Source: Helicobacteraceae bacterium (GTDB lineage: Bacteria > Campylobacterota > Campylobacteria > Campylobacterales > Sulfurimonadaceae). Taken from it: 41,395 nt of DNA. A program made the position numbers and the translations under genes. The stretch's first letter is position 1. Every line of letters begins with the position of its first letter. Under the pieces are notes generated by a model. The model saw only the letters and a program-made list of their open reading frames with translations, had not been told where the DNA came from and ran no database searches. Positions 1 through 41,395 of the stretch are shown here, in pieces. The stretch lies in assembly GCA_027023805.1 (NCBI GenBank), contig JALVUF010000018.1:1-41395 (forward strand). Direction: 5' to 3'.

Positions 1-109
1 CCAAAAGTGACGGGATAGAGATCCAAAGATTTCTAGTCGCGATACTTTTACCTGTTTTTTCCCAATACTCGCTATTTTCAACGTCCCAATTTTCTATATT
101 TATTGACAT
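1..109 (-). CDS. NarK-type nitrate/nitrite MFS transporter, N-terminal fragment (runs off left edge)
   Basis: Only the first 36 codons lie in the window; the rest is beyond base 1. The start ATG (109-107) has an AGGA ribosome site about seven bases upstream. The visible peptide begins MSINIENWDVENSEYWEK and continues with the block IATRNLWISIPSLL. This W..E...FW....IA.RNLWIS.P pattern is the usual cytoplasmic N-terminus and start of TM1 of one NarK subgroup of the nitrate/nitrite porter family. It would be the third transporter of this family in the operon, after those at 2227-3693 and 260-1570. Transport mode (nitrate/proton symport or nitrate/nitrite antiport) cannot be told from this fragment. 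Recognition is from the short motif only, but it is distinctive. Confidence 0.72.
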   Translation of the reverse strand, partial: MSINIENWDVENSEYWEKTGKSIATRNLWISIPSLL

Positions 110-129
110 TCTTTCATCCTTTATTTTAA

Positions 130-222
130 TTAACTATTAACATAAACACAATCATGTCTTCCCAGATGATGTGAACCCTCAGAAGTTTTATTAAAACCTC
201 CACCTTTAAAATTATATTTTAT
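130..222 (-). CDS. Possible 30-codon micro-ORF with perfect Shine-Dalgarno but no ATG/GTG/TTG
   Basis: An AAGGAGGT sequence, an exact match to the anti-Shine-Dalgarno complement, lies at 237-230 between two transporter genes. No ATG, GTG or TTG follows at a usable distance. Eight bases downstream the frame ATA AAA TAT AAT opens and runs 30 codons to a TAA at 132-130, about 20 bases before the next gene's start. The peptide has a glycine-rich part (FKGGGFNK) and a His-rich part (HHLGRHDC), with one Cys. The only in-frame candidate start is ATA, which is rare. It could be a real micro-protein, a decayed gene, or a ribosome standby site for the downstream transporter. No family recognised. Confidence 0.28.
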   Translation of the reverse strand: MKYNFKGGGFNKTSEGSHHLGRHDCVYVNS

Positions 223-259
223 AAAAACTACCTCCTTATATTTTCATAATAATCAAATC

Positions 260-1570
260 TTACACATCATGACGATGAGTAACTAGCAAAACAAAAGAGA
301 TAATTATCGATATAACAGCTAAGACCATATAAACACTAAAGCCTTTTTCATAACCTGCTACACCATATCTATCTATAAAAATCCCCAATATCGGAGGAAC
401 AACAAATCCACCAAAAGCACCGAGTCCGCCAACCCAGCCTGCAGCTCCGCCTGTAGCATTAGGTACGTATTTTGGTACAAGTTTAAAAACAGCAGCATTA
501 GCTATACCCATTCCTGCGCCGATGACAACTTCACCGGTAACGGCAATCCAAAAAACATCATGAGCAAAAAATATAATTGATGCACCGACTAAAACAACAA
601 AATAACTCAGTATTGCTATAGCCTCTCCACCAAATTTATCACTAATACTCCCACCCCAAACACGAATCAAAGAGGATAACAGCGAAAATCCTACCGCCAT
701 CAGTAAACCTGCTTCTCTTAAATCAAAATGGTAACTTTTTGCCCAGTATGTCGGAAACCATACCGTAAGAGCTAAAAAACCTCCAAAAGATGTAAAATAA
801 AGAGCGACCAATGCCCATGTGCTTGGAATCATTGCCGAAATTTTCAATGACTCCAACGTACTGACAGTCGGGAAATGCTCCTCATCTAGCTGTTTTGCTA
901 TTTCTATTGCTTCATGCTTACCGATTCCTTGTTTAACTAATTGAAAATAATAGCTATCATGAGCGAATATCCAATATAACACTGTTCCTGCTAGTAAAAA
1001 ACCTAGCCAAAGCAAATACGTATCTGTTAAACCTAAACCATGTAGCGCAATCGGCAAAAATATGCCTATTAAACCTGGCGCCAAATTACCAAATCCCGCG
1101 TACGCACCAAGCGCAAAACCTTGCTTATTATTTGGATACCAATAAGATGTTTGCGCAATTCCAGGAGAAAAGATAGCAATGCCAGAACCGCTTAAAATGC
1201 CAAACAAGACAATAAGCCAATACGAATCTCTTGAAAAATGACTTGGATAATACAATATCAACAAAGTGGTTAAACCAACCATTCCTATAAGTGATAAAAG
1301 AAATAAAATAAGTATCGGTTTTTTTCCACCTACTTTATCCACCCATGCAGAAAACGGTATTCTTAATAATGAACCGGAGAGATTTGGTGCTGCCACCAAT
1401 AAGCCTAGTAAAAATCCAGATATTCCCAAAATATCCTTAAGTTTTGCGGCAACAGGACCATATAATGATACTGCGGCAAATCCTATAAAAAATCCAAATG
1501 TTGCCATAGCAAGCCCCATTGCAGGGCTGCCTTTTAAACCATGCTTTTTGATTATATCTATCTTGCTCAT
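260..1570 (-). CDS. NarK-type nitrate/nitrite MFS transporter
   Basis: A twelve-helix major facilitator of the nitrate/nitrite porter (NNP) family, about 436 residues from the preferred start. Two arginines expected in the substrate site of NarK proteins are visible: SLLRIPF in TM2 (Arg77 counted from the upstream ATG) and SLIRVWGG in TM8 (Arg310). The glycine-rich nitrate-signature helices are present around YPNNKQGFALGAYAGFGN and GAGMGIANAAVFKLVP. I start at ATG 1570 because AAGGATCC precedes it at good spacing. The alternative ATG at 1591, seven codons earlier, has no ribosome site but forms a TAATG overlap with the upstream hemerythrin gene. It probably brings nitrate in for NarG and/or exchanges it for nitrite; direction and specificity cannot be read from sequence. 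Confidence 0.88.
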   Translation of the reverse strand: MSKIDIIKKHGLKGSPAMGLAMATFGFFIGFAAVSLYGPVAAKLKDILGISGFLLGLLVAAPNLSGSLLRIPFSAWVDKVGGKKPILILFLLSLIGMVGLTTLLILYYPSHFSRDSYWLIVLFGILSGSGIAIFSPGIAQTSYWYPNNKQGFALGAYAGFGNLAPGLIGIFLPIALHGLGLTDTYLLWLGFLLAGTVLYWIFAHDSYYFQLVKQGIGKHEAIEIAKQLDEEHFPTVSTLESLKISAMIPSTWALVALYFTSFGGFLALTVWFPTYWAKSYHFDLREAGLLMAVGFSLLSSLIRVWGGSISDKFGGEAIAILSYFVVLVGASIIFFAHDVFWIAVTGEVVIGAGMGIANAAVFKLVPKYVPNATGGAAGWVGGLGAFGGFVVPPILGIFIDRYGVAGYEKGFSVYMVLAVISIIISFVLLVTHRHDV

Positions 1571-1590
1571 TACGGATCCTTTATTTGTCA

Positions 1591-2214
1591 TTACAATAGT
1601 GCGTAATCCTCATCGGAGAAATTTCTATGTGCATAAGTAAATATAATTGTATCTTCTCTAAAAATATGTACCTTTAAAAGCTCGATTAAAGCTCTTGCTT
1701 CTGAAATTGCGGCATCTAGCACTATAATCCTTGATCTCTCATCAGGAATTCTTGAAAAAAGAGCAAAAAAGTTAAAAACGACAGCAGCCATTTGTATAAA
1801 TTTACTATGCTCATCTTCTAATATATCGATTGCATTAAACTCTTCACTGCCCTTAGAATGATCGCCCTCTTCATTCATCATTTTACTAATAAGAGGGAAA
1901 AACTTCTCTTCCTCTTTTAAGTTATGAACTCTTATCTCTTCATCAAAGTATTCAAAAAAGTCCTGCAACCTTTTATCTATCTTTCTATCAACCTGACCAT
2001 TCTCCATCATCGCAAGTGTTTCTTCAAACTCTGTCAATTTATCGGTAAAGGCTTGATGCTCATCTCTTAGTGTCCGTATAAACGGGTGCATCTCTTCATA
2101 AGGAACATCATCATCCATTTTTGGTGGATGATATGCATCCGGTGGAGAATACGGGGATACTCCCTCTCCTAAGTTCATCTCTTCATTAATTGGTTCATTC
2201 ATCTCTTCGTTCAT
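1591..2214 (-). CDS. Hemerythrin (HHE cation-binding) domain protein
   Basis: A 207-residue soluble protein with no signal peptide. Residues 1-40 are acidic and Met/Pro-rich with low complexity. The rest looks like a four-helix hemerythrin-like bundle, with likely di-iron ligands His53, His97/Glu101 (HNLKEE), His136 (EDEHSKF), His183/Glu187 (HIFRED) and possibly His196. Related di-iron proteins bind oxygen or nitric oxide, or help repair Fe-S centres under nitrosative stress. It lies between two nitrate/nitrite transporter genes in the nar operon, so a cytoplasmic role in sensing or buffering NO or O2 during nitrate respiration is a reasonable inference, not shown. AAGGA lies seven bases before the ATG. 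Its stop overlaps an upstream candidate start of the next gene (TAATG). Confidence 0.82.
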   Translation of the reverse strand: MNEEMNEPINEEMNLGEGVSPYSPPDAYHPPKMDDDVPYEEMHPFIRTLRDEHQAFTDKLTEFEETLAMMENGQVDRKIDKRLQDFFEYFDEEIRVHNLKEEEKFFPLISKMMNEEGDHSKGSEEFNAIDILEDEHSKFIQMAAVVFNFFALFSRIPDERSRIIVLDAAISEARALIELLKVHIFREDTIIFTYAHRNFSDEDYALL

Positions 2215-2226
2215 CTTATTTTCCTT

Positions 2227-3693
2227 TTATACTACTAACTCTTTATCATCAGTTTCTTTTAATAGCCACCACATACAAATAAGCGATAACACAAATACAA
2301 ACAGCCATGCGCTTGACCAAATACCGGTAAATTTTAATAGATATCCAAGTATTATCGGTATAAAAAATCCACCAAGCCCACCAAGCACGCCAACTACACC
2401 TCCAACCATGCCTACATCTTCTGGATAGTGCTCTGGAATGTATTTATAAACAGATGCTTTGCCTATACCCCAAATTGAACCTATAATTACAGCTAAAAAG
2501 GCAAAAATCCATACATTTGCCTGAAAAGCTATTCTTGTGTATCCCTTAACCAATAACTCCTTTTTTTTAACCTTTTGTCCAACTTTTACAATAGGAGTCT
2601 GCCATGATATTTTAACAGGTAAAATATGCATCTCTTGGCTATTTGTTATGCTTACTTTAGTATTTTTTTGTTTTGATTTAAAGTGATAAGTTGTTTTTCC
2701 TACAGTTACACTATCTGATGTAACTGCGGTAACAGTACCGGGAATCTTCGCTACTATACCGGGTCCTGGTGAAAAAATCTCCATTTTTGGTATCATTAAC
2801 ATTGCGCTTATTGCGATAGTAGCGCCTAATACCCACATCATAACTTTTCTCTCACCATAAACATCAGACAACCATCCTCCAAAAGCACGAATCACACCGG
2901 AAGGAAAGCTAAAAGCTGCCGCAAACAAACCGGCAGTAACTAGCGGCAGATAATAAACATTAACAAAATATGGGATCAACCACTGTGAAAATGCGACAAA
3001 ACCCCCAAAAACCAGAAAATACCAAAGGCCAAATTTCCAAACTTTTAAATCTTTTAGCGGACGCATCATCTTGACAATAGTCTTATTTGCTGCTTCTGTG
3101 ACCTTGTTTTCTGTAACAAATAAAAATACTATTCCCATAATAAGTAACATAACGGCATAATATACAGGCAATATCCGCCATCCGTCTAGATGTGTGCCGT
3201 TATTTGTTAAATGTTTTAAAATCGTTGGTGCCAATAGTGCAGTTCCTGCTGCGCCTGCGTTACCTGCGCCAAAAATACCAAGTGCTATGCCCTGATTCTT
3301 TTTTGGGTACCAAACGGAAGTAAAAGCAATACCTACCGCAAAACTGGCTCCAGTGATTCCAAATCCTAAACTATATACAGCATAAGTAAAAAAGCTATCC
3401 GCTGTAGATAGTAAATACATAGGAATTGCAGATAAAATCAATAGAAAACTAAACACATATTTTCCGCCAAATTTATCTGTTAAGATACCGACAGGAAACC
3501 TAACAAGTGCTCCTGTTAGTACAGGGATACCTATAAGCCAGCCCATCTCAACCGTACTCCAATCAAATACCTGATTGCTTACCAAAAAGGTAACCAACAC
3601 ACCATTTAGCATCCATGCAGCAAAAGCAATTGTAAATGCCAATGTATTGAAAAACAGTATCTTGTGTGATTTTACCGTTGCTTTTTCTAACAT
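2227..3693 (-). CDS. NarK-type nitrate/nitrite transporter with an inserted periplasmic beta-rich domain
   Basis: A 488-residue NNP-family transporter, longer than its 436-residue neighbour. NarK arginines appear in TM2 (Arg65, ALVRFPVGI) and TM8 (Arg269, GVIRAFGGW); signature segments are YPKKNQGIALGIFGAGN and GIGKASVYKYIPEHYPEDVG. The oddity is an insertion of about 80 residues (about 304-388) between TM9 and TM10, which should face the periplasm. It is rich in Val, Thr and Lys, has no hydrophobic helix, and contains VKVGQKVKKKELLVKG, which resembles a turn of biotinyl/lipoyl-like sandwich folds. The gene follows narI by 34 bases and has AAGGA before its ATG. It likely serves NarG as nitrate importer or nitrate/nitrite exchanger. 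Confidence 0.88.
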   Translation of the reverse strand: MLEKATVKSHKILFFNTLAFTIAFAAWMLNGVLVTFLVSNQVFDWSTVEMGWLIGIPVLTGALVRFPVGILTDKFGGKYVFSFLLILSAIPMYLLSTADSFFTYAVYSLGFGITGASFAVGIAFTSVWYPKKNQGIALGIFGAGNAGAAGTALLAPTILKHLTNNGTHLDGWRILPVYYAVMLLIMGIVFLFVTENKVTEAANKTIVKMMRPLKDLKVWKFGLWYFLVFGGFVAFSQWLIPYFVNVYYLPLVTAGLFAAAFSFPSGVIRAFGGWLSDVYGERKVMMWVLGATIAISAMLMIPKMEIFSPGPGIVAKIPGTVTAVTSDSVTVGKTTYHFKSKQKNTKVSITNSQEMHILPVKISWQTPIVKVGQKVKKKELLVKGYTRIAFQANVWIFAFLAVIIGSIWGIGKASVYKYIPEHYPEDVGMVGGVVGVLGGLGGFFIPIILGYLLKFTGIWSSAWLFVFVLSLICMWWLLKETDDKELVV

Positions 3694-3727
3694 AACATCG
3701 TCCTTTTATTAATTTTATGACCAAAGC

Positions 3728-4438
3728 CTACAGATGCTTTGGTCTTGTAGTAGTCCAAGGAGTATTTGTATCTCTGATCGCTTTTTTATCCCAATACCAT
3801 CTGACAATCTGGTATGGTCTTGTGATATAGTGAAACGGTGCTACAAGGAAGTGAACCAATCTTGTAAACGGAATCAGTAAAATAAATAAGAAAGCTCCGA
3901 TTACATGCAACTGCACAGCTACTGGCATAGCAGATACTGCGCTTATGTTTGGATCAAGAGTAAAGATTGATCTTAAATACGGAACCATTACGGCCGCATA
4001 CCACTGTGAACCCCATCTAAGCTCGATAGCTATCCAGATACCAAGACCAAACTGCACAAGAAGTACAAATTCTATTAAAATATCCATCTTTGTGGTAACG
4101 GTCATAATTCTTTCATTTTGAAATCGTCTTATCATTAAAAAGATAAGTCCTGCTATCGCAGACAATCCAAAAGCAAGTGTTATAGTCTCAAATGATATAA
4201 TACCACCGCCTCCTGCTGAAGTAAACCAAGACGGGAACAAAAAGCCTATAAAATGCCCTGTTAAAATAACTAAAATACCGACGTGAAACGGTACCGATGA
4301 TAAAAACAACTTCTTTGTCTCTAGGAACTGTGAAGATAAAGAAGAGTATTTAAAACCCGTCTGATATCTCCATATTGTTCCTATGAAAAAGACAACTACA
4401 GCTACGTATGGAAACGCGCCAAATAATAAAATATCCAT
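3728..4438 (-). CDS. narI: Respiratory nitrate reductase, gamma subunit (cytochrome b)
   Basis: NarI anchors the NarGH complex to the inner membrane and passes electrons from quinol through two b hemes to NarH. The 236-residue protein has about five hydrophobic helices. The four histidines expected to ligate the hemes fit the family pattern: His52 and His62 (FHVGILVILTGH) and His178 and His196 (QLHVIG...RLVHFLVAP), corresponding to His56, His66, His187 and His205 of E. coli NarI. Length is close to the usual 225. AAAGGA precedes the start. It follows narJ by 28 bases and precedes a narK gene, the normal context for a membrane-bound, cytoplasm-facing Nar. Confidence 0.96.
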   Translation of the reverse strand: MDILLFGAFPYVAVVVFFIGTIWRYQTGFKYSSLSSQFLETKKLFLSSVPFHVGILVILTGHFIGFLFPSWFTSAGGGGIISFETITLAFGLSAIAGLIFLMIRRFQNERIMTVTTKMDILIEFVLLVQFGLGIWIAIELRWGSQWYAAVMVPYLRSIFTLDPNISAVSAMPVAVQLHVIGAFLFILLIPFTRLVHFLVAPFHYITRPYQIVRWYWDKKAIRDTNTPWTTTRPKHL

Positions 4439-4466
4439 GCCAAATCCTTTCTATTTTTATAAATTA

Positions 4467-5171
4467 TTAGCAGCTACCGGTACCACAACCGCCGGTATCG
4501 CAACTATTAGAGCTCTGTTTACCCTCTTGAACTTCTAATTCATTTCTAATATGCCCTATAAAACTCTCACCTTTGAATAGTTTTTTTGTTTTAATCAAAG
4601 CAAAGTCGCTATCAAAAGCCAAATACAAAGCTTTAAACGCATGCAAAAAGATTGTAATAGGCAAAGTTGGAGTTATTAAGGTTTTATGCTGTTTTTTATA
4701 TAACACATCTTTTGCTTTTAAAGTGGATGCATCATATTCTTCCATCATTTTTTCAACTGCAATTGCAATTAACATCGTAACTAGCTCATGAATTGTTTCC
4801 GGGTCCTGCATTTTAGGCAGCAGTCTTAGTAAGTTTGGTAAAAAATCTGCTAACTCCTCACCGCAACTATTGTTTGCTTTATTATGTTCCTCTTTCAAAT
4901 TCACCATAATAACCCCGCGTTGATAGTCATCCCCATAAAGAACATATCCAACATCCAAAGACGTAACCGCCTGGACTTCAAACGACTTTGAATAAAGCTC
5001 CTGCAACTCACCGGTTTGCATCGGAAGAAGTTCTAAAAACTTCTCTAGCTCCTTTGTGGACTGTGGATAACTATCTCCAAGCGCTTTTATTGCTTCAATT
5101 ACGACTTCATGATAGTCCTCTTCGGGATATTCAAAAACTTTTGCAAAAGAAGCATAATGGTCTAATTTCAT
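4467..5171 (-). CDS. narJ: Nitrate reductase maturation chaperone NarJ
   Basis: NarJ is the dedicated chaperone that holds NarG for cofactor insertion and membrane assembly; it is not part of the final enzyme. The 234-residue helical protein carries the family's conserved core around residues 49-86, LPMQTGELQELYSKSF followed by YVLYGDDYQRG. An unusual feature is the C-terminal tail with cysteines at 224, 229 and 234 (CDTGGCGTGSC), which could bind a metal; I do not recall this tail from E. coli NarJ. The start ATG overlaps the narH stop (TAATG) and also has AGGGG upstream, so it is probably translationally coupled to narH. Confidence 0.93.
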   Translation of the reverse strand: MKLDHYASFAKVFEYPEEDYHEVVIEAIKALGDSYPQSTKELEKFLELLPMQTGELQELYSKSFEVQAVTSLDVGYVLYGDDYQRGVIMVNLKEEHNKANNSCGEELADFLPNLLRLLPKMQDPETIHELVTMLIAIAVEKMMEEYDASTLKAKDVLYKKQHKTLITPTLPITIFLHAFKALYLAFDSDFALIKTKKLFKGESFIGHIRNELEVQEGKQSSNSCDTGGCGTGSC

Positions 5172-6718
5172 TATAATCCCCTGACAGGCGGTTCCGTAAA
5201 GCCAAATCCTGTATTGCCCTTAACCTCTTCGGTTGCTTCTATCATCTCAAGGGCCTGCTCTCTATGCGCAGCAGGAATAACAAATCTTTCGTTAAACTTA
5301 GGCAATGAAGTCATTTTATAAATAGCTTCCGCTTCATCTGCCGTTAAATTTACATTTGCAAGAGCAGCTGCTGATTTTTCTGCGGAAATATCACCGACAG
5401 TTATATGCCTTCTGTAAATCCTAATAGCCATCAGTTTTTTTAGTTTTTCTGCTAACAATTTCTCATCCCCTGCACCAAATAGATTCGCCATATATTTCAA
5501 TGGAAAACGCATATTGTCGATTGTTCCAAATATTTCATCCAAACTTGTATCATAAAGCCATTTATCATCCCAATTTTTAGCAACTGAATGCAACTTAGGA
5601 GAATCGCCTTTTTGTTCTCCAACCATTGCCATAACAGGCAACATCGGTGGAACATAAAATAAGTTTGGCAATGTTCTAAACTCAGCATGCAAAGGTAAAG
5701 CTATCTTCCACTCTTTTACAAACTTATAAATTGGTGAATTTTGTGCTGCGCGTAATGTTGAGTCTGCTATACCGTTTGCTTTAGCAGCCGCAATCACTTC
5801 AGGATCATGAGGATCAAGATACATATCAATTTGATTTTTAATCAAATCTTTTTCATTAGAAGATGCAACCTGCTCAATTTTATCTGCATCATAAAGCATA
5901 ACCCCCAAATATCTGATTCTTCCAACACACGAATGCATACAAGCCGGAGCCTCGCCTACCTCTATTCTAGGAAAGCACAAGAGGCATTTTTCAGATTTTC
6001 CGGTACTCCAGTTATAGTAAGTTTTTTTGTATGGACAAGCCGTTACACACATCCTCCAGCCACGACATACGCTTTGGTCTATTAAGACAACACCGTCTTC
6101 TCCTCTTTTGTAAATAGCGCCTGAAGGACAAGAAGCTACACAAGCAGGGTTTAGACAGTGGTTACAAATCCTAGGTAAATAGAAAAATGCCATTCTCTCT
6201 AGCTGAAACATTGCCTCTTGCTCTGCCGCTGAGAGATTTGCTAGATTTGGATCTTTTCTTGCAAAATCCGGAGTACCACTTAAATCATCATCCCAGTTTG
6301 GACCCATTTTGATATCTATCGGCTTGCCGGTAATGAGTGAAACTGGTCTTGCAACCGGCTGAACATCTTGTTGTGGTGATTCTATTAAATCCAAGTACTT
6401 ATAAGTAAAAGGCTCATAATAATCATCAATTGTCGGTAAAGCAGGATTATAGAAAATATTTAACAACCCCTTTCTTTTACCTGCACCTTTTAGCGCAATA
6501 TTACCGGAAGAATGCTTCTCCCAACCGCCTTTATAGATCTCTTGATCTTCCCACTTAGTAGGATAACCAGTTCCCGGTTTCGTTTCAACATTATTCCACC
6601 ACATATACTCAGCACCCTCACGGTCTGTCCATATATTTTTACATGCAACAGTACAAGTATGACAGCCTATACATTTATCCAGGTGAAAAACCATTGACAT
6701 CTGCGATCTTATATCCAT
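5171..6718 (-). CDS. narH: Respiratory nitrate reductase, beta (iron-sulfur) subunit
   Basis: NarH carries four Fe-S clusters between cytochrome b NarI and catalytic NarG on the cytoplasmic face. The 515-residue protein shows the ligand groups in order: Cys16/19/22/26 (CIGCHTCTVAC), Cys185/188/193/197, Cys218/224/228 with Trp221 at the fourth position (CRGWRMCVTAC), and Cys245/248/260/264. The Trp replacing one cysteine marks the 3Fe-4S cluster typical of NarH. Strong ribosome site AAGGA before ATG 6718, 29 bases after narG. Length matches the family (about 510). Its stop overlaps narJ. Confidence 0.97.
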   Translation of the reverse strand: MDIRSQMSMVFHLDKCIGCHTCTVACKNIWTDREGAEYMWWNNVETKPGTGYPTKWEDQEIYKGGWEKHSSGNIALKGAGKRKGLLNIFYNPALPTIDDYYEPFTYKYLDLIESPQQDVQPVARPVSLITGKPIDIKMGPNWDDDLSGTPDFARKDPNLANLSAAEQEAMFQLERMAFFYLPRICNHCLNPACVASCPSGAIYKRGEDGVVLIDQSVCRGWRMCVTACPYKKTYYNWSTGKSEKCLLCFPRIEVGEAPACMHSCVGRIRYLGVMLYDADKIEQVASSNEKDLIKNQIDMYLDPHDPEVIAAAKANGIADSTLRAAQNSPIYKFVKEWKIALPLHAEFRTLPNLFYVPPMLPVMAMVGEQKGDSPKLHSVAKNWDDKWLYDTSLDEIFGTIDNMRFPLKYMANLFGAGDEKLLAEKLKKLMAIRIYRRHITVGDISAEKSAAALANVNLTADEAEAIYKMTSLPKFNERFVIPAAHREQALEMIEATEEVKGNTGFGFTEPPVRGL

Positions 6719-6747
6719 CTTGATTCCTTTTTTTCTATGTTTCTGAT

Positions 6748-9700
6748 TTAAACGATAACTTCTGTCATCTTTTTAATGATTACGTGCGCATCTCTATTTA
6801 CTGCGACTGGACCCCAATAATTCATATGATATGAAAACTGCCCATATCCGCCTGCTAATAAATTTGGTTTTAAACGAACACGGGTGATAGAGTTATTTCC
6901 ACCTGTTCTTTTACCTTTTCTCTCTTGTGAAATAGGAGCACCTAATGTTCTCTCAACCGTATGGTAAACGATGGTAACACCTTTTGGAATTCTTGTACTA
7001 ACAACTGCTCTAGTGGCATAAATACCATTATCATTAATAACTTCTACCCAATCATTATCTTGAATCCCCATCTCTTTTGCATCAGCTTCACTAATCCAGC
7101 AAGGCTCTTTACCACGCGAGAGCGTTAACATTCTAGGGTTATCCATGTATGTTGAGTGTATATGCCATTTTCCATGAGGAGTCAAGCAGTTAAGCACTCT
7201 AGCGCTTTTGTTATTTTGTAGCGTTTCTCTTAAATCCCCAAATACTTCTGGACTCGGAGACGGTTTGTATGTTGGAAGCTGCTCACCAAATGCCAAATAC
7301 AGCTCATGATCTAGATATGTATGTTGGCGTCCCGTTAATGTTCTCCACGGAATCATCTTCTCAACATTATATGTAAATGCTGAGTAAGCACGTCCGCCAT
7401 CCATTAACCCTGACCACACAGGAGACATATTATATCTTTTTGGAGACTCTTGAAGATTTTTGTATTGATAATGGATATCTTTTTGCCCATCTGCTATATC
7501 ATCCAGTTTTAGGCCTGTTTTGACTTCTGCATTTTTATAAGCTTGTACCGCCAATCTTCCGTTAGTTAGGCTTGAAAGATGTAAAACGGCATTTATTGCT
7601 GAGATATCTCTTTTTAAAGACGGATACTCTTTATCATTGATCTTCTCATTTGCAAAGTGATTTGATGAAAGCATCATATCATACTCTTCTTTTACATCCA
7701 TATGATTACCGTGAGCACCGGTACCTTTATCTCTAATTGTCTCGCCTAAAGTGATAAACTTATCATAGATTTTTGTAAAATCACGCTGTGTTACTGATAT
7801 CTTGTGCATAGTTTTACCAGGAATTGCTTCGCATTCACCTTTATACCAGTCTTTAACAGATGTCTGTGATATCTCATCAACGGTATCATGCATAAGTGGA
7901 GCTATATGAATGTCTTTATGGACACCCGGAAACTTGATTTTTGCCAATTCGCTTGTATTTTTTGCGATATCCGCAAATATATCCCAATCGGTCTTAGCTT
8001 CCCAAACAGGCGGTACCGCTTCTGATAATGGATGAATAAATGAGTGCATATCTGTTGAGTTTATATCGGCTTTTTCATACCAAGAAGCAGATGGCAATAC
8101 TATATCAGAATATAGTGCCGATGAATCCATTCTAAAGTTCAAGTCAACAACCAAATCCATCTTACCAAGCGGAGCTTTTTCATGCCAAACAACTTCTTTG
8201 GTTTTTTCCTGATCTTGAGCGATTACAGTATCATCTGCACCGAGATAATGTTTAATACAATACTCTTGACCTTTCATACTTCCACCTATCGCATTACCTC
8301 TCCAGATGTACCATACTCTAGGAAAGTTTTCTTCTGCATCAGGGTCTTGTATAGAATACTCTAGCGTCTTATTTTTTAAGGCATCTAAAACGTACTGCGA
8401 GATATCGGCGTCATCTTTTGCTCCATTACTAACAGCTTCTTTTGCTAAATCTATGGAACTTTTCTTAAACTGAGGGTAGTGAGGCATCCAGCCCATTCTA
8501 ACAGATTTAAAAATATCATCTGCCATGTGGTTTTGAGTCATTTTATTATTTGGAACAGCATTATATTTTGAAGTCAGCCCATCATATCTATATTGGTCGG
8601 TATTGATATAATGCCAAAGCGGAGCTTGTTGCAATCTTGGAGCTACACCCCAATCTTTTGCCGTACTAATAGCTCCCCACGAATCAACCGGTGCCAATTT
8701 TTCCTGTCCGACGTAATGATTCATACCACCGCCGTTTCTTCCAATAGCGCCCACAAAAATAAGAGCCATTGATGCGGCACGATATATAAGGTTTTGATGA
8801 TACCATTGATTTACGCCTGCGCCGATAATAACCATACATTTACCGTTAGTAGCTTCTCCGGTATGTCCCCACTCTCTGGCAATATTAATAATTGTCTTAG
8901 AATCAACACCCGTAAAAATCTCTTGCCATGCCGGAGTATATGCCGCATGTTTGTCATCATAACTAGTTGGATATGCACCCTCTAACCCGCGATTAACGCC
9001 ATACTGCGCCAAAAGTACGTCAAAAATGGTACAAACTGCTACTTTTTCACCCGATACGGTAGTTATATATTTAACCGGAACGCCTCTTAACGATTTTTTA
9101 TCCAATCCAAAATCATCAAATGAAGCAAGTAATACATCCTCTTTATCATCTATCAGTGTTAGTTTTGGATCGTATGGTTTATTATCAACCGTATTTTCAA
9201 GCTTGGTATTCCATTTACCTGTTTCTTGCTTATCCCATCTGTGTCCTGATGAGCCTTTTGGAACTACCAAAGAACCTGTCGTACTATCGATTTGAATAAA
9301 TTTCCAGTCACCATTTTCAATATCTTTATATTGGGCAATTTCATTGGCTCGCAATAATTTGCCGGCCTTATAGGCATCGCCGTCTTTTTCAATCTTTACC
9401 AAAAATGGTGTATCCGAATATTTTTTCAAATAATCCATGAAGTATGGAACTTGTCTGTCAACATAAAATTCTTTTAAAAGCACATGCGTAATAGCCTGCC
9501 AAAAAGCGCCGTCACTACCGGCGTGAAGAGGAACCCATTGATCTGCGAACTTGCTTACTTGACTAAAATCAGGTGCGCAAACTACTGTTTTTGTTCCATT
9601 ATGTCTTGATTCTACAAAAAAGTGTGCATCAGGGGTTCTCGTCATATTGAGATTCGCTCCCATATCAACTACCATTTTTGCATTATACCAATCAGCACTC

Positions 9701-10371
9701 TCAGCACAATCTGTTTGCTCACCCCAAATCTCAGGAAATGAAGGCGGTAAATCACAATACCAATCATAAAAACTAAGGTTAACACCGCCAAAGAGTTGTA
9801 AAAATCTTTGCCCGGCCGCATAACTTAACATTGACATAGCAGGGATTGGTGAAAAACCGACAACACGATCAGGACCATACTTTTTAGCGGTATAGATATT
9901 TGCCGCAGCCATAATCTCCTGTGCCTCATCCCAGCTTGCTCGTCTAAAGCCACCATGCCCTCTTGCTGCTTGATATTTTTTACGTATATCTTTATTTGCT
10001 TGAAGATTAGACCATGCTTGCAGGCTATCTCCGTTGGCTTTTTTCTTTTCTTCTCGATATGCATCTAGCAGTGCGCCTCTAATTAGAGGGTATTTTATCC
10101 TAACAGGGCTATATAAGTACCACGAAAATGATATACCGCGCTGACAGCCTCTTGGTTCATACGGAGGAAGATCACTTTCTAGTAGCGGATAATCAAGCTG
10201 TTGGGTTTCCCAGACGACAATACCGTTTTTTACATGCACTTGCCAAGAGCAACTACCCGTACAGTTGACACCGTGCGTACTTCTTACTATTCTGTCATGT
10301 TGAAATCTATTTCTATAAAATTCTTCCCATTTACGTGTTTTAGGATCAACTATATCTTTTATCCAGCTCAT
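6748..10371 (-). CDS. narG: Respiratory nitrate reductase, alpha (molybdopterin) subunit
   Basis: NarG reduces nitrate to nitrite at a bis-MGD molybdenum centre. The 1207-residue protein is close to E. coli NarG in length and aligns by eye along most of it. The FS0 cluster motif is His33-xxx-Cys37-xxx-Cys41...Cys76 (HGVNCTGSCSW). The block SFYDWYCDLPP (about residues 200-210) holds the Asp expected to ligate molybdenum, separating NarG from Cys-ligated Nap/Nas enzymes. There is no signal peptide or full twin-arginine signal, so the enzyme should face the cytoplasm as in E. coli and need nitrate import, which fits the narK genes downstream. GGGAG precedes the start, and the upstream cytochrome gene ends three bases before it. 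Confidence 0.98.
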   Translation of the reverse strand: MSWIKDIVDPKTRKWEEFYRNRFQHDRIVRSTHGVNCTGSCSWQVHVKNGIVVWETQQLDYPLLESDLPPYEPRGCQRGISFSWYLYSPVRIKYPLIRGALLDAYREEKKKANGDSLQAWSNLQANKDIRKKYQAARGHGGFRRASWDEAQEIMAAANIYTAKKYGPDRVVGFSPIPAMSMLSYAAGQRFLQLFGGVNLSFYDWYCDLPPSFPEIWGEQTDCAESADWYNAKMVVDMGANLNMTRTPDAHFFVESRHNGTKTVVCAPDFSQVSKFADQWVPLHAGSDGAFWQAITHVLLKEFYVDRQVPYFMDYLKKYSDTPFLVKIEKDGDAYKAGKLLRANEIAQYKDIENGDWKFIQIDSTTGSLVVPKGSSGHRWDKQETGKWNTKLENTVDNKPYDPKLTLIDDKEDVLLASFDDFGLDKKSLRGVPVKYITTVSGEKVAVCTIFDVLLAQYGVNRGLEGAYPTSYDDKHAAYTPAWQEIFTGVDSKTIINIAREWGHTGEATNGKCMVIIGAGVNQWYHQNLIYRAASMALIFVGAIGRNGGGMNHYVGQEKLAPVDSWGAISTAKDWGVAPRLQQAPLWHYINTDQYRYDGLTSKYNAVPNNKMTQNHMADDIFKSVRMGWMPHYPQFKKSSIDLAKEAVSNGAKDDADISQYVLDALKNKTLEYSIQDPDAEENFPRVWYIWRGNAIGGSMKGQEYCIKHYLGADDTVIAQDQEKTKEVVWHEKAPLGKMDLVVDLNFRMDSSALYSDIVLPSASWYEKADINSTDMHSFIHPLSEAVPPVWEAKTDWDIFADIAKNTSELAKIKFPGVHKDIHIAPLMHDTVDEISQTSVKDWYKGECEAIPGKTMHKISVTQRDFTKIYDKFITLGETIRDKGTGAHGNHMDVKEEYDMMLSSNHFANEKINDKEYPSLKRDISAINAVLHLSSLTNGRLAVQAYKNAEVKTGLKLDDIADGQKDIHYQYKNLQESPKRYNMSPVWSGLMDGGRAYSAFTYNVEKMIPWRTLTGRQHTYLDHELYLAFGEQLPTYKPSPSPEVFGDLRETLQNNKSARVLNCLTPHGKWHIHSTYMDNPRMLTLSRGKEPCWISEADAKEMGIQDNDWVEVINDNGIYATRAVVSTRIPKGVTIVYHTVERTLGAPISQERKGKRTGGNNSITRVRLKPNLLAGGYGQFSYHMNYWGPVAVNRDAHVIIKKMTEVIV

Positions 10372-10374
10372 TGA

Positions 10375-10893
10375 CTAAACTCCCTTCCAAGATGTTTTTA
10401 ATTGTCTGTCGTACAGTTTTTGATTAACAGACTCTTTTTTTCTTTTCGCGCCCAGCAGTCCAAGAATTATAAAGATAATAATCGCACCAATAATGCCGCC
10501 TATTATAAATATAGCAGCTGATTTTGGGGCTTGCGTATGATTTGTGGCTACCTGATTAAAAAAAGCAACCAAATCTGCTTGTTCTTGTGCCGTTACCGGT
10601 TTACCCTTAAATGCATCTCTCATAACTGCAGATGATGCGTTTTGTGGTTTTTGTATAGTATATGCTATACCTGCTCCACCCATCGTAGTCAAATTCATCG
10701 CCAACTTCCCGCCACTTGCTACAAGTTTGCTATCTACAGAATGACAAGCTATGCAAGCAGGTCCGCCATTTTTAAAATGCTTAGTTCCTTGAAACAGACC
10801 AGCACCCACTTCAGCGTTACCGACGCTAGCGTAAAGACCAGTCACACATAGACAACTGACCAACAATATCGAAAGAAAACGAATCTTCCTCAT
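10375..10893 (-). CDS. Membrane-anchored monoheme cytochrome c, first gene of the nar operon
   Basis: A 172-residue exported protein with an N-terminal signal sequence, one c-type heme site (CIACH, near residue 50), possible distal Met ligands (about residues 66, 71 and 91), a C-terminal membrane helix near 126-148 and a basic cytoplasmic tail (KRKK). The c domain therefore faces the periplasm. I start at ATG 10893, preceded by GGAGG at six bases; a TTG lies one codon upstream. A cytochrome c gene ahead of narG recalls NarC of Thermus, a diheme protein needed for Nar there; this one has one heme. It may pass electrons to or from the Nar complex or a quinol oxidase. The family beyond cytochrome c is not certain. 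Confidence 0.9.
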   Translation of the reverse strand: MRKIRFLSILLVSCLCVTGLYASVGNAEVGAGLFQGTKHFKNGGPACIACHSVDSKLVASGGKLAMNLTTMGGAGIAYTIQKPQNASSAVMRDAFKGKPVTAQEQADLVAFFNQVATNHTQAPKSAAIFIIGGIIGAIIIFIILGLLGAKRKKESVNQKLYDRQLKTSWKGV

Positions 10894-10946
10894 CAAACAC
10901 CTCCTCTGGTTTATTTAAATCTATTTATCCAAAATCGATTAAGCTA

Positions 10947-10954
10947 ATAGTATC
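10947..10954 (-). promoter_or_regulatory. Candidate -10 of the nar operon promoter
   Basis: On the minus strand GATACT (10954-10949) and TACTAT (10952-10947) overlap; each matches the TATAAT consensus at four of six. There is no convincing -35, which is expected if a CRP/FNR-type protein binds at 10975-10988 in its place. Confidence 0.42.
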
Positions 10955-10974
10955 ACGAAAAAATCACTAAACTC

Positions 10975-10988
10975 TTGACCTGTATCAA
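10975..10988. promoter_or_regulatory. CRP/FNR-type operator upstream of nar operon
   Basis: TTGAC-CTGT-ATCAA, a palindrome matching the FNR consensus TTGAT-N4-ATCAA at nine of ten specified bases. On the minus strand the likely -10 lies within 10954-10947 (GATACT or TACTAT). With TACTAT the predicted start near 10940 puts the box centre at about -41.5, the class II activator position. The leader to ATG 10893 would be about 47 bases. The regulator is not in the window. Confidence 0.6.
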
Positions 10989-11329
10989 AAATCTTAAAAA
11001 TTATACATAAATAATATTATTCTATATAGTTAAGAAAAGATTAAAAATATTAATTTTCTTTAAAATATCTGATGTTATAAATAATTTGAAATTTATTTAT
11101 AACTGGCAAATATACTCTTAATATTAGGCGTAAACAAAGCATATAAGATTTTTAGCAATATCTGTTTAAAAGGTAAAATCATAATTTTATATGCACTTTA
11201 ATATTACTCTGCCGGATTTAACGCAGTCATAGTTAATATTTTATTTTATTTTAATATTTTCTTATTAACAGTATATATAAAAGATATAAAGAATTATATA
11301 TTTGTTTAATATTTTATTAAGTTTAATGC

Positions 11330-11335
11330 TAATAT
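11330..11335 (+). promoter_or_regulatory. Candidate extended -10 for nitroreductase gene
   Basis: TAATAT preceded by TGC (11327-11329), giving a transcription start near 11342 and a leader of about 29 bases with AAGGAG before the ATG. No clear -35. Confidence 0.35.
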
Positions 11336-11370
11336 GATGTGACCTAGACAATAATACAAGGAGTAAGCTT

Positions 11371-12000
11371 ATGGAAAATAGTTGTATGAGTGCTATGGAC
11401 TTTCGGTATGCATGTAAGCTTTTTAATGAAACCAAAATAATTCCGGACACGGATATTATGTTTATTTTAGAAGCAGGCAGAAAATCACCCTCTGCTTTTG
11501 GAATGGAGCCATGGAAGTTTATAATAATCACCAATAAGGAATTAAAAAATAAGCTTCAGCCACTTTGTGATAATCAGCCCCAGATATCATCATGTTCGCA
11601 CCTAATAATAATATTAGCTGCCATTTCTGACGTTAAAGTAGAATCGGGTGAGGTAAAAAACAGACTCCGCGCCAAAGGAATGTCACAAGAAGCTACTAAA
11701 CATACGATAGAACTTTATAAAAATCATTTAAAAAATGTACTAAATTCAGATCAAAACATATATCAATGGACATCAAAACAAACTTTTATAGCGACTGCCA
11801 ACATGATGACAGCTGCTGCATCACTTGAGATTGATTCCTGTCCAATTGAGAGATTTGACAAAAATCACATTGAGGAGCTGCTAAATCTTGATACGTCACA
11901 GTATCAGCTATCGCTAGTTTTGCCCTTAGGATATAGAGCGGAACCTAGATCAAAACAGGTAAGACGGCCACTAGAAAAAATTACAGAATTTATTCAATAA
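11371..12000 (+). CDS. Nitroreductase-family flavoprotein (NfsB-like)
   Basis: A 209-residue cytoplasmic protein of the FMN-dependent nitroreductase family. Visible family features are the N-terminal phosphate/FMN segment (FRYACKLFNE, then AGRKSPSAFGMEPWKF at about 35-50), the PIERFD segment where the family usually has P-x-E-G-F, and a C-terminal LPLGYRAEP...RRP segment. Family members reduce nitro compounds, quinones or flavins with NAD(P)H; the substrate here is unknown. Strong AAGGAG ribosome site before ATG 11371. It sits 95 bases before the assimilatory nitrate reductase gene on the same strand, but that gene has its own candidate promoter, so a shared function is only an inference from position. 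Confidence 0.85.
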   Translation: MENSCMSAMDFRYACKLFNETKIIPDTDIMFILEAGRKSPSAFGMEPWKFIIITNKELKNKLQPLCDNQPQISSCSHLIIILAAISDVKVESGEVKNRLRAKGMSQEATKHTIELYKNHLKNVLNSDQNIYQWTSKQTFIATANMMTAAASLEIDSCPIERFDKNHIEELLNLDTSQYQLSLVLPLGYRAEPRSKQVRRPLEKITEFIQ

Positions 12001-12060
12001 AATAAAAATTATTGATTAAATTTTAACCATAAAAATGATTAAAATTATTAGTGTTGATGC

Positions 12061-12066
12061 TATACT
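12061..12066 (+). promoter_or_regulatory. Candidate extended -10 for nasA
   Basis: TATACT preceded by TGC (12058-12060), the same extended form as upstream of the nitroreductase gene. Predicted start near 12073; the GTG start with its AGGA site follows at 12096. No convincing -35. Confidence 0.45.
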
Positions 12067-12095
12067 TTTGCTAAATTTTAATCAGGATTGTTATA

Positions 12096-14075
12096 GTGGT
12101 AAAATCGGTATGCGGATATTGCGGTGTGGGATGTGGTTTAGAATATAATATGGATACACTCAAAGGCAACAAAGCATATCCTACAAATTCAGGTAAAGTT
12201 TGTCAAAAAGGCGTCTCAGAGCTTGTCAGCATGCAACCAGATACCAGACTGCTAAAACCACTTGCACGAAACAGCATAGATGATGATTTCACTCAGACAA
12301 CCTGGATGGAAGCCGTTGGGCAAATAGCAAACAAGATAAAACAATCATCAAAAGAGAAAATAGGTTTTTACCTCTCAGGTCAGCTTTTAACAGAAGATTA
12401 TTACATAGCAAATAAGCTTGGAAAAGGTTTTATAGGGACCCCAAATGTTGACACAAACAGTCGCTTATGCATGTCAAGTGCCGTAGTAGCATATAAAAAA
12501 ACTATCGGCGCAGATTTTGTTCCTGTGCGGATGAAAGAGATATTTGATGCAAACTTACTTATTTTAGCCGGTGCAAACACTGCAGAAGCACATGTAGTGT
12601 TTCATAACCATATCAAAAAAGCTCAAAAAGCGGGTCTGAAAGTCGTAGTCATCGATCCTAGAGAAACTCAAAGCGCAAAAGATGCAGATATGCATCTAGC
12701 TATTATGCCGGGAAGCGATATTGATCTGTTTAACCTTATCTCAAAGCGCCTCATAGATGAAAAGCTATACGATAAAGAGTTTGTAGATAAGCATATCAAC
12801 AATTTTCACGTACTAAAAAATGGCCTTGCTTTTACAGATGCGGATAAAATGTTAAAACGAACCGGCTTATCAAAACAGGAATTTGAGGATTTTTTTGAGC
12901 TTTACAAAAACAGTCAAAATATCATTACCGCATGGACTATGGGACTCAATCAGTCAGTTCAGGGAGTGGATAAAAATATTGCGCTAATAAATACACATCT
13001 GCTTACGGGAAAAATTTTTAAAAAAGGAAACGGGCCTTTCAGTCTAACGGGACAGCCTAACGCCATGGGAGGCCGTGAAGTAGGAGGTTTGGCTACAATG
13101 CTGGCTGTACATCTTGGATTTGACAAGCAGAGTGTAAAAAAAGTATCGCAGTTTTGGAAAAGTAAAAATGTAGCAAACAAAGAAGGCTTGCCTGTTACAA
13201 AAATGCTAGAGGCCGATTTGGATATTTTGATCATATGTCACACGGACCCTATCTATCATCTGCCAAACAGACATAAGATGCAAGAGCTGATCAAAAAGAT
13301 TCCGCTAGTTGTAGAGATCAACGCTTACAGCAACAGTCAAACAGCTCCATATGCTCATATAAGACTACCTGCATCTCCTTGGGGAGAAAAAGAGGGATGC
13401 CAGACAAATCTTGACAGAACTATGACAAAACAAGAACAATTGGTTGAAAAACTTGGAGAGTCCAAAGCTGATTGGGAAATTTTTCAGCTAATAGCACAAG
13501 AGTTGGGATATAAAGAAGCATTTGATTTTCAAAATGTTAAAGAGATTTTTAATGAATATAAAGAGATGACAAGACTAAATACTCATATGGATATCTATAA
13601 GGTTGATTATGACAATCTACGCAAAAAGGCTTTCGTTTGGGGTGAGGATGTCCATAACTTTTTAACTCCCGATAAAAAAGGAAATCTCTTTTTTGTGCAT
13701 AATCAAGAGCTGAGTGAACAAACATGTGATAAATACCCCTTTATCCTGCTAACAGGGCGTACACGCGACCAGTGGCATAGCGGAACAAAAACAAATCTGG
13801 CTGATTCTCTGCTCAAATACAAAGAGTTAAATTTTTGTGAGATAAGCAGTGATGATGCAAAGAGTCTAGATATATCTAATGGGGATATGATAAAAGTTGT
13901 ATCAAAAAGAGGCGAGTTAAAAACCACCGCGGTCGTAACTAAAGCGATGCGTAAAAACTGTATTTTCATACCAATTAGCAACAAAGAGATAAACTTTCTG
14001 ACACTTGATATCTACGACAAAGAGTCAATGGAGCCGGATTATAATCATAGTTGCGTAAACATCATAAAGCACTAG
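12096..14075 (+). CDS. nasA: Assimilatory nitrate reductase, molybdopterin catalytic subunit (NasA/NarB type)
   Basis: A 659-residue molybdopterin oxidoreductase expected to reduce nitrate to nitrite for nitrogen assimilation. It begins with a 4Fe-4S motif, Cys6-xx-Cys9-xxx-Cys13 and Cys36 (CGYCGVGC...KVCQKG). The segment NSRLCMSSAV (Cys125) supplies the Cys molybdenum ligand and is typical of the NarB/NasA/NapA branch rather than NarG. It lacks a signal peptide, so it is cytoplasmic and not periplasmic NapA, and lacks the C-terminal 2Fe-2S extension of Klebsiella-type NasA, so the donor is probably ferredoxin or a small partner not in the window. GTG start 12096 with AGGA eight bases upstream. 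The stop lies 30 bases from the end of convergent nirA, its logical partner. A formate dehydrogenase is the main alternative, less likely. Confidence 0.88.
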   Translation: MVKSVCGYCGVGCGLEYNMDTLKGNKAYPTNSGKVCQKGVSELVSMQPDTRLLKPLARNSIDDDFTQTTWMEAVGQIANKIKQSSKEKIGFYLSGQLLTEDYYIANKLGKGFIGTPNVDTNSRLCMSSAVVAYKKTIGADFVPVRMKEIFDANLLILAGANTAEAHVVFHNHIKKAQKAGLKVVVIDPRETQSAKDADMHLAIMPGSDIDLFNLISKRLIDEKLYDKEFVDKHINNFHVLKNGLAFTDADKMLKRTGLSKQEFEDFFELYKNSQNIITAWTMGLNQSVQGVDKNIALINTHLLTGKIFKKGNGPFSLTGQPNAMGGREVGGLATMLAVHLGFDKQSVKKVSQFWKSKNVANKEGLPVTKMLEADLDILIICHTDPIYHLPNRHKMQELIKKIPLVVEINAYSNSQTAPYAHIRLPASPWGEKEGCQTNLDRTMTKQEQLVEKLGESKADWEIFQLIAQELGYKEAFDFQNVKEIFNEYKEMTRLNTHMDIYKVDYDNLRKKAFVWGEDVHNFLTPDKKGNLFFVHNQELSEQTCDKYPFILLTGRTRDQWHSGTKTNLADSLLKYKELNFCEISSDDAKSLDISNGDMIKVVSKRGELKTTAVVTKAMRKNCIFIPISNKEINFLTLDIYDKESMEPDYNHSCVNIIKH

Positions 14076-14105
14076 CAAGAAAACATCATATCTACCTTAA
14101 GCAAA

Positions 14106-16025
14106 CTACCCTATTAAAGATACAAAATCAAGCAGTTCTGAAAACACAACCGCTCTTTTTTGATTTCCTATCATATCCTCTATCATTTTCGCTAAATTAT
14201 TATCAACATCCGGTACTAGTTTACGAATATCATACATCTTTTCTCGTTTATTTTCATTGGTAAATCTGTCATAAGCGCTGTAAGCCTCTTTTTTTGCCAA
14301 TCTATAATACAGCTTTCTTCCAAGTTCAAAAAGTTCAAATTCTTCATTTTTGCCTGTCTTTTTTATCTCGTTTATATTGAGGTCTATCTTTAGATTTTTG
14401 GCTCTCATATAGGCCTTGAGCCGCATAAAAAAACCTATATATGCCGATGTGTATTGTGATAATACTCTGTTATGAAAAGATTCAAAGCTCTCATTTTTAT
14501 CTCTTAAAGCCTTATATTCTAAGACAAGGCTCTCTACATAAAAATGCGCTTGACTAAGCGGTGCTGCTTTTATGACCGTATATCCTTCAACGCCCTCACT
14601 TACAAGTTTACCGCCCAAGCTGATATGAACACCGTCTTGTGTAATTCCATCCACTTTTGCCTTACACCCTTCAAAACCGATATCGCCCAGTCCATGCAAA
14701 CCGCACCCTTTAACGCAGGCTGACCAATAAAGCCTAATACGACCGGACTCAAGAGGAACATTTTTGCTTAAATATTTTGACATATTAACAGCATCCTCTT
14801 TATTTTCAATCACGCCAAATGAGCAATGCTTAGTGCCCGCACATGCAATCAAATCATTAAAATAAGGGGTGTTGATATTTTTATATTTTTCAAAGAAGCT
14901 ATTCTTTAAAAGAGCATCTGTGTCTTTAACGCCTAATATATATATATTTTGCTCAACACTAAATCTAAGTTCACTACTGCCGTAACTTTCGCTTAGCTCG
15001 GCAGCTTTTATCAAATCGCTCCCCGTAAACATGCCCGAAGGAATAACTACATGTAAAGCAAAACTACCGTCTTTAAGCTGAACTTTTCCCTGAGCAGTAT
15101 CATTAAAGTTTAAGCTTGTCACAGTTTCACCCGCAGTTGCAAAGTCTATGCCTGCGTTTTTACGAATGGCTGCTGAGATTTCGCTCATTGAGACATCCTG
15201 AATCAAAAAATACAATCTGTTTTTATTTCTGTTATCTCTATATCCAAATCGTCTAAACAGATCAATCAGCGAGCCGTATGCCTTTTGCACCTCATCTTGC
15301 GATACTAAAAAAATATCTGCTGATTTTGCAACCTGACCGACTTTTCCACCAAGATAAAGATTATATCCATAAATACCATCTTTTTGCGCTAGCACAAAAC
15401 AGCAGTCATGCCCAAAGGCGTTGCATCTGTTTGTAATTGAGCCCGTTATTGCGGTATTAAATTTTCTAGGAAGAGTTGATATCCATTTAGGGTCATGCAA
15501 AAATTGCTTTTGGATTTTATTTAAAAGCCCGATAGAAGGTAAAATATTATCATATGCCTGCTCATCCAGCGGATCGGTTACTATATTTCTAAAATTATCG
15601 ACACCCGTTTGAAATGAATCTATACCCACATCTCGCAAAACCTGCAATATGGTCGGAATGTTTTCTATATCCAAATACCTAAGCTCAACCTGCGCTCTTG
15701 TGGTGATATCAATATAATCTTGTCCGTAATTTTTAGCTGCTGCTCCTATCGCCTTAGCCTGCACGGAAGTAAGATGCCCGCCGGGCACACGCACACGCAT
15801 CATAAACTGTTTTGGCGTAAGCCCGTCTTTATCAAAAAGCCCAAAACATTTTAAAAAATATTTTTTATCCTCCGCAGCTATACTGTCATATCCATGCTCG
15901 GCATAATATTGTAATTTATCAAATGCCTCCATAGGTGTTTTAAGTTTTTTAGTTTGTTCTATTTTATTTATTTTTTTGCTTCTTGCATCATATGCTTCTT
16001 GTAATTTTTGCACATTATTCTCCAT
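14106..16025 (-). CDS. nirA: Ferredoxin-type nitrite reductase (siroheme/4Fe-4S), with C-terminal extension
   Basis: A 639-residue protein of the nitrite/sulfite reductase family, which reduces nitrite to ammonium with six electrons. Two ferredoxin-like half-domains are visible, and the cofactor cysteines are Cys395/Cys401 (CAGTKHC) and Cys437/Cys441 (SACVKGCGLHG); Cys441 should bridge siroheme and the cluster. The usual siroheme-binding Arg-rich part lies near 74-115. Ferredoxin-dependent NirA is usually 510-560 residues; here about 120 residues follow the core, helical and Lys/Glu-rich, of unknown role. Nitrite rather than sulfite as substrate is inferred from convergent nasA. The ATG at 16025 has only a weak ribosome site; a TATAAT -10 lies at 16074-16069. 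Confidence 0.87.
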   Translation of the reverse strand: MENNVQKLQEAYDARSKKINKIEQTKKLKTPMEAFDKLQYYAEHGYDSIAAEDKKYFLKCFGLFDKDGLTPKQFMMRVRVPGGHLTSVQAKAIGAAAKNYGQDYIDITTRAQVELRYLDIENIPTILQVLRDVGIDSFQTGVDNFRNIVTDPLDEQAYDNILPSIGLLNKIQKQFLHDPKWISTLPRKFNTAITGSITNRCNAFGHDCCFVLAQKDGIYGYNLYLGGKVGQVAKSADIFLVSQDEVQKAYGSLIDLFRRFGYRDNRNKNRLYFLIQDVSMSEISAAIRKNAGIDFATAGETVTSLNFNDTAQGKVQLKDGSFALHVVIPSGMFTGSDLIKAAELSESYGSSELRFSVEQNIYILGVKDTDALLKNSFFEKYKNINTPYFNDLIACAGTKHCSFGVIENKEDAVNMSKYLSKNVPLESGRIRLYWSACVKGCGLHGLGDIGFEGCKAKVDGITQDGVHISLGGKLVSEGVEGYTVIKAAPLSQAHFYVESLVLEYKALRDKNESFESFHNRVLSQYTSAYIGFFMRLKAYMRAKNLKIDLNINEIKKTGKNEEFELFELGRKLYYRLAKKEAYSAYDRFTNENKREKMYDIRKLVPDVDNNLAKMIEDMIGNQKRAVVFSELLDFVSLIG

Positions 16026-16068
16026 ATATCTAAATTACAGTAAAAAAATTCTTTTTAATTGTGTATGT

Positions 16069-16074
16069 ATTATA
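16069..16074 (-). promoter_or_regulatory. Candidate -10 of nirA promoter
   Basis: TATAAT on the minus strand with a TTTAAA-like -35 (16097-16092) at 17 bases. Predicted start near 16062, about 37 bases before the ATG. No CRP/FNR-type box was found here. Confidence 0.5.
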
Positions 16075-16167
16075 ACGATTGTAGAATATTTTTTAAAATG
16101 TTTATTGTTTAAATTTTATACAATCTTATAAATATAATTCTATTGTTTTTTAAAAACTACAAGGTTA

Positions 16168-16202
16168 AGATGATACAAAAACTCTTTTTGTTGGCTTCAT
16201 CT
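16168..16202 (-). terminator. Possible terminator hairpin after the glycan operon
   Basis: Inner stem ACAAAAA (16175-16181) / TTTTTGT (16185-16191) with a three-base loop, framed by AGATGA (16168-16173) / TCATCT (16197-16202). It lies just past the stop of the last gene of the minus-strand glycan operon. No long U tract follows, so termination strength is uncertain. Confidence 0.35.
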
Positions 16203-16204
16203 AA

Positions 16205-17221
16205 TTAAGAATGAAGTAATTTATCCACTCTGCTGTATAGATAATTAATATCAATCTCTTTAGTGCCAAAATAGAGTGAGTCTTGCACATTAGAAAAATC
16301 AGGCTCAAAACATGCGACAAAGTTATCAGTTTCAGGATCAACTAATTTCGGGTTGGTATAGGTAAAAATTGCAAGAGTTTTAATATCAAGTGCGATAGCT
16401 ATATGTAAAAGTCCTGTATCGGGAGTGACAAAAAAACGTACAAGCTGCATCAGTGCGCCAAGCTCATGAAGTGTAAGCAATGGCAAGGTTTTATAGGGAA
16501 TATCTGTTTTTTCTAAAAACTTCTTGATAAAATTTTCTTGCAAATACTCCTGCCCGGGATTTTTGATGATTGCAGGAATAAATTTATAATGTTCATACAG
16601 ATATAAAGTCAGCTGAAAATATTTTTGAAAATCCATAATTTTTTCTATACCACCGGAACCGAAATTAATCAGATACGTGTTTTGAAAATCGATAAACTCA
16701 AAACGTTTTTGTATAGTCTGTGAGATTACTTGCGGAATAATGAAGATTGGTTTGGTAGTAAAATCAATTGGTTTGCCAAGCGGATAGAGAACTTTTAAAA
16801 AATTGAATCCAATATGATGTTTTTCATGCCTTTGGCGTAAAATCGGTTGTATCATAGTGTATGTTTTTCGACTGCGCTTCGTAATTCCGAGCCGATGCGG
16901 CGCACCGGATAAACGAGTGATAATTGGGGTAGAACCGCCGTCATACACATTAACTAAAAGGTCAAATTTTTCTTGCCTTACCTGCCATATATCATAGATT
17001 TTAAGGAGGTTGTTTTTTAGTTTATTTCTCTTTCTGTGAAACACAATGGTACGATCAACATTAGGATTGTATCGCAATACTTCTATACCAATTTTATCAA
17101 CAATTGCTACCAGCTCGGCTTCAGGAAACATTATCTTGAGATTTTTTAAAATTGGTGTACGTATGAGTACATCGCCAAAGAGTCCGAGGATGATGACTCC
17201 AATCTTACGGATATTTTCCAT
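16205..17221 (-). CDS. Glycosyltransferase family 9 (heptosyltransferase-like)
   Basis: A 338-residue GT9 family protein, the family that includes the LPS core heptosyltransferases WaaC and WaaF. The N-terminus (KIGVIILGLFGDVLIRTPIL) matches the family's G-D-x-l-x-t-P-x-L opening. The C-terminal donor-binding motif is TPDTGLLHIAIAL near residue 270. The protein is cytoplasmic or membrane-associated. The acceptor is unknown; the family points to LPS/LOS core or another heptose-containing glycan. It is the last gene of the glycan operon; its start overlaps the end of the O-antigen ligase-like gene by 17 bases and is preceded by GGAG. Confidence 0.85.
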   Translation of the reverse strand: MENIRKIGVIILGLFGDVLIRTPILKNLKIMFPEAELVAIVDKIGIEVLRYNPNVDRTIVFHRKRNKLKNNLLKIYDIWQVRQEKFDLLVNVYDGGSTPIITRLSGAPHRLGITKRSRKTYTMIQPILRQRHEKHHIGFNFLKVLYPLGKPIDFTTKPIFIIPQVISQTIQKRFEFIDFQNTYLINFGSGGIEKIMDFQKYFQLTLYLYEHYKFIPAIIKNPGQEYLQENFIKKFLEKTDIPYKTLPLLTLHELGALMQLVRFFVTPDTGLLHIAIALDIKTLAIFTYTNPKLVDPETDNFVACFEPDFSNVQDSLYFGTKEIDINYLYSRVDKLLHS

Positions 17222-18452
17222 CTATATTTGCTCCATCTTTTTCTCTTTGTGCCATACTGTTAAATAATCCCGCAAATACCGCAAAAAGAGTATTTGAATT
17301 CATTAGATAAAATGAAGCGCCTCCCATCTCATGACATATATACACAATTGCAAAAGCAATACTTAATATTTTGTATCGTTTTTCTTTGATCTTGAAAATA
17401 AACAATAGATAATTAATATACAGTATCCAGATTAAACCCACAATACCAAACTGAACACTATAGTCTATAAAATTATTACTGTAATCAGTATAGGTCTTAA
17501 AATGGGCATCATTAAAATGTAATTTTTTAATATATCTATTAAAATCATTCATATAATCACCTATACCGTACATGCGCAAAGGATGTTCTATAAACATATC
17601 GATACCTGTTGTCCAAAGTGCGACACGCCCGGCAAAAGAACCTGTAAAATTATGATGAACATATGCATTTGTTAAATCTGTATGCAGTAAATTTATTCTA
17701 CTGTGAAAGTTTGGGCTAAATCTGTATGCAAGAGGAATAATAACAATGACCGTAACTACTAATGAAATAAAGATTTTATAAGATTTTCTAAAATAAATAA
17801 ATGCCAACAAAACCATTGCTGCGATAAAAGCAAATTGACCTGTTCGTCCACCATTTATAAAAAGATTAGAAGTTGCTGTAATAAAAAAAATAGCCAACAA
17901 TATGCGAGATCTAATATTTGTTTGTTCATACATTTTAATTAAAATAATCATAATAGCAAAAGCTAGATATATACTATAATCAGTATGATCCATAAAAACA
18001 GTAGGATTTCTACAAGTTGCATGATTTATATGCCATAAGCCAAAATAAACCCCATAAGAAGCTATCTCGCTAATAAGCATGCTAAATAAAAATCCATCTA
18101 ATATATATCGCACATACTTAAGTCGAAATGAAGTTAGCATAATGATAATAGGGGTAAAGTACCAATATTTGCCTATTATAAATTTCATGGCAAAATGGAT
18201 ACTTGACGACCATAAGACAGACACAACACTAAGAGCCACAATAAACAATATAGCCACAGACAGACCGTTGTGTCCGATTATCTTGAACTTCTCCTTAAAA
18301 TTACCCTCAAGCAACCAAAGAAGTATCATAAGGCCTGTAAAGATACTTGTGAGTGCCTTTGAGATAGGGATGCTAAACGCAAGTCCGACAAATGAGATAT
18401 TAAGAAGTTTGTTATAATCTACATTTTTTACAAGAGGATTTGTGATTGTCAT
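17205..18452 (-). CDS. O-antigen ligase / polymerase-like membrane protein (Wzy_C superfamily)
   Basis: A 415-residue protein with about ten or more hydrophobic helices and a large loop with the segment RVALWTTGIDMFIEHPLRMYGIGDY, typical of O-antigen ligases and polymerases (R...W......P..G.G). NGGRTGQFAF near the middle is also characteristic. It may attach or polymerise a lipid-linked glycan at the periplasmic face; ligase and polymerase are hard to tell apart from sequence. I place the start at ATG 18452, which overlaps the stop of the upstream glycosyltransferase as ATGA; an earlier in-frame ATG at 18485 would overlap that gene by 37 bases. The downstream GT9 gene starts inside its end. 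Confidence 0.78.
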   Translation of the reverse strand: MTITNPLVKNVDYNKLLNISFVGLAFSIPISKALTSIFTGLMILLWLLEGNFKEKFKIIGHNGLSVAILFIVALSVVSVLWSSSIHFAMKFIIGKYWYFTPIIIMLTSFRLKYVRYILDGFLFSMLISEIASYGVYFGLWHINHATCRNPTVFMDHTDYSIYLAFAIMIILIKMYEQTNIRSRILLAIFFITATSNLFINGGRTGQFAFIAAMVLLAFIYFRKSYKIFISLVVTVIVIIPLAYRFSPNFHSRINLLHTDLTNAYVHHNFTGSFAGRVALWTTGIDMFIEHPLRMYGIGDYMNDFNRYIKKLHFNDAHFKTYTDYSNNFIDYSVQFGIVGLIWILYINYLLFIFKIKEKRYKILSIAFAIVYICHEMGGASFYLMNSNTLFAVFAGLFNSMAQREKDGANIDGKYP

Positions 18453-19291
18453 GATACTGCCTTTTTTATGAGTCCATTTTTGCATACAAAAACATCTTTT
18501 TTACTTTGCATAATTTTTTGCGCCTGTTTAGAAATATCTGCATTAAAGATCTTTTCATGATACAGATGAACCACAACAGCAGCATTTCTGCATGAGCGCA
18601 TTTGTACACCAAAATGTCGCAACCTTCGTTCGATATCACTGTCTTCTCCGTGTGTTGGCATTGTAAAATCTTCATCAAATCCATTTATACGTACTATATC
18701 CTCTTTATAGCATGACCAATTACATCCGACAAGATGCGTATCTTTTCTTGATATTTTATGTAGTAGTTTAAAAAGTAAAGAGTTATATCCAAGATCAATA
18801 CCTTCATCATAATGGCGTACACCATCACGCCAAAGAGCAAAAAAATTATAAAAATACTGTTTTTTAAAATCTTGGAGAGAGAGTATTTGTTTACGTAAAA
18901 GTGTGCTAAAACGCTCTCCCGGTTCGCTTCTTCTTCCGCAAAGCGCACTGTTTTTTTGTGCTAATACAAGATGAGACTCAACAAAGTTAGGATAAGGAAC
19001 GCAATCCCCATCTATAAAAATAAGATATTCTCCTGAAGATATATTAATGGCTTGATTGAGAATTTTCTCTTTTTGCCATCCATCATCCGGTTGTGATAGA
19101 TGTATAATCTTGTTATTATGTAATGATTGCAGATAAGTTTTTATATTTTTGTGCTGGGCGTCCTCAGCAATGATAATCTCATGAGGTGGTGAGCTTTGGC
19201 TAGTCAAGACATCAATAATGAGCCGTAATGCTTCAAGATCATTATAAACAGATACAATGACACTACATGTAGGAATCAATGTTTTAGCCAT
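18449..19291 (-). CDS. Glycosyltransferase family 2
   Basis: A 280-residue GT-A fold enzyme. The N-terminus (CSVIVSVYND) is the usual nucleotide-sugar-binding strand of GT2, the metal-binding DxD is Asp94-Gly-Asp96 (FIDGDC), and the C-terminal half has GEDSDIERRLRHFG, where the Asp/Glu act as catalytic base and acceptor contacts. No membrane helix. It probably adds one sugar to a surface glycan; donor and acceptor unknown. It overlaps the epimerase gene upstream by eight bases and the ligase-like gene downstream by four (ATGA), so the three are likely translated together. Confidence 0.88.
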   Translation of the reverse strand: MAKTLIPTCSVIVSVYNDLEALRLIIDVLTSQSSPPHEIIIAEDAQHKNIKTYLQSLHNNKIIHLSQPDDGWQKEKILNQAINISSGEYLIFIDGDCVPYPNFVESHLVLAQKNSALCGRRSEPGERFSTLLRKQILSLQDFKKQYFYNFFALWRDGVRHYDEGIDLGYNSLLFKLLHKISRKDTHLVGCNWSCYKEDIVRINGFDEDFTMPTHGEDSDIERRLRHFGVQMRSCRNAAVVVHLYHEKIFNADISKQAQKIMQSKKDVFVCKNGLIKKAVS

Positions 19292-20144
19292 CTGCTCTTA
19301 TCTCTTGTATATAATCCTTAACACTTCGCGTTGCTCTCCAGCCTAGTGCTTCTGTCTTTTTGGTTAGCACATCTGCTGTCATTCTATTGCCCTTTCGCTT
19401 GGGCAGCATCTGTATCTCTCCGCCAAACATTTTTGCAATCTCTAGTATGCTATAAGCCTCCGGGCTTCCTATGCCAAATTCATCTCCCTCTCCGCTCTCT
19501 CCTACAAGTACAAGACCGTTAATGATATCATCTATATGGGTGAAGTTTCTTTTTTGTGTTCCGGGGCTTACTATGGTAAGTGGTTCGCCATTTTTCATTT
19601 TTTCTTTAAATAAAGCTATAAGCGTTGCATATTTCCCTGTTGAAATTTCTCTTTTTCCATACACATTGTAAAAATAGGTAATTGCATAAGAGATGCCAAA
19701 CCAGGAGCTGTAATTTTGAACTAACTGTGTATTGGTTGCTTTACTCCAGGCGTAAGGGCTCGCATCTCGTCCAAGTCCACCATCGCCAAACTTGGTACTG
19801 CTTCCTGCATAAACCAGCTTCGCGCCTGTTTTTCGAACAAACTCCAAAACCGCAAACGTACCGTCTTTATTAAACTGCCATACTTTTTCAATATCATCAA
19901 AACTCTGCTCAACCCGGGAGTATTCACCCAGATGATATATGATATCAGGTGAAAAATCTATAAGTTTCGCAATATCAACGGTACTGCCTTTAATATACTC
20001 TACGCCTAAAATATGATTATCGGTACTGCCTGTAAAATAGTTATCAAGAGAATAAACATCATACAACCCATCTTTTACTAACCTCTCGCAAAGATTTGAG
20101 CCGACAAAACCTGCTCCTCCAGTCACTAAAATACGTTTTTTCAT
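19284..20144 (-). CDS. NAD-dependent epimerase/dehydratase (nucleotide-sugar)
   Basis: A 286-residue extended short-chain dehydrogenase. The NAD motif TGGAGFVG is at residues 8-15, the catalytic Tyr131-xxx-Lys135 (SPYAWSKA) and a preceding Ser115/Ser116 (AGSST) complete the active site. The C-terminal half has the RNFTHIDDIINGL segment common in UDP-glucose 4-epimerase relatives. It probably supplies an epimerised or dehydrated nucleotide-sugar to the neighbouring glycosyltransferases. It is shorter than GalE (about 335), so the exact reaction is not assigned. ATGA overlap with the GT32-like gene upstream. Confidence 0.86.
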   Translation of the reverse strand: MKKRILVTGGAGFVGSNLCERLVKDGLYDVYSLDNYFTGSTDNHILGVEYIKGSTVDIAKLIDFSPDIIYHLGEYSRVEQSFDDIEKVWQFNKDGTFAVLEFVRKTGAKLVYAGSSTKFGDGGLGRDASPYAWSKATNTQLVQNYSSWFGISYAITYFYNVYGKREISTGKYATLIALFKEKMKNGEPLTIVSPGTQKRNFTHIDDIINGLVLVGESGEGDEFGIGSPEAYSILEIAKMFGGEIQMLPKRKGNRMTADVLTKKTEALGWRATRSVKDYIQEIRADG

Positions 20145-20938
20145 GACTTAGCATCCTTGTCGCTTATATTTTTTAACAAATCTTCAGATTTTACATATGT
20201 CCATTTTCCTCTTGGTTTATCTATATATTGAAAATACTCATTTGTAAAACTCCCCTGTATGCATGTGTGGCGGTAAAACCTATGATTAACCTTTTTATCG
20301 CCAATGGCGGTATTTAAGGTTGTCGGACCGGTCAAATCATACACTCCTCCGCCGATAGTCTTGGTTTTTATATTGTTTACTATAATCTCAAGATTTTTCT
20401 CAAGTATGGGATTATTTTTTCTACTGGCTATAAAGTAGTTGCTGTAATGCTTTTTTGTCATTAAAAAAAGCTCGGTATCCTTAGGTTTAATAATTTTGCC
20501 AAGCGGCCAAACAAAATGTGCATCTATATCTAAATATATTCCACCGTAATAATTCAATACAAATATACGCCAAAAATCAGCCTGCGCAGCACCATCTGTT
20601 AACTGCTCATAAGCCATATACATCTCATCAGAAGCATATTTTCTAATAAACTCCTCCCGCTCTTGCGTACTAACATAGCGATATTCATAGTCCGGCGACA
20701 TCAGTCTGTTAAAAAGATAGTTCGCATAAACAGGCAAACTAACTTTGTTTGTATAGTTGGTCTGCCAAATTATTTTTGGTATATTATAGTCTGTTTTTGA
20801 TTTTAACCAAGCTTTACTCTGCTTTGGAATTATAAAGCGTTTATTTGGAAATACCAGATGAAATGGATAAGAGAGTGATTTTACAATCGTACCGACAATT
20901 TTAGAAAACCGATTGGAGACCACTACAAATAAAGACAT
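20141..20938 (-). CDS. GT32-like glycosyltransferase (DXD sugar-binding)
   Basis: A 265-residue protein with the GT32/capsular-type core: IPKIIWQT at 53-60, then AAQADFWRIFVLNYYGGIYLD with the metal-binding Asp137-Ile-Asp139. The family transfers hexoses to glycans or lipids. The hydrophobic N-terminal stretch (about 1-30) could tether it to the membrane. First gene of the glycan operon, with GAGGG before its ATG and a TATAAT -10 33 bases upstream. Donor and acceptor are unknown. Confidence 0.84.
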   Translation of the reverse strand: MSLFVVVSNRFSKIVGTIVKSLSYPFHLVFPNKRFIIPKQSKAWLKSKTDYNIPKIIWQTNYTNKVSLPVYANYLFNRLMSPDYEYRYVSTQEREEFIRKYASDEMYMAYEQLTDGAAQADFWRIFVLNYYGGIYLDIDAHFVWPLGKIIKPKDTELFLMTKKHYSNYFIASRKNNPILEKNLEIIVNNIKTKTIGGGVYDLTGPTTLNTAIGDKKVNHRFYRHTCIQGSFTNEYFQYIDKPRGKWTYVKSEDLLKNISDKDAKS

Positions 20939-20965
20939 AACAACCCTCTTAAAAATCTTGGGGCT

Positions 20966-20971
20966 ATTATA
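20966..20971 (-). promoter_or_regulatory. Candidate -10 of the glycan operon
   Basis: TATAAT on the minus strand, predicted start near 20959, leader of about 21 bases with GAGGG before the GT32 gene. No good -35. Confidence 0.5.
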
Positions 20972-20977
20972 GTAGCT

Positions 20978-21011
20978 TTTGCCTTAAAAAATATACATTT
21001 TAAAAGGCAAA
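20978..21011 (-). terminator. Hairpin between ccoG and the glycan operon
   Basis: TTTGCCTT (20978-20985) / AAGGCAAA (21004-21011), an eight-base stem with an AT-rich loop, directly after the ccoG stop and just upstream of the glycan promoter. No T run follows on the minus strand, so it may be a weak terminator or mRNA 3-prime end. Confidence 0.4.
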
Positions 21012-21016
21012 CAATT

Positions 21017-22456
21017 CTATTGTGCTGCCGAATATTTCATCAAAATACCTTTTCGCGGAAACGAAAATGTTGTATTTCTATAAACTATTAATGGTTTTTT
21101 GGTGTCTGTCGTATATGCTTTGATCTTAATAGGTATAACAGTATCGTTATTAGGATTATCAACTAACATATCCGTTGTATAGAGCACAACAATTTTCTTG
21201 TCTTTTACATTTGGCACAACAGTAAACGGTTTACTAGGTCTCTCAATTTTGATTTTTCCCTGCATAGATTTTGGAGCAATCACGCTAAAATAAAATTTAT
21301 GGGTTTTCATTCTGGTATTTTGAAGTAAAAATACATATGCATTTTGCACTTCAGGTTTACCGCCTGCCGTTCTTATGATACTATAAGGCTGACCGTTTCT
21401 ATCAACATTTAACAAAAATGCTTCTTTTTTACTGCCCATCGCCGCTATGATACCGATTAAGACTACTAAAATAATACCGTAACCGATAATTTTTGGTCGA
21501 AAATATCTGGTTTTTCCTTTTTGTTCAAGTATTTCACGCTCGCTTGACCATACCACAAGACTTTCTTTACCAAGCTTACCCATGACGGTCGTACAGGCAT
21601 CTACACATTCAAGACAGTTGATACACTCCAGCTGTAAACCCTGTCTAATGTCTATATGCGTTGGACAAACCGTTACACAGCTCTCACATGTAGTGCACTC
21701 TGCATCAGGTTCGACTGCCTTTAGCTCTTTTTGCTTTGTAAATTGTTTATGATGTTTCTCATCGTAAATATCTCCGCCACGATTTGGATTATATATAGCC
21801 ATGACGGTATCTTCATCATAAAGCACGGATTGGATACGAGAATATGGACAAACATAGATACAATAATTCTCTTTTAAAAATACGACATCATAAATCAAAA
21901 ATATTGCGATCCCGACAACCGCTCCGACCAATATAAGATGATCACCGGGATTTTGTATGTACTGAAAAAATTCTTGAGGCGGTATAAAAAACCACATAAA
22001 ATCAGATGCTGCTAAAAATGCTAAAACAATCCATATAGCAATAGCAATAGCCTTTTTGACCTTATTTTCAGGCTTTGACATATCAGGCTCTTGCTGCTTA
22101 TTTTTAATACGTTTTCGCAGTTTTAAAAGCTTTGTTTCGATTAAATCACGATATACGACACGAAAAATCGTTTGAGGACATATCCAGCCGCAAAAAACAC
22201 GCCCGCCCAATACCGTAAGTCCAAATATGGTTACAAACCCGAACATCAAAATAAACGGCATCAGATAAAGTTGTTGTACGCTAAATCTGACAAAAGCCAA
22301 ATCAAGTGTCATAGTCTGAAAGTCTAGCAAAAAAAGATGATGCCCGTTTATCGTAATCCAAGGCACAATAATAGTCAGTACCGTAGCTAACGCAAATACA
22401 TAGTATCTGTACTTTCTCCAAGGTGTAGGTTTTTTCTTTTTTATAGCCTCTTGCAT
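21017..22456 (-). CDS. ccoG: Cytochrome c oxidase accessory protein CcoG (RdxA/FixG)
   Basis: A 479-residue membrane protein linked in other bacteria to copper handling and assembly of cbb3-type cytochrome oxidase. It has four or five helices in the first 195 residues, membrane-proximal cysteine pairs CGWIC (89, 93) and YCIYVC (199, 203), two 4Fe-4S motifs Cys254/257/260/264 (CTTCESCVTVC) and Cys278/281/284/288 (CINCLECVDAC), one more helix near 325-343, and a C-terminal periplasmic Ig-like domain. Length is typical (about 475). AGGAG precedes the ATG. No ccoNOQP genes are in the window; the gene is alone and divergent from the LapB-like gene. Confidence 0.94.
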   Translation of the reverse strand: MQEAIKKKKPTPWRKYRYYVFALATVLTIIVPWITINGHHLFLLDFQTMTLDLAFVRFSVQQLYLMPFILMFGFVTIFGLTVLGGRVFCGWICPQTIFRVVYRDLIETKLLKLRKRIKNKQQEPDMSKPENKVKKAIAIAIWIVLAFLAASDFMWFFIPPQEFFQYIQNPGDHLILVGAVVGIAIFLIYDVVFLKENYCIYVCPYSRIQSVLYDEDTVMAIYNPNRGGDIYDEKHHKQFTKQKELKAVEPDAECTTCESCVTVCPTHIDIRQGLQLECINCLECVDACTTVMGKLGKESLVVWSSEREILEQKGKTRYFRPKIIGYGIILVVLIGIIAAMGSKKEAFLLNVDRNGQPYSIIRTAGGKPEVQNAYVFLLQNTRMKTHKFYFSVIAPKSMQGKIKIERPSKPFTVVPNVKDKKIVVLYTTDMLVDNPNNDTVIPIKIKAYTTDTKKPLIVYRNTTFSFPRKGILMKYSAAQ

Positions 22457-22473
22457 TTGTACTCCTGTCTATT

Positions 22474-22519
22474 CTTAAATCAATGCCATAATATTAACAT
22501 TTATTACTTAAACCAATGC
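22474..22519. repeat. Pair of 13-base direct repeats upstream of ccoG
   Basis: CTTAAATCAATGC (22474-22486) and CTTAAACCAATGC (22507-22519) differ at one base and are 33 bases apart, about three helical turns; AATATT follows each. They lie in the ccoG promoter region and could be a pair of operator half-sites or a small duplication. Confidence 0.4.
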
Positions 22520-22525
22520 TAATAT

Positions 22526-22578
22526 TTTATTAATTTATAAAAATTATAATTATTTTGTAATTTTTATAAATTAATAAA
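22526..22578. repeat. 24-bp near-perfect AT palindrome between divergent genes
   Basis: Left arm 22526-22549 and right arm 22555-22578 are inverse complements except one T.G pair, with a five-base loop (TTATT). It contains only one G or C. It lies between the divergent starts of ccoG and the LapB-like gene, so it is not an ordinary terminator for either. It could be a cruciform, a protein-binding site or the end of an unseen small RNA. Confidence 0.75.
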
Positions 22579-22613
22579 TATCTTACTTAACATACATTTA
22601 TTGCAACATTCGT

Positions 22614-22619
22614 TATAAT
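22614..22619 (+). promoter_or_regulatory. Candidate -10 of the lapB-rnhA-rnc-aroC operon, possibly leaderless
   Basis: Perfect TATAAT whose last base is eight bases before the A of the ATG at 22627, so transcription would begin at or next to the start codon. There is no Shine-Dalgarno between them. Confidence 0.45.
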
Positions 22620-22626
22620 CATACTC

Positions 22627-23670
22627 ATGAATACAATTTTTATACAATTTAGAGACCCACTTTTTGGCATCATTCTTTTCTTTGTTATTATATTTGTAGT
22701 TGCACTGTTTAGCTATTGGTGGGGACGCTTTAAAGCAAAAGAGGATTACAGGCATTTAGATAAATTTTTGCGCAAGTTCAGATCTCCGCCATCTAGTTTG
22801 GAGCTAAAAAAACTCATATCGTCGTCTGCCGTGTCTATTGATTCTTGGCTTTTGCTTGCCGATTCATATTCTAAAAACGGCGAGTATGACAAATCTATCG
22901 AAATATATCATGAGCTTTTGAGTAAAAAAGAGAATTTGACAAATAAAAAAGAGATTATGTTTTTACTTGGTCAAACTTATTTTAAAGCAGGATTCTTACA
23001 GCGCAGTAAAAGCATCTTTTTAGAGATACTAAAATCAAATCCCAGAACGCCTCAAGCGCTTAGATATCTTCTATTGGTTTATGAATATCTAAAAGAATAT
23101 AACCGCGCACTTGAAGTTTTAGAACCTCTTGAGACTCTTGGATACGATACAAGCAAAGATAGAGCCTATCTTTATTGCTTGCTTACCCTTGGTGACTTTT
23201 CACTCTCTCCAGAGCAAAAAGCCGACAAGCTGATTGCTTTTTATCAAGAAAACAAAGAAGTTACATATCTTACATTTGAATATCTTTTTAAATATTTTCC
23301 AAAACTGGCATGGGAGAATCTAAACTTTTCACAAACTAGCAGGCTGAGTGATCTTTTTTGGAACCTTGATAAATATGTAATTGATTTTGATATAATCTCA
23401 ACTGATAAATATTTACGTGAACTCTTTAGTGCTAAAGGATATGTATCGCTTGAGAAAAATAGTTCTATATTTGAATATGATGTATTGATACATCTTCATA
23501 AAAGTTCATATACCAAAGCTAAAATTAATTTTGAATATATGTGCGGGCATTGCAAGCATATATTTCCATTTTCTTTTAACCGGTGTTCTAACTGCCATGC
23601 AATTGACAGTATAATACCCCAACCATTACTAATTAAGGAGCAGCATGAAACATTTGACTCTTTTTTGTGA
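22627..23670 (+). CDS. lapB: LapB-like TPR protein with C-terminal rubredoxin-type metal site
   Basis: A 347-residue protein built like LapB (YciM), which in E. coli controls LPS synthesis through FtsH and LpxC. An N-terminal membrane helix (about 13-31) precedes helical TPR-like repeats (about 70-190) and a C-terminal zinc/iron knuckle with Cys306/309 and Cys320/323 (MCGHC...RCSNC), followed by DSIIP, matching the CPSCRAWSTIKP ending of E. coli LapB in pattern. E. coli LapB is 389 residues, so this is somewhat shorter. The role in LPS control is inferred from architecture. The end overlaps rnhA by 26 bases. No ribosome site precedes the ATG. Related TPR genes sit before rnhA-rnc-aroC in other Campylobacterota. 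Confidence 0.72.
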   Translation: MNTIFIQFRDPLFGIILFFVIIFVVALFSYWWGRFKAKEDYRHLDKFLRKFRSPPSSLELKKLISSSAVSIDSWLLLADSYSKNGEYDKSIEIYHELLSKKENLTNKKEIMFLLGQTYFKAGFLQRSKSIFLEILKSNPRTPQALRYLLLVYEYLKEYNRALEVLEPLETLGYDTSKDRAYLYCLLTLGDFSLSPEQKADKLIAFYQENKEVTYLTFEYLFKYFPKLAWENLNFSQTSRLSDLFWNLDKYVIDFDIISTDKYLRELFSAKGYVSLEKNSSIFEYDVLIHLHKSSYTKAKINFEYMCGHCKHIFPFSFNRCSNCHAIDSIIPQPLLIKEQHETFDSFL

Positions 23671-24082
23671 CGGAAGCTCCCTTGGTAATCCAGGTGCCGG
23701 GGGCTATTGTGCAATCTTGAAGTATAAGGACAAAGAAAAGATTGTAAAAGGCGGCGATAAGTTTACAACAAACAATAAAATGGAACTTTTAGCAGCCATT
23801 GAAGGACTAAGTGCGCTAAAAGAGCCTTGTAATGTTACTATCGTGTCTGATTCATCATATGTCGTAAAGGGTATTAATCAATGGTTACAAAATTGGATAA
23901 AAAAAGATTTTAAAAATGTTAAAAATACTGATTTGTGGAAAAAATATATCGAAGTTTCTTTACCGCACACGGTTAAAGCCGTCTGGGTACGCGGGCATAA
24001 CGGGCATGCAGAAAATGAGCAATGTGATAAAATTGCAAGAGATGAAGCACAAAAGTACAAGGAAAATCAATGCATCCACTAG
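23645..24082 (+). CDS. rnhA: Ribonuclease HI
   Basis: Cuts the RNA strand of RNA-DNA hybrids. The 145-residue protein has the catalytic residues Asp9 (LFCDGSS), Glu47 (KMELLAA), Asp69 (VSDSSYV), His118 and Asp128 ([12 protein letters not shown]), matching the E. coli D10/E48/D70/H124/D134 set. The basic handle near Trp80-Lys92 is present. AAGGAG before the ATG, which lies inside the end of the LapB-like gene; the end overlaps rnc by 13 bases, so the genes are likely translated in series. Confidence 0.96.
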
Positions 24083-24741
24083 AACAACTGATACAATATG
24101 AATTTAAAAACAAACAACTCTTAACTGAGGCATTAACACATAAAAGCTATAAAAAATCATACAATAACGAACGACTGGAGTTTTTAGGAGACGCCGTTCT
24201 TGATTTAGTCGTAGGTGAATATCTTTATAAAAAATTTCCGTCAGCCGATGAGGGCATGTTATCAAAAATCAGAGCATCTTTGGTTAACGAAGAGGGTTTT
24301 AATAAACTTGCCAAAAATCTAAATCTTGGAAAATATATCTTACTCTCAAATGCAGAAGAAAATAATGACGGAAGAATCAAGGCATCACTGTTGTCAAATG
24401 CGTTTGAAGCTTTGATGGGCGCGTTATATCTAGAAGCAGGATTACAAAAAGTACACGAAATATCTATATCGCTTATAGAAGAACAGTATGAAGAAATTTC
24501 ATTGGATTCGCTATTTAAGGACTATAAAACATCATTACAGGAGATAACACAGGCAAAGTATGGCGTAACTCCGACATACAAACTAATAGGCAGCAAAGGA
24601 CCTGATCATAAAAAAGAGTTTGAGATTGCCGTAATTATTCAAAACAAAGAATATGCAAGAGCAAGTGGAAAAAGTAAAAAAATAGCACAACAAAAAGCCG
24701 CGTTTTTGGCTATAAAATCCTTGCAAAAGAGTGTGTCATGA
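24070..24741 (+). CDS. rnc: Ribonuclease III
   Basis: Double-stranded RNA endonuclease for rRNA and mRNA processing. The 223-residue protein has the family signature [14 protein letters not shown] at about 33-46 with acidic metal ligands (Glu37, Asp41, Asp45) and a C-terminal double-stranded RNA-binding domain from about 150 to the end ([13 protein letters not shown]... [12 protein letters not shown]). Length is typical (226 in E. coli). It overlaps rnhA by 13 bases and aroC by four (ATGA), the usual rnhA-rnc-aroC arrangement of Campylobacterota. Confidence 0.97.
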
Positions 24742-25811
24742 ACCAATTTGGAAGGCGCTTTAGTTTTAGTACCTTTGGAGAATCACACGGCAAAGCAATA
24801 GGCTGCGTTGTTGATGGGGTTCCGGCGGGTTTAAATATTGATGAAACATTTATCCAATCTCAACTAAATCGCAGAAAACCCGGTAAAAGTGAGTTTGAAA
24901 CAGCAAGAAAAGAGGATGACAAAGTTGAAATCTTAAGTGGAGTATTGGGCGGAGTCTCAACGGGTACACCTATGGCTATGATAATTTACAATACAAACCA
25001 GAAATCCAAAGATTATTCAAACATAAAAGATATTTTTCGTCCAGGTCATGCTGATTTTACATATTATAAAAAATATGGCATTCGAGACTATCGTGGCGGG
25101 GGACGATCTTCAGCGAGAGAAACAGCTGCAAGAGTTGCAGCCGGCGCAATTGCAAAACTTATGCTTCAAGAATTAAACATACAAATATTAAGCGGTATCA
25201 GTGAGATACATGGCATAAAAGCTACCGATTTTGATTATGAATATGCCAAAACAAGCATCATATATGCCCTGGATAAAAAAGTGGAAGAGCGGCAAAAAGA
25301 GATTATCTTAAAAGCTAAAAATAATCATGACTCCGTAGGAGGTGTTGCAAGAGTTGTTATCAAAGGCGTGCCTGTCGGCTTAGGTGAGCCCATTTACTAT
25401 AAAACAGATGCGCTCTTAGCAGATGCCATGATGGGCATAAATGCGGCCAAAGCAGTTGAGATAGGCGATGGCTTTGCAAGTACACAAAGCCTTGGTTCAC
25501 AAAATAACGACGAGATTACATCAAAAGGATTTGCCAGCAATCATGCCGGAGGTATTTTAGGCGGTATTACCAATGGTGACGATATCATCATAAACACTTA
25601 TTTTAAGCCTACACCGTCCATTTTTCAACCTCAACATACAATAAATATAGACAATGTAGATGTAAATTTCTCACTAAAAGGGCGTCACGACCCTTGTGTT
25701 GCAGTTCGCGGAAGTATAGTTTGTGAATCTATGGCAGCCTTGGTTATAGCTGATATGCTGCTTCTAAATATGGGCAGGCAAATCAGCGGCATAAAACAAT
25801 ACTACATGTAA
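24738..25811 (+). CDS. aroC: Chorismate synthase
   Basis: Converts 5-enolpyruvylshikimate-3-phosphate to chorismate, the last common step to aromatic amino acids and folate; needs reduced FMN. The 357-residue protein has the family signatures [15 protein letters not shown] near the N-terminus, [14 protein letters not shown] and [18 protein letters not shown] in the middle, and [10 protein letters not shown] near the C-terminus. Starts in an ATGA overlap with rnc. Its stop codon lies in the loop of a hairpin shared with the convergent ABC permease gene. Confidence 0.97.
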
Positions 25812-25819
25812 TATTGTTT
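25794..25819. terminator. Convergent hairpin shared by aroC and ABC permease
   Basis: AAACAATA (25794-25801) / TATTGTTT (25812-25819) with a ten-base loop. The aroC stop is in the loop and the permease stop falls within the right arm. On the minus strand it ends in a short TTTTAT. Likely a weak bidirectional terminator. Confidence 0.5.
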
Positions 25820-27032
25820 ACTCATATCTAAGAGCATCAATAGGATTCATACGAGCGGCTTTTCTTGCCGGTAAAAATCCAAACACCACTCCCATAGCCA
25901 TAGAAAAAATCAAGGCAATAACCAACACCATGGTATCTAGCACTAAAGCAATATGCATAAAATGAGAAACAGCTATTGTAATACTAATGCCAAGTGCGAT
26001 GCCCATGATTCCACCCAAGCCTGATAATACGGTGGCCTCTATCAAAAACTGCATCATTATATCTTTTGCCATAGCGCCGACTGCGAGTCTTATGCCGATC
26101 TCTCTTGTCCGCTCAGTAACTGACACCAACATAATATTCATAATCCCAATACCGCCCACTATCAACGAAATAGCCGCTACAGCGCCTAACATCATGGTTA
26201 AAATAGAGGTGACTTTCGATACAGTGTTTAGTAAAACACTAATGCTTCTTACTGAAAAATTTAATGCCTGCTTTGGCTTTAAATGTCTTTGGCTTCTAAG
26301 GAGCTGTTTAATTTGAAGCTCTGCCTCTCTTAGCGGAATATTTTTTTTGACATTAGCCATAATAAGATATATATTTCTATTACCGCTTATACGTCGTAAG
26401 AACATATTAATAGGCACCAAAATAATATCATCTTGATCTCTACCAAAAGTATTTGCTCCTTTTGGACTTAGCAATCCAATAACAGTACATGAAAAGTTTT
26501 CCAGTCTTATCACTTTTCCAATGGGCGAAGCAGACGGGGCAAATAGTTTCTTATAGTCTGTTTCTCCGATAATACAAACACTTCTGCCCACTCTTGACTC
26601 ACTTTTAGAGAAATAGCGGCCTCTTTGAAGTTTCCAGTTTTGTATTTTAAAATAATCATCACTAACACCCTGCACATTTGTTTGATAATTTTTAGCATTA
26701 TATAGTGCTGTCATCGAGGTGCTAGCAATGGGAGACACGGCACTAAGAGCTAAAATAGAATCTTTAATAGCAGCAACATCTTGCAAAGAAAACGGTGTCA
26801 CGACCGCACTAATACCGCCCGGACCTTGATTACCCACACCAGGAATAACATACAAAGTATTGCTGCCTAGCTCACTTATGCTCGCTGTAATAGATTTGCT
26901 GGCTCCTTTTGCGATATTGACCATAGCAACAACAGATGCGATTCCAATTACTATGCCGATAGCCGTAAGCATAGAACGTAAAAAATTTCGTTTTATCTCT
27001 TTAATAGCCTGTAAAAATGCGTTAAACAACAT
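25818..27032 (-). CDS. MacB-like ABC transporter permease (split from ATPase)
   Basis: A 404-residue permease with one N-terminal helix, a large periplasmic MacB_PCD domain (about 45-270) and three C-terminal helices with the FtsX-type core (GGIGIMNIMLVSVTERTREIGIRLAVGA). MacB-type proteins use ATP in the cytoplasm to drive export of periplasmic substrate through an adaptor and an outer-membrane channel. In E. coli the ATPase is fused; here it is a separate gene. I start at ATG 27032 because GAGG precedes it at six bases; a GTG four codons earlier lies within that site. It overlaps the ATPase gene by 11 bases. Substrate unknown. Confidence 0.88.
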   Translation of the reverse strand: MLFNAFLQAIKEIKRNFLRSMLTAIGIVIGIASVVAMVNIAKGASKSITASISELGSNTLYVIPGVGNQGPGGISAVVTPFSLQDVAAIKDSILALSAVSPIASTSMTALYNAKNYQTNVQGVSDDYFKIQNWKLQRGRYFSKSESRVGRSVCIIGETDYKKLFAPSASPIGKVIRLENFSCTVIGLLSPKGANTFGRDQDDIILVPINMFLRRISGNRNIYLIMANVKKNIPLREAELQIKQLLRSQRHLKPKQALNFSVRSISVLLNTVSKVTSILTMMLGAVAAISLIVGGIGIMNIMLVSVTERTREIGIRLAVGAMAKDIMMQFLIEATVLSGLGGIMGIALGISITIAVSHFMHIALVLDTMVLVIALIFSMAMGVVFGFLPARKAARMNPIDALRYE

Positions 27033-27702
27033 TAGCCACCTCACGCTTTACAACTCCGTCTAAAATATGGATGATTCTTGACGCATAGTTTGCAATCTCT
27101 TCTTCGTGAGTTACTAGTATTACCGTAACCCCGTTATCGTTAATTTGTTTCAAAATTTCCATAACCTCTTTGCCGCGCTTAGTATCAAGATTACCGGTGG
27201 GCTCATCAGCTATTAAAACTTTAGGGTTTGTAACGACCGCTCTGGCAATTGCCACGCGTTGTTGCTCTCCTCCTGATAATTTTTTAGGATCATAATATAT
27301 TCTATCCTCCAAATCAACCCGCTTTAACGCCTGAATCGCTCTTTTTTTACGCTCAATTGCATTAATACCTAGATACAAAAGCGGCATCTCAACATTTTCT
27401 ATGGCAGAACTTCTTTTTAAAAGGTTAAATCCCTGAAAAACAAAACCCAACAGATATCGTCTGCACAACGCCATCTGATCTGCAGATAACTTTGCAACAT
27501 CGGCATTAAAAAAATTATATTCACCGCCGTCTGGAGAATCCAACATGCCTAAGATATTTAGCAGAGTCGATTTACCGCTGCCGCTAGGGCCCATAATAGA
27601 CACAAATTCACCCTTTTTTATCTCTAGGCTTATCCCTTTTAGCACCAATGTTTTAGCACTTCCCGCTCCATACGATTTTGTTAGATTTTTTATGTTTATC
27701 AT
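27022..27702 (-). CDS. MacB/LolD-type ABC transporter ATPase
   Basis: A 226-residue nucleotide-binding subunit with Walker A GPSGSGKST (38-46), Q-loop Gln90, signature LSGGEQQR (142-149), Walker B VLIADEP with Glu167 and switch His199. The length and the GxNLLxRxSAxENVxxPL segment are typical of the MacB/LolD/YknY group that powers export or mechanotransmission rather than import. ATGA overlap with the adaptor gene upstream and 11-base overlap with the permease downstream show one transcription-translation unit. Confidence 0.93.
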   Translation of the reverse strand: MINIKNLTKSYGAGSAKTLVLKGISLEIKKGEFVSIMGPSGSGKSTLLNILGMLDSPDGGEYNFFNADVAKLSADQMALCRRYLLGFVFQGFNLLKRSSAIENVEMPLLYLGINAIERKKRAIQALKRVDLEDRIYYDPKKLSGGEQQRVAIARAVVTNPKVLIADEPTGNLDTKRGKEVMEILKQINDNGVTVILVTHEEEIANYASRIIHILDGVVKREVANVV

Positions 27703-28907
27703 GTTCTTTTTTCTTGCATTATGATGAGCTTATCGCCTGCTGTTAGCTTATTTGAAAAGATAGCTGTCTTAGAATTACTGTTTCCATAAATCTTAACATA
27801 CACTTTAGCCGGCTTGCCATCTTTTAATATCCATACATGTGGTTTAGCGTCAATAGAAATAGCTGGCTGTTTATTAAATCCGAACATTTTTTTATCAGTA
27901 GGTTTTATAGGTATATATAGTAGTGCCGCTCTTGGCACTATAAATTTATTTTTCACTACTCTTGTTATAATCTTTGCGTCAGCGCTCATCCCGGGATACA
28001 ATAAAAGTTTTTTATTATCGACATTTATTTGAGCTATATATGTGACTACACCGTTTACAATCTGAGAATTTACACGCACCAGTCCCACATTAGCATTAAA
28101 TGTTTTGTTTGGGTAGGCGTCAACACTAAAAACAACTTTATCTCCGGCTTTTACTCTGGCAATATCTGCCTCATCCACATTAACCTGTAGCTGCATTTTT
28201 GTCAAATCATTTGCTATTGTAAAAAGAACCGGAGTTTGAAAAGATGCGGCAACCGTTTGCCCGGGGTCAATATTACGAGACAATATCACTCCATCAATAG
28301 GTGAATAAATCGTAGTTCTGTCAAGATCGTATTTTGCCGATACCACGCCCTGTTTAGCCTGCCAAACCTGTGCTTTTGCAGTGGCAACACCGGCTTTTGC
28401 TATCAAATAATTTGCTCTATCGCTGTCCCAAGTTGTCTGAGACGGCAGCTCCTTATTGCTTGAACTGCGTAATTTTTTATCCTGCAAAAACAGATCTCTT
28501 GCCTGAACTAAGCGCGCCTGTGCACTTAGTAACGACGCTTGCTGTGCACTTAAAGACGCTTTAGCCCCATCTAGTGCGCTAAAATATTTTGTTTTGTCTA
28601 TTTGAGCTAAAGCCTCGCCCTTCTTTACTTTGTCATTGTAATCCACATACACCTTTGTAATCGTGCCTGATACTTCTGAACCGACCGACACGCTAAGTGT
28701 AGGTTCTAAGTAGCCGGTAGCCGATACGCTAAGCGTTAAGTCTCCTTTTTGCAGCGGCTGCGTAATATAATCAATTTTTACTGTTGTCTTATTAGTCCGA
28801 AAATAGATAAACAGACCTACAATTAAAATAATTAGAAAAAGAAATATTATAATTTTAAATTTTAATGATTTACTCTTGTACCGTAAAATATTTTGCATCT
28901 CTTGCAT
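27699..28907 (-). CDS. MacA/HlyD-family periplasmic adaptor
   Basis: A 402-residue membrane-fusion protein with one N-terminal helix (about 17-36), a split lipoyl domain (VGSEVSGTITKVYVDYNDKVKKGEAL... IYSPIDGVILSRNIDPGQTV), a helical hairpin about 110-195 between its halves, then beta-barrel and membrane-proximal domains. It should link the MacB-like pump to an outer-membrane channel, which is not encoded nearby. The module could export a peptide, lipid or toxic compound; there is no direct clue to the substrate. AAGGA before the ATG. The gene is divergent from thrS. Confidence 0.9.
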   Translation of the reverse strand: MQEMQNILRYKSKSLKFKIIIFLFLIILIVGLFIYFRTNKTTVKIDYITQPLQKGDLTLSVSATGYLEPTLSVSVGSEVSGTITKVYVDYNDKVKKGEALAQIDKTKYFSALDGAKASLSAQQASLLSAQARLVQARDLFLQDKKLRSSSNKELPSQTTWDSDRANYLIAKAGVATAKAQVWQAKQGVVSAKYDLDRTTIYSPIDGVILSRNIDPGQTVAASFQTPVLFTIANDLTKMQLQVNVDEADIARVKAGDKVVFSVDAYPNKTFNANVGLVRVNSQIVNGVVTYIAQINVDNKKLLLYPGMSADAKIITRVVKNKFIVPRAALLYIPIKPTDKKMFGFNKQPAISIDAKPHVWILKDGKPAKVYVKIYGNSNSKTAIFSNKLTAGDKLIIMQEKRT

Positions 28908-29000
28908 ATCTTTCCTTGCGCCAACTTCTTATTGGCATTAATGGTGTGTGATTTTACTACAATCTTTCTTATTTTCATACTACATAAAGTAAAATTTCGG

Positions 29001-29006
29001 CATAAT
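29001..29006 (+). promoter_or_regulatory. Candidate -10 of thrS-infC
   Basis: CATAAT, predicted start near 29013, leader of about 25 bases with GGAAG before the GTG. No leader peptide or T-box element is visible. Confidence 0.4.
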
Positions 29007-29037
29007 ACAGCTATTTTAAAATTGGAAGTAAAAAACA

Positions 29038-30846
29038 GTGAGCGCAATAGCTATAAAGTATAATAATAAAATAGTAGATCTTCAAACAGCCAAAGAACTA
29101 GGCATAGAAGCTGACCCTATAGAGCTTGATAATTCAAACGAAGCTTTAGAGGTTTTACGCCATTCCACCGCACATCTAATGGCGCAAGCGATAAAATCTC
29201 TATATCCCGATGCAGAATTTTATGTGGGACCCGTGGTTAAAGAAGGCTTTTACTATGACTTTAAAACATCTCAGACGATAGGTGAAGATGATTTAAAGGC
29301 TATAGAAAAAGCTATGTTAAATATTGCAAAACAGAAGCTAGAGATACAAAAATATGACATCTCAAAGGATGAAGCAATACAAAAATTTAAAGACGATCAT
29401 CTAAAGCAGACGGTGCTTCAAAACATTCCTTCTCAAACAGTCTCTGTCTATAAACAGGGTGATTTTGAGGATCTTTGTCGCGGCCCGCATCTGCCAAACG
29501 TAGGGCTAATAAGATATTTTAAACTTACAAAAATATCTGGAGCATATCTTGGAGGTGATTCCAAAAATGAGATGCTTACTCGTATTTACGGTATAGCATT
29601 TGCAGATAAAGAATCACTAAAAAACTATCTCGACATGATGAGAGAAGCGCAAAAAAGAGATCATCGAAAAATAGGCGCACAAATGAAGCTGTTTACATTT
29701 CGTGAAGAAGTTGGAGCAGGATTTGCTATTTGGCTGCCGGCAGGCGGACGGCTCCGCTCAAGGCTTGAGAGTCTGCTCTTTAAAGCACACCGAAAACGTG
29801 GATATCAGCCTGTTAGGGGCCCTGAGATGTTGCGTAGTGATTTGTGGCAGACATCCGGTCATTATCAAAATTATGGTGAAAATATGTATTTTACCAAAAT
29901 TGACGATATAGAATTTGGCGTAAAACCCATGAACTGTGTAGGACATATCAAAGTATATGAGGAAGAACTACATTCATACAGAGACTTACCGCTTAAATAC
30001 TTTGAATACGGCGTAGTCCACAGACATGAGATGACGGGAGCTCTTCATGGGCTGTTTCGTGTCAGAGAATTTACCCAAGATGATGCTCATATCTTTTGTA
30101 CAGCCGACCAAATAGAAGAACAGATAATAGAAGTTATTGATTTCGTTGATAAAATCATGAGTACATTTGACTTTGACTACACTATGATGCTTTCAACAAA
30201 ACCGGACAAAGCTGTAGGTGATGACGATGTTTGGGATATTGCCACCTCGGCATTAAAAAGCGCCATGGACAAGCATTGCCTGTCTTACAATATAGATGAA
30301 GGAGGCGGGGCATTTTATGGTCCTAAAATAGATATTAAAATAACCGATGCTATTGGAAGAGAGTGGCAGTGTGGTACAATACAGCTTGACTTCAATCTGC
30401 CAAGCAGGTTTGAACTACAATATAACGGCGAAGGCAACAAAAAGATTCAACCGGTCATGATTCACCGCGCCATCTTAGGCTCATTTGAACGATTTATAGG
30501 AATTTTAACGGAGCACTATGCCGGAGAGTTTCCAATGTTTATAGCACCCACCCAAGTAGCTATCATTCCTATCGCACCAACACACAATGGATATGCACAG
30601 GAAATTTTTAACAACCTGCTTGATATTGGTGCCGATAGCGAAATATATGCAAAGAGTGAAAGCTTAAACAAAAGAATCAGAACAGCTGAAAAGGCACGGG
30701 TTCCTATGATAATAGTGCTAGGTGACGAAGAGATGGGCAACAAAACAGTTGCCGTTCGAGACAGAAACGAAAGAAAACAGTACAGCTTAAATCAAGAGGA
30801 GTTTCTTTTGCTGATAAAAACTAAAATTAATGAGGTAAATTTTTGA
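29038..30846 (+). CDS. thrS: Threonyl-tRNA synthetase
   Basis: Charges tRNA-Thr. At 602 residues it is 40 shorter than the E. coli enzyme: only about 37 residues precede the editing (SAD) domain, which begins at [17 protein letters not shown], so the usual N-terminal TGS domain is reduced or absent. I recall the same 602-residue length and short N-terminus for Campylobacter ThrRS. The class II catalytic core has the zinc-binding Cys of MNCVGH and motif 2 [28 protein letters not shown]; the anticodon-binding domain is C-terminal. GTG start 29038, with GGAAG about nine bases upstream. The stop overlaps infC. Confidence 0.97.
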
Positions 30847-31361
30847 ATAAAAAACGAGATCAAGTTATCATGAATGATGACATAAATGTAACACAGGTGC
30901 GTTGTAATATAGACGGCGGTGAATCTTTGGGTATAATTTCCACCGATAAAGCTATGCAAAAAGCTAATGAACTAGGCTTAGACTTAGTTCTTATAGCCCC
31001 TGGTGCGAAGCCTCCTGTTGCTAAGATTATGGATTACGGTAAATATAAATATCAAGCAGAAAAAAAGCTCAAAGAGCAGCGTAAAAATCAGACTAAAATA
31101 GATGTCAAGGAGATTAAACTCTCAGTAAAAATTGCAGATAACGATATTGCATATAAAGTAAAACATGCGCGCGAATTTCTATCGCAAGGCAAACATGTTA
31201 AGTTTCGCGTATTTTTGCGCGGTAGAGAAATGGCACACCCTGAAGCTGCGCGAGATGTTCTTATGAGAGTTTGGCCGATGGTTGAAGACATCGGAGTGAT
31301 GGAAAAATCTCCTTCTTTTGAGGGAAGATATTTTAATATGTATATAACTCCAAGAAAATAA
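30843..31361 (+). CDS. infC: Translation initiation factor IF-3
   Basis: IF-3 binds the 30S subunit and checks the start codon. The 172-residue protein has the family motifs [22 protein letters not shown]-like (here residues about 43-64) and [20 protein letters not shown] in the C-terminal domain. It begins with TTG, overlapping the thrS stop (TTGA), with GAGGT six to seven bases upstream; a later ATG (MNDDINV) would shorten the N-terminus by nine residues. Use of a poor start codon fits the family's known habit of self-control through non-ATG starts. No rpmI or rplT follows, unlike many bacteria. Confidence 0.96.
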
Positions 31362-31551
31362 CTATAATTTATAATATTTTATGATACAATACTCTTGAAA
31401 TATTTTTTGATTTTTATAATTATATATTATGATGATTAATATTATTTACTTTTATTAAATAAAAAAATAACAGGATATTTTGCTAACATAGCTTATTTAT
31501 ACTGTTGTTCTATTTTTTCTTTACCAAAGCAATAATATTTAGCATATATTG

Positions 31552-31557
31552 TATAAT
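31552..31557 (+). promoter_or_regulatory. Candidate -10 upstream of exported unknown protein
   Basis: Perfect TATAAT, start predicted near 31564, about 30 bases before ATG 31594 with AAGGAG between. The 232-base gap from infC is otherwise very AT-rich with no GC hairpin. Confidence 0.55.
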
Positions 31558-31593
31558 TTAATTTCAAATTATTAAAACAAGGAGTTTGAAGCG

Positions 31594-32451
31594 ATGAAAA
31601 AATTATTAGTATCGGCTTTAGTAGCCGTTCTAGGTTTTACAGGTTTAATTAATGCGGCACAAAGCCCTCTTAACATGGCGGCTATGAATCAGCCCAATGG
31701 GCATCACGTTCCGGCTTACTTAAGAGGTGCGTATGAAAATACAGCAACTGCAACGGCAAATTTAAAAAAGGCCGGCTTTACCATTGTTAAACAATATAAT
31801 ATCTTAAATTACGGGACTAATATTTTGTTTACAGATGCTACGTTAAAGCAGGAAGCTGCGAAAAAAGATCGCGGTTTTATAGCTATTATGCGTCTTTATA
31901 TTGACAAAAAAGATCATCAAATAAGCATTACAAATCCCATCTATTTTGGTAAAGCTTTTATGCAAGACAACTATTCCCAGTCTGTCTTTTACAAAGAATT
32001 GACCAAAATTACTTCAGTATTTACGGGGCTAAATTCTTCTGCTGATCAATTAAAGTTTGATGATCTTTTAGAATATCACTTTATGTGGGGAATGCCATAT
32101 TATACTGACTTTACTACTTTAGGCAAAGGTACAAATGAAGCTCTTTTGGCAAAACTAAAAAGCTATAAAAATGGTAAAAACTTTTTATTTGATCTTCAAT
32201 TAGCTGATGGAAGTTATGTTGTAGGATATAAATTAAATAAAAAAATCTCATCATTTCCAAAAACAATTGGTTTAAAAAATGCTCTTGTACTGCCATATCT
32301 GATATTAATATCTGACGGAAAAGCAAAGATTTTAAATCCGAAATACTACCTGGCAATTAGCTATCCTTTATTGTCAATGGGGCAATTTATGCAAATCTCA
32401 TCGATTCCCGGAGATATTGAAAGCGATCTAAAAAAACCTTTTGACGATTAA
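31594..32451 (+). CDS. Exported protein of unknown function
   Basis: I do not recognise this 285-residue protein. It has a clear signal peptide (basic MKK, hydrophobic to about 18, AxA-type cleavage near residues 20-23), no lipobox, no cysteine and no further membrane helix, so it should be periplasmic or secreted. The segment NLKKAGFTIVKQYNIL followed by a strand-rich part faintly recalls DUF302-like folds (AL..aGF.v), but this is weak. The second half is rich in Tyr, Leu and Lys (FHMWGMPYYTDF-like aromatic patch near residues 163-173). It has its own promoter and strong ribosome site AAGGAG, and stands alone between infC and a YeiH-family gene. Confidence 0.75.
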   Translation: MKKLLVSALVAVLGFTGLINAAQSPLNMAAMNQPNGHHVPAYLRGAYENTATATANLKKAGFTIVKQYNILNYGTNILFTDATLKQEAAKKDRGFIAIMRLYIDKKDHQISITNPIYFGKAFMQDNYSQSVFYKELTKITSVFTGLNSSADQLKFDDLLEYHFMWGMPYYTDFTTLGKGTNEALLAKLKSYKNGKNFLFDLQLADGSYVVGYKLNKKISSFPKTIGLKNALVLPYLILISDGKAKILNPKYYLAISYPLLSMGQFMQISSIPGDIESDLKKPFDD

Positions 32452-32509
32452 TATAGATATCTTCAAAGCCGTATATAGTTTTAGAGACTACCGAATTATA
32501 AACTAACAT

Positions 32510-32537
32510 TTATCAATCCATATCTCTGGATTGATAA
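32510..32537 (+). terminator. Hairpin after the exported unknown protein
   Basis: Perfect 11-base stem (32510-32520 / 32527-32537), core TATCAATCCA / TGGATTGATA, loop TATCTC, 58 bases past the stop. No T tract follows, so it may be an mRNA 3-prime stabiliser rather than a factor-independent terminator. Confidence 0.45.
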
Positions 32538-32621
32538 TCTCTCAACCAAAAAAATAAATTATTCAAAAACATTTAATAATAATTAAATTATATTTTAATT
32601 TACTTATGAGTAAAAATACAA

Positions 32622-32642
32622 TATAATGTTATAAACGTAACA
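32622..32642 (+). promoter_or_regulatory. YeiH-family gene promoter with start-site inverted repeat
   Basis: TATAAT at 32622-32627 with TTTACT (32599-32604) as -35 at 17 bases. Over the predicted start lies TGTTA-N6-TAACA (32627-32642), a perfect inverted repeat that could be a repressor operator. AAGGGA precedes ATG 32659. Confidence 0.5.
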
Positions 32643-32658
32643 ATAAAGGGATTTATTA

Positions 32659-33756
32659 ATGTCATTTTCTAAAGAAAAAAGAGCGGGCACTTTTAGCGGT
32701 ATAATTTTTGTCGCTTTAGTATCAGCTGCAGCTACATATATAGCAGCTTTACCGCCAATTCATCATCTGGGTGTATCATCTTTAGTCATAGGTATAGCAA
32801 TCGGGATTTTTTATGCCAACACTCTACATAATCACTTTCCTCCATCATGGGAGAGCGGAATTATTTTTACAGGTAAGAAAATTTTACGCTTTGCGATTGT
32901 TTTTTATGGCTTTAGGATTACTTTTCAACAAATTATGGCTGTCGGACCAGAAGGTTTTTTTGCCTCACTTATTATGCTTAGCATAACATTTGTTTTAAGT
33001 ACATGGATTGGGGTAAAAATATTTAAAATGGATACCGATACAGCAATGCTTACAGCTTCCGGAGCGGCAGTGTGCGGGGCAGCGGCAGTTCTAGCTACAG
33101 AACCTGTTTTAAAAGCTGAGAGTTATAAAGCTGCAGTCGGAGTCAGCATGGTTGTCGTATTTGGAACGCTTGCTATGTTTGTGTATCCTGTACTATATGC
33201 TGCAATCATACAGCCTGCAACAGGGTTTTTACATTTAACGCCGGCACAATTTGGTATATATGCAGGATCGAGCATCCATGAAGTAGCACAAGTTGTCGGA
33301 GCTACAGCCTCCATACCACATGCTCCTGCAATCTTATCCGATAACGCTGTAATAGTAAAATTGACACGCGTAATACTTATAGCACCCATGCTTATTATAC
33401 TTGGATTATACCTATCATTTAAAGCCAAAAAAACCGGTGGTCAAGCTGGTGGCGTAAAACTTGTTATTCCTTGGTTTGCGGTATATTTTATCATTATGGC
33501 GGGCGTACATTCTTTAATACAGATTTATACATCACACTCTTCAGTGCATATATCAAATATGGTTAATTCTACTATTGGACATATCAATATAATTGATACA
33601 TTTTTATTAACTATGGCTATGACAGCTCTTGGGATGGGTACTAGATTTGCCAAATTTAAAGGTCTTGGACTTGCTCCGCTTTATACAGGCGCACTTACGT
33701 TCATATGGTTGATAGTCGGAGGATTTTTAGTAACTAAATTTGTAATAGCAGTATAA
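32659..33756 (+). CDS. YeiH-family (UPF0324) membrane protein, putative sulfate-type exporter
   Basis: A 365-residue membrane protein with about ten helices. Two motifs mark the YeiH family: SGAAVCGAAAV (134-144) and GSSIHEVAQVVGA (203-215). Members are often labelled putative sulfate exporters, but function is poorly tested. In a sulfur-metabolising Campylobacterota an anion-export role is plausible; nothing nearby proves it. It has its own promoter. The last codons form the left arm of a perfect hairpin shared with the convergent comM gene. No LysR-type regulator, often found beside yeiH, is present. Confidence 0.87.
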   Translation: MSFSKEKRAGTFSGIIFVALVSAAATYIAALPPIHHLGVSSLVIGIAIGIFYANTLHNHFPPSWESGIIFTGKKILRFAIVFYGFRITFQQIMAVGPEGFFASLIMLSITFVLSTWIGVKIFKMDTDTAMLTASGAAVCGAAAVLATEPVLKAESYKAAVGVSMVVVFGTLAMFVYPVLYAAIIQPATGFLHLTPAQFGIYAGSSIHEVAQVVGATASIPHAPAILSDNAVIVKLTRVILIAPMLIILGLYLSFKAKKTGGQAGGVKLVIPWFAVYFIIMAGVHSLIQIYTSHSSVHISNMVNSTIGHINIIDTFLLTMAMTALGMGTRFAKFKGLGLAPLYTGALTFIWLIVGGFLVTKFVIAV

Positions 33757-33769
33757 AAACTGCTATTAC
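33742..33769. terminator. Convergent hairpin shared by yeiH-like gene and comM
   Basis: Perfect 11-base stem GTAATAGCAGT (33742-33752) / ACTGCTATTAC (33759-33769), loop ATAAAA. The yeiH-like stop codon lies in the loop and the comM stop touches the right arm. Likely a bidirectional terminator or mRNA end, though no long T tract flanks it. Confidence 0.6.
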
Positions 33770-35274
33770 TATCTTATTCTGTAACTAAGCGCCTCTAAAA
33801 TATCTGCTTTTGCTATCATATCGCTTTTGTTTATATCTGCTATTGTACGCGCTACTTTTTGTATTTTCTTAATTGCACGAAAAGAAAGGGCAAACCTATT
33901 TATGGCATCATTAAGCGTTTGTATTGCCTCCTTATCCAGTAAGCAGTAGCATTCTATCTCTTCATCTGAAAGTTTTGCATTAAATTTAGTTTGTCCGCGC
34001 TTTGATAGAAATTTTACAGCCTCTAATACTTCTACATGCAACTCTTTAGAAGTTACATCGCCACTATCCTCGACAGATACATTTTGCATAGTCACTAAGA
34101 GATCTATTCTGTCTAAAAATGGATCGGAGAGTCTATTTTTATATCTTTTTATCTCAACTTCACTACACCTGCACTCTTTGTTTTGATCTAGCAGATTTCC
34201 ACATGGGCATGGATTCATAGCTCCTATAAAAAGAAAATCTGCGGGATACTCAACCTTTGAGTTCACTCTTGAAATCCGTATCCTGTTGTCCTCAAGCGGT
34301 TCTCTTAGTGCCTCAAGAATATTTTTAGCAAAATATGGCAGTTCGTCAAAAAACAGCATGCCGTTGTGGCTTAATCCAACCTCCCCTATCTTGGCAGAGT
34401 ACGAACCGCCTCCAAAAATACTTGCCGCAGTTGAAGTATGATGAGGTGCTCTAAAAGGGCGCAGAGGTAGAAAATCTGGTTCTATGCCTTCGATGGCTTG
34501 AAGCTTGGCAATATCTAGCATCTGCTCAAAACTAAGCGGAGGTAAAATATAACGCAATCTCTTAGCTATCATTGATTTACCGCAACCCGGGCTGCCTTCA
34601 AGTAATATATTATGAAAACCGGCTGCAGCAATTAAAATAGCTCTTTTAGCTCTACTTTGCCCCTTAACATCTTTAAAATCTTCATTATACCTATTCACAT
34701 AATAAAGATTTTCGTAAGATTTTATAAATTCATACTCCATATTCGTTGAATCTGCTGCTTTAATATTGCCACTATCGTCTTGCAAAACATCTAATGCTTC
34801 GTTAATATTAGAAACTCCAAAAAATTGTACGTTCTTAATCTTTGTTAACTTACTGAGACTTTCCTTTGGAACTATTGCTTTATCTATTAAGCCTTGATTG
34901 GCAAGAGAAAGAACTAGTGCAAATAAATATCTATTTTCTTTTACGCTACCGCTTAAACCAAGCTCACCAAACACAAACCAGCCTGAGATATCTATCTCTT
35001 TATCGTCTAAAAGCAATAAAATCGCTATACTCAAATCAAATTGACTGCCCTCTTTTTTTAAATCACTGGGGCTTAGATTAATGACAAATCTTTTGGGAGG
35101 AAATGAATATCCAAGATTTAAAACAGCAGACTTGACCCTTTCTTTTGACTCAGTTATTGCAGTAGATGCGATCCCTACTATACTAAAAGAGGGCAACCCT
35201 TTTGTTAAACTTGACTCTACATATACAACTTTAGCGTCTATACCCTCATATGTTGCACATTTTACTTTTTTCAT
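33769..35274 (-). CDS. comM: ComM/YifB-family Mg-chelatase-like AAA+ ATPase
   Basis: A 501-residue AAA+ protein; ComM homologues are branch-migration helicases that help integrate DNA in natural transformation. An N-terminal Lon-protease-like (ChlI) domain covers residues 1-170, followed by Walker A GSPGCGKS (227-234), Walker B GMLFFDEL (305-312) and a cysteine cluster CPCG...CRC (356, 358, 368, 370), then a C-terminal helical lid. Length matches the family (about 505). The start forms a TAATG overlap with the def stop and has no ribosome site of its own, so translation probably depends on reinitiation from def. The yifB name is also used. Confidence 0.94.
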   Translation of the reverse strand: MKKVKCATYEGIDAKVVYVESSLTKGLPSFSIVGIASTAITESKERVKSAVLNLGYSFPPKRFVINLSPSDLKKEGSQFDLSIAILLLLDDKEIDISGWFVFGELGLSGSVKENRYLFALVLSLANQGLIDKAIVPKESLSKLTKIKNVQFFGVSNINEALDVLQDDSGNIKAADSTNMEYEFIKSYENLYYVNRYNEDFKDVKGQSRAKRAILIAAAGFHNILLEGSPGCGKSMIAKRLRYILPPLSFEQMLDIAKLQAIEGIEPDFLPLRPFRAPHHTSTAASIFGGGSYSAKIGEVGLSHNGMLFFDELPYFAKNILEALREPLEDNRIRISRVNSKVEYPADFLFIGAMNPCPCGNLLDQNKECRCSEVEIKRYKNRLSDPFLDRIDLLVTMQNVSVEDSGDVTSKELHVEVLEAVKFLSKRGQTKFNAKLSDEEIECYCLLDKEAIQTLNDAINRFALSFRAIKKIQKVARTIADINKSDMIAKADILEALSYRIR

Positions 35275-35798
35275 TATAGATTATGCTTTTTCTCTTTTAG
35301 TCGCCGCTTGTACTCTTTTTCAAATTTTTTACGCTTCATATATGGTAATTTTTCAATAAAAAGTTTTCCTAGCAGATGGTCTATTTCATGCTGAATTGCT
35401 ATACTTAAAAGACCATCGGCTTCAAGTGTGTGTTCGTTAGAATATCTATCTTGATATTGTAAAGTTACAGTATCATATCTCTGTACATCCTCATAAAACC
35501 CGGGGACGCTGAGACAGCCCTCTTGATAGGTAGTCTCTCCATTTTGCTTAATAAATACCGGATTGATAATCTCTATTAAATTATCCGGACTTTGTTCTCC
35601 ATTCTCATCCGGAAGATTTATAATAAGTGCATTTAGCGGATAATTTACCTGTATCGCCGCCAAACCTATACCGTTGTTATTAAGCATAACTTCGTTCATA
35701 GAATCAAGTAGCTTATGTAAATGTTTGTCAAAATCTTCTATCTTTTTTGAAACCTTTTTTAAACGTGGATCGGGGTATGTTAATATATTTAACTGCAT
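35274..35798 (-). CDS. def: Peptide deformylase
   Basis: Removes the formyl group from new proteins' N-terminal Met. The 174-residue protein has all three active-site motifs: GIGLAAIQ (43-50), EGCLSVPG with metal ligand Cys95, and QHEIDHL with His137, Glu138 and His141. AAAGGAG lies upstream and its ATG overlaps the stop of the GGDEF gene (TAATG). The block tig-clpP-(GGDEF)-def-comM is a co-translational processing cluster known in this phylum. Confidence 0.97.
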   Translation of the reverse strand: MQLNILTYPDPRLKKVSKKIEDFDKHLHKLLDSMNEVMLNNNGIGLAAIQVNYPLNALIINLPDENGEQSPDNLIEIINPVFIKQNGETTYQEGCLSVPGFYEDVQRYDTVTLQYQDRYSNEHTLEADGLLSIAIQHEIDHLLGKLFIEKLPYMKRKKFEKEYKRRLKEKKHNL

Positions 35799-36880
35799 TA
35801 TTGCTCCTTTGCAGCAAGGGGAGATACAGCATAATCCTCCTTGGTGTCGCCATAGGCCGTGTCCATAGCTTTTAGCGCCTCAACTACAATCTCTTCTGAT
35901 GTCTTTGTGGTAATCACTGGTGCAACGCCTATAATAACTGATAGATTAATCTCTTTATCGGCAACGAAAAAATTACTGTTTTGCACCAAATCAATCAATC
36001 TTTGACTAGCTTTAACGGCACTTGAGATATCAGTATATTTTAAGAGCATCACAAAAACTCCATTGCCGTAATGTGCGACTATATCGCTTCGTCTAGATGT
36101 TTTTAGCAGCAACCTTGCTATTGTCTTTGTCATAAGCGATAAAGTATTTTTACCTATTTTATCTTTATTTTTTGCTAATAAACGTGAAAGCTCTACTGCA
36201 ATTATGCTGCTTTTATGTTTAAACTCACCAATTAAACTTATCTCCTGTTCTAATTTACTAAAAAAGTATCTCTTATTATACAAACCAAATTGATTATCAA
36301 AAATAGTTTCATTTTCGACTTTTTTGACAATATCTGCTGTTTTATCATACATGGTTTTTAAGCTATCTATCTGCTTTGTAAATATTGAACTTAATTTATT
36401 CATATCGTGCTCTAAAGTATTAACAATTGCCGCTACACTTTGATTATCATTACTACTGTCTATTTCTAATTTTTTCTTTTTAAGTATCTTTTTCATGATA
36501 GATATATTTTTATATAAATCAGCCGCTACAAAAAGGATATCTTTTATAGATTTAAAGCCTAGTTTCAAGCTTTTTTCCAGCTCTAGCGTATTTGTATCAT
36601 TGCCACTATTGTCCTCTAGCTCCAATATGGAAGTTACCTCTTTTTTAAACCTGCTGCTTTTATTTTCAAGAAGTCTATCAAAATATAATAAAAAATTACT
36701 AGGAGTAGGCACAAGAGCATCTTTTGATAAGGCATCTAAAACTTCTTGAGAGTACTCCTGTAAGCCGGGAAATATATTCTCATCCGCTTGAGTATCTGCA
36801 TTTTGAGGCTTTAGTGCAATATCTTCAACTTCTAATTTTACATTCCCGATATTTCTACGCTTTCTTGGTGTTTTTGGCAT
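35798..36880 (-). CDS. Degenerate GGDEF-domain protein with retained I-site-like RxxD
   Basis: A 360-residue cytoplasmic protein. Residues 1-55 are polar; 58-72 (PTPSNFLLYFDRLLE) resemble the short region before many GGDEF domains; 100-190 is helical, possibly coiled coil. The GGDEF-like domain starts at FGLYNKRYF (198-206), the usual D-x-L-T-x-L-x-N-R-R-x-F site. The active loop reads GNGVF (272-276) instead of GGDEF, so catalytic Asp/Glu are lost and cyclase activity is unlikely. An RxxD (Arg263-Asp266) keeps the exact spacing of the c-di-GMP inhibitory site. It may therefore bind c-di-GMP or act as a partner protein. It sits between clpP and def and overlaps def by one base. Confidence 0.8.
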   Translation of the reverse strand: MPKTPRKRRNIGNVKLEVEDIALKPQNADTQADENIFPGLQEYSQEVLDALSKDALVPTPSNFLLYFDRLLENKSSRFKKEVTSILELEDNSGNDTNTLELEKSLKLGFKSIKDILFVAADLYKNISIMKKILKKKKLEIDSSNDNQSVAAIVNTLEHDMNKLSSIFTKQIDSLKTMYDKTADIVKKVENETIFDNQFGLYNKRYFFSKLEQEISLIGEFKHKSSIIAVELSRLLAKNKDKIGKNTLSLMTKTIARLLLKTSRRSDIVAHYGNGVFVMLLKYTDISSAVKASQRLIDLVQNSNFFVADKEINLSVIIGVAPVITTKTSEEIVVEALKAMDTAYGDTKEDYAVSPLAAKEQ

Positions 36881-36891
36881 ATACCGCTCTT

Positions 36892-37482
36892 TTATTCTGA
36901 TTCTTTTTTTACAAGAATTTCATCTATTATACCATATTCTTTTGCTTGTTTTGCGCTCATAAAATTGTCTCTATCGGTGTCGGCTTCAATCGTTTTGATA
37001 TCTTGTCCAGTATTTTTTGCTAAAATCCCGTTTAACTCATGCTTCATTCTTATAATCTCTTCAGCTTGAATCTGAATATCAGACGCCTGACCCTGGGCAC
37101 CGCCTAAAGGCTGATGAATCATGATTCTTGCATGAGGCAGAGCATATCGCTTTGTCTTTGCTCCTGCGCTTAGCAAAAAAGAGCCCATTGAGGCGGCTTG
37201 ACCTATACATATCGTTGCAACATCAGGACGAATATAGTTCATAGTATCAAAAATTGCCATGCCGGCAGTAACTACACCCCCGGGAGAATTAATATAAAAA
37301 TAGATATCTTTTTGGGGATCTTCGGCTTCTAAAAATAAAAATTGCGCAACTACTGTTGAGGCAACCGCATCATTAACCTCACCACTTAACATAACAATTC
37401 TATCTTTTAAAAGCCTTGAATAGATATCATAAGAGCGCTCTCCGCGACCCGACTTTTCAACCACATAAGGTATATAGCTCAT
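36892..37482 (-). CDS. clpP: ATP-dependent Clp protease proteolytic subunit
   Basis: The chambered serine protease that works with ClpX or ClpA. From the preferred start the protein is 196 residues with catalytic Ser98 (GQAASMGS), His123 (MIHQPLGG) and Asp172 (TDRDNFM), the complete triad. I choose ATG 37482 (MSYIPYVVE), one base after the tig stop, with AAAGAG in front; an upstream in-frame codon at 37506 would add eight residues that lie inside tig. Length then matches the usual 194-196. Operon with tig upstream and the GGDEF gene downstream. Confidence 0.97.
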
Positions 37483-37483
37483 A

Positions 37484-38785
37484 TTAATCTCTTTTAACTT
37501 TTTCATTTAATAATTTTGTCAGCACTCTGTCTTCAATCATTGCCATCTGTACAGCAGGCAAATATCCAGATTTTTGATACTGTTCATAATGCTCTTGCGG
37601 TTCCCTTCCCATTTGAACTGCCTCATAATAAAGTGTTTGCATAATCTCCTGCTCAGATACATTAACAGATTTAACTTTAGCTAAAGCATCAATTAAAAAT
37701 GTAGCCTTTACGCTTCTTGTTGCATCATCTCGAAATGTTTCTCTAATTTCTAATACTTTCTCATCATTATCTTTTAACTCATCTATCTCTTCTTTGGTCA
37801 TAGTCTGAGCTTTTTTATTTAAAGCCACATCCATCTCCTGCTCAATCACAAAATCAGGCAAATCAAAATCTATATTATCTACCAATTTTTCTAACAACTC
37901 AGGTTTTAATTTGTCATTATATAGTTTATTAAGAGCTTCATTTTCTAGTTGTAATTTCAATTGATCTTTTAATTTGTCAAGAGTCATGGTATCATCATTT
38001 GGAGCCATCTTTTTTGCTATCTCTTCGCTAATGACTATTTCGCCTCGTGCCTGAATAGCATTGAGCTTGATTTTAAACTTAACCGGTTTTCCTGCTAAAT
38101 TTTCTTGCCCGTAATCTTGAGGGAAAGTTACCTCTATCTCTTTGCTCTCTCCTTTTTTAAGACCTATAAGCTGGCTTTCAAAGCCGGGAATAAATTGATT
38201 TGAACCTATTTCAAGTGCATAATTCTCAGCTTTACCGCCGTCAAATGCAACATCATCCAAAAAGCCCTCAAAATCTATAATTGCCGTATCACCTTCTGCT
38301 AGACCACGATCCTCTTTAATGTCTTCAAGAGGCGTTTGAGCTTTAGCAAGCTCCAGCAAACGCTTATTCATAGCCTCTTCGCTTATATCTGGAAGCTCAA
38401 TCTCATCAATTAGCTTTTCATAATCTCCAAGAACAATATCCGGTCGTAAAGAGATCTTAATCTCCACATCAAGACCCGAGTCTGTTTTATCCAATTTTTC
38501 CATTTGCGGCTCACCGATTACTGCCTCTGGAGATATATCCATCTGCTTTAATGCAGTATCAAGAACATCACGTATAGCCTGTCCCTGCGCATCTTCTTTT
38601 AGTTTTTCACCATACTGTTTTTTAATAACATCAAGAGGCACTTTACCTTTACGAAATCCGGCAACATCAGCAGTTTTGCTAAGCTCTTTTGCTAATTTTT
38701 GTATATTTTTATCAATATCTTCATTTGATATAGTGGCCTTTACAACTGCGTTGGCAGTATTTAATTTCTCTGTTATGATGTCCAT
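37484..38785 (-). CDS. tig: Trigger factor
   Basis: Ribosome-associated chaperone and peptidyl-prolyl isomerase that meets nascent chains at the exit tunnel. The 433-residue protein has the ribosome-binding signature GFRKGKVP (43-50), the FKBP-like domain about 150-245 ([14 protein letters not shown]...[13 protein letters not shown]) and a helical C-terminal arm. Length is typical (432 in E. coli). A strong AAGGGGA site precedes ATG 38785, and a candidate TATTAT -10 lies at 38817-38812. First gene of the tig-clpP-GGDEF-def-comM operon. Confidence 0.97.
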
Positions 38786-38811
38786 AAATCCCCTTTTATA
38801 TTTTAGCTGTG

Positions 38812-38817
38812 ATAATA
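38812..38817 (-). promoter_or_regulatory. Candidate -10 of the tig operon
   Basis: TATTAT on the minus strand, preceded by TTTTTGTG, a T-rich upstream pattern reported for Campylobacter sigma-70 promoters. Start near 38805, leader of about 20 bases. Confidence 0.42.
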
Positions 38818-38849
38818 CACAAAAAGTGCTTTTATTATGCTTTAAGCCT

Positions 38850-39359
38850 TCATTCTTTATTGCATAACTTAGGGATAAAATTTAACAGCATAACCCAAAT
38901 TATAGCAACATCTATCATGACATCGGCAAAATTAAAAATTGCAAAATCAAATCCACAGTGCCAGTAAACATAATCTACCACCCCGCCGTGTATAAATCTA
39001 TCAAAAATATTTGATGAACCCGCGCCTATCAATATTGCAGAAGGCAGCATAAAACAGTCTCTATGCCGCTTTATTACATAAGCAGCCACTACCACAATCA
39101 AAACCAGCTGAATCCATTTTAGATACCCATGCAAAAACGACAACATGGAAAATGCAATGCCGTCGTTAAAAACTAAACGCAAATTAATGCAGTGTGTTTT
39201 ATAAATATCCAAAACTCTATCATAAAGCATATTTGCAGACAAATGATACAACCCCATAGCGTGGACAATCATCCAATATTTTATAGTTTGATCAATCGCA
39301 AAAAACAAAGCAATTACTATAAAAAATATAAAAAGAGAAAATCTAAAACGGTTAGTCAT
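38850..39359 (-). CDS. lspA: Lipoprotein signal peptidase
   Basis: Inner-membrane aspartyl protease that removes lipoprotein signal peptides. The 169-residue protein has four hydrophobic helices and the two catalytic aspartates Asp120 (SSNIFDRF) and Asp146 (FNFADVM), plus the N-terminal DQxxK (Asp23, Gln24, Lys27). Its start lies eight bases inside the end of glmM with only a weak ribosome site, so it is likely coupled to glmM. The lspA-glmM-rpsT-prfA neighbourhood is shared with Helicobacter. Confidence 0.95.
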
Positions 39360-40692
39360 CTAACTTTAACTTTAAAAGTGAGATAACTTCAATCATCGCT
39401 GTTTCCATCTCTTTAGAGTCCTTTGCTTCTAAAAGTATTCTCAGTTTATTTTCAGTTCCCGAGTAGCGGATAAGATGCCTTATGTGCTTCTCATCTAAAG
39501 ACAGCAACATATCTCCCAGTCCTTCAACCTCATCAAGCGCTACCTTATGTGTGATACGAATATTTTTTAATAACTGCGGATACAGTTTAAAGAGTCTAAG
39601 AGCTTTTGAAGCGGACTGTTTTTTCGTAACCAAAATAGATAATACCTGCAATGCACTAACTAAACCATCGCCTGTTTTAGCAAAATCGCTTAATATAATA
39701 TGACCACTTTGCTCACCGCCAAAATTAATCTTTTTCTGCCTCATAACCTCTAAAACATTCTTATCCCCTACATCACAGCGATATAAGTTCAGCCCATGCT
39801 CTTTTAATATATCTTCAAGTCCCTGATTGCTCATAACGGTGGCTACGATACCGTCTCCCCTTAGTCTTTTAGTTTCATGTAAAAACAGTGCAAGAGCACC
39901 TAAAAGATGGTCTCCGTTTATGATTTCACCATTTTCATCAACAACAACCAATCTATCAGCGTCACCATCAAGAGCTATGCCAATATCTGCTCTGTACTTT
40001 TTAACACCGTCGCACAAATCTTTTGTATGCAAAGCGCCGCAGTTTTCATTTATGTTAAATCCATCCGGTTTGTCATGTAACACAATAACATCGGCACCAA
40101 GTTCCTCTAAAATCGTCGGGCCAACCTTGTATCCTGCACCGTTTGCGGTATCTAGAACAATCCTGAGTCCTTGAAGCGTCAGATTGTTTGCAAAAGAGTT
40201 TTTTATCTGTATAATATATCGCCCTATTACATCATCTATACGTTTAGCGCTCCCTATGTTTTTACCCTTGGCGCATGTTTGCTCTATCTTTAAATCATTA
40301 TAATATATATTTTCAATCTCCTGCTCTATCTCTTTTGAAAGCTTATCTCCATGTGCATCAAAAAACTTGATACCATTGTCGCTGTATGGATTGTGTGAAG
40401 CACTAATCATAATACCGGCATCACATCGCATATTTTCAGTCAAAAATGCAATAGCAGGAGTAGGCATTGGACCGATTTGCACAACATCATATCCAACGGA
40501 AGTAAGACCGCTGACTATTGCATTTTCAATCATATAGCCGCTTCGCCTCGTATCTTTGCCTACTAAAATTTTTTTTGTTTTTGCACTTTTTTTAAAATAA
40601 ACCCCGACAGCCTGTGCCAATCTCATAGCCAAAGGTGCCGTTAAAAAGCATCCGGCCTCACCTCTTACGCCGTCTGTTCCAAAAAGTTTCAT
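39352..40692 (-). CDS. glmM: Phosphoglucosamine mutase
   Basis: Converts glucosamine-6-phosphate to glucosamine-1-phosphate for peptidoglycan and LPS. From ATG 40692 the protein has 446 residues (445 in E. coli) and starts [11 protein letters not shown]. The phosphoserine loop is [15 protein letters not shown] with Ser99, the metal loop is DGDADR, and the C-terminal phosphate-binding [14 protein letters not shown] is present. An upstream ATG at 40722 would add ten residues; the shorter form is favoured by the AGGA site and by homology. Divergent from rpsT. Confidence 0.97.
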
Positions 40693-40734
40693 ACAATAAT
40701 CCTCTCTAATATTTAAGAGCACATTTTACACAAA

Positions 40735-40763
40735 TTTAACTTAACTTTAATCATTTTTAAGAT
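40735..40763 (+). promoter_or_regulatory. Candidate rpsT-prfA promoter
   Basis: TTTAAC (40735-40740), 17 bases, then TAAGAT (40758-40763); start near 40770. Both hexamers are weak matches. AAGGA precedes ATG 40804. Confidence 0.35.
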
Positions 40764-40803
40764 AGACTTGCACACAAAAAATTTATGAGAAGGACTCATT
40801 GGC

Positions 40804-41064
40804 ATGGCAAATCACAAGTCATCATTAAAACGAATTCGTCAAACTGCAACAGCAACAGAGCGTAATCGTTTTTATCGCACACGTTTAAAAAACATCACAA
40901 AAGAGGTTCGTAGCGCTATTGAAGCAGGCGATAAAGAAGCAGCGGCAGCATCACTTAAAATTGCAAATAAACAGATTCATACATTTGTAAGTAAAGGCAT
41001 TTTGAAGAAAGAGACTGCTGCTAGAAAAGTAAGTCGTCTTCATAAAGCCGTTAATTCAATATAA
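40804..41064 (+). CDS. rpsT: 30S ribosomal protein S20
   Basis: Small basic protein binding 16S rRNA. The 86-residue product begins [14 protein letters not shown], the usual S20 opening, and continues as a Lys/Arg/Ala-rich three-helix protein ending [15 protein letters not shown]. Length 86 matches E. coli (87). AAGGA before the ATG. It is followed after 12 bases by prfA, as in other Campylobacterota. Confidence 0.97.
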
Positions 41065-41076
41065 GCTCTGCAGTAA

Positions 41077-41395
41077 ATGTTGGCAGATAAGCTAGAGCCG
41101 TTTATCAAAAGATATAATGAACTAAGCGACTTGCTTAGTTCGCCTGATATCTCAACAGATATCAAAAAAATGACAGAGCTCTCCAAAGAACAATCTGCAC
41201 TATTAAATATCGTTGATAAAACAAATCAGTACAAAAATATCGTAGCACAAATTGAAGACGCTAAAGCGATGCTTGGCGATTCTGAAATGTCAGATATGGC
41301 AAAAGAAGAGCTAAAAGAGTTAGAGCCGCAACTTCAAACCATCGAAGAAGAGATCAAGCATCTTCTTATCCCAAAAGATCCCAATGACGATAGAA
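41077..41395 (+). CDS. prfA: Peptide chain release factor 1, N-terminal part (runs off right edge)
   Basis: The first 106 codons are visible. The start [20 protein letters not shown] and the following helical, Glu/Lys-rich domain 1, ending near [11 protein letters not shown], match RF1, which reads UAA and UAG. The GGQ and PxT motifs lie beyond the window. ATG 41077 is 12 bases after the rpsT stop; no strong ribosome site is seen, suggesting coupling to rpsT. Confidence 0.92.

Follow-up and report, generated by a model that had tools for sequence, protein, structure and literature searches.

What does a GGDEF protein that has lost its catalytic loop, and still carries an RxxD motif, do between clpP and def in a member of the Campylobacterota? 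The gene lies in a 41,395-nucleotide stretch of DNA from a Helicobacteraceae bacterium, analysed as a whole and hereafter called the window. An earlier note had described its product as catalytically dead, proposed it as a c-di-GMP receptor and read its position as a link to protein maturation or turnover. We predict, with a probability of roughly 0.7, that it belongs to a family, spread across the phylum, of dead diguanylate cyclases acting as c-di-GMP receptors. In the window, tig, clpP, the degenerate GGDEF gene, def and yifB/comM follow one another on one strand, and the stop of the degenerate GGDEF gene overlaps the start of def by one base:

37484-38785, minus strand, tig, trigger factor (PF05697, PF00254, PF05698)
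36892-37506, minus strand, clpP, upstream neighbour (PF00574, 288.7 bits)
35798-36880, minus strand, gene of the degenerate GGDEF protein, 360 aa (ORF call; PF00990 match)
35274-35798, minus strand, def, peptide deformylase, downstream neighbour (PF01327, 164.2 bits; TIGR00079)
33769-35274, minus strand, YifB/ComM-family Mg-chelatase-like ATPase (TIGR00368, 454 bits)

The only Pfam domain above its cut-off in the protein is GGDEF (PF00990, residues 194-342, 55.6 bits with a cut-off of 23.8), and no receiver domain was found. The AlphaFold2 model (mean pLDDT 86.8) places a three-helix piece, two long helices and the GGDEF fold in series:

36611-36769, minus strand, N-terminal three-helix part, residues 38-90, with invariant P60 and F67 (AlphaFold2 model; column retention)
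36308-36601, minus strand, residues 94-191, two long helices forming a coiled-coil-like stalk that leads into the GGDEF domain, with invariant E102 (AlphaFold2 model; invariant columns)
35855-36301, minus strand, GGDEF domain, residues 194-342 (PF00990; structure matches)
36083-36094, minus strand, predicted I-site R263-R264-S265-D266 (orthologue conservation)
36053-36067, minus strand, degenerate active-site loop GNGVF, residues 272-276 (orthologue alignment)
35999-36001, minus strand, R294, equivalent by its spacing (RxxD Arg + 31) to PleD R390 and DgcR R237 (orthologues; PMC8041772, PMC7288161)

The GGDEF domain matches the fold of 3ign (Z 24.2, rmsd 2.2 over 165 residues) and superposes on that of PleD, 9g86_A (Z 23.6, rmsd 1.9 over 167 residues). 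The protein resembles PleD, DgcB and SiaD in its GGDEF fold, in the spacing of the I-site and in the stalk helix ahead of the domain; unlike the window protein, these three are active cyclases with an intact loop. Sequence comparison with the PDB gave no N-terminal match better than E about 0.02, and no named fold was obtained, the fold lists for the whole model being full of GGDEF domains and barely testing this part. At three other loci we found proteins that combine an intact GGDEF loop with weak N-terminal similarity to the family (L340, E 2.3e-5; L342, E 0.007; L343, E 0.0018). These matches, though weak, make it likely that the family derives from cyclases sharing its N-terminus.

Translation of the open reading frame agrees with the earlier note that GNGVF replaces GGDEF at residues 272-276 and that R263 and D266, nine and six residues ahead of the loop, keep the six-residue offset. 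The loop is degenerate throughout the family, a canonical GG[DE]EF loop occurring in 0/152 aligned orthologues. An orthologue with an intact active site, which the earlier note had named as counter-evidence, was sought and not found among the 152. The predicted loss of catalysis extends beyond the loop. The first Asp of DxDxFK, D in 30/30 canonical GG[DE]EF domains, is E in the window protein and most commonly K, E, R, A, T, S or Q in the family, D lying outside these seven commonest residues (n=152); the second is D in 8/152 orthologues. The Gly of YGH is missing in 151/152, and at the Asp position of GHxxGD the seven commonest residues of the 152 orthologues do not include D. F276, in turn, is F in 151/152, which suggests that the loop hairpin is retained as a fold element. 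Together, these residues support the view that the protein is a dead diguanylate cyclase and not an active enzyme.

Judged by its sequences, the family is old, phylum-wide in Campylobacterota and fixed at the clpP-def site. Orthologues were fetched from genomes chosen out of 397, not from every matching genome; 303/397 genomes match at E 1e-5, a figure that takes in other GGDEF proteins. Plasmid records gave four weak GGDEF hits, none spanning 80% of the query. The position between clpP and def noticed earlier recurs in all fetched loci (84/84; 40 + 40 + 4), and across the 181 loci with both neighbours the stop of the GGDEF gene lies anywhere from 38 bases inside to 32 bases before the def start. 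In the first orthologue alignment, D266 and F276 were present in 150/150 sequences and R263 in 146/150, near-invariance that argues against a chance motif. Genome G133 holds a second family copy away from clpP-def (L339, 1893-2837), which keeps RRSD and has a GNGIF loop; it is flanked by a same-strand exoribonuclease R-like ORF and, on the other side, by a GreA-like ORF, both named by eye.

An RxxD motif alone says little, since it is common in GGDEF domains (about 53%; PMC3974145); it occurs in 23/30 of the canonical GG[DE]EF domains that we compared. We therefore set the motif against a census of PF00990 matches over the 397 genomes, in which the cyclase state was assigned by genus, most positives resting on profile scores and a subset on reading the loop. 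R263xxD266 is present in 97/98 orthologues from genera counted as having a canonical GGDEF enzyme, well above the background of about 53% or 23/30, and in 0/54 orthologues from genera counted as cyclase-null, where the gene itself is kept. R294 is likewise retained in 97/98 cyclase-positive as opposed to 7/54 cyclase-null genomes, with 7/12 of the g8 nulls retaining it (genera and families are referred to here by our own handles). The exceptions among the positives are G252 with K263 and G249 with S294; G252 (L122), the sole cyclase-bearing genome with K at 263, also has an unusual loop, ENDLF. D266 is retained in 47/54 nulls, so this Asp is not diagnostic and has a structural share. Row L157 (genome G010, also represented by L038) is left out of the 98/54 count and included in the column-retention and loss-dealing analyses below, and the G014 orthologue (L223, KTANRSD) was read outside that count.

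Canonical GGDEF enzymes occur in g26, g42, g34, g32, g9, g16 and others. The division runs through a single family, f2, which is probably Helicobacter-like: the site is kept in cyclase-positive g26, g42, g34, g32 (loops read) and g45 (called by score), and lost in g47, g31, g35, g18 and g8, all counted cyclase-null. The I-site segment KTSRRSD is replaced by KNIGAKD in g35, DKIGKED in g31, KHIQTSS in g47, KIANRSD in g8 and KNISSSD in g15, the last being probably akin to the C. jejuni group. In g18, g31, g35 and g47 there is at most one GGDEF match, which is the clpP-def protein itself. In g8 and g15 one to three additional, weaker matches occur; the loops read are degenerate (SPEKF, TSEKI, STEKI, EDGKF, GEEEF, GDEEF and similar). 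One g8 genome, G022, whose second, divergent GGDEF domain (44.9 bits) carries a GGEEF loop, was grouped with the nulls by genus; in the other twelve g8 genomes read, the second loop is non-canonical. G038, G054, G111, G150 and G193 were called null with their genus, g15, and in further g15 genomes the loop was read for the best-scoring other GGDEF protein only. The second degenerate GGDEF protein of g8 (L215-L222, L272-L276; about 400 aa) has lost its own I-site Arg and mostly shows QYSNxSDLIAYY ahead of a loop ending in EEF or EF. Genome G267 (g42) was counted positive with its genus; the one canonical cyclase seen in it is split over two frames in the assembly (L277, G267:C5:66000-68200), because of a sequencing error or because the loss is very recent, and the I-site of its receptor candidate is intact.

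C. jejuni CbrR binds c-di-GMP through the variant I-site KGRD, in an organism for which low c-di-GMP is reported (PMC8779298). This case cautions that a null call may not mean zero c-di-GMP, nor a variant I-site absence of binding. Within these bounds, the proposal of the earlier note that the protein receives c-di-GMP through its I-site appears well supported, the site being lost in genera without a recognisable cyclase. Relatives that no longer make the signal keep the protein and lose the predicted site, which suggests that the protein is probably a sensor. Two features expected of a PopA-type degenerate-GGDEF receptor are found, namely an RxxD kept alongside a dead active site and an additional arginine at the place of PleD R390. 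In the two papers on PleD and DgcR, R390 is described as part of the PleD I-site; it lies 31 residues after R359, as DgcR R237 lies 31 after R206 (PMC7288161, PMC8041772).

The losses are, on the alignment, aimed at the I-site. From 31 positive genera (99 rows, with one genome represented twice) we took the 21 columns whose genus-weighted conservation is at least 90%, and scored their retention in six null genera (54 rows). The least retained were R263 (0.04), S262 (0.10), R264 (0.10) and R294 (0.10), followed by K175 (0.37), with the rest at 0.54 to 1.0 and E102 and F67 at 1.0. R294 had not been foreseen and emerged from this ranking, 31 residues past R263. When losses were dealt over the columns, the loss of R263, named beforehand, in all five null lineages had a P of 0.0032, and the loss of any column in all five a P of 0.066. 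R263, D266 and R294 together show 11/15 losses as against 23/90 for the other 18 columns (Fisher P 0.00056); for R263 and R294 alone the figures are 9/10 and 25/95 (P 0.00013), R294 having been picked after the ranking was seen. On a FastTree phylogeny of Tig, ClpP and Def (86 loci), the cyclase state changes five times and the RxxD state six times, with one disagreement (G252). Four independent pairs on supported branches all point in the same direction (P 0.125; n=4 cannot reach 0.05); with about five state changes, a sign test by itself cannot become significant.

Simple relaxation of constraint, in which the I-site decays in reduced, probably host-bound lineages with no tie to c-di-GMP, would account for the greater divergence of the null genera (20-29% identity to the window protein) and for the fall of other columns there. 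We consider it quite unlikely, because P60, F67, E102 and F276 each persist in at least 53 of the 54 nulls whereas R263 and R294 disappear, and because the site is retained in cyclase-positive genera within f2. An equally good fit to the presence pattern is a pseudo-enzyme that c-di-GMP would cross-link, I-site to I-site, with a live GGDEF protein, thereby tuning that cyclase; the site would then decay for want of a partner once the last cyclase was lost. Cross-linking of two GGDEF domains by c-di-GMP is known from PleD and DgcR (PMC7288161, PMC8041772). However, many carriers have many GGDEF proteins (19 matches in the genome of the window) and no obvious single partner, and the protein persists without any cyclase, so this role seems unlikely. 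That the protein is a residual cyclase or GTP-binding enzyme despite its loop change is very improbable: the variant-loop CbrR of C. jejuni is reported to have made a little c-di-GMP in E. coli (PMC8779298), but the protein studied here retains neither the metal Asp nor the loop acids nor the YGH/GD residues.

The operon invites comparison with PopA of Caulobacter crescentus, likewise a c-di-GMP receptor with a dead GGDEF domain and an RxxD I-site in a ClpXP context (PMC12564702), which serves CtrA degradation by ClpXP (PMC12564702, PMC8865702). By analogy, the c-di-GMP-bound protein might bring a substrate to ClpXP, and the shared clpP operon (84/84 loci) would reflect that work. PopA, however, is paralogous to PleD, carries receiver domains and has a known substrate, whereas the window protein has no receiver domain and begins with an unnamed helical domain. 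Many lineages, moreover, keep clpP without the GGDEF gene: clpP and def are adjacent and the gene is cleanly absent in 22/22 clpP loci fetched from gene-less genomes, from which it follows that neither neighbour needs it. Four of the 397 genomes lack a full clpP match at E 1e-75, and two of these, G145 and G240, also lack an intact GGDEF gene. Two co-losses of neighbours are, however, expected from block decay, tig of G145 being broken too, while the missing match in G143 reflects a contig end and G386 comes from a family that lacks the GGDEF gene; we did not count these four genomes as a sign of ClpP dependence. Stops or frame changes interrupt tig, clpP and the GGDEF gene in G145 (L278, G145:C1:61500-66500); def still matches as a single stretch, and a second ClpP of about 50% identity is encoded elsewhere. 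An adaptor of the PopA type is thus rather unlikely, and the tie to protein maturation or turnover drawn in the earlier note is conjectural, the packing of tig-clpP-X-def being set against the 22/22 loci without the gene. The putative connection to ClpP or Def comes from operon membership, and with the precedent of a dead GGDEF protein with an I-site serving ClpXP the clpP setting is a fair lead, but not more.

The receptor reading also accords with the few other c-di-GMP components found. PilZ was detected in 3/59 chosen genomes (G000, G167, G109), with no hits in the seven g42, six g26, three g34 and four g32 genomes. Six of the seven g42 genomes have one or two EAL hits, and the GGDEF count is two or three, the third hit being in G267 the broken frame counted twice and in G155 a 20.6-bit stretch in a 137-aa frame, so that the g42 matches come down essentially to one canonical cyclase and the clpP-def protein. 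In g26, two GGDEF matches occur in each genome and EAL in 1/6, as a stretch in a 1183-aa frame. The 31 null genomes among the 59 yielded no PilZ and one EAL hit (G370, in a 1183-aa frame). In G370, G281, G155 and G296, all otherwise poor in c-di-GMP genes, the EAL matches (about 90-99 bits) lie inside frames of 1183-1207 aa. Since genera with one or two cyclases gave no PilZ hit, the degenerate GGDEF protein is their obvious candidate receptor, and g42 and g26 would have a near-minimal c-di-GMP circuit; both statements refer to the classes searched, namely GGDEF, EAL and PilZ.

Within the same phylum, CbrR of Campylobacter jejuni also has a degenerate GGDEF domain that binds c-di-GMP at its I-site (PMC8779298). 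It differs in having two receiver domains, the loop SAEKI, the I-site KGRD and another locus, and the window protein scores 24.9 bits with the CbrR model, for which the cut-off is 600. Our literature searches turned up no publication describing a GGDEF gene at the clpP-def site. According to Mo et al. 2022, Helicobacter (with the exception of one species) and Campylobacter subgroup II have no active cyclases, and the four inactive GGDEF proteins of this subgroup, whose flanking genes are given in Fig. 3D, lost the loop and the I-sites where c-di-GMP signalling was lost (PMC9239204). The Campylobacter part of the pattern is therefore already published, and Fig. 3D may show the clpP-def locus in Campylobacter. 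The section of that paper concerned with these proteins describes no single orthologous family across the phylum, no intact I-site in cyclase-bearing relatives and no R294. Our analysis extends it by following one orthologous family phylum-wide, by showing the site intact where relatives have a cyclase, by adding losses within f2 and by a column ranking in which R294 emerges.

For the receptor that we predict, we envisage the following sequence of events: (i) a c-di-GMP dimer would bind the I-site through R263, D266 and R294, as in PleD; (ii) the bound ligand would hold the paired GGDEF domains of a dimer in a single fixed arrangement; (iii) the stalk of two long helices would relay this arrangement to the N-terminal helical domain, the part predicted to bind a partner. 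The partner-facing part would also be used without ligand, because the gene and the invariant P60, F67 and E102 persist in cyclase-less genera. A more specific version, in which the protein is the sole c-di-GMP receptor of g42-like genera, its output is control of trigger factor, ClpP and deformylase, and it stays a constitutive part of that machinery after c-di-GMP loss, is doubtful.

In summary, our study names a candidate c-di-GMP receptor for the whole phylum. To our knowledge, few such receptors are known in Campylobacterota. The near-minimal circuit predicted for some small genomes would offer a clean setting in which to test it. The family also represents a natural experiment, in which the ligand site went each time the maker of the ligand went and the protein was kept, thereby setting apart what the protein does with the ligand from what it does without it. 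The survival of the gene without ligand suggests that part of the protein's work is ligand-independent. If the operon is meaningful, c-di-GMP would be tied to protein quality control, and if the protein were indeed the sole receptor in g42, with the operon as its output, c-di-GMP would directly set the fate of new or damaged proteins.
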